Origin: Sideroxydans sp.
GTDB lineage: Bacteria > Pseudomonadota > Gammaproteobacteria > Burkholderiales > Gallionellaceae
Assembly (NCBI GenBank): GCA_028707175.1
Contig: JAQTUV010000004.1
Coordinates: 124,001 to 188,000 of the forward strand
Reading direction: 5' to 3'
Length of the DNA stretch: 64,000 nucleotides
Part shown: piece after piece, positions 1 through 64,000 of the stretch
Numbering within the stretch: position 1 is the stretch's first letter
How the letters are laid out: each line of letters starts with the position of its first letter
Program-made: the position numbers and the translations under genes
The notes under the pieces: model-generated
Seen by the model: the letters and a program-made list of their open reading frames with translations, nothing else
Told to the model about the DNA's origin: nothing
The model's database searches: none

Positions 1-45
1 CGCGTAGACCATCAGCGCACATTGAATGAATGGATCGGAACGCGA

Positions 46-1119
46 TCACTTGTTCTTATGCTTCAACACCGTCTTCACCATCTTGCCGAACGCTTTGTCC
101 TTCTTACGTTTATCCACGTATGACATCTCGTTGAAATCGGATTCCGCTTTGAGCTTGAGGTAACTTAGGTAATGCTCGGGATTCAACTCACCGTCTTCAA
201 TCGCCTTGCGGATCACGCAGCCCGGTTCGTTGTTATGGCTGCAATCGGCGAAACGGCAACGGCCAGCAAGTGCTTTGATATCGGCGAAGCTATCGTCCAG
301 ACCATCGCCTGTACTCAAGATGCCTAACTCGCGCATACCCGGCATGTCGATGAGCAGCGCGCCGTTGTTCAGCGTCACCAGATGGCGGCGCGTGGTGGTG
401 TGCCTACCCTCGCCCGTGCCGCTCACCACGCCTGTCTCTAGCTCATCCTTTCCGAGTAACAGATTGATCAGCGTCGTCTTGCCCACACCAGAAGAGCCCA
501 GCAAGCAATAAGTCTTACTCGGCACCACCAGCGCCTTCACCTCATCTATGCCCTCGCCCGTCATACTGCTGAGGGTGATGATGCGCGCCGTGATGCCGGC
601 CGCGCGGATGTTGCCAAGCATGTGCTGCAGCTCTTCCGCACTCACCAAGTCCGTCTTGGTCAGCAACAGCACTGGCTCGATATGCCCTTCATTCACCATC
701 ACCAGATAACGCTCTAGCCTGCGCACGTTGAAATCGAAATGGCACGACTGCACGATGAACGCCACATCGATGTTCGCCGCGATCATCTGGAAATCGATGT
801 TCTTACCGGGAGACTTGCGCCTCAAGAATGACCTGCACGGCACCACATCATGGATGCTCGCATGCGACTCTGCATCGTGATACTCGACACACACCCAATC
901 GCCCACACATGGCATATCCACCGAGGATGCGGCAGTGTGAAGGAACTTGCCTGTCAGCTCGGCGGGCACTTCACCGTTTTCGTTGCGCACGATATAACGC
1001 CCGCGATCTACCGCCGTCACCCGCGCCACGCGCTGGGCGGAAGCACACAAGCGCTTCGCCTGTTCCGCAAACTCGCTATCCAAACCAAGCTCAGTCAGCT
1101 CCATAACAAACCTATTCAT
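46..1119 (-). CDS. rsgA: Ribosome small-subunit-dependent GTPase RsgA
   Basis: Circularly permuted GTPase that acts late in 30S subunit maturation. An N-terminal OB-fold is followed by the permuted G motifs: TKTD (about residue 154) precedes the P-loop GSSGVGKTT (about 208) and then DMPG. A C-terminal zinc-binding cluster has Cys-x-Phe-Ala-Asp-Cys-Ser-His and a further Cys, and the tail is Lys-rich. Length (about 355 aa) suits the family. The frame is open up to 1143, but that first codon lies inside a hairpin (1133-1154), so ATG at 1119 or ATG at 1104 (preceded by AGG) is preferred. It stands alone on the minus strand with no obvious operon partner. Confidence 0.93.
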   Translation of the reverse strand: MNRFVMELTELGLDSEFAEQAKRLCASAQRVARVTAVDRGRYIVRNENGEVPAELTGKFLHTAASSVDMPCVGDWVCVEYHDAESHASIHDVVPCRSFLRRKSPGKNIDFQMIAANIDVAFIVQSCHFDFNVRRLERYLVMVNEGHIEPVLLLTKTDLVSAEELQHMLGNIRAAGITARIITLSSMTGEGIDEVKALVVPSKTYCLLGSSGVGKTTLINLLLGKDELETGVVSGTGEGRHTTTRRHLVTLNNGALLIDMPGMRELGILSTGDGLDDSFADIKALAGRCRFADCSHNNEPGCVIRKAIEDGELNPEHYLSYLKLKAESDFNEMSYVDKRKKDKAFGKMVKTVLKHKNK

Positions 1120-1132
1120 GATCCAGAAACGA

Positions 1133-1154
1133 ACATCGCCCAAAAGGGCGATGT
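1133..1154 (-). terminator. Hairpin ACATCGCCC/GGGCGATGT
   Basis: Perfect 9-bp stem with a 4-nt loop between the tiny gene at 1191-1265 and rsgA. Read on the minus strand it is followed by a short T-rich stretch, so it may be a weak terminator for the small gene. The same stem occurs at 56737-56760 after another minus-strand gene, which supports a terminator role. Confidence 0.5.
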
Positions 1155-1190
1155 CGTGTAACTACAAATGTGATGCCTTCCAACACCAAA

Positions 1191-1265
1191 TCACTTGCCA
1201 GCTGGTACTGGCTTTGGCAGTGGTTTCTTACCCTTTGATTCCTTCTTCTTGTCTTTACTTCCCAT
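1191..1265 (-). CDS. Tiny Lys/Pro-rich protein (24 aa)
   Basis: A 24-codon frame that begins MGSKDKKKESKGKK and ends PLPKPVPAGK. A strong Shine-Dalgarno AGGAGAG lies about 7 nt before the ATG, and a hairpin follows the stop. The product is very basic, probably disordered, and has no membrane segment. I do not recognise a family. The support is the start signal and composition only. It could be a nucleic-acid- or ribosome-associated small protein, or a chance frame. Confidence 0.45.
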   Translation of the reverse strand: MGSKDKKKESKGKKPLPKPVPAGK

Positions 1266-1331
1266 GATGATCTCTCCTGGTTGTTAACGACGGGGACTTG
1301 CTGCGAATTATTCTACTCCACACACCACGCT

Positions 1332-1778
1332 TTAATCCGGGATCTCTGGCTCGACCAGTTTCGCCAATTGTTCTAGAGACTCTTGCCAGCCGAGATAACA
1401 CATCTCGGTCGGGATCACCTCGGGGATACCTTCTTGCACGATGGATATCTCAGTACCGCACAACACCGGCGTCAGCATCACCGTCGTCTTCATTGTTCCC
1501 GGTAGATTCGAATCATCGAACTTGTCTGAATAACAGAGCTTTTGCGAGGGTACGAGTTCGAGATATTCGCCACCGAAAGAGTGACCGTTGCCCGTGGTGA
1601 AGTTGGTGAACGACATCTTAAAAGTGCCGCCCACCTTGGCATCCAGATGGTGGACTGTGCAGGTAAAGCCGTAAGGTGGAAGCCACTTAGCCATTGCCTC
1701 CGCACTCAAGAAGGCTTTGTAGATACGCTCTGGTTTGCTGCGGAGTACGCGATGAAGACGAACAGTGCCTGTGGACAT
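1332..1778 (-). CDS. SRPBCC / AHSA1-like ligand-binding protein
   Basis: 148-aa protein of the START-like SRPBCC fold, AHSA1 type (Activator of Hsp90 ATPase homologue). It opens with an RxxxxxPERIYKAFLSAEAMAKWLPP segment typical of the family, followed by a GGTFKMSF strand and a C-terminal amphipathic helix (GWQESLEQLAKLVEP). These proteins form a hydrophobic cavity, but the ligand is usually unknown. A good Shine-Dalgarno (AAGGAGAG) precedes the ATG. The neighbours give no clue to function. About 240 bp upstream, to the next gene, hold nothing recognisable. Confidence 0.8.
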   Translation of the reverse strand: MSTGTVRLHRVLRSKPERIYKAFLSAEAMAKWLPPYGFTCTVHHLDAKVGGTFKMSFTNFTTGNGHSFGGEYLELVPSQKLCYSDKFDDSNLPGTMKTTVMLTPVLCGTEISIVQEGIPEVIPTEMCYLGWQESLEQLAKLVEPEIPD

Positions 1779-2018
1779 GATCTACTCTCCTTTCGATTTG
1801 TTGCACGATAAAAACAGACGTCCACATCGACAACGGAAGCGAGGCTCAACTTTCACCCTACTTCACTGCACCACCAGCGTACCGCTAATGACGACCTGTT
1901 TGAGGATGCAGACATCGTATCTCGCCAGTATGAGTCAACGCCCATCTCGTATTCGAGACAGACGCAGTATGCCGCAACTCGGAGAAAAACACGCCCTCGA
2001 CCCAACAAAAGATCACAT

Positions 2019-2678
2019 TCAGTAAGTCAGATTAGCGACCTTCTTTGCATGCTGCCCACGCTGCACTTCCTGCACCACGAAATGCGCCACATCCGCGCGG
2101 GATATCTTGCCCATACGGTCGTGTTTCTCGAATTGACCGATGCATCGATACTGTCCCGTCTTCACCCCATCGGTGAGGAAAGCTGGGCGTATCAACGTCC
2201 AATCCAAATCGCTCGCGCGCACGAGTTGCTCTTGCCTGTCCTTGTCGATATAGATCTGACCTAACAGTAGCGGCAGGATCACTCGGTCATACAAAAACCC
2301 GCCATGCCCGCGACTATCCCCCGCCCCCATGCCAGTGATACACAACAAGCGAGATACACCCGTCTGCCCCATCGCTTGCATGATGTTTTGCGTTCCGCGT
2401 GACAACAGCGTCACCGGCGTGCGTTGCAAAGGTGTGCCCAGCGCACTCACCACCACATCCATCCCGCGCGTCGCGGCGACCATCGCATCGCTGCTCAGTA
2501 CATCCCCCTGCATCACATCCAATCGTGACGACAGATCGGCAGGCAAGCGCGATGGGGTGCGCACCAACACGCGCACTTTCATGCCAGCCGCTAGCGCCTG
2601 CTTGCATATCTCGATACCCGTCGGCCCCGTCGCGCCGATCACCAGAATGGAACGCGCATTGTCTTGAGTGTTCGTCAT
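2019..2678 (-). CDS. NAD(P)H-binding atypical SDR-family protein
   Basis: 219-aa Rossmann-fold protein. The dinucleotide-binding motif is GATGPTG near residue 15, preceded by SILVI, and a second strand (VRVLVRTPSRLP) suits an NADP preference. The DVVVSALGTP strand and a late LIRPAFLTDG match the NAD(P)-binding/NmrA-like atypical SDR group. The classical YxxxK catalytic pair is not evident, so the protein may act as a redox sensor or epimerase-like enzyme. It lies 10 bp upstream of the next minus-strand gene, so the two may be co-transcribed with the exported protein at 2689. Confidence 0.8.
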   Translation of the reverse strand: MTNTQDNARSILVIGATGPTGIEICKQALAAGMKVRVLVRTPSRLPADLSSRLDVMQGDVLSSDAMVAATRGMDVVVSALGTPLQRTPVTLLSRGTQNIMQAMGQTGVSRLLCITGMGAGDSRGHGGFLYDRVILPLLLGQIYIDKDRQEQLVRASDLDWTLIRPAFLTDGVKTGQYRCIGQFEKHDRMGKISRADVAHFVVQEVQRGQHAKKVANLTY

Positions 2679-2688
2679 ATGCGTCCTC

Positions 2689-3252
2689 TCACTGGCGAAC
2701 CAAGGGATACGACGTCAGCGCGACTGGACGTGCCTTCGTCAGATCACCCGCACGATCACCAAAATAGATTCGCCCATCCTTGAAAGCCACCAGATCGTAT
2801 TCGCCCATCGCCTGCATGATGCCCGGCACAAAACCACATCCTTGGCTGACCAGCGGCAAAGCCTTACCTTTCTCAAGTGTGCATCCCATGCTGGCAAACA
2901 TCCCCACACCCGCATCACTCTCCGCCGTCACATGGCGATGGTTCGCCGGAAATATCCCTTCGAATGCACCAGCCACCGTAGCCGAAGCTTGCCCCAACAC
3001 ATAGAAGCCGCCCACATCCAAACTGAACAACGGCTGCTTGCCCTGTGCATCTGCATACGCACGGTAAGTCACCTTCCACTCCTTATCCGTGAACTTGAAC
3101 GTACGCGTCGCAAAATGATTACCGTAATTCTCTAGCGCGGCACTTGCCCAACGCCCTTTTAGTTGGGGTACATCTTGCGCCTGCGCGACAGATGACACAC
3201 ACAGCCACACGGCACAAGTAGCCAAAACGAATTGATTGAATAGTTTAAACAT
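2689..3252 (-). CDS. Exported protein, possibly APCDD1-like
   Basis: 187-aa protein with a clear signal peptide (MFKLFNQFVLATCAVWLCVSS, then VAQA just before QD). An AGGGG Shine-Dalgarno stands upstream of the ATG at 3252, although the frame stays open further upstream. The mature part contains LKGRWASAALE, a central FSLDVGGFYVLGQ strand and a Cys pair (GCTLEK, QGCGFVPG). The pattern reminds me of the APCDD1-like lipocalin-type domain, but I cannot confirm this by eye. It probably acts in the periplasm. It may share a transcript with the NAD(P)-binding gene downstream. Confidence 0.6.
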   Translation of the reverse strand: MFKLFNQFVLATCAVWLCVSSVAQAQDVPQLKGRWASAALENYGNHFATRTFKFTDKEWKVTYRAYADAQGKQPLFSLDVGGFYVLGQASATVAGAFEGIFPANHRHVTAESDAGVGMFASMGCTLEKGKALPLVSQGCGFVPGIMQAMGEYDLVAFKDGRIYFGDRAGDLTKARPVALTSYPLVRQ

Positions 3253-3359
3253 GTCAGATCCCCTTCTATGGATATTGGTCGCATGGGACGCCCTCGCAGT
3301 GCGATGAGCAGCCCACAGCGGCGAAGGGCACAGCGCCCCTATCGCCCGCAAGAAGGAAG

Positions 3360-4139
3360 TTAACTGACCGACGGATGAATGAATTGAATGGAACGGCTAT
3401 TTTGCAGCAATCCCCCAGCGGGGATGCCAAAGGTACGTTTGAACAAACGGCAGAAATGCGCCTGATCGGCGAACCCCGCACGCGCGGCGGCTTCTGTCAG
3501 ATTCGCCCCATCGCGCACTGCAAACACGATGGCGGCTTTGATGCGTTTCCACATCAAAAACTGCGAGAACGATACCCCCGCCTCCTGCACGAACAGATGC
3601 CGCATGCGCTCTGGCGAAAGATGGATCTGCGCCGCCACCTCTGGCAAGCCGATCTTCTCGTGCAGATGCTGCTCAACCCACGCGATCGCTAGCTCGACAC
3701 GGCTATCACGGGTATTCATCGGCTGCATATCTGCCGTCACCAACGCCAAAGCCTCTTCGGCCACTGCCAAACGTCGATCATGCGTCCATGCACGCATCTC
3801 ATCCATCGTAGGGGAGTGCGGCCTTGCCTCCAGCCATATTTCTGTCAGATCAAGGATAGGCTGACCATCTAACAACTGCTTCAGCTGCCAGCCAGTGCGG
3901 CTTTCCGCATCGATAAAGAAGATCAGATTGCTACCGCCCAGCCCGTTGCAGGCATGCGCCACATTCTGATTGATGACCAACGCACGCCGCCCAGAGTGCA
4001 ACACACCACCGATATTGCTATCGAATGGCGCAGACATACCCAGCAAGATCTGAAAACAATGATGCCGATGCACCTCCACCTGCGCATCATGCGCAAGGAA
4101 GGAGATGATGTTCTTTTCAGGATGGAGAGGTGGCATCAA
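3360..4139 (-). CDS. AraC-family transcriptional regulator
   Basis: 259-aa regulator. The N-terminal half is a cupin-like sensing domain (EVHRHHCFQILLGM, with His-rich metal- or ligand-type positions). Residues about 150-250 form the double helix-turn-helix: helix one LPEVAAQIHLSPERMRHLF and helix two NLTEAAARAGFADQAHFCRLFKR, ending FGIPAGG, close to the AraC consensus. It faces the same way as the two genes after it (3252-2019) with about 110 bp between, so it may control them; this is inference. Confidence 0.88.
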   Translation of the reverse strand: MMPPLHPEKNIISFLAHDAQVEVHRHHCFQILLGMSAPFDSNIGGVLHSGRRALVINQNVAHACNGLGGSNLIFFIDAESRTGWQLKQLLDGQPILDLTEIWLEARPHSPTMDEMRAWTHDRRLAVAEEALALVTADMQPMNTRDSRVELAIAWVEQHLHEKIGLPEVAAQIHLSPERMRHLFVQEAGVSFSQFLMWKRIKAAIVFAVRDGANLTEAAARAGFADQAHFCRLFKRTFGIPAGGLLQNSRSIQFIHPSVS

Positions 4140-4246
4140 GACTAACGTATTTTAAAAAGCCCAGCGTTCATTCATTACTTAGAATCGGCGAGCGCGATTA
4201 GTGGCGATGCTTTATGTAGCGGGGATGCTGACCCTGACGTCTGTTT

Positions 4247-4555
4247 CTAAGCCGCCAGGGGCTCAAAGCGATGTATCTGCGCAAGTACGCCAGTCAGTTC
4301 TTTCGCCGCCTCTTCGGTATCGTAATCCGACTGCAAGCCTAGCCAGAAACCACTCGAAGTGCCAAAGAATGCAGCCAAGCGCAACGCTGTATCTGCCGTG
4401 ATCGCCCGCTTGCCTGAGCAGATCGCAGAGATGCGCGCTTCGGTCACGCCGATCTCTTTTGCCAGACGATATTGGGTGACACCTAGCGGAATCAAAAATT
4501 CTTCGCGCAGCACTTCGCCGGGATGAATGTTGCGTAATTGGGTTGTTTTGCTCAT
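4247..4555 (-). CDS. higA: HigA-type antitoxin (XRE HTH)
   Basis: 102-aa HigA/VapI-type antitoxin. It opens with the family signature IHPGEVLREEFLIPLG, followed by an XRE helix-turn-helix (QYRLAKEIGVTEARISAICSGKRAITADTALRLAAFFGTS), then FWLGLQSDYD. It neutralises the HigB toxin encoded 12 bp upstream and probably binds the palindrome at 4857-4881. Its Shine-Dalgarno (GAGGAG) overlaps the end of higB. Toxin-first order is typical of higBA. Confidence 0.92.
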   Translation of the reverse strand: MSKTTQLRNIHPGEVLREEFLIPLGVTQYRLAKEIGVTEARISAICSGKRAITADTALRLAAFFGTSSGFWLGLQSDYDTEEAAKELTGVLAQIHRFEPLAA

Positions 4556-4567
4556 AGCAGTAGCTCC

Positions 4568-4849
4568 TCAGTGATAGTCACAAATCTCTACGCGACTAAC
4601 TTGCCCTTCGTTCCATTCAAAGCACACGCGCCATTGATCGTTGATGCGAATGCTCCATTGACCTGCGCGATTGCCCTTCAATGTCTCTAGCCGATTATTA
4701 GGCGGGATACGCAAATCCTCGATGCGCTGCGCGTTGTGCAACATACGCAATTTGCGCCGCGCCACCTCTTGAATCTGATTCGGCAAACGGCGAGAAAACT
4801 CACCACGCCATACCTTGAGGGTTTCTTCGTCGTGAAAGTCAGAGATCAT
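4568..4849 (-). CDS. higB: HigB-type RelE-superfamily toxin
   Basis: 93-aa RelE/HigB mRNA interferase-like protein. Visible family features are DEETLKVWRGEFSRRLP near the N terminus, RKLRMLHNA, RLETLKGNRAGQWSIRINDQWR in the middle and CFEWNEG...VEICDYH at the end. HigB toxins cleave mRNA on the ribosome. I chose ATG at 4849 over the in-frame TTG at 4858 because the TTG would lie in the -10 element of the promoter. The mRNA would then be nearly leaderless. Paired with higA downstream. Confidence 0.9.
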   Translation of the reverse strand: MISDFHDEETLKVWRGEFSRRLPNQIQEVARRKLRMLHNAQRIEDLRIPPNNRLETLKGNRAGQWSIRINDQWRVCFEWNEGQVSRVEICDYH

Positions 4850-4856
4850 GGGATGC

Positions 4857-4886
4857 AATACTCTCGCCGCGCGACAGTATTGTCAA
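4857..4886 (-). promoter_or_regulatory. higBA promoter with palindromic operator
   Basis: On the minus strand TTGACA (4881-4886), a 17-bp spacer and GAGTAT (4858-4863) form a sigma-70-like promoter. A 25-bp palindrome, AATACTnTCGC-nnn-GCGAnAGTATT (4857-4881), fills the spacer and the -10, where a HigA dimer would repress. Predicted transcription start is near 4851, about two bases before the higB ATG at 4849. Confidence 0.6.
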
Positions 4887-4945
4887 GCGGGTGCTCAGAA
4901 GGGGGGGGGACAGGACTTCAGTCTGAAAGTTTATGCGATGTTGCC

Positions 4946-5725
4946 CTACTGCTTACACATCGCATGCACATCGCCCAAGGCTTTGTTCAGCGCGGTGGCA
5001 TCTTCGCGGGTGTTCATCAGGAACAAGAGACGGATGGTATCGAGCGCAGCCCCCTTCTCCACGACATCTTTCGGGTAGCCATATTCATCTGCCATCCACA
5101 AGTCATCGTTAGTCGCATCCCAGTAGATGTCTGATGTACGCACGGAGAACTTCCTTGCGCCATCGTCTTTCTGTAACAACATCGAGATAGCGATGTTGTT
5201 ACCTTCTTTGAGCTTGCGCTCTTCGAAGTAGAGGGCATACGTCTCCAAGCCGCCACCATACGAAGTCACCTTGCCCAACTCGCCGAATGCAGCGCGACTG
5301 AGCTTTTGCATATCCACCGACGAACTGATCTTAAAATGCTTGCGCCCTGCAAAAGCATTGCCGTGCTCCACCTGCATATCCTCATCCACCAGCAAACGGC
5401 AACCATCGAACTTCACCGTCCGCTCGATCTCCTCTGGTGTGCGCTTCTTCAGGTTCTTATCCACCACCGGCTTCATCAACAACTCGGCCACCGTGCGTTG
5501 CGCGGCGGCCAACTTGGGATCGGCAGATAACTGAATGCTAGGAAGAGGAACCACGGGGGCAACCGCCGCAGACACCACCGCGCCGCCTTCCATCACGCAG
5601 GCCTCCGCTGCCAGCGAGACCATCGAGCCCCCCTTGAGTTTGCAATTGTTCGCCTGCTCTGCCGCCACAGTGAAGGGGGCGGTGACAAAAAATATGGCGG
5701 TGGTGCATAACAACTTCTTTAGCAT
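4946..5725 (-). CDS. Exported protein of unknown function
   Basis: 259-aa protein with a Sec signal peptide (MLKKLLCTTAIFFVTAPFTVAA, cut before EQ). A low-complexity Ala/Val/Pro linker follows (about residues 45-65). The remaining domain holds RTVAELLMKP, a VKFDGCRLLVDED strand and a C-terminal MNTREDATALNKALGDVHAMC. Cys residues at the N-terminal end of the mature protein and at the C terminus could pair. I recognise no family. A GATGCTGcCC motif lies 31 bp upstream of its start (5756-5779), as for several other orphan genes here. Confidence 0.7.
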   Translation of the reverse strand: MLKKLLCTTAIFFVTAPFTVAAEQANNCKLKGGSMVSLAAEACVMEGGAVVSAAVAPVVPLPSIQLSADPKLAAAQRTVAELLMKPVVDKNLKKRTPEEIERTVKFDGCRLLVDEDMQVEHGNAFAGRKHFKISSSVDMQKLSRAAFGELGKVTSYGGGLETYALYFEERKLKEGNNIAISMLLQKDDGARKFSVRTSDIYWDATNDDLWMADEYGYPKDVVEKGAALDTIRLLFLMNTREDATALNKALGDVHAMCKQ

Positions 5726-6245
5726 GCTTAGACTCCGTGGAAATTTATTTCAAACAAATGTGATGCTGCCCGATTAGCTAGGCTTCCCTCGCACACCCAC
5801 ACCAAACGGCTCCCGTGTTAATTTTAGCCACCTCTACTTTGTCCAGTGTAGCGACCTTCAGCATCAGCTTACCCGCCTTGAAGACTGAACGACCACCACC
5901 CCGCTCAGCCTGCTCTACCCACTTGGAAAGCTATGTTTAGCCTCGTAGATGGACGGTAAGCCTGACCGCGCTCAATTGAACTGATGTAGCTTAGTTTATA
6001 TTTGGCCGGGAAAATCGCAAAGGCCAGATTTTAGGGAGAAACCGTGTTCTACCCCAGAATATTTCTGTCTCAGATTGTTTTCCTAGACCCCAGCGCCGCA
6101 CTAAAAAATTAGTGAAAGATATAGATCGAATTGAAAAATATATAGGCCAGATTGAAGAAGGCATAGGCCAAATTGCCTATTGACTTAAGGCTACCGCCTA
6201 GGAAAACTACCCAGCAATAGTCACATACCAAGCAAGGACATCATC
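5726..6245. other. Intergenic region of 520 bp
   Basis: No supported gene. It carries the AAATGTGATGCTGCCC motif at 5756-5771 and a minus-strand open stretch around 5795-5940 (encoding LSKWVEQAERGGG and more) without a start, possibly a gene remnant. Around 6145-6180 the word ATAGGCCA recurs in an A/T-rich stretch shortly before the HD-GYP gene, possibly its control region. Confidence 0.4.
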
Positions 6246-7466
6246 ATGAAGACACACCCGATTCAATTCGAGTACATGGTAGATCAAACAAAAGCTGGTT
6301 TGCTTGGGCAATTCTTAATCACGGCGCTGATGAATCTATTGCTGATCGGAACCGTATTCCCTGAAAGTTTTCTTTATCTGTGGGATGCAATGGTGATCAG
6401 CCTGCTCGCACATCGTTACCTCAATTTCCTTCGCTTTAAAAAAGATCAGTCGCGTCACGACGCACTGAGAACTAAAAGGTGGCTGATAAGGTATGTCGCT
6501 GATGTCCTGCTGCTCGGCCTGTTATGGGCTGGTTTATTCGTGCAGATCGCCTGCTCCATGCCGATTGAATATAACTACATCTCCATGGCTGTCGGACTAG
6601 GCCTATCGGGCGCAGCCATCGTCACACTGGGGCCAGTCTTTGCTGTCTACCTGTCGTTCATCACGCCGATGCTGTCTTCTCTGATCGTACTGTTCGGAGT
6701 ACGAGGCACACATATCTACGCAGTCTGCTCGCTCGTAACCACTCTTGGATTGTTCTATTTGCTGTACAGCTCTTACAAATACAGCCAGAGTTTCTTGTTG
6801 ATATTGAAAGTGAACGAGCAACTCCGCAACTCAGAACTTGAGGCACTAGAAATCCTTGGAAAAGCTGGGGAATATAGGGATATGGATACGGGGGCACACG
6901 TTTTGCGTGTCGGTTATGCTGCCTATTGCCTTGCCAAAGCAATAGGCTTTCCAGAGAAAGATGCCAAACTCCTGATGCTTGCGAGTCCATTACATGATGT
7001 CGGAAAAATCGGCATCCCAGACAACATATTGTTGAAACCTGGAAAGTTGACCGACATCGAATTCAACTCAATGAAAGAACACGCGAAGATTGGTGCAGGG
7101 ATTCTTGATAACTCAAAGTCGCCAATCATCCAGAAAGCTAAAATCATCGCATGCACTCACCATGAAAAGTGGGACGGCTCTGGGTATCCAAACCAACTCA
7201 AGGGGGAGGACATCCCTATTGAAGGGCGTATCGTCGCGATATGTGATGTCTATGATGCGCTTACTTCAGATCGTCCCTACAAGAAACGCTGGTCAGAAGA
7301 AGAAGCGTCCAACTATATACGAGACAATGCTGGTAAACATTTCGATCCGAAATTGACCGAACTGTTCATCGCCGAGTTGACCAAAATCGGTGAGTTCACT
7401 CAGCGATTACACTCCGAAGTCGGGTCAATCTTGCACCCGCTCATCAAACTGACACGCGAGACTTGA
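6246..7466 (+). CDS. Membrane-bound HD-GYP domain protein (c-di-GMP phosphodiesterase)
   Basis: 406-aa protein. The N-terminal ~185 residues hold about five or six hydrophobic segments with short loops, a membrane sensor without a recognised named domain. The C-terminal half is an HD-GYP domain: a GEYRDMDTGAHVLRVG opening, the HD pair in LHDVGKIGIPD, a THHEKWDGSGYP segment carrying the GYP motif, and DVYDALTSDRPYK. The metal ligands appear intact, so it should hydrolyse c-di-GMP at the inner membrane. It converges with the next gene, leaving only 7 bp between stops, so they do not share a transcript. Confidence 0.93.
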   Translation: MKTHPIQFEYMVDQTKAGLLGQFLITALMNLLLIGTVFPESFLYLWDAMVISLLAHRYLNFLRFKKDQSRHDALRTKRWLIRYVADVLLLGLLWAGLFVQIACSMPIEYNYISMAVGLGLSGAAIVTLGPVFAVYLSFITPMLSSLIVLFGVRGTHIYAVCSLVTTLGLFYLLYSSYKYSQSFLLILKVNEQLRNSELEALEILGKAGEYRDMDTGAHVLRVGYAAYCLAKAIGFPEKDAKLLMLASPLHDVGKIGIPDNILLKPGKLTDIEFNSMKEHAKIGAGILDNSKSPIIQKAKIIACTHHEKWDGSGYPNQLKGEDIPIEGRIVAICDVYDALTSDRPYKKRWSEEEASNYIRDNAGKHFDPKLTELFIAELTKIGEFTQRLHSEVGSILHPLIKLTRET

Positions 7467-7473
7467 CCATAAT

Positions 7474-9588
7474 CTACCTTGCCTCATCTCGCCTCTGTAG
7501 TACCCGCCACATCCACACACCGAACAACGATAACGCCACAAATCCAAGCGCCAATGGCCAGTACGCGGGGCGGTTCCACTCGCTACGTAATTGTTCGCGC
7601 TGAGCCGCATCCACACGCCAATATTTAAGTTTGTTGTTGGCCATGATGTTCGGCTTGATGTTGTGCAACCAGTCGTGTTGCAGGACATATTGCTTGGGGT
7701 GATAGCCCCATAGCCACGGTGAGTCGCGGCGCAATATCTCCAGCGCATCGTCGATGATGGCTTGGCGTTGTGGGCCGTTGTCCATATTCTTCAACTGCTC
7801 GAACAGGCGATCGAATTCAGGGTTGCTGTAGTTGCTAGCGTTCTCACCGCTGAACTTCACCTTACCTTGTGGCCCGTGCAACAGGAACAAGAAGTTCTCA
7901 GGGTCGGGATAATCGGCGTTCCAACCGTAGTAATACATCTGCATATCGCCGCGCCGTATCTTGTCTTGGAAGCGGTTGTAGTCGGTGCTGCGCACATCGA
8001 GTTGCACACCGATTTTGTCGAACTGTTTGCGTATCCAATCCAAGCGCGATTTGTTGCCCACGCCATTGGCCGTAGTGTCGAGGTGGATGACTAGCGGTTG
8101 TTTGGTCTTGGCATCTACGCCATTGAGATAACCTGCTTCTGCCAATAGCCGTTTCGCCTCGACGATACTTTTACGTTTAGGCGCACCATCCACCCAGTCG
8201 TACACATAAGCGTTGATGCCATCCTTCCCTTCTTTGAAGCCGAAGATACCGGGCGGGATGGGTGACTGCGCCGAAATGCCGCGCCCGTTGGCGAAGATGG
8301 AGATGAACTCTTCGAAGTCCACTGCGATAGCGATGGCACGGCGCAATTTGCTGGCGCGCTCAGAGTTGCCGCCCACGACTGGATCTAGCCAGTTGAATCC
8401 GGTGTACATAGTGGAGGTGGCCACCGAGGTATTGAGTGTAATGCCCTGCACCTTCATCTCATCACTCACGGCCGCTTCGCCACTCACACTCACTTGCACC
8501 GCCTGATCAAAACTATCCGAGCTGATGCCGGAGGCATCGTAATAGCCTTGCAGGAATTTGTTCCAGTACGGGATGGTCTCTTTCTCTAATGAGAACACCA
8601 CTTGGTCGATGAGCGGCAAGGGCTTGCCTGCATCCGCCAAGTAGCCGGCTGGCGCATCCCCCGCTTCGCCTTCACTTGGATAGGTCTCGCTGTCGTAATA
8701 CGGATTCTTCGTCATCACCATACGACGGTTGGGATCGTTCTCCGAGAGGTAATACGGCCCGCTCCCCACCGGCCACCAATCCAGCGTGAGGTTACGTTCT
8801 TTCATTCCCGCTTGCGCATAAAAACGCTCTACTTCTTGCGGCATAGGCGAGAAGAACGGCATCGCCAACCAATAAGCGAACTGTGGATATTTGCCGTGTA
8901 TGGTGATGCGATACGTAGTGTCGTTCACCACCTCCACACCGTTCAAGGGATAACGCTCGATGTCGAGGAAACCTGCTGACTTGCTAGCAGTTTGCAACGC
9001 TGCCGCATATTCCTTGAGACCGACGATGTACTCGCCCATCACACCCGCGATAGGCGTATGCAGCTGCGGATGCACGAGACGTTTGATCTGATGTACGTAG
9101 TCCGCGGCTGTGACGATGCGCGTGCCTACCTGTTTAAAATCGCTCAAGGTATGGATGCTGGCTAGGTCGGCCGCCGTTAAGTTCATGTACTCGGGCACAA
9201 AAGCGGGATGCGGCTGGTAGCGCATGTTCGGCTTGATGTGTACTTCATACACGCTGTAGACGATGCGTTGAGGCGCAGCTGTATCCGGTAATGGGCGCTT
9301 GTCTTTGTCTAGATAACGCACACTGGGCATCTCACTGGCAGCCAAGGGCACGAGTTCATACGGGCGCTTCAGATAATGGTATTGCAGCGGCGGCGAATAG
9401 ATGTGCGCGAGGAACTCGTATTCGTTCTCGCTATATGCTTGTGCGGGGTCGAGGTGCTTAGGGCGCTCGGTGAACGCGGTGTAGAGAATGGACTTGGCTG
9501 CATCGTCAGACGGATAGGGATCATTCCACAACACACCGTCGCAGGCACTTAGCAACAACAAAGACAAGATGGATAGCAGGGATTTCAT
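7474..9588 (-). CDS. Extracellular solute-binding lipoprotein, family 5 (peptide ABC type)
   Basis: 704-aa SBP_bac_5 protein. Start set at ATG 9588, which gives a lipoprotein signal MKSLLSILSLLLLSAC with the lipobox LLSAC; the 19 upstream in-frame codons are probably not translated. The body has family features such as the opening ILYTAFTERPKHLDPAQAYSENE, VGSGPYYL and ADYPDPENFLFLLHGP. Unusually it also has a C-terminal transmembrane helix (YWPLALGFVALSLFGVWMW) followed by basic residues. No permease or ATPase genes are adjacent, so it is either an orphan binding protein or works with a distant transporter. Confidence 0.88.
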   Translation of the reverse strand: MKSLLSILSLLLLSACDGVLWNDPYPSDDAAKSILYTAFTERPKHLDPAQAYSENEYEFLAHIYSPPLQYHYLKRPYELVPLAASEMPSVRYLDKDKRPLPDTAAPQRIVYSVYEVHIKPNMRYQPHPAFVPEYMNLTAADLASIHTLSDFKQVGTRIVTAADYVHQIKRLVHPQLHTPIAGVMGEYIVGLKEYAAALQTASKSAGFLDIERYPLNGVEVVNDTTYRITIHGKYPQFAYWLAMPFFSPMPQEVERFYAQAGMKERNLTLDWWPVGSGPYYLSENDPNRRMVMTKNPYYDSETYPSEGEAGDAPAGYLADAGKPLPLIDQVVFSLEKETIPYWNKFLQGYYDASGISSDSFDQAVQVSVSGEAAVSDEMKVQGITLNTSVATSTMYTGFNWLDPVVGGNSERASKLRRAIAIAVDFEEFISIFANGRGISAQSPIPPGIFGFKEGKDGINAYVYDWVDGAPKRKSIVEAKRLLAEAGYLNGVDAKTKQPLVIHLDTTANGVGNKSRLDWIRKQFDKIGVQLDVRSTDYNRFQDKIRRGDMQMYYYGWNADYPDPENFLFLLHGPQGKVKFSGENASNYSNPEFDRLFEQLKNMDNGPQRQAIIDDALEILRRDSPWLWGYHPKQYVLQHDWLHNIKPNIMANNKLKYWRVDAAQREQLRSEWNRPAYWPLALGFVALSLFGVWMWRVLQRRDEAR

Positions 9589-9654
9589 GGTGCGAGAGTT
9601 TAGCCGAACCCGCCCCATCAATGTAAGATTGAGCCTATTACTCACGGACTCAAC

Positions 9655-10686
9655 ATGATGAACTCAGACTGGCAAAATTTCCTTTCCGCTCAAGGCGCGC
9701 ACCTACAAGAGGGGATCGTTCAATATTTCGGTGATGCCGCTGCTGAGCGCACCACCACGCGTGATGGCACGGTGCGCTGCAATCTCTCGCAATTCGGCTT
9801 GCTCAAGGTATCTGGCGACGATGCGCAATCATTCTTACAGAACCTACTCTCCAACGACATCCGCGAAGTCACCTCGAATCACGCGCAGCTCTCCAGCTTC
9901 AACAATGCCAAAGGGCGCATGTTGGCGAGTCTCTTGATCTGGCGTGATGGCAACGACTATGTGCTGCAATTGCATCACAGCCTGTGCGAACCCATCCGCA
10001 AGAAGCTCTCCATGTATGTGCTGCGCAGCAAGGTGAAAATAGTAGATGTGAGCGCTGAGTTGGTTTGTATCGGTGTCGCAGGTGCCAATGCGCGCAAGAC
10101 CTTACAGGCGCTCTACCCTGCACTGCCACAACAAGCCATGGCGGTTGCCACACAGGGTGAAGATAGCATCCTTTGCCGCAAAGCTGATCGCTTCCAGATC
10201 ACCACCACAGCACAATGTGCCATCGAGTTGTGGCAAGCGCTTTCCGCTTTACCCGCCGTCGGCTCACCTTGCTGGGATTGGTTAGACATCCGCGCCGGCG
10301 TGCCTTTCGTACAAGCCGTCACGCTCGAAGCCTTTGTGCCGCAGATGCTCAACTTCGAAGTCATCGGTGGCGTGAATTTCAAGAAAGGTTGCTACCCAGG
10401 ACAGGAGGTGGTGGCACGTATGCATTACCTCGGCAAGGCAAGTCGCCGCATGTATCTGGCTCATCTTGATGGTGCAACGGAAGCAAAAGCAGGAGATGCG
10501 CTGTTCAGCAAGGCATCGGATGAACAATCTTGCGGCACGGTAGTGGATGCTCGCCCCTCACCCAATGGTGGCATAGACCTGCTGGCGGTGGTGCAAACGG
10601 CTAGCCATGAGAGTGCCGCGGTCCATCTTGGAACAATAGATGGCCCACAACTGCAGTTCCAATCATTGCCCTATACGTTACCGTGA
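9655..10686 (+). CDS. ygfZ: YgfZ/GcvT-like folate-binding protein
   Basis: 343-aa folate-binding protein of the YgfZ group, which supports iron-sulfur cluster assembly or repair in MiaB-type enzymes. The diagnostic KGCYPGQE motif is present at residues 244-251, with the conserved Cys at 246. The N-terminal fold (LLKVSGDDAQSFLQNLLSNDI) is GcvT-like. It starts 66 bp from the divergent lipoprotein gene and overlaps the next gene by 4 bp, which implies translational coupling. Confidence 0.92.
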   Translation: MMNSDWQNFLSAQGAHLQEGIVQYFGDAAAERTTTRDGTVRCNLSQFGLLKVSGDDAQSFLQNLLSNDIREVTSNHAQLSSFNNAKGRMLASLLIWRDGNDYVLQLHHSLCEPIRKKLSMYVLRSKVKIVDVSAELVCIGVAGANARKTLQALYPALPQQAMAVATQGEDSILCRKADRFQITTTAQCAIELWQALSALPAVGSPCWDWLDIRAGVPFVQAVTLEAFVPQMLNFEVIGGVNFKKGCYPGQEVVARMHYLGKASRRMYLAHLDGATEAKAGDALFSKASDEQSCGTVVDARPSPNGGIDLLAVVQTASHESAAVHLGTIDGPQLQFQSLPYTLP

Positions 10687-11351
10687 ACCTGCCCGTCCAA
10701 TTATTCTCAAGTGACTGGTGGGCACTGGCTAATTTGCTATTTGTTGTTTTCCTAATATTTGCCGCACGCCAAGCACCGTTGCGCAACGTTTTAGACAACA
10801 GCATCATGGTAAATGCATTGGTCGCGTTGACATTAGGTGCATTCATTTTCTGGCAGTTCAATGCAGGCATACGCGCAGGCTTCAACTTTCACATCCTCGG
10901 CGCAACGTTGTTCATGTTGATGTTTGGCTGGCAAATAGCCAGCGTTTCGCTCACGCTGGTGATGGCTGCCACATGGCTACGTGCTGGAATGGATTGGACG
11001 ACGCTGGGCATGAATGGATTACTGATGATCGCCATTCCGGTGATATTTAGCGCATGGCTACTGCGTTTCAGCCAGCGCAATCTCCCTAAAAACCTATTTC
11101 TCTTCGTACTCTGGAATGGTTTTATCTGCGGCGCACTGGCAGTCGCGCTGAATACCTTTGCAGCGACTGTGCTGCTGTTACTGCTGAGCCAATATAACTG
11201 GGCCGAATTACAACACCACTACCTAATGATTTCGCCCATCATCATGCTTACCGAAGCATTCATTACAGGCATGCTCATCACGGCCTTCACGGTATTCCAG
11301 CCACAGGCAGTGATGCACTTCAGTGATGCAGAGTATATCGATGGAAAATAA
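10683..11351 (+). CDS. CbiM-like energy-coupling factor permease family membrane protein
   Basis: 222-aa integral membrane protein with about six helices. GTG start at 10683 overlaps the ygfZ stop by 4 bp. The loop FNFHILGATLFMLMFG resembles the helix region of CbiM/NikM S-components that normally carries a metal-binding site, and LTEAFITGMLITAFTVFQP resembles their C-terminal end. The extreme N terminus lacks the usual Met-His-Ile-Pro metal site. No ECF ATPase genes are nearby, so transport activity is uncertain. Coupled with ygfZ. Confidence 0.68.
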   Translation: MNLPVQLFSSDWWALANLLFVVFLIFAARQAPLRNVLDNSIMVNALVALTLGAFIFWQFNAGIRAGFNFHILGATLFMLMFGWQIASVSLTLVMAATWLRAGMDWTTLGMNGLLMIAIPVIFSAWLLRFSQRNLPKNLFLFVLWNGFICGALAVALNTFAATVLLLLLSQYNWAELQHHYLMISPIIMLTEAFITGMLITAFTVFQPQAVMHFSDAEYIDGK

Positions 11352-11353
11352 AA

Positions 11354-11791
11354 TTAGCGCGGCTTGAGTTCCAACTTCATCTTGATATGCGGCAGTCCCG
11401 CATCCATGAACTCCTCACCTACAGCGGCAAAACCGAACCCTTGGTAGAACGGTACTGCATGGGTTTGCGCGTCGATATCCACCCAGGGATACCCACGCGA
11501 ACGCGCTTCATCTAACAAAGCCTCGACAATCGCTGTGCCCACACGCTGCTCGCGCCACGATTTCATCACCGCGACACGTCCAATGTGACCATTTGTGTAG
11601 ATACGGCCGCATGCGACAGCCTCACCATTCAGACTCAAGGCCAAAGCATGACGACAATCCGCATCGAATTCATCCCATTCCAATGCCTCTGGAACACCTT
11701 GTTCACGAATGAACACCGCATCTCGAATCGCACGCAACAGCGGCTCTCCGTCATGCCAAGACACCATACTGACCGTAAATGGATTACTCAA
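11354..11791 (-). CDS. GNAT-family N-acetyltransferase
   Basis: 145-aa GNAT protein. The acetyl-CoA-binding motif A is seen in IGRVAVMKSWREQRVGTAIVEALLDEA (R/Q-x-x-G-x-G/A form), followed by the late PFYQGFGFAAVGEEF strand typical of the ElaA/YitI branch. The N-terminal EQGVPEALEWDEFDADCRHALAL also suits that branch. Substrate is not predictable. It converges with the membrane gene upstream and is followed in the same direction, 11 bp away, by the end of the L,D-transpeptidase. Confidence 0.88.
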   Translation of the reverse strand: MSNPFTVSMVSWHDGEPLLRAIRDAVFIREQGVPEALEWDEFDADCRHALALSLNGEAVACGRIYTNGHIGRVAVMKSWREQRVGTAIVEALLDEARSRGYPWVDIDAQTHAVPFYQGFGFAAVGEEFMDAGLPHIKMKLELKPR

Positions 11792-11802
11792 CGCACACCT
11801 CC

Positions 11803-12830
<1,028 letters not shown>

Positions 12831-12907
12831 TCACACTTAGCAGCGCTTTGCTCAAAAAATGCCTAAATTTGTTAAGCTTCATTTAACTTCAACTTAAAGG
12901 AAATTTG

Positions 12908-13297
12908 ATGCACTCGATTAGCTTGATGTCAGGACTCGCTTCATTGTTCTTGCTTGTGTCGTGTGGCAAACCTAGCAGCCCTATGATAGTTGGCGGCCCT
13001 TGCTCCTACACGACCACACAAGGGATGGCGACAATCACCGCACTTAAAACTCAGGCCGATGGCATCGAAGTGCAATTCAACTTCCAAGCGAATGATAGTC
13101 ATGCGGCAGCCATCCCTGCCGACATGCACAATCATCTTACACTCTCGACTGGCTTGCCCACTTCACAATGGGTGACAGCTCAAAAATTAGTCGTAGGAAG
13201 TCAAATACCCGCACATCGCCAAGAAATTCAGACGGGCACTTGCACACCCTATATCTATGAATTCCCTACATTGAGTGATGCGCCACACGGGGCCTAG
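12908..13297 (+). CDS. Small putative lipoprotein
   Basis: 129-aa protein with a lipoprotein signal: hydrophobic LMSGLASLFLLVSC, then GKPSS. The Shine-Dalgarno AAAGGAAA precedes ATG 12908; TTG at 12905 is less likely. The mature part has a Cys near each end (GGPCSYTT, GTCTPYIYEF) and reads as a beta-rich domain, with TQGMATITALKTQADGIEVQFNF in the middle. No family recognised. It stands alone before bcp. Confidence 0.65.
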   Translation: MHSISLMSGLASLFLLVSCGKPSSPMIVGGPCSYTTTQGMATITALKTQADGIEVQFNFQANDSHAAAIPADMHNHLTLSTGLPTSQWVTAQKLVVGSQIPAHRQEIQTGTCTPYIYEFPTLSDAPHGA

Positions 13298-13358
13298 GTT
13301 TTAGCTTGCCATGCGGCGCAATTTTGACAACAATGCAGGCACATCACTGGAGCCCTTA

Positions 13359-13814
13359 ATGCCAAACCAAGCAGTCACCGATTTCACCCTTGCCGCCACA
13401 GGCGGTGCCAACTTCACGCTTTACCCCATTCGTACAAAATCCTTGGTGATTTTCTTTTACCCTAAGGACAACACGCCGGGTTGCACGACAGAGGTACAGC
13501 AATTCCGCGACCTGTATTCCGAATTTCAAAAAGCAGATTGCGAGGTCGTTGGTTTGTCGCGTGACAGCATCAAGTCGCACGAAAATTTCAAATCAAAATT
13601 CACTCTTCCCTTTGAGCTGCTATCTGACACAGAGGAAACCGTGTGTAATCTGTTTGGCGTCATCAAGCAGAAAAAGATGTATGGTAAAGATGTGCGTGGT
13701 ATCGAACGCAGCACTTTTGTGCTGGATAAAAAAGGCAATATCCGCAAGGAATGGCGTGGCCTCAAGGCGGACGGTCATGCTCAAGAAGTTCTCGCCTTTG
13801 TTCAAACTCTCTAG
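13359..13814 (+). CDS. bcp: Peroxiredoxin, BCP/PrxQ type
   Basis: 151-aa thiol peroxidase reducing peroxides with a thioredoxin-like fold. The peroxidatic Cys is Cys42 in KDNTPGCTTE. The residue five positions later, where many BCPs carry the resolving Cys, is not Cys (TTEVQQFRD), so it would act as a 1-Cys enzyme or use the Cys in FQKADCEVV. ATG 13359 is preferred (GGAG upstream; family-like opening MPNQAVTDFTL); an upstream ATG at 13311 lacks a good ribosome site. Nine bp upstream of the PhoH gene, so probably co-transcribed. Confidence 0.9.
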   Translation: MPNQAVTDFTLAATGGANFTLYPIRTKSLVIFFYPKDNTPGCTTEVQQFRDLYSEFQKADCEVVGLSRDSIKSHENFKSKFTLPFELLSDTEETVCNLFGVIKQKKMYGKDVRGIERSTFVLDKKGNIRKEWRGLKADGHAQEVLAFVQTL

Positions 13815-13822
13815 GAGACACC

Positions 13823-15238
13823 ATGAACGCGCTCAAAGCTACAACTGCGAAAGACACTAAGCTCTTTGTACTGGACACCAACGTGCTGATGCACGACCCA
13901 ACCAGCTTGTTCCGCTTCGAAGAGCACGATGTTTATCTGCCCATGTTCGTGCTGGAAGAATTGGACAACAATAAAAAAGGCATGACCGAAGTCGCGCGTA
14001 ATGCACGTCAGGCCAGCCGCTTCCTCGATAACTTAGTCAACGACAGCCAAGACAACATCGACAACGGCGTGCCACTGAATGCCTTAGGCAACAAAAATGC
14101 TACGGGTCGCTTGTATCTGCAAACAGAATTTATCCGTACGCCCTTGCCTGACACTTTGGCAAACGGCAAAGCCGATAACGCTATTCTGGGTGTGGTCAGC
14201 CATTTGCATACTTTGCATTCCAAACGTGATGTCGCGCTGGTCAGCAAAGATATCAATATGCGCATCAAAGCGCGTGCCTTGGGCTTGTCCGCACAGGACT
14301 ACTTCAACGACAAGGTGCTGGAAGATACCGACCTACTCTACACCGGCATGCTTGAGTTGCATCCAGAGTTTTGGGAAAAGAACGGCAAGGACATGACATC
14401 AGGTGCGGTTGATGGTCATACCTTTTACAACATAAAGGGACCGACCTGCCGCGACTTGTTAGTAAACGAGTTCGTGTACCAAGACGAGGGAGTAGATAAA
14501 CCTTTTTATGCAGTCGTCGCCACTCAAGATGACAATGCCGCGACGCTACGCACCCTCACTGACTTTACGCACACCAAAAATGCTGTCTGGGGTATCACTG
14601 CACGTAACCGCGAGCAGAATTTCGTGCTCAATCTGCTGATGAATCCCGAGATCGACTTCGTCACTTTGCTGGGACAAGCGGGCACGGGCAAGACCTTGCT
14701 CACTTTGGCTGCGGGTTTGATGCAGACTTTGGAACACAAGTTGTATTCCGAGATCATCATGACGCGCGTCACCGTTCCTGTCGGTGAAGACATCGGTTTC
14801 TTGCCTGGCACGGAAGAAGAGAAGATGTCGCCATGGATGGGCGCGTTGGACGACAACCTCGATGTATTGAATCAGACCAACGATGAGGGCGGCGAATGGG
14901 GACGTGCCGCGACTCGCGACCTGATTCGCTCTCGCATCAAGATCAAGTCGCTCAACTTCATGCGCGGTCGCACCTTCCTCAACAAGTACCTCATCATCGA
15001 CGAGGCGCAGAACCTCACGCCCAAGCAGATGAAGACACTCATCACCCGTGCCGGCCCCGGCACCAAGGTGGTGTGTATGGGCAACATCGCGCAGATCGAT
15101 ACGCCTTACCTCACAGAAGGTAGTTCGGGTCTGACCTACGTGGTGGATCGATTCAAAGGCTGGCCTCACAGCGGTCATGTCACCTTGCAACGCGGCGAAC
15201 GTTCACGTTTGGCTGATCATGCGGCGGAAGTGTTATGA
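13823..15238 (+). CDS. PIN-domain / PhoH-like ATPase (YlaK type)
   Basis: 471-aa two-domain protein. Residues about 10-140 form a PIN RNase domain ([12 protein letters not shown], with further acidic positions in [12 protein letters not shown] and KADNAILG). The C-terminal half is a PhoH ATPase: Walker A GQAGTGKT about residue 283 and Walker [10 protein letters not shown]. The PIN-PhoH fusion resembles VapC-PhoH helicase/RNase proteins, suggesting ATP-driven RNA unwinding plus cleavage. ATG 13823 has AGGAG upstream. It overlaps msrB by 4 bp and follows bcp by 8 bp, an apparent stress-response operon. Confidence 0.92.
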
Positions 15239-15645
15239 ACGAGCCTATTATTCCTAACCCGCTCGATAAAACAGATGCGGAATGGCGCGAAGAGCTCACG
15301 CCAGACCAATTCCACATCTGTCGTGAACACGGTACTGAAGTGGCTTTTTCTGGCGAATATTGGGATTGCAACGACCATGGAACGTATCGCTGCATTTGCT
15401 GTGGCTCGCCCCTATTCGATTCCGAAACAAAATATGAATCGGGTACGGGGTGGCCTAGTTTCTGGCAACCCATCAATGAAGATGCACTGGCTTTCAGTGA
15501 AGACGACCCTCTCGGTATGGACAGGGTGGAAGTCATCTGCGGCAAATGCGATGCACACCTAGGGCATGTGTTCGAAGACGGCCCAGAACCAACAGGGCTT
15601 CGTTACTGCATTAATTCGGCTTCGCTAGCACTGGATCGTAATTAA
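15235..15645 (+). CDS. msrB: Peptide methionine-(R)-sulfoxide reductase
   Basis: 136-aa MsrB. Zinc site from two CxxC pairs (CICCGSPLF and [10 protein letters not shown]); catalytic Cys in [16 protein letters not shown] and GWPSF motifs also present. It reduces the R epimer of methionine sulfoxide with thioredoxin. The 4-bp overlap with the PhoH gene and the upstream peroxiredoxin point to an oxidative-damage operon. A G/C hairpin without a T-run follows at 15652-15667. Confidence 0.95.
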
Positions 15646-15651
15646 CCCATC

Positions 15652-15667
15652 GGGCGCGAAAGCGCCC
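15652..15667 (+). other. GGGCGC-GAAA-GCGCCC hairpin between msrB and yciB
   Basis: Perfect 6-bp GC stem with a GAAA tetraloop, 6 bp after the msrB stop and 22 bp before the yciB start. No T-run, so more likely an mRNA processing or stability element than a terminator. Confidence 0.45.
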
Positions 15668-15688
15668 CTCCCAAGACAGACATCAACC

Positions 15689-16234
15689 ATGAAACTTTTG
15701 TTCGACCTTTTTCCCGTCATTCTCTTTTTCATCGTTTTCAAGATCGCAGGCGTTTATGCGGCCACTGCCACTGCCATCGCAGCGACATTTGCACAGGTAG
15801 CTTGGACGAAATACCGCCACGGTAAAGTCGACACCATGCTATGGGTCAGCCTTGGCATCATCACGATATTTGGTGGTGCAACGCTTTTGCTGCATGACGA
15901 AAGCTTCATCAAATGGAAACCCACCGTGTTGTATTGGTTCTTTTCCGCAACGCTATTGTTTTCCGTCATCTTGTTCAAAAAGAATCTGATGCGCGCACTG
16001 CTCAATGAAAAAATGGCTTTGCCTGACAAGGTTTGGCACAACCTGAATTTAACGTGGAGTGCATTCTTTGCAGCTTTGGGCTTCCTGAATCTATACGTCG
16101 CGTTCAATTACAGCACTGACACTTGGGTCAATTTCAAATTATTTGGCTTCACCGGCATCATGTTGGTATTCATCCTCGCTCAAGCGGCGATGCTGTCCAA
16201 ATATGTCGAAGAAGATAAACAAGGAGAACAATGA
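15689..16234 (+). CDS. yciB: Inner-membrane septation/intracellular septation protein YciB (IspZ)
   Basis: 181-aa membrane protein with about five helices. The opening [18 protein letters not shown] is diagnostic for the YciB/IspZ family, as are [12 protein letters not shown] and [21 protein letters not shown]. YciB supports envelope integrity and interacts with cell-elongation and division proteins in E. coli. It overlaps the yciI-like gene by 4 bp, the usual pairing. Confidence 0.94.
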
Positions 16235-16536
16235 TGCTCTACGCGATTATGGGAAACGATGTCGCCAATAGTCTAGAAAAACGCGCTGGCGCACGCCCTG
16301 CTCACTTGGCACGTCTGCAACGCTTACAAGATGAGGGACGCTTGATCCTAGCCGGCCCTTTCCCTGCGGTCGATTCAAATGACCCTAGCGCCGCAGGCTT
16401 TACAGGCAGCCTGATTGTTGCCGAATTCGCTACCCTCGTAGAGGCCGAGACATGGGCCGCTGCCGACCCTTACGTTGCGGCAGGTGTCTATGAGCAGGTC
16501 ACCGTGCGACCTTACAAGAAAGTATTCCCCAGCTGA
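16231..16536 (+). CDS. YciI family protein
   Basis: 101-aa ferredoxin-like-fold YciI protein ([64 protein letters not shown]). The conserved Asp and His of the presumed active site are visible (DDP-type ADPY, AHLARL). Function unknown in general. Coupled to yciB by a 4-bp overlap. A short stem ATGCCC/GGGCAT followed by Ts lies at about 16550-16583 and may end the transcript. Confidence 0.9.
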
Positions 16537-16620
16537 AAGCGTCACTACGATGCCCTGTGCTATATTGCGCGCCGGGCATTTTTAACCCTTCAAATCATTT
16601 ATCCTCATAAGGAAAGAAAC

Positions 16621-17412
16621 ATGCTGAAATTTTCCAAGATCACCTTGCTATCCGCTCTGTTGCTAAGCACTTTTGGCGCTCAAGCTGCGGAATCCGCTGA
16701 TAAATCTATCGCGCTAGTGAATGGCGTCTCCATTCCTCAATCGCGTTTAGATATGCGTGTTAAAGCCGCAACGACACAAGCTGGACAGCCTGACTCTCCT
16801 GAAATGCGTAAAGCCATCCGTGAAGATCTGATCAAACTTGAAGTCATCTCTCAAGCTGCAAAAAAAATGGGCTTGGATAAACAACCTGAAGCAGCAATGC
16901 AACTGGAAATGGCTTCCCAACAAGTGTTAGCTGGTGCATTCGTACAAGACTACGCAAAATCACACCCCGTAAGCGAAGATTCGATGAAGCAAGACTACGA
17001 AACAATGAAAGCTCGCGTGGGTAACAAAGAGTACAAAGTTTCCCATATCTTGGTCGCTTCAGAGACAGAAGCACAAGCTGTCATATCCCGCTTGAAGAAA
17101 GAAAAATTCGCTAAAGTGGCCAAAGAGAAATCTAAAGACCCTGGCTCAAAAGATACGGGCGGTGATTTAGGCTGGTCTGTTCCCACTAATTACGTACAGC
17201 CTTTCGGTGAAGCTGTGATGAAACTGAACAAAGGACAAATAAGCGCCCCCGTTCAAACACAGTTCGGTTGGCACGTACTTAAGCTGGAAGATACACGTGA
17301 TCTGAAGGTACCTACATTCGAAGAGTTGAAACCTCAACTAGAAAAACGTAAACAACAAGAAGGCATTCAAAAAGCCATCGCTGAATTGGTCGAAAAAGCA
17401 AAAGTAGAGTAA
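16621..17412 (+). CDS. Periplasmic parvulin-type peptidyl-prolyl isomerase
   Basis: 263-aa PpiC/SurA-like foldase. Signal peptide MLKFSKITLLSALLLSTFGA then QAAES. A SurA-N-like helical region follows (about 30-130: ALVNGVSIPQSRLDMRVK). The parvulin domain runs from about 140 to 232 (YKVSHILVASETEAQAVISRL, KDPGSKDTGGDLGW, PVQTQFGWHVLKLED). A Lys-rich C-terminal helix closes it. It helps fold outer-membrane or periplasmic proteins. AAGGAAAG precedes the ATG and a strong terminator follows. Confidence 0.93.
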   Translation: MLKFSKITLLSALLLSTFGAQAAESADKSIALVNGVSIPQSRLDMRVKAATTQAGQPDSPEMRKAIREDLIKLEVISQAAKKMGLDKQPEAAMQLEMASQQVLAGAFVQDYAKSHPVSEDSMKQDYETMKARVGNKEYKVSHILVASETEAQAVISRLKKEKFAKVAKEKSKDPGSKDTGGDLGWSVPTNYVQPFGEAVMKLNKGQISAPVQTQFGWHVLKLEDTRDLKVPTFEELKPQLEKRKQQEGIQKAIAELVEKAKVE

Positions 17413-17486
17413 GTTAAATTTTGCCCTGCCCTAAACTTGGTTGGCGGTAAAACCGTCGTTTTCCACCTTGTTCAAGTAAGTTCTTA

Positions 17487-17517
17487 AAGACGCCTGGTGC
17501 ACTGCATCAGGCGTCTT
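17487..17517 (+). terminator. Stem AAGACGCCTG/CAGGCGTCTT after the parvulin gene
   Basis: Perfect 10-bp inverted repeat with an 11-nt loop, 75 bp after the parvulin stop codon. Flanking A/T is modest, but the stem is strong. Confidence 0.6.
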
Positions 17518-17826
17518 GTATTACAGCCCTCCCGATTTGCACGTTCATCGCCGCAGATATGGTGAATTAACACCTCAGTTATCTTTTCACCGCCAAGTTC
17601 TTCGGCATCTGTGCAGGATCCCATCCTCCCGTTCCAACCAGTGTGCTCTGATAGCAGTCGCATCTATCTTTCATTGCGCACAGGATTTAAAGCTTCCCAA
17701 GGTGGCGTTGGCAGAAGTTTGGGCAGTGCTGCCATCATTGCAAAAAGTGTCGGCTTATTTCGTGGCCGATCAGCGGGCACAAAAAAGGCCAGCAATGCTG
17801 GCCTTTTAAAATACTAACGCAATGAA
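17518..17826. other. Intergenic region with a bidirectional terminator hairpin
   Basis: No supported gene; two short overlapping frames lack start signals and one ends inside the hairpin. At 17781-17811 the sequence AAAAGGCCAGC-AAT-GCTGGCCTTTT has A-runs on one side and T-runs on the other, and can end transcription in both directions, mainly for sodB coming from the right. Confidence 0.65.
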
Positions 17827-18411
17827 TTACGCGAAATTTTTCGCGACGAAATCCCAGTTCACCAAATTGCCAAGGAATGTCTCGACAAACTTAGGGCGCA
17901 TGTTGCGGTAGTCAACATAATAAGCGTGCTCCCAAACGTCAACGCACAGCAGTGCTGTGTCGCCAGTGGTCAGCGGAGTGCCGGCTGCACCCATGTTAAC
18001 GATATCAACAGAGCCATCGGCTTTCTTAACCAACCATGTCCAACCCGATCCAAAATTGCCCACAGCAGAAGCTTGGAAGGCTTTCTTGAACTCGTCCAAC
18101 GAACCCCATTTTGCATTGATGGCATCAGCCAATGCGCCAGTAGGTGCACCGCCACCATTCGGCTTCATGCAATTCCAGAAGAAGGTGTGATTCCACACTT
18201 GTGCGGAATTGTTATAGATACCGCCAGCAGGTGCCTTCTTGATGATGGCCTCCAAATCAAGGTTTTCGTATTCCGTGCCTTTGATCAGGTTGTTCAAGTT
18301 AGTCACGTAGGCTTGATGGTGCTTGGCGTGGTGGTAGTCAAAAGTCTCAGCGGACATATGCGGCGCGAGGGCGTCTTTAGCATAAGGCAGAGCGGGCAAT
18401 TGGTGTTCCAT
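17827..18411 (-). CDS. sodB: Superoxide dismutase, iron type
   Basis: 194-aa Fe/Mn superoxide dismutase with all four metal ligands in context: His in [14 protein letters not shown], His in [12 protein letters not shown], and Asp/His in [17 protein letters not shown]. The FWNCM and GSGWTWLV segments and length match the bacterial Fe-SodB type. Cytosolic, with no signal peptide. AGGAG lies upstream of the ATG. Divergent from lipA. Confidence 0.96.
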
Positions 18412-18542
18412 AAAAGTCTCCTAGTAAAAAATCGGGTGGGTTGAAATGGCCTTAGAACCACAAGCGAAATATACCATAGTCTTATGCTTGGGTATTAAGG
18501 ATGCTTTACAATCCGCCCCCCCCAGATTGAAGGCGCAACAGC

Positions 18543-19478
18543 ATGAGTGAAACCCACAAACAAACTGGCGCGGCCAAGACAGCGCGCAACCCCATCAAGA
18601 TCGTCCCGCTGCAACAACGTCTGCGTAAGCCAGAATGGATTCGCGTCAAATCGGGCAGCGGTCAGGGCTATCACGACGTGAAGCGTATGTTGCGCGAGCA
18701 CAATCTGCACACCGTTTGTGAGGAAGCGTCCTGCCCCAATATCGGCGAATGTTTCGGCAAAGGCACGGCCACTTTCATGATCTTGGGCGACGTGTGTACT
18801 CGTCGTTGTCCTTTCTGTGACGTGGCGCACGGCAAACCGTTACCGCCCGATGTCAATGAACCGAAGCAACTGGCGCATTCCATCGCCTTGCTCAATCTGA
18901 AGTATGTCGTCATCACCAGCGTGGATAGAGATGACTTGCGCGATGGTGGCGCACAACATTTCACTGATTGCCTCAGCGCCATCCGCGCCTCTTCGCCCAA
19001 TACCAAACTAGAGACCTTGGTGCCCGATTTCCGCGGTCGCCTAGCAATCGCGCTGGATGCAATGGCACCCAGCCTGCCTGACGTGCTGAACCACAATCTA
19101 GAGACCGTGCCGCGCCTCTACACCTTGGCACGTCCCGGTGCGGATTACGCGCACTCACTCAAGCTGCTAAAAGAATTCAAGGCGCGCTTCCCTAACGTGA
19201 TGACCAAATCTGGCCTGATGCTGGGCTTGGGTGAAACTGACGAAGAGGTGCTACAAGTGATGCGCGACCTGCGTGCGCACGATGTGGAGATGCTGACCTT
19301 GGGCCAATATCTGCAACCTTCCGATGGGCACCTGCCTGTGTTGCGCTATGTCACACCCGACGCATTCAAAATGTTCGAGGATGCCGCTAAAGAGATGGGG
19401 TTCTCACATGCCGCTTGCGGGCCGATGGTACGCTCAAGCTACTTCGCGGACATACAAGCAGAACACGCGGGCATATAA
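18543..19478 (+). CDS. lipA: Lipoyl synthase
   Basis: 311-aa radical SAM enzyme that inserts two sulfurs into octanoyl groups on E2 and GcvH proteins. The auxiliary cluster motif [12 protein letters not shown] and the radical-SAM motif CTRRCPFC are intact, and the C-terminal RSSY serine ligand of the auxiliary cluster is present. lipB, often adjacent, is not in this stretch. Preceded by 131 bp shared with the divergent sodB. Confidence 0.96.
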
Positions 19479-19787
19479 ACCTAGAAATAACAGTTAAGCG
19501 ATATAAACCCTTCGACACGCCCGCTACACGAGCTACTCAGGGCTAACAAGACGCTTCCCCAAACAGTGATCACTCTATCCGTACTAAGTAGCGCGGCCTC
19601 ATAAGCATGGGCCAAACAACAACGGCGGTTTCTAGGATAAATACAATTCTGCTTGCGCGCCCAAGCCATCCCAGTTATAAAAGCTATATCTGATGAATAT
19701 GACAGATATATCGCCAATGCTTGCCCCGGCAACTCAGCGGAGTAAGGATGGCATCGGTAAATTAACCAGTTAAACAAGGGGAATCGT
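19479..19787. other. Intergenic region, nothing supported
   Basis: 309 bp between lipA and the DUF3597 gene. A minus-strand frame runs through it into the coding DUF3597 gene, but it has no start signal and its downstream half is the antisense of that gene, so I do not call it. No terminator-like hairpin with a T-run was seen. Confidence 0.4.
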
Positions 19788-20171
19788 ATGGGCATCTTTA
19801 GTTCAATGATGGACAAATTGGGTTTTGGCGACAAAAAAGAGGCCGTCGTTGCCGCAGCGGCACCTGTCGCGCCAACCGCCGCCACCGCGCCTGCGGCACC
19901 CGCTGCAATCAGCGAAGTAGATGTGGTTGCCAAGTTAGAAAGCTTAGCTGCGTCACATGCAGAAAAACTTAATTGGAAAGTTTCTATCGTGGATCTGATG
20001 AAACTGCTGGGACTCGATAGCAGCCTCACCGCACGCAAGGAATTAGCTAAAGAACTGTCATGCCCCACCGAAAAAATGGGCGACTCTGCTCAAATGAATA
20101 TGTGGCTACATAAAACAGTTCTGCAAAAGCTGGCAGAAAACGGCGGCAACATCCCTAAAGAGTTGCTGTAA
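19788..20171 (+). CDS. DUF3597 family protein
   Basis: 127-aa protein. A short N-terminal MGIFSSMMDKLGFG segment and an Ala/Pro-rich linker (about 20-42) precede the conserved DUF3597 domain, with KLNWKVSIVDLMKLLGLDSS, TARKELAKEL, MNMWLHKTVLQKLAENGG as landmarks. The family resembles LysM-associated proteins; no catalytic residues are obvious. AGGGG lies upstream of the ATG. Monocistronic, with a strong terminator 43 bp later. Confidence 0.88.
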   Translation: MGIFSSMMDKLGFGDKKEAVVAAAAPVAPTAATAPAAPAAISEVDVVAKLESLAASHAEKLNWKVSIVDLMKLLGLDSSLTARKELAKELSCPTEKMGDSAQMNMWLHKTVLQKLAENGGNIPKELL

Positions 20172-20213
20172 GGCAAAAACATGAAGGGGGCATAAAGAAG
20201 TCCCTTCAAGCAA

Positions 20214-20250
20214 AACGGCACGGCCTTTGATGGCCGTGCCGTTTTTATTT
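20214..20250 (+). terminator. Strong terminator after DUF3597 gene
   Basis: Perfect stem ACGGCACGGCC/GGCCGTGCCGT with a 6-nt loop and a following TTTTTATTT run. It also lies just beyond the stop of the convergent OmpA-like gene. Confidence 0.85.
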
Positions 20251-20261
20251 AACTATCCAAT

Positions 20262-20819
20262 TTAGAAACGAACCCGCACTTCGTAACGACGATTCTTCGC
20301 TTTCTTGGCTTCTGTGTTGTCTGGTTTAACCAGCATGTGCTCAGACCCCATACCCACCGATTCAATGTCGCCCGCTTCAACGCCTTGCGCGACCAATTCT
20401 TTCACCATGACTTGCGCGCGACGTGCAGACAAGTCTTTATTTTTGGCCGCATCCCCCGAGGAATCTGTATGACCAGATACGACAAACTTGAAGCCAGTCT
20501 GTCCGTGCGCTTGCAGTGACTTCTTCACTTCGATGATGATGTCAGCCAGTTTTTTGGACTTGCTACTACATCCTGGCGCCAGTTCATCAGAGCCACTTTT
20601 AAACGAACATTGATTTTTGCGGCCTTCCGCCAACAGCTTTTTACTAACTTGAGCTGCGATTTGTTTATTACCTTCCGCGGCTGCCTTGGCTTTTGCCTGC
20701 CCCTCAAGTTTGCTGCCTAAATTGCTCCCAGTAGCTTTGTTCAAATCATCGGCCAAACTAGCGTGCGCTAAAGTAGGCGCAATCGCCAACAAGAGAATCG
20801 ATAACAATTTTGCGTTCAT
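20262..20819 (-). CDS. OmpA-family peptidoglycan-binding protein
   Basis: 185-aa periplasmic protein. Signal peptide MNAKLLSILLLAIAPTLAHA, an Ala/Lys-rich helical stretch (about 30-65), then an OmpA C-terminal domain with FVVSGHTDSSG, ARRAQVMVKELVAQGV and KNRRYEVRVRF, which hold the Asp and Arg that bind diaminopimelate. An unusual Cys pair (NQCSFKSG, APGCSSK) begins the domain. No beta-barrel, so it tethers something else to the wall or is free. The start follows AAGGAAG. Confidence 0.87.
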   Translation of the reverse strand: MNAKLLSILLLAIAPTLAHASLADDLNKATGSNLGSKLEGQAKAKAAAEGNKQIAAQVSKKLLAEGRKNQCSFKSGSDELAPGCSSKSKKLADIIIEVKKSLQAHGQTGFKFVVSGHTDSSGDAAKNKDLSARRAQVMVKELVAQGVEAGDIESVGMGSEHMLVKPDNTEAKKAKNRRYEVRVRF

Positions 20820-21313
20820 AGTGAGCTTCCTTCGTTTAACAAGTGTAAGTAATCAATTTTTCGCAGCGATAACTGCAAGCGCATGCTCTGCGAAACTCGT
20901 CGTAAGGTCAATCACCCCTGAATAAATTGAGATTTTTTTCACATCAACAATATCTTTAAAAAAGGCGCTCTAAAGTCTTGACATTATTCAATTACTCACA
21001 ACTTCAATAAAGACGTGCCTCCCACAGCGCCCTCCCTCAATAAATACATTCACTTACAGCAACCAATTGTTTATTAAGCAATTATATTTGGTGTGTTTTT
21101 TAATCAGTACCGTAAAAAGGCCGCAGCAGATGGCTTGGAATGATTTCCAAGCACACTTCTCCACAAAGTTATCCACATCTTTTGTGAGTAACGTAAATTA
21201 CCCTTATCTGACTTGATGTTAGCGAATATTGCTCAACTTACCTTGCTCAAAACAGGGCTAACAAGATACAGTTCGCGCCTCGGATTTTTAGCATATTCAT
21301 TTGGAGAAGCTGC
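20820..21313. other. Divergent intergenic region with DnaA-box-like site
   Basis: 494 bp without a gene between the OmpA-like gene and exbB. It holds a TTGACA at 20978-20983 without a good -10, an imperfect palindrome GCTTGGAA/TTTCCAAGC at about 21133-21151, and a perfect DnaA-box word TTATCCACA at 21169-21177 preceded by CCACAAAG. It is A/T-rich from 20930 to 21110. Confidence 0.45.
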
Positions 21314-21922
21314 GTGTTCACCCTCATCGAAGCGGCCGGTTGGCCTATCTGGTTACTTATCATCGCCTCCCTCATTTCGGTCACGCTCATTGTGGATCGT
21401 AGTTTGTACCTGCGTAGCAAGAACATCATTCCTCCAAAGCTATTGGACGAAGTGGTTCATGAGCTCAAACAGCGCGGTGTAACGCCTCAAATGTTAGCCA
21501 AACTCAGTAGCGATTCCCCGCTGGGCAAAGTGTTCGCTGCGGGCCTGAAGAACATAAAAAGTTCGCCTCAGGTCATGAAAGAATCGATTGAAGAGTCAGG
21601 TCGTGTGGCCGCACATGACATGGAACGATTTTTAACGACTTTAGGCACCATCGCATCGATTAGCCCTCTGCTTGGATTGTTTGGTACGGTGGTGGGAATG
21701 ATTGAGATTTTTGGCTCCCAGAATGCTGGGGGGGCAGCTCCGGCTGAGTTAGCGCATGGCATTTCTGTCGCACTCTACAACACGGCTTTTGGCTTGATCG
21801 TTGCGGTTCCCAGCATGATTGCCTATCGCCATTTCCGAGCTTCAGTTGACAGCTTCACCACCGAAATGGAACAGCAAGCCATCAAATTGGTTGAAATCGT
21901 ACACGGAGATCGTAGCAAATGA
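21314..21922 (+). CDS. exbB: ExbB/TolQ-type proton channel subunit
   Basis: 202-aa protein of the MotA/TolQ/ExbB family with three predicted transmembrane helices: near residues 7-27, about 115-140 (TLGTIASISPLLGLFGTVVGMIEIF) and about 152-175. GTG start. With ExbD it uses proton-motive force to drive a partner across the envelope. The gene overlaps exbD by 4 bp and heads a run ending in LPS and nucleotide genes, a common betaproteobacterial order. Confidence 0.93.
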   Translation: MFTLIEAAGWPIWLLIIASLISVTLIVDRSLYLRSKNIIPPKLLDEVVHELKQRGVTPQMLAKLSSDSPLGKVFAAGLKNIKSSPQVMKESIEESGRVAAHDMERFLTTLGTIASISPLLGLFGTVVGMIEIFGSQNAGGAAPAELAHGISVALYNTAFGLIVAVPSMIAYRHFRASVDSFTTEMEQQAIKLVEIVHGDRSK

Positions 21923-22341
21923 ATTTTCGCCGCGGACGCAATCGCGAAGAACCTGAAATCAATCTGATTCCTATGATTGACGTTCTATTAGTCGTACTTA
22001 TCTTTTTGATGGTCACGACAAGCTATGGGAAATTTTCTGAATTGCAGATCAATTTGCCGCAGGCTGCGGGAGACGAAAGCAAAGCCCCTGCACTTAAGCC
22101 AATCAATATTGCAGTGGATGCATCGGAAAACTTTGCGATCAATGACGTACGCACGCCTTTTAAAGACGTAGATAGCTTCGCACAAGCGCTGCAAAAAGCC
22201 GCCGCAGGTCAAACAGACCCTTCCATTGTGATCACCGCTGATGCGAAAGCACTCCACCAATCAGTGATCAATGTCATGGAATCGGCTCGAATCGCAGGAT
22301 TCGGACGTATCACCTTTACTACGCAAAGTACGGGGAAGTAA
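21919..22341 (+). CDS. exbD: ExbD/TolR biopolymer transport protein
   Basis: 140-aa protein with one N-terminal transmembrane helix containing the proton-conducting Asp (EINLIPMIDVLLVVLIFLMV), preceded by basic residues, and a periplasmic domain ending VINVMESARIAGFGRITFTT. ATG overlaps the exbB stop (ATGA). No tonB gene is next to it, so the partner is not visible here. Confidence 0.93.
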   Translation: MNFRRGRNREEPEINLIPMIDVLLVVLIFLMVTTSYGKFSELQINLPQAAGDESKAPALKPINIAVDASENFAINDVRTPFKDVDSFAQALQKAAAGQTDPSIVITADAKALHQSVINVMESARIAGFGRITFTTQSTGK

Positions 22342-22350
22342 TCCATCGGT

Positions 22351-23337
22351 ATGGATCGGTTGCAACAATACTGGTATCGCATCTCCCCTCTCCATCTGAT
22401 TCTTTACCCCATCAGCCTGCTATTTCGCGCGCTTGTTGCAATTCGTCGCTTTTTATACCTCACGGGATTAGCCCATTCAGTCAAACTACCCGTCCCAGTG
22501 ATCATCATTGGAAACATCAACGTTGGCGGCACAGGTAAGACGCCGCTGACTTTAAGCCTTGCACAACAATTACTGAGTGCGGGCTGGCATCCTGCCATTA
22601 TCAGCAGGGGATACCGTAAATCTGGACAGACTTCTGCAGTGACTGCACGCGAAGTTTTAGCAAACGATAGCGCGGATGAAGTGGGAGACGAGCCACTCTT
22701 AATGCGACGGCGCGATCTATGCCCAGTATGGATCGGACAAGATCGACCTGCTGTTGCACAAGCCTTGCTGAAAGCATATCCAGCGTGCGACATCATCCTG
22801 AGTGACGACGGTTTACAGCACTATCGTCTGCAACGCGATATAGAACTTGTCGTTGTCGATGGCGTTAGACGCTTTGGTAATAAGCTGATGCTTCCAGCAG
22901 GACCGTTACGTGAACCTTTGGCTAGGTTGGGCAGCGTCGATGCGATCATCGTCAATGGCGGCATTGCGAAAGAAGGTGAATTCCCTATGCATCTTGAAGG
23001 TGCACATTTTTACAACCTCCTCGCCCCGCAAAAAACGATCCCTGCAACCGCACTATTCGGACAAAACATCCATGCTTGCGCTGGCATAGGGCATCCCCAA
23101 AGATTCTTCCAACACCTCAAAGCGCTAGGCTTGGAATGCACGCCCCACCCATTCCCTGATCATCATCAATACAGCCATAACGATCTACTGTTCGAAGCAG
23201 TTGATGCCGTGCTCTTGACTGAGAAAGATGCGGTAAAATGCGCCCCGTTCGCGACAGACAAGTTCTGGGTTTTACGTGTTGATGCTCACGTCTCCCCTGC
23301 GCTTACCCAACTAATCATTGATAAGGTCTCGCCCTAA
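22351..23337 (+). CDS. lpxK: Tetraacyldisaccharide 4'-kinase LpxK
   Basis: 328-aa kinase that adds the 4'-phosphate to lipid A precursor. N-terminal membrane-associating region, then Walker [10 protein letters not shown] about residue 60, ISRGYRKSG, and the late LLTEKDAVK segment typical of LpxK. It follows exbD by 9 bp; its 3' end lies close to ycaR. Confidence 0.95.
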
Positions 23338-23338
23338 A

Positions 23339-23524
23339 ATGGATGCAAAATTGCTCGATATTCTGGTTTGCCCTTTATGTAAATCTCCCTTGATCTATCG
23401 TAAGGCTGAGCAGGAACTAATCTGCAAGGCTGATCGTTTAGCCTACCCTATCCAAGACGACATACCGGTCATGCTAGCGGATGAAGCTCGCGCTTTAAGC
23501 GCTGAGGAAATCGAAAAACTCTAA
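23339..23524 (+). CDS. ycaR: Trm112 family protein YcaR
   Basis: 61-aa protein ([39 protein letters not shown]), the UPF0434/Trm112 type that sits between lpxK and kdsB in many proteobacteria. It has one CxxC pair plus an extra Cys in ELICK. ATG is taken at 23339, one base after the lpxK stop; the frame reaches upstream into lpxK. Its stop shares a base with the kdsB ATG (TAATG). Confidence 0.93.
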
Positions 23525-24300
23525 TGCCTAACGCTGTGCTCGTATTCAAGGTCGTCATCCCTGCTCGCTTTGCCTCGACACGACTCCCTGGCAAGCCGTT
23601 GTTGGATATCGGGGGCAAGCCAATGGTGATTCGTGTTGCAGAACAAGCGGCTCAAAGCGGCGCGCAGCAAATCATTGTTGCGACCGATCACCTGCCCATA
23701 CTTACTATCGTGCAGGCTGAAAATTTCGATGCCTGCATGACACGCACCGACCATCTAAGTGGCACAGACCGTATCGCAGAAGTAGCTAGCCAACAAAAAT
23801 GGGCGGACGATACCATCGTGGTCAATGTACAAGGTGATGAGCCCTTGATTCCACCGAACTTGATTCGCGCCGTCGCACAGCATCTGCACGATCATCCTGA
23901 ATGTGCCATTGCCACCGCATGCCATCCAATCCACGATGAAGACTCAATGCGCAATCCCAACATCGTCAAAGCAGTGTTGGACAAACATGGCAACGCACTA
24001 TATTTCAGTCGCGCGCCTATTCCATGGCCGCGTGACGCGTATGCACAATCACGGCCTCTACCCAGCGACGTGACCGTACTTCGCCATATCGGCATCTATG
24101 CATATCGCGCCAGCTTTTTACATGCGTTCGGTGAGCTTGCGCCTGCGCCACTGGAGCAAGTTGAATCTTTGGAGCAACTACGCGCGCTGTATCATGGCTA
24201 CAAAATTGGGGTGAGCGTCATTCAAGACGCACCTCCTAGCGGTGTTGATACAGAACAAGATCTACAATCCGTCCGACAACTATTTCAGAACCATTCATAA
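23524..24300 (+). CDS. kdsB: 3-deoxy-manno-octulosonate cytidylyltransferase
   Basis: 258-aa CMP-KDO synthetase, activating KDO for LPS core assembly. Nucleotidyltransferase motif [27 protein letters not shown] is at the N terminus. [21 protein letters not shown] and [12 protein letters not shown] are family-specific. It is joined to ycaR by a 1-bp overlap and precedes adk by 9 bp. Confidence 0.96.
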
Positions 24301-25367
<1,067 letters not shown>

Positions 25368-25389
25368 CCAAACTCAATCTGTAAAATAA

Positions 25390-25424
25390 AAATGCCGACA
25401 AGCAAAACTTGTCGGCATTTTTTT
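25390..25424 (+). terminator. Terminator ending the exbB-glcG run
   Basis: Perfect stem AAATGCCGACAAG/CTTGTCGGCATTT with a CAAAA loop and a run of seven Ts. It lies 12 bp before the convergent ODP gene stop and so also serves that gene. Confidence 0.88.
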
Positions 25425-25436
25425 GTTGCACGAAAT

Positions 25437-26210
25437 TCACTTGGGGACGCGATAACTATCTTGCGTCATATTATCAACACCGCAAGGCAGGTCTTCGATC
25501 CAGTTCAAAAATTCGGCAACCATTTTTTTACCTTTAAATATCCGCCCATGTTGCGGAACAATCATCTCCACATCCATCCCTCTCACCATATTCACCCAGT
25601 AACGGCAAATTCGGTTGGACACCATATAACGGCGATGAAATCCATCCATATATTGAATATGTGCTTTAAAGTTTTCGACTGGCGTATCTGCCTCATCATG
25701 TCCAACAATAGAAGCGCCCATATCGCCAGTGAACAGAATTTTGCTAATAGGATCGTAGAATTGGAAATTGCCTTCCGAATGCATAAAGTGTGCAGGAATC
25801 GCTTTCAGATTAGCCTTCCCTAAAAGGATGGTACTTCCTTCATCAGGAATACCGATCACTCGCCCAGATGCATTTCCGACACTACAAAAATGCGGCACGA
25901 AACGAGCCCACAGCTTGGAAATCATCACATTACACTCTGTATGAATCATCCATTTATTTACCGAAGCAATAATGTCTGGATCAGCATGGGAAGCGAGAAT
26001 ATATTTCAACTGCTTTGGTGAAAATACGGTGTGCATCGACATCAACAGACCGTTGTAAGTCATATTTCCGCCCGGGTCCAATAAGGCCCCCTGCCCGTTG
26101 TCCACAATTAAAAATTGGTTGGACTGAACCGCTTCCCCTGTGGAGTCATCCACTAGATCGTCGAACATTAAACATAGATGTTCGCCATTGTTAAACAGCT
26201 CTATCGCCAT
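25437..26210 (-). CDS. ODP-type di-iron metallo-beta-lactamase-fold protein
   Basis: 257-aa protein of the oxygen-binding di-iron (ODP/FprA beta-lactamase-like) group. Metal ligands are in place: His75-x-Asp77-Pro-Asp79 (SHADPD), His144 (MHSEGN), Asp163 (TGDMGAS) and His221 (PQHG). The flavodoxin domain of full FprA is absent. Such stand-alone domains bind O2 and can act as oxygen sensors or NO/O2 reductases. AGGAG precedes ATG 26210; 16 further upstream codons are open but less likely. A perfect FNR box lies upstream (26285-26298), so anaerobic control is likely. Confidence 0.87.
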   Translation of the reverse strand: MAIELFNNGEHLCLMFDDLVDDSTGEAVQSNQFLIVDNGQGALLDPGGNMTYNGLLMSMHTVFSPKQLKYILASHADPDIIASVNKWMIHTECNVMISKLWARFVPHFCSVGNASGRVIGIPDEGSTILLGKANLKAIPAHFMHSEGNFQFYDPISKILFTGDMGASIVGHDEADTPVENFKAHIQYMDGFHRRYMVSNRICRYWVNMVRGMDVEMIVPQHGRIFKGKKMVAEFLNWIEDLPCGVDNMTQDSYRVPK

Positions 26211-26256
26211 TGAGGTTTCTCCTGAAGGTGGCTTATTGTTATTTATAAGGTCGCGC

Positions 26257-26298
26257 ATCTTATGCGCAAATTAGCGACTTACATTTGATACATATCAA
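26257..26298 (-). promoter_or_regulatory. FNR box and -10 for the ODP gene
   Basis: TTGATACATATCAA (26285-26298) matches the FNR/ANR consensus TTGAT-N4-ATCAA perfectly. On the minus strand a TAAGAT (26257-26262) follows with the box centre 32 bp from the -10 centre, which suits a class II FNR-activated promoter with a start near 26250. The box is also 80 bp upstream of the divergent pfp gene, so both may respond. Confidence 0.72.
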
Positions 26299-26377
26299 AA
26301 ACAGCATCAACAAAAACATCCCAAAAAAATTGGCGTAAGATGCAAGGCATCACAACTTATCGCGAGGGAAGCATAAC

Positions 26378-27637
26378 ATGGCAAAGAAGAATGCGTTTTA
26401 CGCTCAATCTGGCGGCGTTACTGCCGTCATCAACGCATCAGCCTGTGGCGTCATCGAGACTGCGCGTCAGCATAAAGATAAGATCGGCAAGGTGTATGCA
26501 GGACGCAATGGCATCATCGGCGCACTCACCGAAGACCTGATTGATACGGGAAAAGATTCTGCAAAAGCCATCGCGGCTTTGCGTAGCACGCCAGCAGGTG
26601 CATTTGGCTCGTGCCGCTTCAAGCTCAAATCACTGGAACAAAACCAACGCGAATACGAACGCCTCATCGAAGTATTCAAAGCGCACAACATCGGTTATTT
26701 CTTTTACAACGGCGGTGGCGACTCTGCAGACACTTGCTTCAAAGTCTCACAGATTTCTGAAAAGATGGGCTATCCGGTACAGGCTATCCATGTACCCAAA
26801 ACGGTGGATAACGATTTGCCTATCACCGATTGCTGCCCTGGTTTTGGTTCTGTGGCCAAGTATGTGGCTGTGTCCGTGCGTGAAGCCAGCTTCGATGTCG
26901 CTTCCATGTGCAAGACTTCCACTAAAGTTTTCGTAGTGGAAGTGATGGGACGTCATGCAGGTTGGATTGCCGCAGCAGGTGGCTTGGCTTCCGACGCGAA
27001 TTGCGAGTTACCTATCGTAATTCTGTTCCCTGAGATTCCTTTCGATCAAAAGAAATTCATCGCAAAAGTTGACGCCATGGTGAAGAAACATGGCTATTGC
27101 AGCGTAGTCGTTTCAGAAGGTTGTCACTACCCCGATGGTAAATTTTTGGCCGAGCAAGGTACACGCGACGCTTTCGGACATGCACAACTGGGCGGTGCAG
27201 CGCCCGTCGTAGCCAATATGGTCAAAGAAGCGTTGGGTTATAAATTCCACTGGGCTGTAGCGGATTATCTGCAACGTGCAGCGCGTCATATCGCCTCTAA
27301 AACTGACGTGGATCAAGCTTATGCACTAGGCAAGGCTGCCGTGGAATTGGCACTCAAAGGACAAAATGCCGTCATGCCAACTGTTCAACGCGTGTCCGAC
27401 AAACCATACAAATGGAAGGTCGGCGTGGCGCAACTGTCCAAAGTGGCGAACGTAGAGAAATTCATGCCACGTAACTTCATCACGGCAGATGGGTTTGGTA
27501 TCACCGAAAAGTGCCGCACCTACCTCTCGCCGCTCATCAAGGGCGAGGACTATCCGACTTACAAAGATGGATTACCACAGTTTGTGCAACTCAAAAATGT
27601 TGCCGTTGCCAAAAAGCTCGACGAATTCAAAATCTGA
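26378..27637 (+). CDS. pfp: 6-phosphofructokinase, probably PPi-dependent
   Basis: 419-aa phosphofructokinase. YNGGGDSADT replaces the ATP-type GGDGS motif, and PKTVDNDLP carries the Lys of the PPi-using enzymes instead of the PGTIDND of ATP-dependent PFK. MGRHAGWIAAAGG is the fructose-6-phosphate region. PPi-PFK is reversible and serves both glycolysis and gluconeogenesis. The downstream H+-PPase and soluble pyrophosphatase fit a PPi economy. ATG 26378 follows GAGGGAAG. Confidence 0.92.
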   Translation: MAKKNAFYAQSGGVTAVINASACGVIETARQHKDKIGKVYAGRNGIIGALTEDLIDTGKDSAKAIAALRSTPAGAFGSCRFKLKSLEQNQREYERLIEVFKAHNIGYFFYNGGGDSADTCFKVSQISEKMGYPVQAIHVPKTVDNDLPITDCCPGFGSVAKYVAVSVREASFDVASMCKTSTKVFVVEVMGRHAGWIAAAGGLASDANCELPIVILFPEIPFDQKKFIAKVDAMVKKHGYCSVVVSEGCHYPDGKFLAEQGTRDAFGHAQLGGAAPVVANMVKEALGYKFHWAVADYLQRAARHIASKTDVDQAYALGKAAVELALKGQNAVMPTVQRVSDKPYKWKVGVAQLSKVANVEKFMPRNFITADGFGITEKCRTYLSPLIKGEDYPTYKDGLPQFVQLKNVAVAKKLDEFKI

Positions 27638-27645
27638 TTTACTTC

Positions 27646-27672
27646 ACCGCTCCGCAAGGGGCGGTTTTTACT
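27646..27672 (+). terminator. Hairpin between pfp and hppA
   Basis: ACCGCTCC-GCAA-GGGGCGGT (one mismatch allowed) followed by TTTTT, 9 bp after the pfp stop and 14 bp before the hppA start. It could attenuate read-through, so hppA may have partly separate expression. Confidence 0.65.
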
Positions 27673-27685
27673 TGGGGAGAAAATA

Positions 27686-29707
27686 ATGTCATCTGCTCTG
27701 GGATTCTCGTTAGTGTGTGCGGTAGCCGCGATTCTTTACGGCATTCTTTCAAGCAAATGGATACTGGGTAAATCAACGGGTAGTGAGAAGATGCAAAGCA
27801 TCGCCGCTGCCATTCAAGAAGGTGCATCGGCGTATTTAAAGCGACAGTACAACACCATCGCCATGGTCGGCGGCGCGCTGTTTGTCATTATCCTGCTGGC
27901 CTTAGATTGGCAGACTGCGATTGGTTTTGCGATTGGCGCTTTTCTATCTGGCGCTGCTGGCTTCATCGGCATGCACGTCTCGGTACGCGCCAACGTACGC
28001 ACTGCTGAAGCCGCTAAAGAAAGTCTCAACGCAGCGCTCAACGTATCATTCAAGGGGGGCGCAATCACGGGTATGTTAGTCGTAGGCTTGGGCTTGCTTG
28101 GCGTTGCCGGTTACTACGCCATTCTGGTCGGCACAGGTTCAACGACAGGGCAAGCCACACATGCCCTGATTGGTCTTGCCTTCGGCGGCTCGCTCATTTC
28201 CATCTTCGCACGTCTGGGCGGCGGTATCTTCACCAAGGGCGCGGACGTCGGTGCAGACTTAGTGGGTAAAGTCGAAGCTGGCATTCCAGAAGATGACCCG
28301 CGCAATCCAGCAGTCATCGCAGACAACGTCGGTGACAACGTCGGTGACTGCGCAGGTATGGCCGCTGACTTGTTCGAAACTTATGCGGTGACCATCATCG
28401 CCACCATGCTGCTAGGTGGCCTACTGATGGCGAATGCAGGCCCGAATGCAGTCATCTATCCGCTGGTGTTAGGTGGATTCTCCATCATCGCGTCCATCAT
28501 CGGCACATTCTTCGTTACCGCTCGTCCGGGTGGAAAAATCATGAATGCGCTGTATCGCGGTTTGGGTGTTTCTGCTGTGCTGGCGCTCATCGCGTTCTAT
28601 CCATTAACACAATGGATCATGGGCGATAACGGCGTGTACTCTGTCGGCGCCTTGTATGGTTCAACCCTTATCGGCCTAGTTCTAACGGCTGCACTGGTAT
28701 GGATCACTGAATATTACACAGCAACCGAATTCTCACCTGTCCGTCACATCGCTGAAGCCTCAACAACAGGCCATGGCACGAATATCATCGCTGGGTTGGG
28801 TGTGTCGATGAAAGCAACCGCCGCTCCCGTCATTGCAGTATGTATCGCCATCTGGGGGGCATACGAATTAGCTGGACTGTACGGTATCGCCATCGCGGCC
28901 ACGTCCATGCTGTCAATGGCAGGCATCATCGTGGCGCTAGACGCTTACGGCCCGATCACCGATAACGCAGGTGGCATCGCGCAGATGGCAGGCTTACCCA
29001 ACGATGTACGTGAAATCACTGATGCCTTGGATGCGGTGGGCAACACCACCAAAGCCGTCACCAAAGGCTATGCTATCGGCTCGGCGGGTTTAGCTGCGCT
29101 GGTTTTGTTCGCCGATTACACGCATGCGCTCGAAGCTAAACTAGGCATCGTAACCAGCTTCGACTTATCTAATCACATGGTCATCATCGGTCTATTCATC
29201 GGCGGCATGGTGCCCTATCTGTTTGCGGCGATGGGCATGGAAGCGGTTGGACGTGCGGCAGGCACAGTAGTCGTTGAAGTGCGTCGTCAATTCAAGGAAA
29301 TCCCCGGCATCATGGAAGGTACGGGCAAGCCCGAGTACGGCACCTGCGTCGACATGCTGACCAAAGCAGCCATCAAGGAAATGCTCATCCCCTCCCTGCT
29401 CCCCATCGCCGTTCCCGTCATCGTAGGCCTCACCTTAGGCGCGCAAGCCTTGGGCGGCGTATTGGTCGGCACGATCATCACCGGCATCTTCGTGGCCATT
29501 TCCATGACCACAGGCGGCGGTGCTTGGGACAATGCAAAGAAGTACATCGAGGAAGGTAATTTTGGTGGCAAGGGTTCAGAAGCACACAAAGCCGCCGTCA
29601 CCGGTGACACCGTAGGCGATCCCTACAAAGACACCGCCGGCCCTGCCGTCAATCCACTGATTAAAATCATCAACATCGTGGCATTGATGATTGTGCCGTT
29701 GCTGTAA
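27686..29707 (+). CDS. hppA: Membrane-bound H+-translocating pyrophosphatase, K+-independent type
   Basis: 673-aa integral membrane PPase that couples PPi hydrolysis to proton pumping. Catalytic loop [22 protein letters not shown] and [12 protein letters not shown] are intact. The segment [16 protein letters not shown] has Lys and Thr at the two positions that are Ala and Gly/Ala in K+-dependent enzymes, which marks the K+-independent class. About sixteen helices are expected. Located between pfp and ppa, it can conserve energy from PPi released by anabolism. Confidence 0.95.
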
Positions 29708-29730
29708 TTCTCACGTAAGCATCACATTTA

Positions 29731-29754
29731 AGGGCTGCCTCGGCAGCCCTTTTC
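29731..29754 (+). terminator. Terminator after hppA
   Basis: Stem AGGGCTGCC/GGCAGCCCT with a short loop and TTTT, 24 bp after the hppA stop. ppa therefore probably has its own promoter in the 60 bp that follow. Confidence 0.8.
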
Positions 29755-29810
29755 ATTGTGTCGGATGGTACAATTCGCGCCTTTCAATTCACACGTAAAG
29801 GTGGCGCATC

Positions 29811-30359
29811 ATGGGTTTGAACAAGGTTCCTTCCGGTAATAATCTTCCAGACGATTTCAACGTCATCATCGAGATCCCTCAACACGGTGAGCCCGTAAAG
29901 TACGAAGTGGATAAAGAGTCCGGCGCGATCTTTGTTGATCGTTTCATGAACACCGCGATGCACTACCCGTGCAACTACGGTTACATCCCGCACACCCTGT
30001 CTGATGATGGTGATCCTGTTGACGTATTGGTCATCACGCCCGTTCCTTTGAACAGCGGCGTAGTCGTGCGTTGCCGCCCATTGTGCGTATTGAAGATGGA
30101 AGATGAATCCGGTTTCGACGCCAAGGTTTTGGCTGTGCCAGTCGACAAGTTGTCCACTCTGTATCGTGGCTTGAAGAGCTACAAAGAGTTGCCAGAAATC
30201 ATATTGAAGCAGATCGAACATTTCTTCGCACACTACAAAGATCTGGAGCCAAACAAGTGGGTCAAGATCGGCGGCTGGGCGGATGTTGACGAAGCGCGCA
30301 AAGAGATCATGGCTGGCGTTGAGAACTACAACAACGCAAAAATCAAACCAGAGTTCTGA
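29811..30359 (+). CDS. ppa: Inorganic pyrophosphatase (family I)
   Basis: 182-aa soluble Mg2+-dependent PPase: [26 protein letters not shown], the DGDPVDVLV metal-binding signature, and the C-terminal [21 protein letters not shown]. It hydrolyses PPi in the cytosol. Co-occurrence with PPi-PFK and H+-PPase means the cell can choose between dissipating and conserving PPi energy. GTGGCG precedes the ATG; folD follows after 14 bp. Confidence 0.96.
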
Positions 30360-30373
30360 TCTAGGAGATAAAG

Positions 30374-31225
30374 ATGACCGCTCGCATCATTGACGGAAAA
30401 GCCATCGCACAAGAAGTGCGTGCTGAATGGAAGGTTCGTGCGGATGCACTCAAAGCTCGCGGCACCACGCCTGGGCTGGCGGTCATCATCGTCGGCGAAG
30501 ATCCCGCTTCCAAGGTCTACGTTGCCAACAAAGTAAAAGCTTGTGCAGAACTGGGGCTACATTCCGTGCACATCGCCCTGCCCGCTGACACCAGCGAAGC
30601 AGCTTTGCTAGCCAAGATCGACGAATTGAACAACGATCCGAAGATCCATGGTTTGCTCGTTCAACTTCCTGTGCCCAAGCACATCGACAGCGAAAAAATT
30701 CTCAATGCCATCAGCCCAGACAAAGATGTGGATGGCTTCCATCCGCTGAACGTAGGCGCATTGGCAACCGGCAACATGCGCTTTGCCCCTTGCACCCCCT
30801 ATGGCTCATTGGTGTTGCTGCAAAAGAGCGGTGTCTCCATCGAAGGCAAGCACGCCGTCATCGTTGGTCGAAGCAACATCGTGGGCAAACCGATGGCGTT
30901 GTTGCTGTTGCAGCACAATGCAACTGTCACCATTTGCACATCCAAGACCACCGACCTCGCCAAGCACACTCGCGATGCTGACATCTTGGTCGTCGCGACT
31001 GGCAAGCCCAAGATGATCACTGGCGACATGATTAAACCGGGCGCGGCGGTGATTGATGTGGGTATCAATCGCATGGCGGATGGCAAGTTGTGTGGAGATG
31101 TGGATTTTGATTCTGCTAAAGAAGTGGCCGGTTGGATTACGCCAGTTCCTGGCGGTGTGGGTCCGATGACCATCACCATGCTTGTAGCCAACACCGTGCA
31201 GTCAGCCGAACGCGTCGCAAAGTAA
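30374..31225 (+). CDS. folD: Methylene-tetrahydrofolate dehydrogenase/cyclohydrolase FolD
   Basis: 283-aa bifunctional enzyme interconverting methylene-THF and formyl-THF with [17 protein letters not shown] (catalytic Lys), [29 protein letters not shown] and [12 protein letters not shown]-type dinucleotide motif are clear. AGGAGA precedes the ATG. A strong terminator follows. Confidence 0.96.
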
Positions 31226-31241
31226 ATACCGTTACACAATT

Positions 31242-31269
31242 AAAAACGAGGGGTCCCCTCGTTTTTTTT
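31242..31269 (+). terminator. Terminator after folD
   Basis: AAAAACGAGGGG-TCCCCTCGTTTTTTTT, a compact stem with long A and T flanks; it can act in both directions but the next minus-strand gene ends 50 bp beyond it. Confidence 0.88.
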
Positions 31270-31318
31270 CGTCCGCATAACGCCCTCTTCACCACCCTGC
31301 ATCAACGCGCTCACAACC

Positions 31319-31585
31319 TTACTGACAGACGCGATTTCCAAATGAGTCCGTTCCACAACGTTTTGGAGGCACACCCTCATCTCTTTGTTGCTGGCGATTA
31401 CGCGCTGCCTCAGAATCGTTAACGCTAGATGCAGGAATATCATCACGCCACGTCGGCACCGTACTCATCACACCTCGTTGATCCAGACAAACCAGATTCC
31501 CAAAAGAATCCGTACCACAACGCACGATGGGCGTCGCAAAAGCAGCCCCCGAGAGTATCAGCGCGGCCATCGCAAAAAGCCTCAA
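31319..31585 (-). CDS. Small exported protein with duplicated CGTDSFGN motif
   Basis: 88-aa protein. Signal peptide MRLFAMAALILSGAAFA then TPIV. The mature protein of about 70 aa carries the same 11-residue motif at each end, CGTDSFGNLVC and CGTDSFGNRVC, with an Arg/Gln-rich middle. Each motif could form a Cys-Cys loop. No family recognised. Its ATG is 1 bp from the stop of the histidine kinase gene, so it is likely the last gene of that operon. Confidence 0.72.
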   Translation of the reverse strand: MRLFAMAALILSGAAFATPIVRCGTDSFGNLVCLDQRGVMSTVPTWRDDIPASSVNDSEAARNRQQQRDEGVPPKRCGTDSFGNRVCQ

Positions 31586-31586
31586 T

Positions 31587-32990
31587 TTATTTTCTTTCCA
31601 AAGGGATGTGAGGAGCTTCTTGATTGAAAGCGGGGAAAGATATCCAAAATCGACTACCTACATTAAGCTCACTTTTGAATCCGATTTCTCCGCCCATCGC
31701 TTCCACAATACGTTTAGTGATAGCCAATCCTAATCCTGTCCCCTCTGTAGCAGAGTTCTCCGCCCCCAGTCGTTGGAACGATTCAAAGAGAAGTGCTTGG
31801 TTCTCCAACGATATCCCTCGTCCCGTGTCAGAAACCGTCACAACCACATTTCCATCAAGCAGTTCGCATGTCACAGAAGCACTTCCTCCAGAGACATTGT
31901 ATTTAATGGCATTCGACAATAAATTAAAGAGAACTTGCCTTACCCGTAGTGGGTCTGCTTGAATCAAATAGCGGTGCGCACACTCGCGCTGAATTAAAAC
32001 TTGGTGCCGCATTGCCAAAGCTTGTGTCAACGAAAACACCTCTTCGATCAGCGTATCAATTTCGATAACACTCACATTAAAGTTGAATTCGCCGGCTTCA
32101 ATGCGCGCCAAATCAAGCGCTTCATTAGCCAAGAATAATAAATGCCGCCCACCTGCCAATATGTGACTGATTGGCGCTTTTTGAGTCGGCTTGAGCTCTC
32201 CCAACATTCCCTTATCAAGCATCTCTGAAAACCCAATGATGGCATTGAGGGGAGTGCGCAATTCATGACTCATGCTAGAGAGGAAGGAGGTTTTGACGCG
32301 ATTGGCAACATCTGCCTGATCTTTGGCTAACTGCAATTCAGAAGCATTCTGCTGAATCAGCATTTCTCGACGTTGAGAAGAAACTCGCAACCCCACATGC
32401 TCCTTCAACATCCGCTCAGTACGTATCCCACTTATGACTACAATTGGAAAAAGAAACGCATACAAAATAGCAATGGCAATCTGCAACTCGCCGCCCACCA
32501 CCAACAGATAAAAGATCACGGGTGCTGTCATTGGCAATAAGAATAAGAATGCGGCCAATCGATCGATCATCAGTACCGCGACCCCTCCAACCCCCATTCC
32601 TGCCAAGACGATCACAAGAAAAAATTGGTGACTAGAATAATCTACGGGGAACAGCAAAACGCCTCCAAATCCCCAGATAAGTCCATGTATCGCGGAAAAC
32701 AGACGAAGTCTGTTTAGCCAGAGTACATCCACCTCAACAGCTGAACTTAGTTTGCTGCGCCACCAAAATATCCACAATCCGATACTCGCGATGGAATAAC
32801 AGGTCAACAATATTAACCAAGACCAGCAAAGGGTATGTGGCATCACATCAGATTGAACAAAGGCCAGCACAGCGCCCGCCATCAGACTTCCAACCGAGGT
32901 ATGCGGAATATTACTGTAGAGCAATTTAGCCTGCTCTGTATGGAACGCACTATTCAAATTCAAGAGATGAATATCTGCTACTTTATTCAT
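31587..32990 (-). CDS. Membrane sensor histidine kinase
   Basis: 467-aa kinase. The N terminus has about six hydrophobic segments (roughly residues 35-190) with no periplasmic sensor domain, followed by a coiled linker. HisKA has His242 in [16 protein letters not shown]; the ATPase domain has [17 protein letters not shown] and [18 protein letters not shown]. No receiver domain of its own, so it must signal to a separate one. ATG 32990 overlaps the stop of the REC-Hpt gene by 8 bp, coupling the two. Confidence 0.93.
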
Positions 32991-34575
32991 GCAAGCCCCG
33001 ACCACTCGAAACACCAAGTAGTTGCTCGACAGTCAGTGCTTGACCAAATAAATCTCCTTGTACGCAATCACAACCCAGACGTCGAGCAATCGCTAACTCT
33101 TTATCTGTTGATACGCCATCCAGCTCCACCTTGGCATGACATTTATGAATATCACCCACGTATTTGCTCAAGGTGCCAAGCACTGCCTCGTCGGCACTCG
33201 CCATGTGCAACAAATTGGGATACATCTTAATTCCGCTAAATGTGTATCCTGACAACTGGCACAAACTAAGCGCACGCACTTCTGAACAACGTAAAGTCGC
33301 TTCTACACCTTTCTGGTGTAACTGCTTCAATCCTTCCAACCCCACCATTGCGCCCTCTGCTTCGAGACCTATACGCAATTTGTGTATTGGGAATTGCGTT
33401 GCTTGTGCCGTTGCCAGCAGAAATAATATGAGTCGATCTTGATTCAAAAACTTGAGATGTAATGGAAGGTCGAGTGAAATTTGAGCACCGCCTTCTATCA
33501 AACACACACCCGACAGTAATGCTTTAGTGATCCATATTTCAGCGAAATCCCATACTGCGGATTCATCCTTTAATCTTTCAATCACGCTGCTGATTGATAT
33601 GAGCTCATCTGACGCTCGGCAACGCAATGCAGCCTCCACACTTACCATCTGCATCGATCTCAAATCGATCTTGGGGTGGAAGCACACTTCGAATTCATTA
33701 CGATTCATCTTCTCCAAGAAGTCATCCATCGGCACTTGATTGGTGTGCGTTTGGACGGCTTGCGGAAGCGACTCTGTTGTTACGCCAGAAAGTTGAGTTT
33801 GGGTTGAGATTGATCGATCAATCTCAACTTTCAACTCTTCAAAAGCGCTGTTAAGTGAAGCCATTAAGCCAGCGATTTCTGCCACACTTTTATTTTTTGC
33901 AGCGTGCTCCATTGCAATCACACAATTGTAAAAACACATCGCCCCAACCGCCCGTGATGACGATTTAAGCTTATGCATGTGCAATGCCAAACTCGCTAAA
34001 TTACTTGAAGCCACATCCTGCTCACTCGCCGATAGATCTTTGCGCGCAGTATCTAAAAACAGCAGCAGAAATTGATGCAATTGTTGCGCATCAACTCGCC
34101 CCACAACTCGTTTCAGTATGGAGGTATCTAATACCGCAACCGAATCAACAGCCGCATGCTGATGTGAATCTTTGAAGGTTTCAGGCGTATTAACAGCCGG
34201 GCTAAACAACCAGCGATTGAGCATGCTTAACAAGCCATCCAAATCAATCGGCTTTGGTAAAGCATCATCCATTCCTGCTTCTTTGCATCGAATCATCACA
34301 GATGAATCAGTTGCCGCAGTAATCGCAATGATGGGAATCGGCCTCGCACAGTCTCGCTCAGCAGTCCGAATAGCTCGGGCCAATTGCAAACCGTCCATAT
34401 GCGGCATATTCACATCAGCCATCACTAGGTCATATTCCCTAGCTTTGTATTTGTCCAATGCCTGCAATCCGTCCGCTGCGATATCAACCTCGCACCCAAG
34501 GCTCTCCAACTGCATGCGGAGAACTGCCTGATTAGCCGGATTGTCTTCAGCCACCAAAATACAACGTTGCATCAA
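32983..34575 (-). CDS. REC-Hpt-degenerate EAL response regulator
   Basis: 530-aa protein with three domains. REC: residues 1-125, phospho-Asp54 ([12 protein letters not shown]), Lys108 in PKP. Hpt: about 150-250, phospho-His201 in [16 protein letters not shown]: about 285-525, clearly eroded: EAALRC for EALLRW, no DDFG acidic pair (LEAEGAMVG), and LDGVST for AEGVET, with [11 protein letters not shown] at the end. The EAL part is unlikely to hydrolyse c-di-GMP but may bind it or a partner. The REC plus Hpt pair makes it a phosphorelay hub between the kinase encoded downstream and the HTH-REC regulator upstream. Confidence 0.92.
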
Positions 34576-34655
34576 TGTATCCGAAAGTCAGTAAAGGAGG
34601 GGCTGCCGCAAAGATGTCTGAGTAACACCCCTATGCGCGGCAAGATTCAAAGAAG

Positions 34656-35252
34656 TCATGCTGCCAATTGGCGGCGATTCACCATTTGCTCGATGAGTAA
34701 GCGCAGCACTGCAAAGGGAATAGGTTTGGGATAAACCGGGATGCCGGAAGGAATGCCTCCTTGAGCTTCGATTTCAGTACTGGATAAGGCTGTCACCACG
34801 ATTATTCGCTGCGACAGTTGAGATGTCAGTCGATGAATCATCTTAAAACCATCCATTTCAGGCATCGCCAAGTCAGTGATAACCAAATCGGGAGCATGGC
34901 GGCCAATCAACATCAATCCTTCAAATCCATCGGCTGCCATCTGCAATTGCACGGGCAATCCCCACGTTGAAAATTGATGTTCGTATAAGGCTCGCTGTAC
35001 TTCGTCATCTTCCACCACCAACACCTTCAAAGTTGGCTTAGTTGAGCTGGAAACACTCACTTCTTTTTGTTTAGCATAGATTTTTTCTACGGCCTCACTA
35101 GGAATCCGTCGATGCCCACCAGCCGTCTTCCACGCTGGCAACACGCCCGTTTCAACCCAAGCCTGCACCGTAGAAAGTGCTACACCCAACCGCGCAGCTG
35201 CTTCCCTAGTCGAAATAAAACCACCCACTTCATCTTTCAAATTATTGCTCAC
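34656..35252 (-). CDS. HTH (MerR/excisionase-type)-REC response regulator
   Basis: Regulator with an unusual domain order. A helix-turn-helix of excisionase/MerR type (FISTREAAARLGVALSTVQAWVETGVLPAWKTAGGHRRIP) comes first, then a receiver with phospho-Asp in LVITDLAMPEMDG and the late Lys in YPKP. No second output domain. I set the start at GTG 35252 (AAGGAG 6 nt upstream; 198 aa); an upstream in-frame TTG at 35306 overlaps the CZB stop by 4 bp and is a real alternative. It is the probable transcription output of the local phosphorelay. Confidence 0.88.
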   Translation of the reverse strand: MSNNLKDEVGGFISTREAAARLGVALSTVQAWVETGVLPAWKTAGGHRRIPSEAVEKIYAKQKEVSVSSSTKPTLKVLVVEDDEVQRALYEHQFSTWGLPVQLQMAADGFEGLMLIGRHAPDLVITDLAMPEMDGFKMIHRLTSQLSQRIIVVTALSSTEIEAQGGIPSGIPVYPKPIPFAVLRLLIEQMVNRRQLAA

Positions 35253-35302
35253 ACTCAACTCCTTCAACGAGGACGCGATACTTTCACGACTACCCCATTT
35301 GG

Positions 35303-35737
35303 TCAATCATTCTGACCTTCAATTTGTGCGTGCAGCTTGGTAATACAGGTGATTGTCTTATTAGACTGCCTCGCAAAATCGTCCATCAATATCTTTTCTG
35401 CTGCTGTTGAATGCCCAGTTTGATGCTCTTCAACCACTTTTGCCGCATAGAAGTGAAATTTAGCATGCTCTTCCGTCAATTGTTTGAAAAGTTCAAACTC
35501 CCCAAACCTAGCCTTACCTGCGCCATGAATCCACTGACCTAAAGCACAACGGTTATCCACACAGATATTGTGAGGCTCCAACACCTCTTTGCCACGACCA
35601 GCCAGATAGTCTGACAAACGTCGTTTCCACGCTAGATGGACATCAATTGCTTGGTAAAAATCTAACTCCCGCTTAATCTCATCACGAGACTCACGTGTTA
35701 AACCGAACATCGTTTTGAGATCTGAAATAAAACTCAT
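35303..35737 (-). CDS. Stand-alone CZB (chemoreceptor zinc-binding) domain protein
   Basis: 144-aa protein, a CZB domain with short extensions and no chemoreceptor part. The zinc ligands match the family: His34 (IDVHLAWKRRL), Cys64 (NRCALGQWIHG), His91 and His95 (EEHAKFHFYAA). In chemoreceptors and diguanylate cyclases CZB senses zinc or oxidants through the Cys. The preferred start is ATG 35737 behind AAGGGAGA; 11 open codons precede it. Lies in the six-gene signalling operon and has a close paralogue at 49036. Confidence 0.88.
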   Translation of the reverse strand: MSFISDLKTMFGLTRESRDEIKRELDFYQAIDVHLAWKRRLSDYLAGRGKEVLEPHNICVDNRCALGQWIHGAGKARFGEFELFKQLTEEHAKFHFYAAKVVEEHQTGHSTAAEKILMDDFARQSNKTITCITKLHAQIEGQND

Positions 35738-35776
35738 GTTTATCTCCCTTCTCTTAGTTGCCCTACCCAATCGAAA

Positions 35777-35992
35777 TCAACGCAACAAATCTTTAGCTAA
35801 TTTAAATGCCAGCAAAGTCAAAAATGAGGATAAACAAATCATGAATATCAAATAGTTATCCATTACAAATACCCCCAATTCAGTTGCTATAAAACCGACT
35901 AGCAACCCAATAGCAACGATGAAATAGACGAGCCACATCGCTCGACGATACATCCTCACATTTTTGCTTTCCTGTTCGTTAGACATGTGCAT
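35777..35992 (-). CDS. Small two-helix membrane protein
   Basis: 71-aa protein with two hydrophobic helices (MWLVYFIVAIGLLVGFIA and YLIFMICLSSFLTLLAFK), a charged N-terminal tail and a basic C-terminal end. No family recognised. Placed 9 bp after the Cys-rich CZB-like gene and about 40 bp before the CZB gene on the same strand, so co-transcribed. It could anchor the soluble CZB proteins or the kinase. Confidence 0.72.
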   Translation of the reverse strand: MHMSNEQESKNVRMYRRAMWLVYFIVAIGLLVGFIATELGVFVMDNYLIFMICLSSFLTLLAFKLAKDLLR

Positions 35993-36001
35993 TACCGTAT
36001 T

Positions 36002-36412
36002 TCAAGACATCTCTTCTTCAAGCGCCCAACTAGAGACATGTAGTGCAGCGACACTTTCTTGAAAATGTGCGGATGCTGTCTTGAAAATGCCCCCGTCTTT
36101 CAAAGCGTCTTGCGCTGAATCAGCCCGATTTATGCCTACCAGCATTACCGCTTGGCTGGCCGCTTCTTGAAACTGCTCACAGCGCTTACACACCAAGTTA
36201 GCTTGCTTCACATCAAGCAATTGATTTCCGCCATCACTGTACAAAAACTGACTCAGCGAACAGCTCGGTTGACAGTCTGTCGGCACGATAGGTCGCACTT
36301 TTGACAATCCATTCACATAACATTCGATTACAGCCCGCTGATTCACATGCGCCTGTATCAGCTTGACGCCGTTGAAGGGCATGAACGAATTACCTTTATT
36401 GTGTGCATTCAT
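36002..36412 (-). CDS. Divergent Cys-rich CZB-like protein
   Basis: 136-aa protein whose layout follows CZB: an amphipathic first helix (VKLIQAHVNQRAVIECYVNGL), a CQPSCSLSQFLYSDGG segment like CVDNRCALGQWIHGAG of the neighbour, and a helix NLVCKRCEQFQEAASQAV where CZB has HAKFHFYAAKVV. The His pair is thus replaced by Cys-rich positions (Cys47, Cys51, Cys75, Cys78). It may bind zinc through thiols or work as a redox sensor. First gene of the signalling operon, with about 190 bp of upstream control region that includes a repeat of ATCATTTTC. Confidence 0.7.
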   Translation of the reverse strand: MNAHNKGNSFMPFNGVKLIQAHVNQRAVIECYVNGLSKVRPIVPTDCQPSCSLSQFLYSDGGNQLLDVKQANLVCKRCEQFQEAASQAVMLVGINRADSAQDALKDGGIFKTASAHFQESVAALHVSSWALEEEMS

Positions 36413-36603
36413 AACTCAACACCTATGCAAAACAGACGACTTAGCGAATTACGCTCAATACAGCTTATTCGACATTTTAATCATTTTCATCATTTTCATC
36501 CACAAGTAATGACGATTACGTTTTGACCGGAACACGGCCATCCCATCCAGCAGTGCGAAAGTTATATTTTTACTATTGAATACAGTTGATTAACGTGAGG
36601 GAC

Positions 36604-37533
36604 TCAATTAGATGTGCGTTTGCTATTCAAACTAATCACCAACACACCGGCCAAGACCAACAAAGAGCCCGCAATCTGCAACCAAGATACCGATTCACCC
36701 AAGAATAGGTAAGCCATATAGATGGTACTGACTGGCCCGATCGAGCCGATGAGTGATGTGTTTCCAGAACCTATTCGCTTGATGGCGAACGACAATAAAA
36801 ACACAGGTAGCACAGTTGAGAATATCGCCATCGAGATGGAGAGCTGATACACCTGCATTGGCAATTCAAGTGCGCTCATAGGGCGCGTCAGCAAGAACTG
36901 CAACACACATGCGGCACTCGCCACCAGCGATGCATAAGCCGTGAAGCGCATCGCGCCGATACGTGCGATGGCATGCCCCGCTCCGACAAGGTAGATCGAA
37001 TAGGACAAGGTACTGGCGAACACCAACGATGATCCGATGAGAACGGCACTCCCCTGATTCACGCCCACATCATGCAAGAACACCAATGCGATGCCCGCAT
37101 AGCTCAACACCATCGCCGCGATGACTACTTTTCCGATGGCACGTTTATACAACAACGCAGCGAGAATCACAGTCATGGTCGGATAGAGGAACAAGATCAG
37201 ACGTTCCAATCCCGCTGAGATGTACTGCAGCCCAAGGAAATCAAGATAGCTGGACAAATAGTATCCAACCAAGCCGAGCCCGATCACCAACCAGCGATCA
37301 TGCGAATCCAATGGAGCAGCATGTTGACGTTGCGCCCATAGCGCCACACCAAGAAAGAAGGGAGCAGAAAATACCATGCGTAACGCCAGCAAAGTGACGG
37401 CATCCACATGATCAACATAAGCGAGTTTGACCAAGATAGCCTTGGCCGAAAAGCCAACGGCTGCCAGCAAGGCGAAGACGACACCGATAAACACATCTCG
37501 TTGAGCAACGGTACTACGAGTTTGACTTGCCAT
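36604..37533 (-). CDS. EamA/DMT-family transporter
   Basis: 309-aa permease with ten helices in two EamA repeats. ALLAAVGFSAKAILVKLAY starts the first and GSSLVFASTLSYSIYLVGAG the second, and LFLGESVSWLQIAGSLLVLAGVLVI is the typical last-helix region. Exporter of amino acids or metabolites; substrate unknown. ATG 37533 is preferred over an upstream frame extension. It stands alone with about 250 bp upstream that contain no gene. Confidence 0.9.
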   Translation of the reverse strand: MASQTRSTVAQRDVFIGVVFALLAAVGFSAKAILVKLAYVDHVDAVTLLALRMVFSAPFFLGVALWAQRQHAAPLDSHDRWLVIGLGLVGYYLSSYLDFLGLQYISAGLERLILFLYPTMTVILAALLYKRAIGKVVIAAMVLSYAGIALVFLHDVGVNQGSAVLIGSSLVFASTLSYSIYLVGAGHAIARIGAMRFTAYASLVASAACVLQFLLTRPMSALELPMQVYQLSISMAIFSTVLPVFLLSFAIKRIGSGNTSLIGSIGPVSTIYMAYLFLGESVSWLQIAGSLLVLAGVLVISLNSKRTSN

Positions 37534-37787
37534 GATGTAAGACCCTATGTGATGGACAGATGCGGGTCTAGCGTCAAACAACTACGGAAGACCCGCAGTT
37601 GCCCAATTAAAATACAACGTTAAAACAGGAGCGCGCTGCGGCAGTAGGCTAGCAGGGCTAGCCACAGTCGCATGGCGAAATTGAAATCAGCAGAGATGAA
37701 GTGCGTTTGCATGGGGATGGAATATACGGGGTTCAAGTTTGAGTCGTCAACTTAAAGCCGTGTCCACGTCCTCGCTCTACTGAATGT

Positions 37788-40700
37788 CTAAACAATCACC
37801 ACTTGGCTCTTACCCCCAGCCAGCCGCTGCACCAAAATTTTGGTCGAAATCCGTTCGGTCATTTCCTGCACATGAGAAATGACGCCGACCTTGCGGCCCA
37901 TCGCTTGCAGGCCGTCGAGCGCATCCATGGCAACTGACAAGGTTTCCGCGTCCAAGCTACCGAAGCCTTCGTCGATGAACAGCGATTCGACCCGCACTCG
38001 GTTCGAGGCCAAGGATGCCAGCCCTAGCGCCAACGCAAGCGAGACCAAGAAAGATTCGCCGCCGGAGAGTGAGTGTACCGAGCGGGGTTCATCACCCATA
38101 TCCTGATCGACCACCATCAGCGCCAGAGTGTCCTTGATGCGTTCCAACCGATAGCGGCGCGCCAATTCTGTCAGGTGGTAGTTGGCGTAGCCCAGCAGCA
38201 CATCCAGCGTGAATTGCTGCGCGTAGTTGCGGAATTTTTTTCCGTCGGCGGAACCAATCAAGTCATTGAGTTGGCCCCACAGCCGATACGCGCCATCTTG
38301 TTTGCCAAGCTCGGTCAACAGTCCTGCCGATTGCTCGCGGCGGGTTTGATCCTGAGCGATGGCAAGCTTTAGCTCGGTGGCGGATGCATGGGCGATTTGT
38401 CGTTCGCTTTCGATCTGGGCTAACGCAGCGTTCACCTCATCCGCGCTATCCGCAGTCGGTCGCTTTTGCTCGATAACCTCTCGCTGTGCGGTGCGTTCCT
38501 GCAATACGGCTTTTGCGTTCTGTAACGCGCGGTCGATGGATTGAAGTTGCTGGCGCTCTTCGCGTATCCAGTCCGCCGGGTGCGCGAGCAGCGCCCGCAA
38601 TTGATCTTCGTTTATGGGCGAGGCCGGATGCGTTGAACTGAATTGGCCTATCCAGTTTTCCCGCGCTGAAACAGCTGCTTCAAAATCTTGATTCAGCGAA
38701 GCCAGCCGCTTGCCTGCCTGATCGCACGCCTCTTGCAAACGGGACTGGTCGCCAGCGTTTTTGCGCATCACCTCTTCTTGCTCGGAGTGCTTTCTTTTCG
38801 CAGCTTCAATCGCATTGCCTAGTTCGGCCTTGACCTGACTGATCGCCCGCCCCTCGAACAAAACATTGCGGGCAGTTTTTATTTTTTCGATATTGGCGGT
38901 GCTTGCGGTAAGTTCAGCCATTGCGCGACCGGCATCCTCACCTGCTTTGGCTTGCGCGGCCTGCAACGCCACCTGTTCGACATCCAGTTTGCCCAGTTGA
39001 ACCCGCAGTTCATCACGCGACTTGAGCTGCGCCTGCCATAGCCCGACATCGGCACGGCACTGGGCATGAAAATCTTCCTGCGCAGCGCGCCATGCATCCA
39101 TCCAGCGTTGTTCGGCGAAGGCGGCATCGAGTTCTGCAAGGATGGCGTCCAGCCGCTTGGTCGCATCGGCGCATTTATCCTGACCGGCCTTGAGTTCGGA
39201 GCTGGCTTTTTCCAGCGCAGCCTGCGTTGCAGTTACCGCATCTTTGCAGGACTCGTGTTTTTTGTTCGCGCTATTGAACTCAGCTTGCGCTAGGTCTCTG
39301 GCGAGTGCTGCATCGCGTTCGGCTTTTTCTTCTTCGGCAATGGCTTGTAACTGCGCTCGCACCGATTGCTGTTGATCGGCAAGCCAGCTCGACTTCGCGC
39401 CGGAATCGATGCTGCCCAGTTCACCGGCGAGCGCATGAGATTCCCATGCGGACTGGCTGACCTGAATACTATTTTCCAGATTGCGCAATTGACTGGCGAT
39501 GCCATCCAACTGATGGCGACCATCTTCGGCCCGCGTGCTGTTGGTCGTCTGTTTCTGCTGCAACTGCTGCACGCGCTCGCGGCATTGCGCCACCTCGCCC
39601 TTCAGGCTATCCAGCATCGCATGCAATTGCGGATGGGTGCTGCGGTAGGGATGATCCAGTGCACCGCAAACCGGACACGCTTCATGCTCCGCGAGTGCGG
39701 CGCGCAATGTTTCGACGCTCTCGGTGCAAGCCGCCTCGGCGGCTTTGAGCGAACGCTCGGCCTGAGCGAGTTCAGCATTCGCGGTGGGCATGCGTTGCTG
39801 CAACAGCCCCAGCGCGGAATCAGCCTGCTTGATGGTTTCTTCAAGACTGAAGACCTCGCTGTTCAGCCTAGTTTGTTCGGACAACTTATCCGCCAGATCG
39901 CGCCACAGCCGTTCGGCGGAGAGCAGCGCGTCGCGTCTGGTTTCACCGGCTTGCTTACGCGCCAGCTGGGCAGGAATGTCGAAGCCGTCCAGCGTTGCCT
40001 GTGCCGCAATGCGGCTGCTTTCCGCCAAACGCATCGCCTGCGCTGCCGCATCGAATGCCGACTTTGCCGCAACTGCGGTTTGCTCCAAGCGCGCTTGCTC
40101 CTGTTGTGCAACCAAACACGCCGCATCGAAACCGGCCTGCTGTTGCGCAAGCTGCGCAGCTTGTTTGAACAACGTATCCCAGCGCGGCCAGTCATCGGCG
40201 AGCGTTTGCAGAGCAGCATGTTGCGCCAGCCATGCTTCGGATTTCGTCTGCTCCTCCTGCATCGCCGTGCGTTGTTGGATATGCGACTGAAGCGCTTGCT
40301 GCGAAAAGGTGTCAGCGGCGCGTGCCGCGGCGCACCGTTGGCTCGCGTGACTATGCAGCGGCATCAGTGTTTCGAGTTGCGTGTCGAGCGCCGCTGCACG
40401 TTCTAGATCGGGGATTGCAGCATCTTGCCGTTGCTCTGCTTCGCTCAACACCTGCCGATCCACGTCGCGCAATTCGGTTGCCGCAGCGAGCGCGAGTACC
40501 GCCCGTTCGAGTTCAGTGGCGGCGTTGCTGGCAGCGAGTTGCGTACGCGCAATGTCAGCTTCAATACGCGCACAACTCTCCTGCAATGGACGTGCCACTT
40601 GCACCGCTTCGACACGTTCGAAACCGGCCTGACGAGATGCGGTAGCCTGTTGTGCGGCCAGCGACTTGTTGTGTTCCTCTCGTGCCTGCCGCTCACTCTC

Positions 40701-41519
40701 CAGCGCCTTGCCCAAGGCCTCGTGCCAGCGCAAATGCTCGGCTAGATTTTGCTTTCTCGACTCTACCGCCGCGAGCTGTGCATCAGCTTGTTTGCTGTCC
40801 AGATCGAGTCGCGCGCGATCTTCCTGGCTCATCGGCTTATGGTCGGCGAGACGATCATTCAGCCGCGCCAAGGACGCCTGTTCGGTTTTGGCGCGCTCGT
40901 AAGCCCGCTTGGAAATATCGGAATAAATGGCATTGCCGGCCAGCGTTTCGAGCAGCTCGCCGCGTTCGTTTTCTTCGGCCTTAAGAAAGGTGGAAAACTC
41001 GTTTTGCGCCAGCAACACCGAACGGGTGAATTGCTCAAAATTGAGCCCGATGCGTTGCGCAATTTCGGCTTTTACTTCCTTGTTGACCCCGCCGATAGGC
41101 TGCAAATCCGGCAGGCTTTTCAGGGTCATTTCGACAGCCTGAAGTTTGCCCTCGGACTTGATTCTAGAGCGCCGCACGCTCCAACGCGCGCGGTATGCCT
41201 GCTGATCGTTGCCGACAAAATCCACCTCGGCGTACCCCTCCGCCGCACCGCGCCGCAACAAGGTGCGGGTATCGCGCGGCGTGACGGTTTCACCCGCCAC
41301 ATCAGGCAGCTTGGCCCCCGTGCTTCCTGCTTTCAGCAAACGCGGGGTGTCGTCATACAAAGCGAGGCACAACGCATCGAGCAGCGAGCTTTTACCCGCC
41401 CCCGTCGGCCCGCTGATCGCAAACAATCCGGCAGAAGCGAGCGGCTCTTGCTGGAAAGGAATGTCGAATTCACCGGCCAGCGAAGCCAGATTCTTGCCGC
41501 GTATCGCGAGAATTTTCAT
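37788..41519 (-). CDS. sbcC: Exonuclease SbcCD, ATPase subunit SbcC
   Basis: 1243-aa SMC-like ATPase, partner of SbcD in processing hairpins and double-strand ends. Walker A GPTGAGKSS near residue 38, long coiled-coil arms, a zinc hook EACPVCGALDHP around residue 614, the SHSLSGGESFLVSLALALGLASL signature, and Walker B ESLFIDEGFGSLD near the end. Slightly longer than the E. coli protein. Its ATG overlaps the sbcD stop by 4 bp, so translation is coupled. Long plus-strand frames inside it are antisense shadows. Confidence 0.96.
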   Translation of the reverse strand: MKILAIRGKNLASLAGEFDIPFQQEPLASAGLFAISGPTGAGKSSLLDALCLALYDDTPRLLKAGSTGAKLPDVAGETVTPRDTRTLLRRGAAEGYAEVDFVGNDQQAYRARWSVRRSRIKSEGKLQAVEMTLKSLPDLQPIGGVNKEVKAEIAQRIGLNFEQFTRSVLLAQNEFSTFLKAEENERGELLETLAGNAIYSDISKRAYERAKTEQASLARLNDRLADHKPMSQEDRARLDLDSKQADAQLAAVESRKQNLAEHLRWHEALGKALESERQAREEHNKSLAAQQATASRQAGFERVEAVQVARPLQESCARIEADIARTQLAASNAATELERAVLALAAATELRDVDRQVLSEAEQRQDAAIPDLERAAALDTQLETLMPLHSHASQRCAAARAADTFSQQALQSHIQQRTAMQEEQTKSEAWLAQHAALQTLADDWPRWDTLFKQAAQLAQQQAGFDAACLVAQQEQARLEQTAVAAKSAFDAAAQAMRLAESSRIAAQATLDGFDIPAQLARKQAGETRRDALLSAERLWRDLADKLSEQTRLNSEVFSLEETIKQADSALGLLQQRMPTANAELAQAERSLKAAEAACTESVETLRAALAEHEACPVCGALDHPYRSTHPQLHAMLDSLKGEVAQCRERVQQLQQKQTTNSTRAEDGRHQLDGIASQLRNLENSIQVSQSAWESHALAGELGSIDSGAKSSWLADQQQSVRAQLQAIAEEEKAERDAALARDLAQAEFNSANKKHESCKDAVTATQAALEKASSELKAGQDKCADATKRLDAILAELDAAFAEQRWMDAWRAAQEDFHAQCRADVGLWQAQLKSRDELRVQLGKLDVEQVALQAAQAKAGEDAGRAMAELTASTANIEKIKTARNVLFEGRAISQVKAELGNAIEAAKRKHSEQEEVMRKNAGDQSRLQEACDQAGKRLASLNQDFEAAVSARENWIGQFSSTHPASPINEDQLRALLAHPADWIREERQQLQSIDRALQNAKAVLQERTAQREVIEQKRPTADSADEVNAALAQIESERQIAHASATELKLAIAQDQTRREQSAGLLTELGKQDGAYRLWGQLNDLIGSADGKKFRNYAQQFTLDVLLGYANYHLTELARRYRLERIKDTLALMVVDQDMGDEPRSVHSLSGGESFLVSLALALGLASLASNRVRVESLFIDEGFGSLDAETLSVAMDALDGLQAMGRKVGVISHVQEMTERISTKILVQRLAGGKSQVVIV

Positions 41520-42757
41520 TTAGCTGAAATCCCCACCGGCTCATGCAGCAACTCGGCGAATGCACCCATTTGTGCGGCGGGTACATCGCTGCCGTATTTG
41601 CTCTGGTATAGCCGTTTGAAAATTTCCTCGGGCTGTAAACGATGCAAGTCATCGAGCGAAATAGGCGCGGCTACCCCATCGGAATTTTTCGCGATGCGGG
41701 TCTCGATCCGCGCCAGACGGACGGGCTTGTTTTCCAGCGCCGCTTCGATGCGGGCACGCAGGCCGGGTTCGGGTGCATCCAGTTGCACGCGTACTTCCAG
41801 ATAGGGATGGGTATGCAGTTCAGTCGCTGCCGGCAGATCGAGCGCCGCCAACGCGGCCAGCACTTCGTCCACCGGCGCGGGCTGTTTAGGAATGCGCAAC
41901 AATCCAACCGAGCGAGGCACTGGAATGGCAGCGATGTTTTGTACCGACTCCCCGTCGAGATCGACACGCAAAATCTGGTGCGTGTAGTCGATTTCTGCAA
42001 ACGACAACGGTAGTGGGCTGCCGCTGTAGCGCAGATGCTCCTGCTTCCCCACGATTTGCGCCTGATGCAAATGCCCCAGCGCGGCATAGGCGATAACCGG
42101 ATCAAAGATCGCGGCAGACAGCGCTTCGGCGCCGCCGATCACAATATTACGTTCCGATTCTGCAGACACTTTCCCACCCACCATATGGCAGTGCCCGAGT
42201 GCGACGATGGCTTGTCCCGGCTGACGGCGTTGCTGCACATATTCGAGCGCTTGCCGATAAAGCAGCGCGACACCCTCTATGTAAGCGTCGCCTGCCGTTT
42301 CGACGCGCGGCACATCGCTGGGACGCAGGAAAGGAATCGCGATACACCAAGCAGCGATGTGTCCATCGCGATTTTTCAGCGGCACGACCAATTGGCCGAG
42401 GTCGATTTCGCCATCACTCGTGCGGCGAACATGTCCGATCACCGTAGTGTCGAACACCGCCAACAACGGCCCGGGCGCTTCCAGCCTGCCGGGCGAATCG
42501 TGATTCCCCGCGATAAGGATGATATTCAGATGCGGTGCGCGCGCCTTGGCTTGTTGCAGAAAATGGTAGAGCTGCTTTTGCGCGACAGCGGAGGGATTGG
42601 CATTGTCGAATACATCGCCGGAGACCAACAGCGCATCCGCCTGTTCAGCGGCGATGGTATCAACCAGCCAATCGAGAAAACACTGATGCTCGTAGGTGCG
42701 ATCGAAACCATGCAGCGTCTGGCCAAGATGCCAGTCCGAGGTGTGCAGAAAGCGCAT
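41516..42757 (-). CDS. sbcD: Exonuclease SbcCD, nuclease subunit SbcD
   Basis: 413-aa Mre11-like nuclease. Phosphoesterase motifs are present: TSDWHLGQ, LVSGDVFDNANPS, IAGNHDSPGR, and GHCHMVGG / ALGHLHQAQ for the late His ligands. The C-terminal capping domain is of normal length. Upstream of sbcC in the same operon; yebC lies 41 bp further upstream on the same strand. Confidence 0.96.
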   Translation of the reverse strand: MRFLHTSDWHLGQTLHGFDRTYEHQCFLDWLVDTIAAEQADALLVSGDVFDNANPSAVAQKQLYHFLQQAKARAPHLNIILIAGNHDSPGRLEAPGPLLAVFDTTVIGHVRRTSDGEIDLGQLVVPLKNRDGHIAAWCIAIPFLRPSDVPRVETAGDAYIEGVALLYRQALEYVQQRRQPGQAIVALGHCHMVGGKVSAESERNIVIGGAEALSAAIFDPVIAYAALGHLHQAQIVGKQEHLRYSGSPLPLSFAEIDYTHQILRVDLDGESVQNIAAIPVPRSVGLLRIPKQPAPVDEVLAALAALDLPAATELHTHPYLEVRVQLDAPEPGLRARIEAALENKPVRLARIETRIAKNSDGVAAPISLDDLHRLQPEEIFKRLYQSKYGSDVPAAQMGAFAELLHEPVGISAK

Positions 42758-42798
42758 GGTTCCTCGTTTTTTTAGAAGTGTGTATCAATCATGCAGTC

Positions 42799-43503
42799 TT
42801 ACCCAGCCAAACCGACATACACGTTCTGCACGTCATCATCCTCATCAATGGCTTCGAGAAACGCTTCGACTTCTTCACGCTCGGCATCACTGCTGATGGT
42901 GACAGGGTTCTTGGGGCGATAACCAATCACGGCTGAGGTGACGGTGAAACCTTGCGCCGGTAATGCTTTGCACACGGCATCTAGGTCGGTAGGTTCGGTG
43001 ATGAACAGTGTCGCACCGTCTTCTGAAGCTTCGAGATCTTGTGCACCCGCTTCGATGGCGGCGACTTCAGGATCAACGTCTTTGGAATTCGGTGTCGCTT
43101 CGATCATGCCCACATGGTTGAAATCCCACGATACGGAACCCGGTGCACCTAACTGCCCCTTGCGGAACAACACGTTCATGCTGGACTTAGTGCGGTTGAT
43201 GTTGTCAGACAGACATTCGACGATGACGGGTACTCGATGTGGTGCGAAACCTTCGTACACCAGATGCTCCATGTGCAGTGGGCCATCCAACAGACCTGCG
43301 CCTTTTTTGATGGCGCGATCCAAAGTATCTTTCGGCATGGAGGCTTTTTTGGCCTGCTCGACCACCAGACGCAAGCGTGAGTTAGAACCAATGTCCGCGC
43401 CGCCTTTTGCAGCCACCATGATCTCTTTGGCCAATTTGCCAAAGATCTTACCCTTTGCGTTCGCTGCGACTTCTTTGTGTCTTGCTTTCCACTGTGCGCC
43501 CAT
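42799..43503 (-). CDS. YebC/PmpR family regulator (YeeN type)
   Basis: 234-aa YebC/TACO1-family protein. Landmarks: [65 protein letters not shown], and an acidic C terminus ([19 protein letters not shown]). Members act as transcription factors or help ribosomes translate proline-rich stretches. The opening resembles the YeeN branch rather than the canonical MAGHSKW type. Same strand as sbcD. Confidence 0.93.
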
Positions 43504-43566
43504 GTCTGTTCTCTTCTAAGTTAATTGGTACAAAAAATCTAAGGAAACATTGATTGATTCACCTAT

Positions 43567-43644
43567 TTTTGTAGGTCGGGTTTCAACCCGACAGTCTCGG
43601 TTGATTCTCAATGACTTGTCGGGTTAAAACCCGACCTACAAAAT
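43567..43644. repeat. REP-like inverted pair (GTAGGTCGGGTTT..AACCCGAC)
   Basis: Two copies of a short palindrome, GTCGGGTTTcAACCCGAC and GTCGGGTTaaAACCCGAC, face each other and are bounded by TTTTGTAGG and CCTACAAAA. The same unit recurs at 47335-47403 and in the array at 60434-60890. The arrangement resembles a BIME/REPIN. No RAYT transposase gene is in the window. Confidence 0.85.
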
Positions 43645-43730
43645 TCGAAGGGCGTAAATCGGCATCTCGATAGGGCGTGCATCTTGCCTCAAGTGGCGCG
43701 CCGCTTCAATCTCAACGGTGATACGCGCGC

Positions 43731-45566
43731 TCATTTCCCATTCGCCGCATCCTCCAGCACTTCCAAGAAATCATCGCCATATTTCACCAATTTAGACTGC
43801 CCAATACCGCTGATCTGCCCCATCTCGATCAAGGTCTGCGGCTTGCGGTTGAGCATCTCTAGCAAGGTGCTGTCGTGGAAGATGACGTAAGGCGGCACGC
43901 CTTGTTCGCGCGCCAACTCCATACGCTTGGCTTTGAGGGCTTGCCACAATGGGTCTTCGTTCGCACCGGCGAAAGCTTCACGCAAACGTGAGCTGCGTTC
44001 GGCTTTGCTGCTGGTGCGTTTGACTGGTTCGGCATCACGACGTAGCCACACTTCTTGCTCACCCCGCAAAACAGGACGTGATGCCTCGGTGAGTTTCAAC
44101 CCACCATAAGCTTCCATATCCACGCTGATGAATCCGGCTGCCACTAGTTGGCGATAGACGCTGCTCCATTGCGGCTGTGACAACTCCTTGCCGATGCCGA
44201 AGGTGGAAAGTTGCTGGTGATTAAATTGTTCGATCTTGGGTGTGGCCTTGCCCAGCAACACATCAATGAGGTGCGCCACGCCGAAGCGTTGCCCCGTGCG
44301 ATACACGCAAGACAGCGCCATACGTGCGGCCTCGGTGGCGTTCCAAGTATCCACGGGCGACAGACAGTTGTCGCACTGGCCGCAATCACCGGGATGTGTC
44401 TCACCGAAGTAACGCAGGATGGTTTGATGGCGGCATGCGGTAGATTCACAAAAACCAAGCAGTGCATCGAGCTTTTGTAGTTCGACGCGCTTACGTTCTT
44501 CCGGCGAATCGCCAGACAGCAACATCTGCCGCATCGACACCACATCCCCTAAACCGTAAGCCATCCACGCATTCGCAGGCAAACCATCGCGCCCGGCTCG
44601 ACCGGTTTCTTGGTAGTAACCTTCCATGCTCTTAGGCAGATCGAGATGCGCAACGAAGCGTACGTTAGGTTTGTCGATACCCATGCCGAACGCCACCGTG
44701 GCGACCATGATGACGCCTTCCTCACGCAAGAATTTCTTTTGATTCTTGCTGCGCACGGCGGCGTCCAAGCCAGCGTGATACGGCAAAGCATCCCAGCCTT
44801 GTTCTTTCAACCAAGCGGCCGTCTCTTCCACCTTTTTGCGCGACAGGCAATACACGATACCGGCATCGTCTGGGTGCTCGGTTTCGAGGAAGGTCTGCAA
44901 TTGTTTACGTGCGTTGTCTTTGAGTGCAACGCGATAGCGGATATTGGGACGGTCAAAGCTAGAGACAAATTGCTGTGCCTGTTCCAACTGCAGGCGTTCG
45001 ATGATCTCGGCGCGAGTCGGCGCATCTGCCGTGGCTGTCAATGCGATGCGTGGCACATTGGGGAAGCGTTCATGCAACACGGTCAGTGCACGATATTCGG
45101 GGCGGAAGTCGTGTCCCCATTGTGATACGCAGTGCGCTTCGTCGATGGCGAACAGGCCGATGCCAGCATCTTCGTTCAACTGCTCCAACAGCTCAAGAAA
45201 ACCTTCCGTCATCAATCGCTCTGGCGCGACATACAACAGTTTCAATTCACCTGTACGCATTTGGCGCATCACTTCGCGCGCGGTCTGCGCATCCAAACTC
45301 GAATTCAAGAATGCCGCCGACACGCCAAGCTGCTTGAGCGCATCCACCTGATCCTGCATCAAGGCGATGAGCGGCGACACCACGATGCCTACGCCGTCAC
45401 GCAGCAATGCGGGGATCTGATAACACAAAGATTTGCCGCCGCCCGTGGGCATCAATACCAGTGCATCTCCCCCTGCCACGACGTGCTCGACGATGTGCTG
45501 TTGCGCACCGCGAAAAGTGGCATAACCGAAGGTGTCGCGAAGAACCTGTTGAGCAGCGTTGGACAT
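43731..45566 (-). CDS. recQ: ATP-dependent DNA helicase RecQ
   Basis: About 611-aa RecQ. Walker [13 protein letters not shown] (about residue 46), [34 protein letters not shown] motif VI. RecQ C-terminal zinc site [12 protein letters not shown]...DCGQCDNC, winged helix, and an HRDC domain at the end ([24 protein letters not shown]). The start is one of two adjacent Met codons at 45569/45566. Acts in recombination repair and replication restart. Confidence 0.96.
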
Positions 45567-45581
45567 CATTAAAGGCACTAA

Positions 45582-47324
<1,743 letters not shown>

Positions 47325-47334
47325 GCAGGTTTTT

Positions 47335-47403
47335 ACAGGTCAGGTTTTAATCGCACAGCTTGTTAAAAATCAATAGAAGCTGTCGGGTTGAAACCCGACC
47401 TTC
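47335..47403. repeat. Degenerate REP-like pair after pgm
   Basis: CAGGTCAGGTTTTAATCGCACAG on the left is a decayed form; CTGTCGGGTTGAAACCCGACCT on the right is intact. Together they mirror the pair at 43567-43644. Located 10 bp after the pgm stop. Confidence 0.65.
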
Positions 47404-47430
47404 GACTTAAGATAGATTGCTTCCCACGAG

Positions 47431-47470
47431 CCGCATCGTCATCCCCCAATGGGGAATGACGGTGCGGTTT
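47431..47470 (+). terminator. Terminator-like hairpin after pgm
   Basis: Stem CCGCATCGTCATCCCCC/GGGGAATGACGGTGCGG with a few mismatches and the loop AAT, then TTTTAATTT. It lies between the convergent pgm and umuD-like genes and can serve both. Confidence 0.7.
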
Positions 47471-47964
47471 TAATTTATCTGAGGCAGCTTAGCTTCAGCG
47501 GCTTTATGTACATTCCACTGCACTACACCCCAAATCGCGAAATCCTGCCCAGCTCGTATCAGAACATCCGCATGATTCTCATTACCTGCACGCAACACTT
47601 TTCCTGATGGCGTAAACAGCAGTTGCTTCACGGTAAATTCCCCATCAACCACTGCAATCACCACACTGCCGTGCATCGCGGGTAAAGCTCTGTCTACCGC
47701 CAGCAGATCACCATCATAGATACCCAAATCGCGCATCGAATCACCCGCCAGACGCATGAAAAATGTCGATTCACGATGTTCGATTGATTCATCATCCCAA
47801 TGTGAAACGAAGTGTTCGACCACCTCTGCATTGGCTGACACGCCCACTGGGGTCGCTTTATGCAACTGCGCGCGCTGACGTTGAAACCAATCTTTGTTTG
47901 GATGAGTCAGCGACAACAAGGCTGCGCTATGCCGACGTCCACTGTGTAAAGCGATCTGTCCCAT
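47470..47964 (-). CDS. UmuD-like S24 peptidase-family protein
   Basis: 164-aa S24-fold protein. The Ser-Lys dyad is present: Ser76 in AGDSMRDLGIYDGDLL and Lys113 in VDGEFTVKQL. The expected self-cleavage dipeptide is Val40-Gly41 (ATPVGVSANAE) where UmuD has Cys-Gly and LexA Ala-Gly, so cleavage may be weak. No umuC is next to it. It follows lexA by 2 bp and must share its SOS-controlled transcript. The first ~20 residues are not family-like. Confidence 0.85.
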   Translation of the reverse strand: MGQIALHSGRRHSAALLSLTHPNKDWFQRQRAQLHKATPVGVSANAEVVEHFVSHWDDESIEHRESTFFMRLAGDSMRDLGIYDGDLLAVDRALPAMHGSVVIAVVDGEFTVKQLLFTPSGKVLRAGNENHADVLIRAGQDFAIWGVVQWNVHKAAEAKLPQIN

Positions 47965-47966
47965 GC

Positions 47967-48569
47967 TTATCTCCGATACTTGCGAATAAGACCAACCAAA
48001 ATGCCAAATATCTCCAACGTGCCTTGTGGATAGATGATGGGGTAGTCTGGATTCTCTGGTTTGAGGATGAACTTGCCACGTTCTTTGCCAAGCGTCTTCA
48101 GGGTGAATTCACCATCTACGATAGCCACCACGATGTCGCCCACGTTCGCCAAATGATGCTTCTCAACAACCGCCACATCGCCATCATGGATACCTGCGCC
48201 CATCATCGAATCGCCTTTGACAGGAATCAATGTGGTCTTGGATGGGGTATCAATCAGCATATCGTCGATGACATAACTATCGCCATGCGACGCCGTGACA
48301 GAAACAGGCATACCCGCAGGGACAGACGAATCTGCAATCGAGCGTGCAAAGAAATTGCTGGTCGGAATCCACATTCCATCTGGCGTACGTTCCAAATAAC
48401 CCGCCTCACCCAGCCTATCCAAAATCGCTTTCACCCATGACTTTGACGCGATGCCGAACACATCGCACAACGCCGCATAAGAGGGGATGCTCTTCCAGTT
48501 TGCGTAATAGTCTTGCAGCTTGGCGAGATATTCCGCATCTCTCGCGTTTTGGGGATTGATATCAGTCAT
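47967..48569 (-). CDS. lexA: LexA-type SOS repressor
   Basis: 200-aa repressor. Winged-helix N terminus (residues about 10-68: YLAKLQDYYANWKSIPSYA, then GIASKSWVKAILDRLGEAGYL), cleavage site Ala85-Gly86 (SSVPAG), catalytic Ser121 (VKGDSMMGAG) and Lys158 (VDGEFTLK). The DNA-binding domain differs markedly from E. coli LexA, and the operators read here (48583-48621) differ from the CTGT-N8-ACAG box. AGAGG precedes the ATG. Followed by the umuD-like gene 2 bp on. Confidence 0.92.
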   Translation of the reverse strand: MTDINPQNARDAEYLAKLQDYYANWKSIPSYAALCDVFGIASKSWVKAILDRLGEAGYLERTPDGMWIPTSNFFARSIADSSVPAGMPVSVTASHGDSYVIDDMLIDTPSKTTLIPVKGDSMMGAGIHDGDVAVVEKHHLANVGDIVVAIVDGEFTLKTLGKERGKFILKPENPDYPIIYPQGTLEIFGILVGLIRKYRR

Positions 48570-48582
48570 GACGCACCTCTAC

Positions 48583-48629
48583 AGAACGAACGTGCTGAGC
48601 ATCGTAAAGAACGTTCGTTCTGATGTCAA
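48583..48629 (-). promoter_or_regulatory. lexA promoter with two operators
   Basis: Minus-strand promoter TTGACA (48624-48629), exactly 17 bp, TACGAT (48601-48606). Operator one, AGAACGTTCGTTCT (48608-48621), fills the spacer. Operator two, AGAACGAACGTGCT (48583-48596), covers the predicted start point. Both have AGAACG/CGTTCT-type arms (one mismatch in the second) and are spaced 25 bp centre to centre, on about the same helix face only loosely. The arrangement predicts strong autorepression. Confidence 0.8.
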
Positions 48630-49035
48630 CAACAAAGTCGCAGAGAAAGTTTTAAGAGTGACGCACGACGCACAAGCGCCCCTGTCGCAAGCAGTGTGAA
48701 CAACAGACTCAAGAAATTAATACAGCGACATCGCGTGGCTTACTCAAAAATGAAATCGGGAGTTAGTAAAAATAATCTCTCAGAAAAATCTCCAACCATC
48801 CGCGACTAAATATCTATTGGCTATCTCTTCCGTGCGCCCCCCATCAGCGCATATTCCAATCGCCTTGATCAATTCCGACATCTCGCCAATTCGGCATGTT
48901 AATTGCTTAATAACACTGCAATGTATATGGTTTAATAATGCAAGTAGTGCCGTAAGCCCACAGGGGGCTGGCTTAATCAGAAATGTTGCAATTCAAGACG
49001 TAAATTTATCTTTTATGAGAAAGGGCAGGACATAA
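48630..49035. other. Intergenic region upstream of the second CZB gene
   Basis: About 400 bp without a supported gene. A 72-codon frame starting TTG at 48817 ends exactly before the CZB ATG but has no ribosome site and reads like noise. A/T-rich sequence around 48890-48945 could hold the promoter for the CZB gene. Confidence 0.4.
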
Positions 49036-49482
49036 ATGTTCAGTAAAATATTTTCAGTGTTTGGCCTTGGCCAACAAGAGCCGGAAAAAGAAATCCTTCA
49101 AGTCATTAATATTTATGACGCCGTATTGGTTCATAGAGCTTGGAAAAGACGACTGATTGATTACCTTGAGGGCCGCTCCCAAGAGAATTTACAACCCAGC
49201 AAAATCTGCGTGGATAACCTGTGTGTGCTGGGTAAATGGATACATAGCGACGGCAAAGCTCAGTTCGAAGATCAAGCCGTGTTTAAAAAACTGATGGATG
49301 AGCACGCAAAATTTCATATTCACGCAGCCAAGGTCGTCGAAGCACATCAGGAGGGAAATGATGAACTTGCGCAAAGCATCTTGACCGGAAACTTTGACGA
49401 ACAATCTAGAAAAACAGTGGTTTGTTTGGTCAAACTGCACGCCATGGTCGAAGAGGAAGAACAGCGGCTTAACCCTCAATAA
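49036..49482 (+). CDS. Second stand-alone CZB domain protein
   Basis: 148-aa paralogue of the CZB protein at 35303-35737, with the same ligands: His33 (AVLVHRAWKRRL), Cys63 (NLCVLGKWIHS), His90 and His94 (DEHAKFHIHAAKVV), and a similar C terminus ending in a Glu-rich helix. Shine-Dalgarno AAGGGCAGGA precedes the ATG. No kinase or receptor genes adjoin it, so it may feed the signalling operon at 31-36 kb or work with a chemoreceptor elsewhere. Confidence 0.87.
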   Translation: MFSKIFSVFGLGQQEPEKEILQVINIYDAVLVHRAWKRRLIDYLEGRSQENLQPSKICVDNLCVLGKWIHSDGKAQFEDQAVFKKLMDEHAKFHIHAAKVVEAHQEGNDELAQSILTGNFDEQSRKTVVCLVKLHAMVEEEEQRLNPQ

Positions 49483-49856
49483 AAATGAACGGCACCTTCG
49501 TGGTGCATCTTATCAATGGCATCACGTAGTGCCGTGTATTGATTCGCCACAACCATACTCACGCGTTAATTTTTAAATAAAACAATCCCTTCCTCGGCGT
49601 CATCCGCAAAATCAGTCGCCATCATCGTCGCGCAATCACGCCGAGATGATCGAGAAATTGGAGGGCAAAACGTGGGCTCTATGTTGAAGCTACAGAATAA
49701 GCACTCATTTGGTGCCAATCTGACTTGCTCGAACGGATTTTTGATCCAAGATAACGCAAATGTGATGCTGCCTCTAAGGACCGGCAGCATCAGAATGGTT
49801 TCTTGAGAGTGAAATTAAGCGCACCATTTTTTGCAAAACACGTTCAGTCACGAAAC
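49483..49856. other. Intergenic region with GATGCTGCC hairpin
   Basis: About 370 bp without a supported gene. At 49764-49791 GATGCTGCC and GGCAGCATC form a 9-bp stem with a 10-nt loop, preceded by AAATGT as at 5756. The stretch 49580-49690 has open frames on both strands but no start signals and may be gene debris. Confidence 0.45.
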
Positions 49857-49912
49857 CAAGTTTGCATTGACGCATCGCAACAAGTGGATGTTGTATTGCA
49901 AGACCTGCCCCC
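49857..49912. repeat. Direct repeat, copy 1, beside the TA module
   Basis: Sequence CAAG-TTTGCATTGACGCATCGCAACAAG followed by a diverged middle and GTATTGCAAGACCTGCCCCC. It matches copy 2 at 50636-50698 over most of its length in the same orientation. It lies 20 bp beyond the toxin stop. Confidence 0.8.
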
Positions 49913-49931
49913 TCGGAATTCCGCCACAGTA

Positions 49932-50262
49932 TCAGCGAGCCAATCGCCCGAGCAGCACCGTCTGCAAATCGCGCCGACTATCCAGCACAGCCATGATGAA
50001 GACTTGATCACTTGCAACCTTGTAAACAATGCGCCAAGGCGCACTAATAAGTTCTCTGTACTGAGAAATACCGGTATGCAACAACTCAGGCACGACGCGA
50101 CCGCGATTGGGAAGATTGACCAGTAGCGCGGCTTTTTCCTCCAGCTTGTGCAAAATGAACAACGCATCATCAACACTGTCTTGCGCGATGTACTCGATGA
50201 TCTCCGTCAAATCCTGTTGCGCAGTGTCTGCACAACACCTGATAAGACTTGGCCTCAGCCAT
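49932..50262 (-). pseudogene. ParE/RelE-type toxin, frameshifted
   Basis: The main body (EIIEYIAQDSVDDALFILHKLEEKAALLV through RRDLQTVLLGRLAR) is a ParE-family toxin. ATG 50262 overlaps the antitoxin stop (ATGGCTGA) and encodes MAEAKSYQVL, after which the frame is lost near 50230. The other frame resumes with ADTAQQDLTEIIEY, the expected continuation. A loss of two bases (or gain of one) explains it. The remaining frame has only a TTG (50210) as start, with no ribosome site. The toxin is probably inactive unless a frameshift is programmed. Confidence 0.78.
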
Positions 50263-50536
50263 TTTTATTTTGCTGTTTCAACAAAGACGCACGCAGTGAA
50301 TCAAACACTTTGCTTTGCGGGGTGACACGATTCTTCTGCACATCGGCCTCGCCCTGCACCATCAGCTTCAACATCAGGAAGGCATCCTGCTGGGAACGGT
50401 AGGTCGCATAGTCTTGCACCACCGCACTCGCCGAACCGTTTTGCGTCAAAATGATATTTGCTCCACCACGGGTCTCTTGCAATAAACGGCTAGCAGAGGT
50501 TTTGAAATCGGTCAGGCTAATGATTTGCTCTTGCAT
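50255..50536 (-). CDS. Phd/YefM-type antitoxin
   Basis: 93-aa antitoxin: MQEQIISLTDFKTSASRLL N-terminal DNA-binding fold, GGANIILTQNGSASAVVQDYATY strand-helix region typical of Phd/YefM, then a toxin-binding tail (KVFDSLRASLLKQQNKNG). It represses its own promoter in known systems. The toxin gene behind it, overlapping by 8 bp, is frameshifted. The module is flanked by direct repeats. Confidence 0.88.
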   Translation of the reverse strand: MQEQIISLTDFKTSASRLLQETRGGANIILTQNGSASAVVQDYATYRSQQDAFLMLKLMVQGEADVQKNRVTPQSKVFDSLRASLLKQQNKNG

Positions 50537-50635
50537 GATAGATCACCGAATAAGGACTGAATACGGCCATCCTAGCGAGAGGGGAAATAAAGGCAAGGCG
50601 AATCAAAACCATTGCGATGCCAACCCCTTTGATTA

Positions 50636-50698
50636 GGGGCAAGCCTTGCTTTGACGCATCACAACAAGAGAATGCTGCATTGCAAGACCTGCCCCCCG
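50636..50698. repeat. Direct repeat, copy 2, with terminal inverted repeats
   Basis: Starts GGGGCAAGCCTTGC and ends GCAAGACCTGCCCC, which are imperfect inverted repeats of each other, enclosing TTTGACGCATCACAACAAG and more. Copy 1 at 49857 lacks the outermost G-run on its left. Lies 100 bp before the antitoxin start and 41 bp after the end of the Ig-like lipoprotein gene. Confidence 0.8.
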
Positions 50699-50738
50699 TG
50701 ATTCTTTTGATTGCTCAAGCTGCTCCCGATTGTTAGGT

Positions 50739-52931
50739 TCATGGCCCCCAGTGAATTGCCCCATGCAAAGCGGTGGCTCCTCCCTCGCAGTTTTGTTCGA
50801 AACGCAGGTCGATTGCGGTGAGCACCCCACTTACATATGTGACGTTATCGACAGCAAACCAACCTTTTTCAGTATTGCAGCCTCGACCATCTCCATACCA
50901 GCTCAACCCGCCGAATACCGGATTATGGAAGGGATAGCGCTGAAGACCCGGGTAAAAACCAATTTGAAGTTGACTGACCGTATTTCCGGTCTGGAAATTG
51001 CCATACCACCATGTGTTTCCATTGACATTCACTGAGAAGAGTCCGCCATTTTCGCTAAATGTGAGCACCGCAGTCGCGGGAGTGTAGGTGTACGTCTGAC
51101 CTAGGCCGATGTAGTCGCCAACATCACTTTGCAAATACACGAAGTTGCCCGTCGCTGGCGTTGAACCGGGGGTAGGCTGCCAGAGTCCTGCAGGCGATGG
51201 ATTGACCGGCCCAGAAGTCGATCCGTCCGAAAAGGTCTGAAATGTCCATGAATAATTCGCACTCATCGCAATGCCTGCCAGGTCCTTGACGCCTGCTGTG
51301 ATAGTGGCCCGATAGACTGTGTTTATCGCTAAAGGTGCGGAGGGTGTGAATGACGCAGTGGTCCCGCTGTAAGTTACCGTTCCGGCAACAGGAGTAGTTC
51401 CGCCAACCAGGGTGAATGTTGTGTTGTCCACGGTGGCGGGATCAATTGGCGTACTAAAGGTGGCGTTGATGACGCTGCTGCCCGCGACAGCATAGGCGTA
51501 AGGATCCGGACTGGTCGATAACACCTTTGGTGTCACAGTAGCGAGAGTCTGAAATGTCCACGAATTATTTGCACCCATCGCGTTACCCGCCAGATCTTTA
51601 ACAACCGTTGTGAGCGTGACTGTATAAAGCGTGCTGTTTGCCAAAGGTGCTGAAGGGGTGAACGTCGCAGTAGCACCGTCGTAAGTTACTGTTCCAGAAA
51701 CAGAAGTCGCACCGTTCATCACGGTGAATGCACCTGCAAGTGTGACCGTGGACGGATTAATTGGCTCGCTGAAGGTCGCCGTAATCGCACTCCCCACGTT
51801 AACGTCGGATGCATTGGCAAACGGACTCGTCGTGATCACTGCTGGCGGAGTGGTATCGGCGACAGTGGTCTGGAATTGCCATGAATAGATCGAGCTCATC
51901 GCATTACCGGCCAGATCCTTGACACCAGCGGAAATTCTGGCGGTATAAACTGTAGTGGGAGCCAACGGTGCTGACGGTGTGAACGTGGCGGAGTTCCCTG
52001 CGTACGTTATCGTACCGGGAACCGGCGTCGAACCAGCCATCACTGTAAACACGCCGGAATTGACAGTTGCAGGGTCTATTGACTCGCTGAAAGTTGCACG
52101 GATTGGTGAATACGTTGGAACGTTTGTCGAATAGCTGTAGGGGGTCGCCGAGAGAACCGTTGGAGGCACCGTATCAGGCACCGCGGTCAATACAAAATGC
52201 TGATTCGCTCCATTCGCAGCTTGAATATCCAAAGATACCGGTATCAAGGAGCCATCAGACTTGATCCTGTACTTGTCTTGTTGGGTCGCTGTCAGTACAC
52301 CACCAATGTCATACGACTTGCTAATTAAGTTGACGAATGCCGTAGTGGCGGTATCCGGCAATATCGCATAGCTCATCTCGACATGACTGGTGGTGAACAA
52401 GTGTGCAGCGTCAGAATAGTAATCTATTCTGCCTATCGTGCCGGTATCTCCGACATGCACTGAGGCGGGTATGACAGGAGGAATTGCAAATACCCCATAC
52501 TCGCCGGAGGAATCAACACTTCCAAGAGGGTCGTAATTGCTGTCGAAATAATTTGTTGTGCTGCTGTATATGTAAGACGGACTACAGTTCGGAACACTCA
52601 CATAAAGTGTAGTCATAGATGAGACACCGGAAATATTTCCGTACATCGCAGGCGTAGCGGGCGACGAATTAATACTGGCGCTGCCTGTACATGTTCCTGA
52701 CACGGTGAAATCAGTAGACTCGCCACTTGCAGTCGAAGCTCGCAAACTGCTTTGGAGAGGAAAGGACAGGTTAGAGGTCACCGTCCCCAAACCAGCGTTA
52801 CCGCCACCGCCGCAAGAGGACAACAGTACAGCTGCCAAACACCCCGTAAGACTGATTTTTCCCGATCCTGCGATCAATCTGTATGCGGCAGAGCCAAAGC
52901 CCGCGATCGCCGAAAATTTAAACCTTTGCAT
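50739..52931 (-). CDS. Large lipoprotein with three Ig-like (Big_5) repeats
   Basis: 730-aa surface or periplasmic protein. Lipobox LLSSC with Cys40 after a long N-terminal signal. Three SbsA-type Ig-like repeats at about 254-356, 359-462 and 466-567 share the pattern IxATFSexIdPaTV, FTPSAPLA, T-VYxxxI-xxVKDLAGxAM and YSWxFQT. A C-terminal beta domain (about 590-730) ends RFEQNCEGGATALHGAIHW, a motif found at the ends of many secreted proteins. It may bind a surface or matrix polymer. AGGAGA precedes the ATG. It stands alone. Confidence 0.86.
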   Translation of the reverse strand: MQRFKFSAIAGFGSAAYRLIAGSGKISLTGCLAAVLLSSCGGGGNAGLGTVTSNLSFPLQSSLRASTASGESTDFTVSGTCTGSASINSSPATPAMYGNISGVSSMTTLYVSVPNCSPSYIYSSTTNYFDSNYDPLGSVDSSGEYGVFAIPPVIPASVHVGDTGTIGRIDYYSDAAHLFTTSHVEMSYAILPDTATTAFVNLISKSYDIGGVLTATQQDKYRIKSDGSLIPVSLDIQAANGANQHFVLTAVPDTVPPTVLSATPYSYSTNVPTYSPIRATFSESIDPATVNSGVFTVMAGSTPVPGTITYAGNSATFTPSAPLAPTTVYTARISAGVKDLAGNAMSSIYSWQFQTTVADTTPPAVITTSPFANASDVNVGSAITATFSEPINPSTVTLAGAFTVMNGATSVSGTVTYDGATATFTPSAPLANSTLYTVTLTTVVKDLAGNAMGANNSWTFQTLATVTPKVLSTSPDPYAYAVAGSSVINATFSTPIDPATVDNTTFTLVGGTTPVAGTVTYSGTTASFTPSAPLAINTVYRATITAGVKDLAGIAMSANYSWTFQTFSDGSTSGPVNPSPAGLWQPTPGSTPATGNFVYLQSDVGDYIGLGQTYTYTPATAVLTFSENGGLFSVNVNGNTWWYGNFQTGNTVSQLQIGFYPGLQRYPFHNPVFGGLSWYGDGRGCNTEKGWFAVDNVTYVSGVLTAIDLRFEQNCEGGATALHGAIHWGP

Positions 52932-53156
52932 ATCTTCTCCTGAGCAGCATTCGGGTGCTCGATTTCAATTCTTCGCTGCGCGGATTCAAATCAGCCAGCA
53001 AATCAAATACTTTCGTTTAACTCACCCTAGGCACCAAGTTAATTGACACCCTCCTATGCCCATAATTGGACTAATTATTATTTTGGTAGAGATTATCTCT
53101 CTGACACAACAAACTGCCTGATAAAAACTGATAATAAACTAAACTCTGCAACGCAC

Positions 53157-53855
53157 CTATTGCGACACAAACACCAGTCCCCGCGCCTTGTTGCTAGTGG
53201 TATCCAGTGTGTCTATCGCCTTGCGCAGCGTATGGATGGTGACCCACTCCGGGGCATACATATACTTCGACACATCGAGGATCAGAACCCGATCCGATTG
53301 CGCATCATAGGCCGCCAACACCGACCAATGTCCCCCGCCTTCCTGCCCCAACGACTCGCGCGAAAAATTCACCAGCACAAACCGCCCGTCTTCACCCATC
53401 GCCTTCTGCACCAACGTACGCAGAGCAGACCCATCCACGCTATCGCCCGCAATCGTCGTCGCCTTCACGCCATGCCGCAGCAGCGTCTTCACCATCTCAT
53501 CGCGGGTCATGCCCTGATTGCGCACCATCTGCGGACTGATGACCTTCACCACCTCCGGCGTAAAGAAATTGCGTTGCGTGAAATAGGCATACGGCGCATA
53601 GACGGGATCGACCGGCTTCTTGATCGGCATCGCATTCAGCACCGTCACCGCGCTGGCCACACCGCAATAGGTCTGGTTCTCCTGATTCGTGAACCAGGGA
53701 ATGAGCTGCCAGTAATCTTCATCGGGCGCGATCCTGGCGCGCAACGCCTTGCCCGCATCCGAGTTCCAGTAGATCACCCCGGGCTCTGCCGCCGCCACGG
53801 TGAGCGGGAGCGCAGCAAGCAGTATGAGAAAAAGGAAGGGGATTGAAATTTTCAT
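53157..53855 (-). CDS. Phytochelatin-synthase-family cysteine peptidase, exported
   Basis: 232-aa protein with a signal peptide (MKISIPFLFLILLAALPLTVAAA). The Cys-His-Asp triad of the phytochelatin synthase catalytic domain is in place: Cys64 (QTYCGVASAVTVLNA), His176 (GGGHWSVLAAYD) and Asp194 (LILDVSKY). It lacks the C-terminal half of plant enzymes. Prokaryotic relatives mainly hydrolyse glutathione to gamma-Glu-Cys. A periplasmic copy could handle glutathione or metal thiolates. GATGCTGCCCCC lies 20 bp upstream of the start. Confidence 0.9.
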   Translation of the reverse strand: MKISIPFLFLILLAALPLTVAAAEPGVIYWNSDAGKALRARIAPDEDYWQLIPWFTNQENQTYCGVASAVTVLNAMPIKKPVDPVYAPYAYFTQRNFFTPEVVKVISPQMVRNQGMTRDEMVKTLLRHGVKATTIAGDSVDGSALRTLVQKAMGEDGRFVLVNFSRESLGQEGGGHWSVLAAYDAQSDRVLILDVSKYMYAPEWVTIHTLRKAIDTLDTTSNKARGLVFVSQ

Positions 53856-53929
53856 TCTGGTTCTTTAACAAATTATTACGATGCTGCCCCCATTAGCTTC
53901 GTAAATACACGCTTAATCAACATAGCCCC

Positions 53930-54889
53930 TCACTCTTCACTACGACATTCAGGGGGCAGATAACGATCTGCAATCTCATTGCTCAGGCATCGCCAACTTA
54001 AATGATCGCTACCGGGCATGGTCACAAACTTAAACGATTTACCTTCTATTGCCGAACCACCCGACATCGTGATGGTAATCGTATTAGTCTGGTTATTGAT
54101 CGTCACCGCCTTAACAAATGGCGGCAAGGTCATCATAAAGGTGGCCGCATCCAGATTGCGCGGGATCGAACTATATTGGGTGTAATAACCATCTACATAT
54201 TGCGTCGCTGATATGCCCACAGCGTGCGCCAACACTAACCGCGATCTGGCCACACGATCTTGATACGCAGGAATCGCGATGGCTGTCATCACGCCCAAGA
54301 TGACCATGACTGACAAAGCCACCCCCACGACCAACACCTTATGACTGCTCCCTCCCTTGGCAGAAAGCGCATCCAACTGAGCTTGCCTGTCCGGTGTTGT
54401 CGAACACACGGTCTCGATCATCTGTTTGCAATGTAAATAATAGAAGCCATTCGCATACGCGGGCACCACCACAAAGATCGCAAGCAGACAAACGAACGAA
54501 ACCAAAGTGACGACGAAACCAGCGAAGCCTCCCAATACAAGCCCCATCAGAAAGAACACAATCTGAAGCGCCAATGGCAACGCAAAATATATCCCAGCAC
54601 CGCGCCACATCTTGCGATACAGCAACCAAAATAACGTCACCAAAAATGCTGACCAGTTCCAAGTGGGGCTGATCTTATTCTCGTCATCGAAGCGCGCAAA
54701 ATGATCCAAGTAATAATCCTGATTCTTATCACCCAGCACAGCGCGGTAATACACATCATCAAACCCTGCCGCCTCAACTTGCACAACAGGTTTGACTGAC
54801 GACTTGGCCGTTAGCGAGAGCGCACTGCCGCAACCAATACACACCTTCGCAGCAACATCATTCGAACTTCCGCACTTTAGACAAAACAT
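53930..54889 (-). CDS. Zinc-ribbon/DUF2628/pilin-like fusion protein
   Basis: 319-aa multidomain protein. Residues 3-20 form a zinc ribbon (CLKCG, CIGCG); about 45-165 match DUF2628 (PTWNWSAFLVTLFWLLYRKMWRGAG, several helices); 184-208 form a further helix running into IAIPAYQDRVARSR, the signature of the type IVa pilin helix. A pilin-like beta region ends with a Cys pair (SWRCLSNEIADRYLPPEC). There is no prepilin-peptidase site. ATG 54889 suits the zinc ribbon; six codons upstream are also open. Confidence 0.82.
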   Translation of the reverse strand: MFCLKCGSSNDVAAKVCIGCGSALSLTAKSSVKPVVQVEAAGFDDVYYRAVLGDKNQDYYLDHFARFDDENKISPTWNWSAFLVTLFWLLYRKMWRGAGIYFALPLALQIVFFLMGLVLGGFAGFVVTLVSFVCLLAIFVVVPAYANGFYYLHCKQMIETVCSTTPDRQAQLDALSAKGGSSHKVLVVGVALSVMVILGVMTAIAIPAYQDRVARSRLVLAHAVGISATQYVDGYYTQYSSIPRNLDAATFMMTLPPFVKAVTINNQTNTITITMSGGSAIEGKSFKFVTMPGSDHLSWRCLSNEIADRYLPPECRSEE

Positions 54890-54952
54890 GCCTACCCCTC
54901 TTATCAAATTCGAAACCGTGGTTGAACTTAGAACAATTTCGATGCTAACCCA

Positions 54953-55762
54953 TCAGCTATGTTTCCGTACCCACTCCGGCCAAATCGTGGCCAATGATGG
55001 GCAGGCACCCACGGCAGAGCGTGCCGTTAAAGTCAGCGGTGCGCCGAGTATGGGGGCACCCTGCATATTCACCGTTAAACACCCCGCCTCGTGTGCTACC
55101 AAAGCACCCGCCGCAAAGTCCCATAGCTTTTGTTTGCCGTGCAGATAAGTTTGAATCCTGCCTGCTGCGAGCCAGCACCAGTCTATTGCCACCGAGCCAA
55201 AGCTGCGTTGAGAGTGATAAGGATTTTCTGTGGCAATGGCGACGGCCAGTTTGGTCGGCAGGCGTTTGGTGTCGATCATGGCCATCGCGTGTTTGAGTTG
55301 GCATGGTTCGTCGTCGCGGCGGTTGAGAGGCTGTTCATTGAGGTAAGCACCCTGCCCCTTTAGCGCATGAAAGCATTCGTCTCGATTCGGGTCATACACC
55401 ATGCCCGCCACCACCTCGCCCTGTTGCATCAAAGCAAGGCTCACTGAATAAACGGGGATGCCGTGACTGAAATTACTGGTGCCGTCCAAAGGGTCCAGCA
55501 CCCAGCAACTGCACGTTGCCAGAATGGCGGCCTGTTCATCCTCAGTCATCTCCTCGCCCAGCACGGGGATGTCGGGAAAGTAACTTGAGAGAATCTTGCT
55601 GATACTTTCTTGCAGCGCGATGTCGGTGGCGGTTAGCAAACTGCCATCGAACTTACGCTGTGTGAGCTGACGGCCTGCTTTTGCATGCTGAAAGATTTCG
55701 CAAGCCGCCTCACGCACACTGTCGCGTAGCGAAGGCCATTGTTGTTGGAAGGTTTGATTCAT
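54953..55762 (-). CDS. Inositol monophosphatase family protein
   Basis: 269-aa Mg2+-dependent phosphatase of the FIG/IMPase superfamily. Metal motifs: PVLGEEMTEDEQ, WVLDPLDGTSNFSHGIP and KLWDFAAGALVAHEAGC. Substrates in the family include inositol phosphates, histidinol phosphate and PAP; the sequence alone does not decide. ATG 55762; 19 upstream codons are open but lack a ribosome site. Confidence 0.9.
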   Translation of the reverse strand: MNQTFQQQWPSLRDSVREAACEIFQHAKAGRQLTQRKFDGSLLTATDIALQESISKILSSYFPDIPVLGEEMTEDEQAAILATCSCWVLDPLDGTSNFSHGIPVYSVSLALMQQGEVVAGMVYDPNRDECFHALKGQGAYLNEQPLNRRDDEPCQLKHAMAMIDTKRLPTKLAVAIATENPYHSQRSFGSVAIDWCWLAAGRIQTYLHGKQKLWDFAAGALVAHEAGCLTVNMQGAPILGAPLTLTARSAVGACPSLATIWPEWVRKHS

Positions 55763-55831
55763 GCGAGAACTACCTGAGGAAAGAATTTCATCTCTTCGGC
55801 AACCGTTTTCTGTCGCCAATCATCTCTGCGA

Positions 55832-56053
55832 CTACAAGTCGTGACGGGGCGAATCTGTTCCGAGATCATCGTCGGAGATGTCGTCTGGAAAATCTTCGCT
55901 CAGAGTATTTGCAACAGCCGCAGACTTACGAGAAACGAATGGCGTGCCGGTTTGCTCAGCCAATTGACGGGCATTCTCGGATGCCCGCTTCAAAGCACGC
56001 AACACATCCTCCGATGTCCAATCACGAGGCGTGAATAATGTAGGTTGAGACAT
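55832..56053 (-). CDS. Small acidic-tailed protein, possibly antitoxin-like
   Basis: 73-aa protein: MSQPTLFTPRDWTSEDVLRALKRASENARQLAEQTGTPFV then a Ser/Ala-rich stretch and an acidic tail (SEDFPDDISDDDLG). The LAxQTGTPFV segment recalls small antitoxin-like proteins that end in a strand after two helices. It starts 3 bp after the DUF2442 stop, so it is the third member of that small operon. Confidence 0.65.
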   Translation of the reverse strand: MSQPTLFTPRDWTSEDVLRALKRASENARQLAEQTGTPFVSRKSAAVANTLSEDFPDDISDDDLGTDSPRHDL

Positions 56054-56056
56054 GCG

Positions 56057-56338
56057 TCAAGCCGCCTTTTCCAACATGGTGTCAGGCATCAGCCTGTTCT
56101 GGTACAAATCAGCGATGGGGAAACACAAATCATAATCGCCCCACACCAACTCACCGTACTCAATGCGGTATGCCGCGAAAAGTGCAGGATCGAGATAAGC
56201 GCGAATATCGGGGTGACGAGAGAGAGTCAGAAAAGGTTTGAAGTCCACGGTTTGCACCGTGCCATCATCGAACGACAGGCGCAGCGCAAAATCACCGGCA
56301 TGCTCCGCCTTTGTAATGTTGATCTTTGTAGGAATCAT
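56057..56338 (-). CDS. DUF2442 family protein
   Basis: 93-aa DUF2442 protein: INITKAEHAGDFALRLSFDDGTVQTVDFKPFL, then LDPALFAAYRIEYGELVWGDYDLCFPIADLY, the two halves of the family. DUF2442 proteins often pair with DUF4160 proteins in toxin-antitoxin-like units. Its ATG overlaps the end of the broken DUF4160 gene by 4 bp. The upstream partner is a pseudogene here, so this gene may be a relic or may act alone. Confidence 0.88.
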   Translation of the reverse strand: MIPTKINITKAEHAGDFALRLSFDDGTVQTVDFKPFLTLSRHPDIRAYLDPALFAAYRIEYGELVWGDYDLCFPIADLYQNRLMPDTMLEKAA

Positions 56339-56639
56339 TTCAGCCTCCTTGTAATGCGTTCAGACTTTACAGGTTTGTGCAGCACGAAGAAATCAATCCA
56401 CTTGCTGACGATCTCTGTTGCTCGTGCAGAAACAAGCTCTTCAAAATAGTGCATCTCTGTATTCGCTAACGGTGCGCGCCCTGCGACAGCAGGGTAGCGA
56501 ATTTCAGCGGCCTCACCATTCACACAATGATCTCGGCACGGGACTCGCGATCTTGAAACTTGCCGTGGACATGCACAGGCTCATGCTCATTGGCTTAGAA
56601 CATAATGATCAAACCAAAATATTCGTAGAGCTTGGGCAT
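56335..56639 (-). pseudogene. DUF4160 gene with a stop codon and a frameshift
   Basis: From ATG 56639 (GGAGG upstream) the frame encodes MPKLYEYFGLIIMF, then TAA at 56595-56597, then resumes ANEHEPVHVHGKFQDRESRA-EIIV. A single-base loss near 56521 shifts the frame; the other frame continues VNGEAAEIRYPAVAGRAPLA and ends SERITRRLK. Together these reconstruct one DUF4160 protein of about 100 aa. Two independent lesions mean it is dead. The last part is open as a 62-codon frame from GTG 56523. Confidence 0.85.
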
Positions 56640-56736
56640 TACATGCCTCCTAACAATAGGCCGATCTTCACTCGGCATTGCTCACATCAAAAACTATTTC
56701 GAGCCTGGCCCCTTTAACTTTTAGCTAACAGAAAAG

Positions 56737-56760
56737 AACATCGCCCTTGCGGGCGATGTT
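56737..56760 (-). terminator. Terminator after the Sel1-type gene
   Basis: AACATCGCCC-GCAA-GGGCGATGTT, perfect 10-bp stem, followed on the minus strand by CTTTTCT. Same stem as 1133-1154. Confidence 0.75.
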
Positions 56761-56778
56761 TTGCTCATGCTAACCCCA

Positions 56779-57225
56779 TTAATCCCGCCTGAATGGATCT
56801 CCATGCCCGTTTATATCGACATTTCTATCGCGTAAAAAATTGATGGCATCTTCATCCCCCTTTTTTGCAGCAGCTCTAGTGTAGTCATAAGCTAAATCCA
56901 TATTCTGCGCCACACCTTTTCCTTGTCCATACATTACCCCTAGCATCCACTGTGCTCCCGCTTGTTTTGCAGACTTCTTCTCTGCGACAACCTTGTACCA
57001 TTTGACAGCTTCAGAGTAATTCTGCAGGTGTACATATGAACTCGCAACTTTCATTTGTACGCTCGCATCACCTTGTTGTGCTGCTGGCAGGTAATATTCT
57101 ATGGCTGTTGAATAGTTTTTATTATCGTATGCCGCATCACCCTTAGTGACAGATGAATTACCAGCTGCATTCGCAATCGATACTGTCAAAAATAAAATAG
57201 TCAGAACGTGTAATACCTTTATCAC
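56779..57225 (-). CDS. Exported Sel1-like repeat protein
   Basis: 148-aa protein from GTG 57225 (AGGAG about 10 nt upstream). Signal peptide VIKVLHVLTILFLTVSIANA. Two to three TPR/Sel1-like repeats: GDAAYDNKNYSTAIEYYLPAAQQGDAS, SYVHLQNYSEAVKWYKVVAEKKSA and AQWMLGVMYGQGKGVAQNMDLAYDYTRAAAKKGD. Periplasmic scaffold or envelope-stress type protein. Stands alone, with a terminator after it. Confidence 0.85.
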   Translation of the reverse strand: MIKVLHVLTILFLTVSIANAAGNSSVTKGDAAYDNKNYSTAIEYYLPAAQQGDASVQMKVASSYVHLQNYSEAVKWYKVVAEKKSAKQAGAQWMLGVMYGQGKGVAQNMDLAYDYTRAAAKKGDEDAINFLRDRNVDINGHGDPFRRD

Positions 57226-57554
57226 AACGAATACTCCTGAATTGCCCGGATTTCCTAGAGGCGTATTGATTAAAGTTAAGCCACCGTTGATGGCCTTTGG
57301 CGAGTTCCCGTTAACAGTTTACCTCAGCTTCTGCGGTGCGGAATGTACCTGATTGATTTCAGCGCTGATGATTGCTAAACCAAGCCTCCCATTCCAGCGT
57401 AGCCAATTCGACGGCCTCCCCAGTTTTTCATTAGGCACGTTTGTAGCTCAATTTTGCCTTGTATCGCCCGTTTGATCGTTTCGGCCTAAGAATTAATCGG
57501 GGCAGCCTTGCCCCCCTTGATTCCATCCCAAATCCACTTCAGCTTCGCGCCATC
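57226..57554. other. Intergenic region, nothing supported
   Basis: 329 bp between the Sel1-type gene and the small membrane protein. Short frames on the plus strand lack ribosome sites and family features. No clear hairpin. Confidence 0.4.
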
Positions 57555-57887
57555 TTACCCAGCCCGGAAGACACCCACAATCAGGGGTACCAAGACAACA
57601 AAAGGAGTCCACAGAACAAATGGACTAATTCCCCAAATAACGTACCTTATTTTTCTTTCACTGACTTGCCACTGCTGTAAATAGCCAAACAAGAAACTCG
57701 TCAATCCATGTATTAACGAAATCCAAACGTAATACACACTTAGCGCTGCCAATATGAATACAAATAAATTTTTCGTTTCCCACCAAGCAGAACAGACAAC
57801 AACAGAAAGCGTCACCCACTCAATCCACTTAAACCACTCTTCTCTGTACTTATACGTTTGCAAGTATTTTAGAAAATTTCGCTCCAT
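57555..57887 (-). CDS. Small membrane protein of unknown function
   Basis: 110-aa protein from ATG 57887 behind GAGAGGAG; a longer frame upstream is not needed. The first ~25 residues are charged and aromatic (ERNFLKYLQTYKYREEWFKWIEW). Three helices follow (WVTLSVVVCSAWW, LFVFILAALSVYYVWISLI, and SPFVLWTPFVVLVPLIVGVF). No family recognised. GGGGTCAGCATC lies about 55 bp upstream. Confidence 0.7.
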   Translation of the reverse strand: MERNFLKYLQTYKYREEWFKWIEWVTLSVVVCSAWWETKNLFVFILAALSVYYVWISLIHGLTSFLFGYLQQWQVSERKIRYVIWGISPFVLWTPFVVLVPLIVGVFRAG

Positions 57888-58030
57888 TCCCGCTCCTCTC
57901 CGAACGCAACGATTGGCAACAATTAAACAATTCAAATCATTGGGGTCAGCATCGCAATCATTTCCCCTCTTCCCAATCTTCAACATTCAATCCCGCGCAC
58001 TTAAACGAGGAAAGACCACGGCTTCCCCTC

Positions 58031-58297
58031 TCACTTATCCACCACCCACACGCCACCACGCAATTTTATTTCTTCATGCATCGCATCAGGTGCAAGGTCA
58101 AGTTCACCTGGCCAAGTCACCGCGCCACCGACTACGGTAACTTGCCGAAATTTTTCAGGATCGTTCAGGTGTGAAAAAACTCCACGAAAGAATCCCGGCA
58201 AGAAGCGAACGACTCCTTCAAGACCATCTTTGAAGCGAACCCACACTGCATGGTCTTCAACGACGCGAACTTCACTGACTCTCCAAGCTGCTGACAT
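58031..58297 (-). CDS. DUF2442 family protein (second copy)
   Basis: 88-aa DUF2442 protein: WRVSEVRVVEDHAVWVRFKDGLEGVVRF, LNDPEKFRQVTVVGGAVTWPGELDLAPDAMHEEI. ATG 58297 with GGAG upstream; the frame is open 22 codons further. It follows the intact DUF4160 gene by 4 bp, the normal pair order. Confidence 0.88.
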   Translation of the reverse strand: MSAAWRVSEVRVVEDHAVWVRFKDGLEGVVRFLPGFFRGVFSHLNDPEKFRQVTVVGGAVTWPGELDLAPDAMHEEIKLRGGVWVVDK

Positions 58298-58301
58298 ATT
58301 T

Positions 58302-58562
58302 CTACTCCAAAGGTGAGATCGGTTTGGGTTGCTGTTTAGCTTCGCACAAGTTCCAGTCTTCAATCAGCTCTGCTTGATGCAATTCCGCCCAATCAAGTAC
58401 TAGATTCATCGCGCGCCTTGGCAATTTACCCTCGATGACTTCCAAGGTCTTTATGTTGATGATCGCTTCGTGATCACCATATTGGCAGTGGAAATGAGGT
58501 GGCGCATGGTCATTCCAAAACATTTGGATGATGATTCCAAAGAACTGGCTGATGGTTGGCAT
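58302..58562 (-). CDS. DUF4160 family protein (intact)
   Basis: 86-aa DUF4160 protein: MPTISQFFGIIIQMFWNDHAPPHFHCQYGDHEAIINIKTLEVIEGKLP. The His-rich HAPPHFH segment is the family hallmark, here complete, unlike the broken paralogue at 56335-56639. AAGGAGA precedes the ATG. Paired with DUF2442; a toxin-antitoxin role has been suggested for such pairs but activity is unproven. Confidence 0.9.
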   Translation of the reverse strand: MPTISQFFGIIIQMFWNDHAPPHFHCQYGDHEAIINIKTLEVIEGKLPRRAMNLVLDWAELHQAELIEDWNLCEAKQQPKPISPLE

Positions 58563-58676
58563 GCACCTTCTCCTTGTTGGCTAGTTTACCCTTCGATACG
58601 GCCTGCGGCCTACTCAGGGCGAACGGCTTACCCTCAACCCCACCCCTCTCCCAGTGGGCGAGGGAGTAAGCGTTGG

Positions 58677-60347
58677 TTACCGACTAATCGGCTTATACCG
58701 AATCCGCTTAGGCTTCGCGCCCTCTTCACCCAAACGCTTCTTCTTGTCCGCCTCATATTCCTGATAGTTGCCATCAAAGAACGTCCACTTGGAATCGCCT
58801 TCGCAAGCGAGGATGTGGGTGGCGATACGGTCTAGGAACCAACGATCGTGGGAAATGACGGCTACGCAGCCGGCGAATTCCAACAGTGCATCTTCGAGTG
58901 CGCGCAGTGTCTCAACGTCGAGGTCGTTTGATGGTTCATCGAGCAGCAACACGTTGCCGCCAGAGATGAGGGTCTGCGCCAAGTGCAGACGTCCGCGCTC
59001 ACCACCGGAGAGTTGGCCGACGATCTTGCCTTGGTCACCCCCTTTGAAGTTGAAGCGGCCGATGTAGGCACGCGCGGGTGTTTCGTATTTGCCCACGGTC
59101 AAGATCTCGTTGCCACCAGAGATGGCGTCGAACACGGTCTTGTCGTTTTGCAGTCCGTCGCGCGATTGGTCGATGTGCGCGATCTTCACGGTCTGGCCGA
59201 TCTTCACGGTACCGCTGTCTGGTGTTTCTTTACCGGTGATCATGCGGAACAAGGTGGATTTACCTGCGCCGTTAGGACCGATGATGCCGACGATGGCGCC
59301 GGGTGGGATCTTGAAGCTGAGGTTGTCGATGAGCAGACGGTCGCCATAGGCTTTGCTGACGCCTTCGAATTCGATGACTTCGTTACCCAGACGTTCGCCC
59401 ACGGGAATGAAGATCTCCTGTGTCTCGTTACGTGCTTGGTGTTCTTGCGAGTTCAGTTCTTCGAAACGTGCGATACGTGCTTTGGATTTTGCCTGACGCG
59501 CTTTCGGGTTCTGGCGCACCCATTCCAATTCTTGCTTCATCGCTTTGGCATGTGCATCCAGTTGCTTCTGCTCTTGCGCCAAGCGCTCGCCCTTTTGGTC
59601 GAGCCAGCTTGAGTAGTTGCCCTTCCAAGGGATGCCGTGTCCACGGTCGAGTTCCAAGATCCACTCGGCGGCGTTGTCGAGGAAGTAACGGTCGTGGGTG
59701 ACAGCGACCACAGTGCCGGGGAAGCGCACGAGGAATTGTTCCAGCCATTCCACTGATTCCGCATCCAAGTGGTTGGTGGGTTCGTCCAGCAACAGCATGT
59801 CGGGCTTTTCCAGCAGCAGCTTGCACAGCGCCACGCGGCGCTTCTCACCACCGGAAAGGTTCTTGATGACGGCATCCCACTCGGGCAGACGCAGCGCATC
59901 GGCTGCGATCTCCATCTGGTGCGATGCATCGCTACCGCTGGCGGCGATGATGGCTTCGAGGCGCGCTTGCTCGGCGGCGAGTGCGTCGAAATCGGCGTTC
60001 TCTTCGGCATAGGCGGCGTACACGGCATCCAACTTGGATTGCGCTTCCATCACTTCGCCGAGCGCGGATTCCACTTCTTGGCGCACAGTCTTGGCAGGGT
60101 CGAGCACGGGCTCTTGTTCCAAATAACCGATCTTGATGTTGGGCAGGTGCTGCACTTCGCCGTCATATTCTTTGTCCTGCTTCGCCATGATGCGCAGCAC
60201 GGTGGACTTACCCGAACCGTTCAGACCCAGCAGGCCGATCTTGGCGCCGGGGAAGAAGCTCAGGGAGATGTCTTTGATGATCTGACGTTTAGGAGGAACG
60301 ATCTTGCTCACACGGAGCATGGACATTACGTATTGGCCTTGTACCAT
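58677..60347 (-). CDS. ettA: Energy-dependent translational throttle protein EttA
   Basis: 556-aa ABC-F protein with two ATPase domains: Walker A LNGSGKST and GPNGAGKST, signatures LSGGEKRR and LSGGERGR, Walker B MLLLDEPTNHLD and VLLLDEPSNDLD. The arm and linker between them are of EttA size. No membrane part. It gates entry of the 70S ribosome into elongation according to ADP/ATP ratio. Stands alone before the repeat array. Confidence 0.95.
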   Translation of the reverse strand: MVQGQYVMSMLRVSKIVPPKRQIIKDISLSFFPGAKIGLLGLNGSGKSTVLRIMAKQDKEYDGEVQHLPNIKIGYLEQEPVLDPAKTVRQEVESALGEVMEAQSKLDAVYAAYAEENADFDALAAEQARLEAIIAASGSDASHQMEIAADALRLPEWDAVIKNLSGGEKRRVALCKLLLEKPDMLLLDEPTNHLDAESVEWLEQFLVRFPGTVVAVTHDRYFLDNAAEWILELDRGHGIPWKGNYSSWLDQKGERLAQEQKQLDAHAKAMKQELEWVRQNPKARQAKSKARIARFEELNSQEHQARNETQEIFIPVGERLGNEVIEFEGVSKAYGDRLLIDNLSFKIPPGAIVGIIGPNGAGKSTLFRMITGKETPDSGTVKIGQTVKIAHIDQSRDGLQNDKTVFDAISGGNEILTVGKYETPARAYIGRFNFKGGDQGKIVGQLSGGERGRLHLAQTLISGGNVLLLDEPSNDLDVETLRALEDALLEFAGCVAVISHDRWFLDRIATHILACEGDSKWTFFDGNYQEYEADKKKRLGEEGAKPKRIRYKPISR

Positions 60348-60433
60348 TTTGCGGATTCTCTAAGGGGTTGCGGAAAGGGGCGTAGCTTACCGCAAAGCAG
60401 GGCTTATTGAGCAGCACGCCCACAAAATCCGCC

Positions 60434-60890
60434 CGTAGGTGTTCAGTTCAACAATGGACGGATGAGGCTTGCCAATCGCGTCGGACTGAAGTCCGACCTA
60501 CGACGCCCTGTAGGTCGGGTTTTAACCCGACAATGGATGGATGAGATTTGCCGATGGCGTCGGACTGAAGTCCGACCTACGACACCCTGTAGGTCGGGTT
60601 TCAACCCGACAATGGACGGATGAGGCTTGCCAATCGCGTCGGACTGAAGTTCGACCTACGACGCCCTGTAGGTCGGGTTTTAACCCGACGATGGATGGAT
60701 GATGCTGACCGATGACGTCGGACTGAAGTCCGACCTGCGCCCCCCTGTAGGTCGGGTTTTAACCCGACAATGGACGGATGAGGCTTGCCAATCGCGTCGG
60801 ACTGAAGTCCGACCTACGACGCCCTGTAGTCGGACTGAAGTCCGACCTACGACACCCTGTAGGTCGGGTTTTAACCCGACGATGGTTGGC
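60434..60890. repeat. 79-bp tandem array with two palindromes per unit
   Basis: Four spaced starts of TGTAGGTCGGGTT at 60509, 60588, 60667 and 60746 (exact 79-bp period), a partial 33-bp unit, and a fifth start at 60858. The first unit (60434-60508) is diverged at its left. Each unit holds palindrome one, GTCGGGTTTTAACCCGAC, then ATGGAYGGATGA, and palindrome two, GTCGGACTGAAGTCCGAC. Palindrome one is the REP-like unit seen at 43567 and 47335. No genes lie within it. Confidence 0.92.
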
Positions 60891-61017
60891 AATAATTTTC
60901 AGTTAGATTTCCTCAAGATTTTTCAGCACACGCCGATAAATGTGGGGCGGAGGGGGAGTTGCCACCTACAGAGCAACGCTCTCTCGAAAGAAAAGGACTA
61001 AGGTGTGAGGGGACAGC

Positions 61018-61926
61018 ATGTTTAGATTGAGGCTCTTTTTTTTACTGTTCGTCAGTTTGACGGTGGCTTCGTGTGACCAAGCCAATGACGACCAACCCTT
61101 GCAATACAGTAATCGCCCAGCCACAGCACAAGCGCATGTGAATTATTTGCTCCCTCACCCGCTCTACAACCCACAAAAACTTACCGAGACTTTCCAACCG
61201 CTGGTGGATTATCTAAACCAGCAAGTTCCTGGCGCCAACCTGCAATTGGAAACTTCGCTCGACTATCAGGCATTTGAAAAGAAAATCCAAAACGGTGAAG
61301 CTGAATTTTTAATCCCCAACCCTTGGCAGACCCTGCAAGCGCAAAACGTGGGATACCACGTGATTTCGATGTGGGGTAACGCAGAAGATTTCAAAGGGAT
61401 TTTCATCGTGCGGAAAGATTCGGGCATCAAAAATCCGTCCGACCTCAAGGGCAAAGTGGTGAGCTATCCATCTCACACGGCCTTAGCTGGCGGCATCATG
61501 CCCCAGTATTTTTTGCATAAACAAGGCATCAACATCAATAGCGACATTCAGAACAGCTACGTTGGCTCGCAAGAGTCTTCGATCATGAACGTGTACTTGG
61601 GCAAATCCGCTGCGGGTGCCACTTGGCCGCCCCCTTGGCGGCTATTCGTGAAAGACCATCCCACCGAAGCGGCTCAACTCGAAGTAATCTGGGAGACCCC
61701 CTCGTTACTCAACAATTCGGTGATGGCACGCGAGGATGTGCCTGAAGCAATCCGCGAAGGTGTCCGAGTTGCCTTGGTCAATCTGCACAACACGCCTGAA
61801 GGCCAAAAAATCTTGGCCGGGATGGAGACTGCGCGCTTTCATCCAGCCAACGATGCAAGTTATGAAGTGGTGCGCGAATACATCAAACGTTTTGAAAAAG
61901 AGGTGCGACCTGTCGCACAAAAATAA
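61018..61926 (+). CDS. PhnD-like phosphate/phosphonate-binding lipoprotein
   Basis: 302-aa periplasmic binding protein, lipobox TVASC with Cys19. PhnD/PtxB features: LTETFQPLVDYLNQQVPGANL, IPNPWQTLQAQNVGYHVI, LKGKVVSYPSHTALAGGIMP and LLNNSVMAREDVPEAIREG. There are no ABC permease or ATPase genes. Its stop overlaps the ATG of the GGDEF-EAL gene (TAATG), so it most likely senses a ligand for that protein. Ligand could be a phosphonate, phosphite or another small molecule. Confidence 0.9.
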   Translation: MFRLRLFFLLFVSLTVASCDQANDDQPLQYSNRPATAQAHVNYLLPHPLYNPQKLTETFQPLVDYLNQQVPGANLQLETSLDYQAFEKKIQNGEAEFLIPNPWQTLQAQNVGYHVISMWGNAEDFKGIFIVRKDSGIKNPSDLKGKVVSYPSHTALAGGIMPQYFLHKQGININSDIQNSYVGSQESSIMNVYLGKSAAGATWPPPWRLFVKDHPTEAAQLEVIWETPSLLNNSVMAREDVPEAIREGVRVALVNLHNTPEGQKILAGMETARFHPANDASYEVVREYIKRFEKEVRPVAQK

Positions 61927-64000
61927 TGTACGAAAAGCTCAAAAATCTATTGTTTGGTAGTCTGCGCAAGCAATTGATCGTGGGGATGTCGCTCGTCATC
62001 GCCACCTTGATGGCTTTGTTTGTCATTACGCTGACACATCGGCAACTGCAGGAAGACACGCATAACCATACCCAGCAACTGATCTCGCTGGCAGAAAGCA
62101 CGGCGGTCTCTTCATCGGTGTGGGTCTCATCGAAGGATTACAGCGGACTACAAGAGATTGTCCTAAGCATCGCCCGCTATCCCAATTTGCGTTACATCAT
62201 CGTGATGGATACCCGTGGCCAGATCGTGGCACACAATGATCCGAGCAAAATCGGACTGCATCTGACTGACCTGCCCATTCAAACAGGCCTGACGACATTG
62301 AATCAAACGCCCAGCATGATCGACGTCATCAGTCCGATCAAATTCACAGGCAAGCACATCGGCTGGGTGCGTCTAGGGATAGACCGCAGACATTTTAATG
62401 AGGTGGTTGCCGAGACCAGACAACAAGGATTCGTCTTTACTCTGATCGGTGTCTTACTCAGCATCATGATCGCTTCGCTGGTAGCAAACTATCTGACGCG
62501 ACGTCTCGCTTCGATTCAACGTGTGGCTGACGGCGTGAATGCAGGGCAAGCGGATGCCCGCGTGTCGCTCCTAGGCAATGATGAAGCTGCCATCCTCGCC
62601 CGACAGTTCAACGACATGCTGGATAGTTTGGCGCAACGTGACGCACAACTGCGTTCCTTCTACGAATTCGACATCGTCGGCTTGGCGATCACCTCGCCAG
62701 AAAAAGGCTGGATACGCATCAATCAATGTCTATGCAACATGCTGGAATATTCCGAACAGGAGTTACGCGGCATGACGTGGGATGCCACAACCCACCCCGA
62801 CGATCTTCCAGCCAGCCTAGAGCAATACAATAAATTGCTGGCGAACGAGATCAGTCTGTATAGCTTGGAAAAGCGCTTCATCAGCAAATCTGGCAAGGTC
62901 ATTCCTGTATTGCTCGTGGCGCGTTGCATCCGCAAAGCGAACGGCGAGGTGGATTACGTAACCGCCATGTTCCAAGATATCTCTGCGCGTAAAGAGGCTG
63001 AAAAAGCCATTGAGACCTTGGCCTATTTCGACCCCCTGACCAAACTACCAAACCGTCGCTTATTCATGGACAGGCTACATACGGCCTTTCTGAACTCGAA
63101 TCGCAACAACCTCTATGGTGCGGTGCTGTTCATTGACATGGATAAGTTCAAAGTTCTCAACGACACCCTCGGCCACGATAGCGGCGACATGATGCTGATC
63201 CAAGTCGCACAGCGCATACAGGGATGCATACGCGAAGTTGATACCGTGGCGCGTTTCGGTGGGGATGAGTTCTTGGTGTTACTCGCAGACGTCGATGCCT
63301 CTACCGATAAAGCATCACAACGTGTAGCCACCGTGGCAGAGAAAATCCGCACTGCCTTGACCAAACCCTACAACCTAAAAGACCGGGAATACATCAGCTC
63401 GCCCAGCATCGGCATTGCTTTGTATCGAGGGCTGGAAAAGTCTGTAGATGATTTGCTCAAACACGCTGACATGGCGATGTACCAAGTGAAAGATTCAGGG
63501 CGTAATGCGGTTCGCTTCTTTGACCCCTCGATGCAATTGGCGGTCGAGACACGTGCCTCTCTGGAGTCAGACCTGCGCCAAGCCATCACTCACCATCAAT
63601 TGCAGTTGTACTACCAAATCCAAGTTGACCAAAAACATCGCCCTATCGGTGCGGAAGCGTTGTTACGTTGGAATCATCCTACGCGCGGGCTCGTACCCCC
63701 TGCTCAGTTCATCCCCGTCGCGGAGCAAAGCTCAGCAATCATTGAGATCGGTGACTGGGTAATGGAAACAGCCTGTCGGCAATTGGCAGCATGGGCTAAA
63801 GCAGATCACACCAACAATCTGATCATTGCGGTGAACGTCAGTGCGTTGCAGTTCAGTCAGCCTGATTTTGTGAGCAAGGTGGACAATCTGTTGCATACCA
63901 CGGGTATTGAGGCGTCTAAGCTGAAGTTAGAACTGACCGAAAGCGTGGTGCTCACCAATACCGCCGACGTGATCAACAAGATGTTTGCCCTGAAAGCATT
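61926..64000 (+). CDS. Membrane GGDEF-EAL protein with HAMP and PAS (3' end outside window)
   Basis: About 691 residues visible; no stop before the window ends. TM1 (about 16-36), a periplasmic domain, TM2 (about 160-185), HAMP, PAS (about 240-360), GGDEF (catalytic RFGGDEF, 445-449) and EAL (GAEALLRWNHP, 577 onward; LTESVV seen before the end). Both catalytic motifs look intact, so it may make and break c-di-GMP. ATG 61926 is coupled by 1 bp to the binding-lipoprotein gene. The periplasmic domain probably contacts that lipoprotein. Confidence 0.93.
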   Translation, partial: MYEKLKNLLFGSLRKQLIVGMSLVIATLMALFVITLTHRQLQEDTHNHTQQLISLAESTAVSSSVWVSSKDYSGLQEIVLSIARYPNLRYIIVMDTRGQIVAHNDPSKIGLHLTDLPIQTGLTTLNQTPSMIDVISPIKFTGKHIGWVRLGIDRRHFNEVVAETRQQGFVFTLIGVLLSIMIASLVANYLTRRLASIQRVADGVNAGQADARVSLLGNDEAAILARQFNDMLDSLAQRDAQLRSFYEFDIVGLAITSPEKGWIRINQCLCNMLEYSEQELRGMTWDATTHPDDLPASLEQYNKLLANEISLYSLEKRFISKSGKVIPVLLVARCIRKANGEVDYVTAMFQDISARKEAEKAIETLAYFDPLTKLPNRRLFMDRLHTAFLNSNRNNLYGAVLFIDMDKFKVLNDTLGHDSGDMMLIQVAQRIQGCIREVDTVARFGGDEFLVLLADVDASTDKASQRVATVAEKIRTALTKPYNLKDREYISSPSIGIALYRGLEKSVDDLLKHADMAMYQVKDSGRNAVRFFDPSMQLAVETRASLESDLRQAITHHQLQLYYQIQVDQKHRPIGAEALLRWNHPTRGLVPPAQFIPVAEQSSAIIEIGDWVMETACRQLAAWAKADHTNNLIIAVNVSALQFSQPDFVSKVDNLLHTTGIEASKLKLELTESVVLTNTADVINKMFALKA

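Follow-up and report, generated by a model that had tools for sequence, protein, structure and literature searches.

The window analysed here is a stretch of 64,000 nucleotides from Sideroxydans sp. Within it, positions 31587-36412 hold six genes, all on the minus strand (Table 1), and this set, proposed in the initial annotation, was confirmed from the open reading frames together with their Pfam domains. Scores above the Pfam cut-offs were obtained for HisKA and HATPase_c in the kinase (HK), for Response_reg, Hpt and EAL in the hub, for HTH_17 and Response_reg in HTH-REC, and for CZB in gene 3. No Pfam family scored over its cut-off with genes 1 and 2 or with the CGTDSFGN ORF (cgt). The start of HTH-REC is most likely the GTG at 35252, since a ribosome-binding site, AAGGAG, can be read ahead of it; this start leaves a 50-bp gap upstream. 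No ribosome-binding site like AAGGAG was seen for the alternative start, TTG at 35306, which would be needed for a 4-bp overlap. With the preferred starts, the overlaps of 4-8 bp described earlier reduce to one, that of 8 bp between hub and kinase (32983-32990), and the largest gap, given as at most about 80 bp, is 83 bp (34573-34655). Similarly, H242 of the kinase keeps its number, while Asp54 and His201 of the hub become D53 and H200 when counted from the ATG at 34572. Nothing clearly beyond chance emerged from scans for promoters (5 promoter-like sites, 9.3 expected) and terminators (7 terminator-like sites, 5.1 expected).

Table 1. Features of the six-gene cassette (window coordinates).
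Feature	Position	Strand	Description
Three 9-bp direct repeats	36470..36496	-	AAAATGATG AAAATGATT AAAATGTCG; candidate HTH-REC operator, upstream of gene 1
Gene 1 (CYS)	36002..36412	-	136 aa, divergent CZB protein
Gene 2 (TM2)	35777..35992	-	71 aa, hydrophobic, read as two membrane helices
Gene 3 (CZB)	35303..35737	-	144 aa, canonical CZB, ligands H34, C64, H91, H95
Gene 4 (HTH-REC)	34656..35252	-	198 aa, BldC/MerR-type winged HTH and receiver, receiver Asp D127
Gene 5 (hub)	32983..34572	-	529 aa, REC (D53), Hpt (H200), EAL without catalytic motifs
Gene 6 (HK)	31587..32990	-	467 aa, membrane sensor domain, HisKA (H242) and HATPase_c, no REC
Right junction of inserted block	31581..31587	-	AATTGAG, repeated at left junction 36603-36609; weak

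The CGTDSFGN ORF had been considered a possible seventh member. It was excluded, since cgt lies directly behind eamA in 12 of 21 relatives; because of this adjacency the six genes look like an insertion between eamA and cgt, and one of low GC. The cassette has a GC content of 46.0%, whereas the window as a whole has 51.5% (0.8% of window stretches of this length fall that low or lower). GC3, measured for five cassette genes and four neighbours, is 0.40-0.48 in the former and 0.59-0.64 in the latter. A transposon origin was rejected, the 7-bp junction repeat being weak (372 of 2000 random 61-bp pairs share some 7-mer). No recombinase was found among the six genes.

The residues of a phosphorelay are all present, namely the His and ATP motifs of HK, the Asp of the hub REC, the His of Hpt and the Asp of the terminal REC. 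Transfer from HK through REC and Hpt to HTH-REC, as suggested in the initial annotation, is consistent with these residues and with the co-inheritance of the three proteins in four loci. Six long helices are predicted in the membrane sensor domain of HK (the 6-TM domain), for which a fold search gave no convincing match (membrane cyclase ImcA 8wcn, E 0.41, TM 0.48). The hub EAL is indeed degenerate, having lost its EITE and DDFG motifs. The winged HTH of gene 4 carries a GGHRR wing and resembles BldC (phmmer E 0.006 and 0.007 to 6ama and 6amk); its E value against RacA 5i41 was 0.0006.

HK core, REC-Hpt and HTH-REC share the same three best non-self relatives, at the loci L039 (sister genome G001), L040 (genome G077) and L152. 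Identities to these, in that order, are 59, 52 and 52% for the HK core, 49, 47 and 48% for REC-Hpt, and 64, 64 and 65% for HTH-REC, while the next-best relatives reach 46-47% (HK core) and 32% (REC-Hpt), and other HTH-RECs at most 49%. The whole six-gene set was found in one other genome only, G001, at an unrelated site and with the gene order kept. Because it recurs at an unrelated site, the set appears to be more than a chance grouping. No CZB gene was present at the L040 and L152 loci in the stretch fetched. The relay thus seems not to need CZB, two of the four trio loci showing none, and the lack of CZB at two of the three relative loci suggests that the relay is older and gained its CZB front end later. 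The earlier expectation of the same set across Nitrosomonadales found no support: among 150 family genomes, our own included, an HTH-REC of at least 60% identity was found elsewhere only in G001 and G077, and CZB genes accompany it only at the G001 locus. A two-row gene-1 profile matched 37 genomes of the order, and neither an HTH-REC nor a REC-Hpt ORF was seen near the matches in the displayed part of the 20 loci fetched, from 19 genomes.

Gene 3 scored 52.8 bits with Pfam CZB (curated cut-off 29.4). It has the 3His/1Cys ligand set, which is kept in 13 of 13 aligned CZB-only proteins. In G001 the 2-TM and CZB proteins form one fused ORF, and gene 2 is homologous to its membrane part. The other stand-alone CZB genes of our genome lie in contexts without this relay.

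Gene 1 lacks the 3His/1Cys set. Its metal site reads H22/C47/C51/C78: the third zinc His is Cys in all 14 aligned members of the gene-1 subfamily, and the fourth is Q82 in the window copy. The label "CZB-like" given to it earlier was nevertheless right and has support from profile comparison (hhalign E 9e-20). Pfam CZB was matched at E≤0.1 by 10 of the 14 members; the window protein itself matched no family. Its relationship to gene 3 needs profiles to be seen, because direct blastp between the two found no match. The top Foldseek match of the predicted gene 1 model was the DgcZ CZB domain 3t9o (probability 1.00, TM 0.61/0.68), with an E value of only 0.09.

The repeats upstream of gene 1 lie in a stretch conserved with G001, and none of 500 single-base shuffles was as good. 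Such 9-bp repeats occur upstream in G000, G001 and G086, and none was seen in the upstream region of L152. Twenty-two upstream regions were scanned for periodicity against 100 shuffles each (L049, a 23rd, proved too short and was omitted). Period 9 beat all shuffles in four of them (G000, G001, L047 and L052); period 7 did so in one, 10 in two, 12 in one, and 8 and 11 in none. It gives moderate support for the repeats. In our genome the pattern has one perfect match, that ahead of gene 1. Further sites lie where an OmpA-type gene begins (C8:422733, 3 mismatches), within an ORF (C11:90603, 3 mismatches with the first pattern and 1 with the second) and ahead of lapG-lapD-type genes (C12:12264, 2 mismatches), and reversed-pattern controls in this genome gave 0 matches. 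One site only was found in G001, which was taken as the cassette site. The family-wide count is uninformative, because the pattern is too common at 2 or fewer mismatches (103 of 150 genomes). BldC binds 9-bp direct repeats, according to the available text of PMC5859096; by analogy, the three repeats suggest BldC-like autoregulation by HTH-REC.

Taken together, these results may be read as one horizontally spread cassette, in which a zinc/redox-tuned membrane kinase would feed a phosphorelay to HTH-REC; judging from sequence, we give this reading an even chance. CZB proteins would read the cytoplasmic zinc/redox state close to the membrane, where gene 2 would tether gene 3 and its 3His/1Cys site. 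Both gene 3 and the Cys-rich gene 1 might act in trans on the 6-TM kinase by direct contact and control autophosphorylation at H242. From there phosphate would pass to D53 of the hub, then to H200 and on to D127 of HTH-REC. Like BldC, HTH-REC may bind head to tail on 9-bp direct repeats, including the three before gene 1, and on this proposal the operon would therefore be autoregulated. The hub EAL presumably no longer hydrolyses c-di-GMP and any role left to it would be that of a scaffold or allosteric element. Zinc or oxidant input by the CZB proteins, an earlier proposal, is plausible on three grounds: the genes share one operon, the 2-TM and CZB proteins are fused in G001, and gene-1 homologues pair with the same kind of membrane domain on HD-GYP proteins, as described below.

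Alternatively, HK, hub and HTH-REC may be self-contained and sense something else through the 6-TM domain, the CZB-side genes being separate and merely sharing the promoter. The trio loci without a CZB gene speak for this, as does the wide occurrence of the 6-TM domain, found in 136 of 399 order genomes; in 30 such loci (1.5 kb flanks) the outputs were HK, GGDEF/EAL or HD-GYP, with a gene-1 homologue beside the domain in one and CZB in none. However, in the two genomes that carry the CZB-side genes, these lie in line with the relay, at unrelated sites. Moreover, of 15 genomes in the genus, 8, none of them our own, have a gene-1 homologue next to an HD-GYP protein with a 6-TM membrane domain that aligns with that of the kinase. 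This pairing is not strict: 5 of 13 non-cassette gene-1 members in the genus and three further members from another genus (in the 3.4-kb loci seen) have no 6-TM neighbour, and no gene-1 homologue is seen at 20 of 28 loci for 6-TM HD-GYP proteins, so that gene-1 homologues are not bound to 6-TM proteins. On balance, a self-contained relay seems rather unlikely.

A CZB paralogue in decay, with extra cysteines that have no function, is an improbable reading of gene 1. Both His of the HxxxH motif are gone from the window copy, which has no Pfam match of its own, but every one of the 14 members retains H22, C47 and C78, and 13 of them retain C51 too, despite only 26-38% identity to the window copy, and the three members from another genus keep the ligand pattern as judged by eye. 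Decay would not preserve a new cysteine. Least of all do we favour the degenerate EAL as a c-di-GMP receptor that makes the cassette chiefly a c-di-GMP-to-transcription switch: the L040 and L152 hubs keep EITE/DDFG, gene-1 homologues sit with HD-GYP proteins and one 2-mismatch repeat copy precedes lapG-lapD-type genes, but our hub has lost both motifs and that of G001 has no EAL domain whatsoever, which leaves this switch very improbable.

Within the zinc/redox-tuned relay, a more specific and distinctly speculative role for gene 1 can be envisaged. It might represent a thiolate-rich CZB subfamily (His and 3 Cys, not 3 His and 1 Cys), a redox/zinc subunit plugged in trans into one kind of 6-TM sensor, either a kinase or an HD-GYP phosphodiesterase. 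Here it would lie beside a membrane-tethered conventional CZB, so that two metal sites of different redox sensitivity might be compared before the signal reached the phosphorelay and its BldC-type response regulator at the end.

Known CZB outputs are chemoreceptors, diguanylate cyclases, EAL and CheW proteins; CZB-only proteins make up 27.1% of CZB sequences, some perhaps incomplete, and the available text of PMC8262984, the source of these data, names no partner for them. The cassette gives two CZB-family proteins a concrete candidate partner, the phosphorelay, and a plausible new route from zinc/redox change to gene control. Titles and abstract openings in the literature found on CZB, on CZB with kinases or phosphorelays, on HTH-REC and on the bacterial family revealed no such system; if the speculative reading of gene 1 is true, the cassette would be the first CZB-gated two-component system, as far as the literature searched shows. 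The accessible part of a preprint (PMC13370339) claims that the 3His/1Cys site reads zinc availability and is not directly oxidised, and with gene 1, whose site is a naturally occurring departure from that of CZB, the claim could be tested directly.

Gene 3 resembles the CZB proteins DgcZ, TlpD and McpA (PF13682) in its 3His/1Cys site and a Pfam score over the cut-off, and its Cys is followed by Ala, as in one pattern reported for the CZB-only subgroup in the text available of PMC8262984. The cassette differs from known CZB systems in placing two CZB-family proteins in a phosphorelay operon and in the altered ligand set of gene 1. Compared with the tripartite or unorthodox kinases BarA, ArcB, TorS and EvgS, the same His-Asp-His-Asp order is found, and NCBIfam models of these kinases are matched by HK core and REC-Hpt, with scores far under the equivalog cut-offs (212 bits against 676.5 and 96.7 against 890, for example); the cassette, however, splits the relay over two proteins, with a BldC-type HTH-REC as output. 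Systems of the RpfC/RpfG type lead from a membrane kinase to c-di-GMP and unite a multi-TM kinase with Hpt and a domain of c-di-GMP type within a single operon. The cassette does likewise, but it has no HD-GYP output, its EAL is without catalytic motifs and its output is DNA-binding. With the MerR-like BldC family (6ama, 6amk), HTH-REC shares the winged HTH with its GGHRR wing and the 9-bp direct repeats upstream; unlike BldC, it adds a C-terminal receiver, and its binding to the repeats is putative.

The six minus-strand genes described in the initial annotation between 31587 and 36412 are present, and genes 3 to 6 are named by Pfam (table). The kinase carries H242 together with the N, G1 and G2 boxes, the hub has both D53 and H200, and the HTH-REC protein has D127 and its conserved Lys. 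In a sister genome (G001), the cassette genes occur in the same order. Three features differ there: genes 2 and 3 are joined in a single ORF, EAL is absent from the hub, and an additional REC follows at the C terminus of the kinase. Gene 2 is 46% identical over 46 residues to its part of this fusion (E 3e-7, single comparison). Five genes flanking the cassette in the window were looked for in 18 kb at the G001 site, and none was found.

Positions of the cassette genes and of other features observed in the window
Feature	Position	Strand	Description
Gene 1 (divergent Cys-rich CZB)	36002-36412	-	136 aa, first in transcription order
Gene 2 (2-TM protein)	35777-35992	-	71 aa, second in transcription order
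Gene 3 (canonical CZB)	35303-35737	-	144 aa, third; Pfam-identified
HTH-REC	34656-35252	-	198 aa, fourth; Pfam-identified
Hub (REC-Hpt-EAL)	32983-34572	-	529 aa, fifth; Pfam-identified
Membrane histidine kinase	31587-32990	-	467 aa, sixth; Pfam-identified
CGTDSFGN ORF	31319-31570	-	small protein, probably exported
Palindrome then T	31242-31269	-	AAAACGAGGGGACCCCTCGTTTTT
Second stand-alone CZB	49037-49483	+	148 aa

Counting the own genome, 22 of the 34 genus genomes carry a version of the small CGTDSFGN ORF that lies directly behind the kinase gene in the window. In 12 of the 21 relatives this ORF lies directly behind eamA, the gene on the other side of the block in the window, and in two (L303, L305) it lies 0.4-0.6 kb behind it; six, including that of G001, have no eamA in the fetched stretch, and one is cut by a contig end. 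Since eamA and the CGTDSFGN ORF are often adjacent elsewhere, the six genes separate two frequent neighbours in the window, and the ORF is therefore placed outside the cassette; its proposed status as a possible seventh gene was not borne out. The block is AT-richer than its surroundings: its GC content is 46.0%, compared with 51.5% for the window (0.8% of equal-length window stretches are equally low or lower), and GC3 is 0.40-0.48 in five cassette genes versus 0.59-0.64 in four neighbours. The cassette looks like a unit that moves as a block, and its insertion between eamA and the CGTDSFGN ORF is likely.

The CGTDSFGN protein contains two copies of a CGTDSFGN.VC motif. Its gene is often found between eamA and folD in the genus, and in the window its start adjoins the kinase stop codon; it may be co-transcribed with the cassette. 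The palindrome behind it is terminator-like by eye and was not listed by the terminator scan.

The kinase core, the REC-Hpt part of the hub and HTH-REC were compared with ORFs of at least 100 aa in 378 loci. The same three top non-self relatives were obtained with all parts, namely G001, G077 and L152 (MAG contig CAILNT010000103.1), with identities in that order of 59, 52 and 52% for the kinase core, 49, 47 and 48% for REC-Hpt, and 64, 64 and 65% for HTH-REC; the relay trio is co-inherited. At G077 and L152 the hubs exceed 1400 aa and have a complete EAL, keeping the EITE and DDFG motifs that are missing from the window hub, and the kinases have different input parts plus a REC. No CZB match was found in the stretches fetched there (18 and 16.6 kb). 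HTH-REC is matched at E<1e-20 in 16 of 150 family genomes (own included), with at least 60% identity only in G001 and G077 besides the own genome; in a wider contig scan, among the matches listed (80 loci kept), only L152 (65%) exceeded 44%. The relay trio probably predates the CZB side.

Judged from its profile and alignment, gene 1 is a CZB with a predicted remodelled metal site. When 14 members, among them the window copy, were combined into a profile, it matched a profile built from 13 CZB-only proteins (E 9e-20). Pfam CZB (E<=0.1) matches 10 of the 14, but not the window copy. The top PDB match of the predicted model (pLDDT 85) is the DgcZ CZB domain (TM 0.61/0.68, E 0.09), an E value that makes the fold search by itself weak. 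In the joint alignment, every one of the 13 CZB-only proteins has the complete canonical set of four ligands, a 3His/1Cys motif termed ubiquitous in a passage of an mBio article (PMC8262984). All 14 gene-1 members keep the first ligand His, have Cys in place of the third ligand His and carry an extra Cys four residues before the CZB Cys, itself kept in 13; the fourth position is H in eight, Q in two, R in two, M in one and N in one. L144, one of 15 members then known, was left out because of its extended N terminus, and shows the same ligand pattern in a 16-row alignment. Among 158 family genomes, 15 members lie in the genus (E<1e-49), and a different genus contributes three, with E values between 1e-26 and 1e-31; two further matches at about 1e-16 fit ordinary CZB better. 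The Cys-rich CZBs of this other genus (L391, L392, L393) stand beside permease-type genes (FtsX/MacB-like by eye), not sensors.

Of the 15 genus members, two belong to the cassette, eight have an immediate neighbour that combines a 6-TM domain with HD-GYP, and five lack a neighbour of this kind. The 6-TM domain of the HD-GYP proteins aligns with that of the kinase; identity is 15-20% for the window copy and 28-33% for the two other kinases, and a single-sequence search with the window kinase domain hit the G016 HD-GYP protein at E 2e-8. No convincing Pfam match was obtained with nine members of this domain group (best E 0.007), and a short first helix followed by six long helices is predicted for the domain (pLDDT 90). 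Of 399 order genomes, 136 have the domain, and the outputs at 30 loci examined were HK (21), GGDEF/EAL (5) and HD-GYP (4). These neighbourhoods are suggestive of a link between gene 1 and the 6-TM domain, one that is not strict because a gene-1 homologue stands beside only 8 of the 28 6-TM HD-GYP loci of the genus.

Other CZB genes were also observed. The own genome has 13 CZB matches, with five stand-alone ORFs including gene 3. The second stand-alone CZB of the window, about 13 kb from the cassette, is 52-53% identical to gene 3, and no signalling gene was recognised beside it. Elsewhere in the own genome, one lies behind a small-GTPase/roadblock-type pair (L060 7340-8973, by eye), at a locus also carrying a kinase with a 6-TM domain like that of the cassette kinase, and another behind a large REC-bearing chemotaxis-type gene (L059 8795-9271, by eye). 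Tandem double-CZB proteins of 272 and 292 aa, with two copies per ORF, are found at L099 8170-8988 and L100 8469-9347.

Three 9-bp direct repeats upstream of gene 1 form a candidate operator. The HTH domain of HTH-REC matches BldC, described in a passage of PMC5859096 as binding 9-bp direct repeats head to tail, so the candidate operator fits the HTH type. A two-repeat pattern with at most one mismatch has 2 matches in the window versus 0.05 expected. The stretch is conserved upstream of G001 gene 1 (as good a score in 0 of 500 single-base shuffles). In G077, the region separating HTH-REC from a divergent gene shows a weaker likeness, with 3 of 500 shuffles scoring as well in comparison with the window stretch and 0 of 500 in comparison with the G001 stretch. 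A similar array precedes an HTH-REC gene of G086 by 41-50 bp; at up to three mismatches, only the G001 and G086 places match in 343,830 bases from the 22 loci retrieved through HTH-REC. The window and G001 had already been inspected when the pattern was drawn up, and at up to two mismatches it is common, occurring in 103 of 150 family genomes; it is therefore treated as a lead. A second site was searched for in G001 and none was found. In the own genome, a two-mismatch copy (L348 1501-1523; G000:C12:12264-12286) lies between an outer membrane efflux gene and a pair encoding Peptidase_C93 (LapG-like) and LapD_MoxY_N, a possible though weak candidate for an HTH-REC target in biofilm control.

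In the proposed mechanism, genes 1-3 would touch the kinase directly, the signal would be zinc or redox, phosphate would flow through the relay, and HTH-REC would autoregulate the cassette. No CZB-linked phosphorelay was found in the literature searched, which covered few subscription papers. The parts of the cassette are of known types, and its most unusual single element is the metal site of gene 1.
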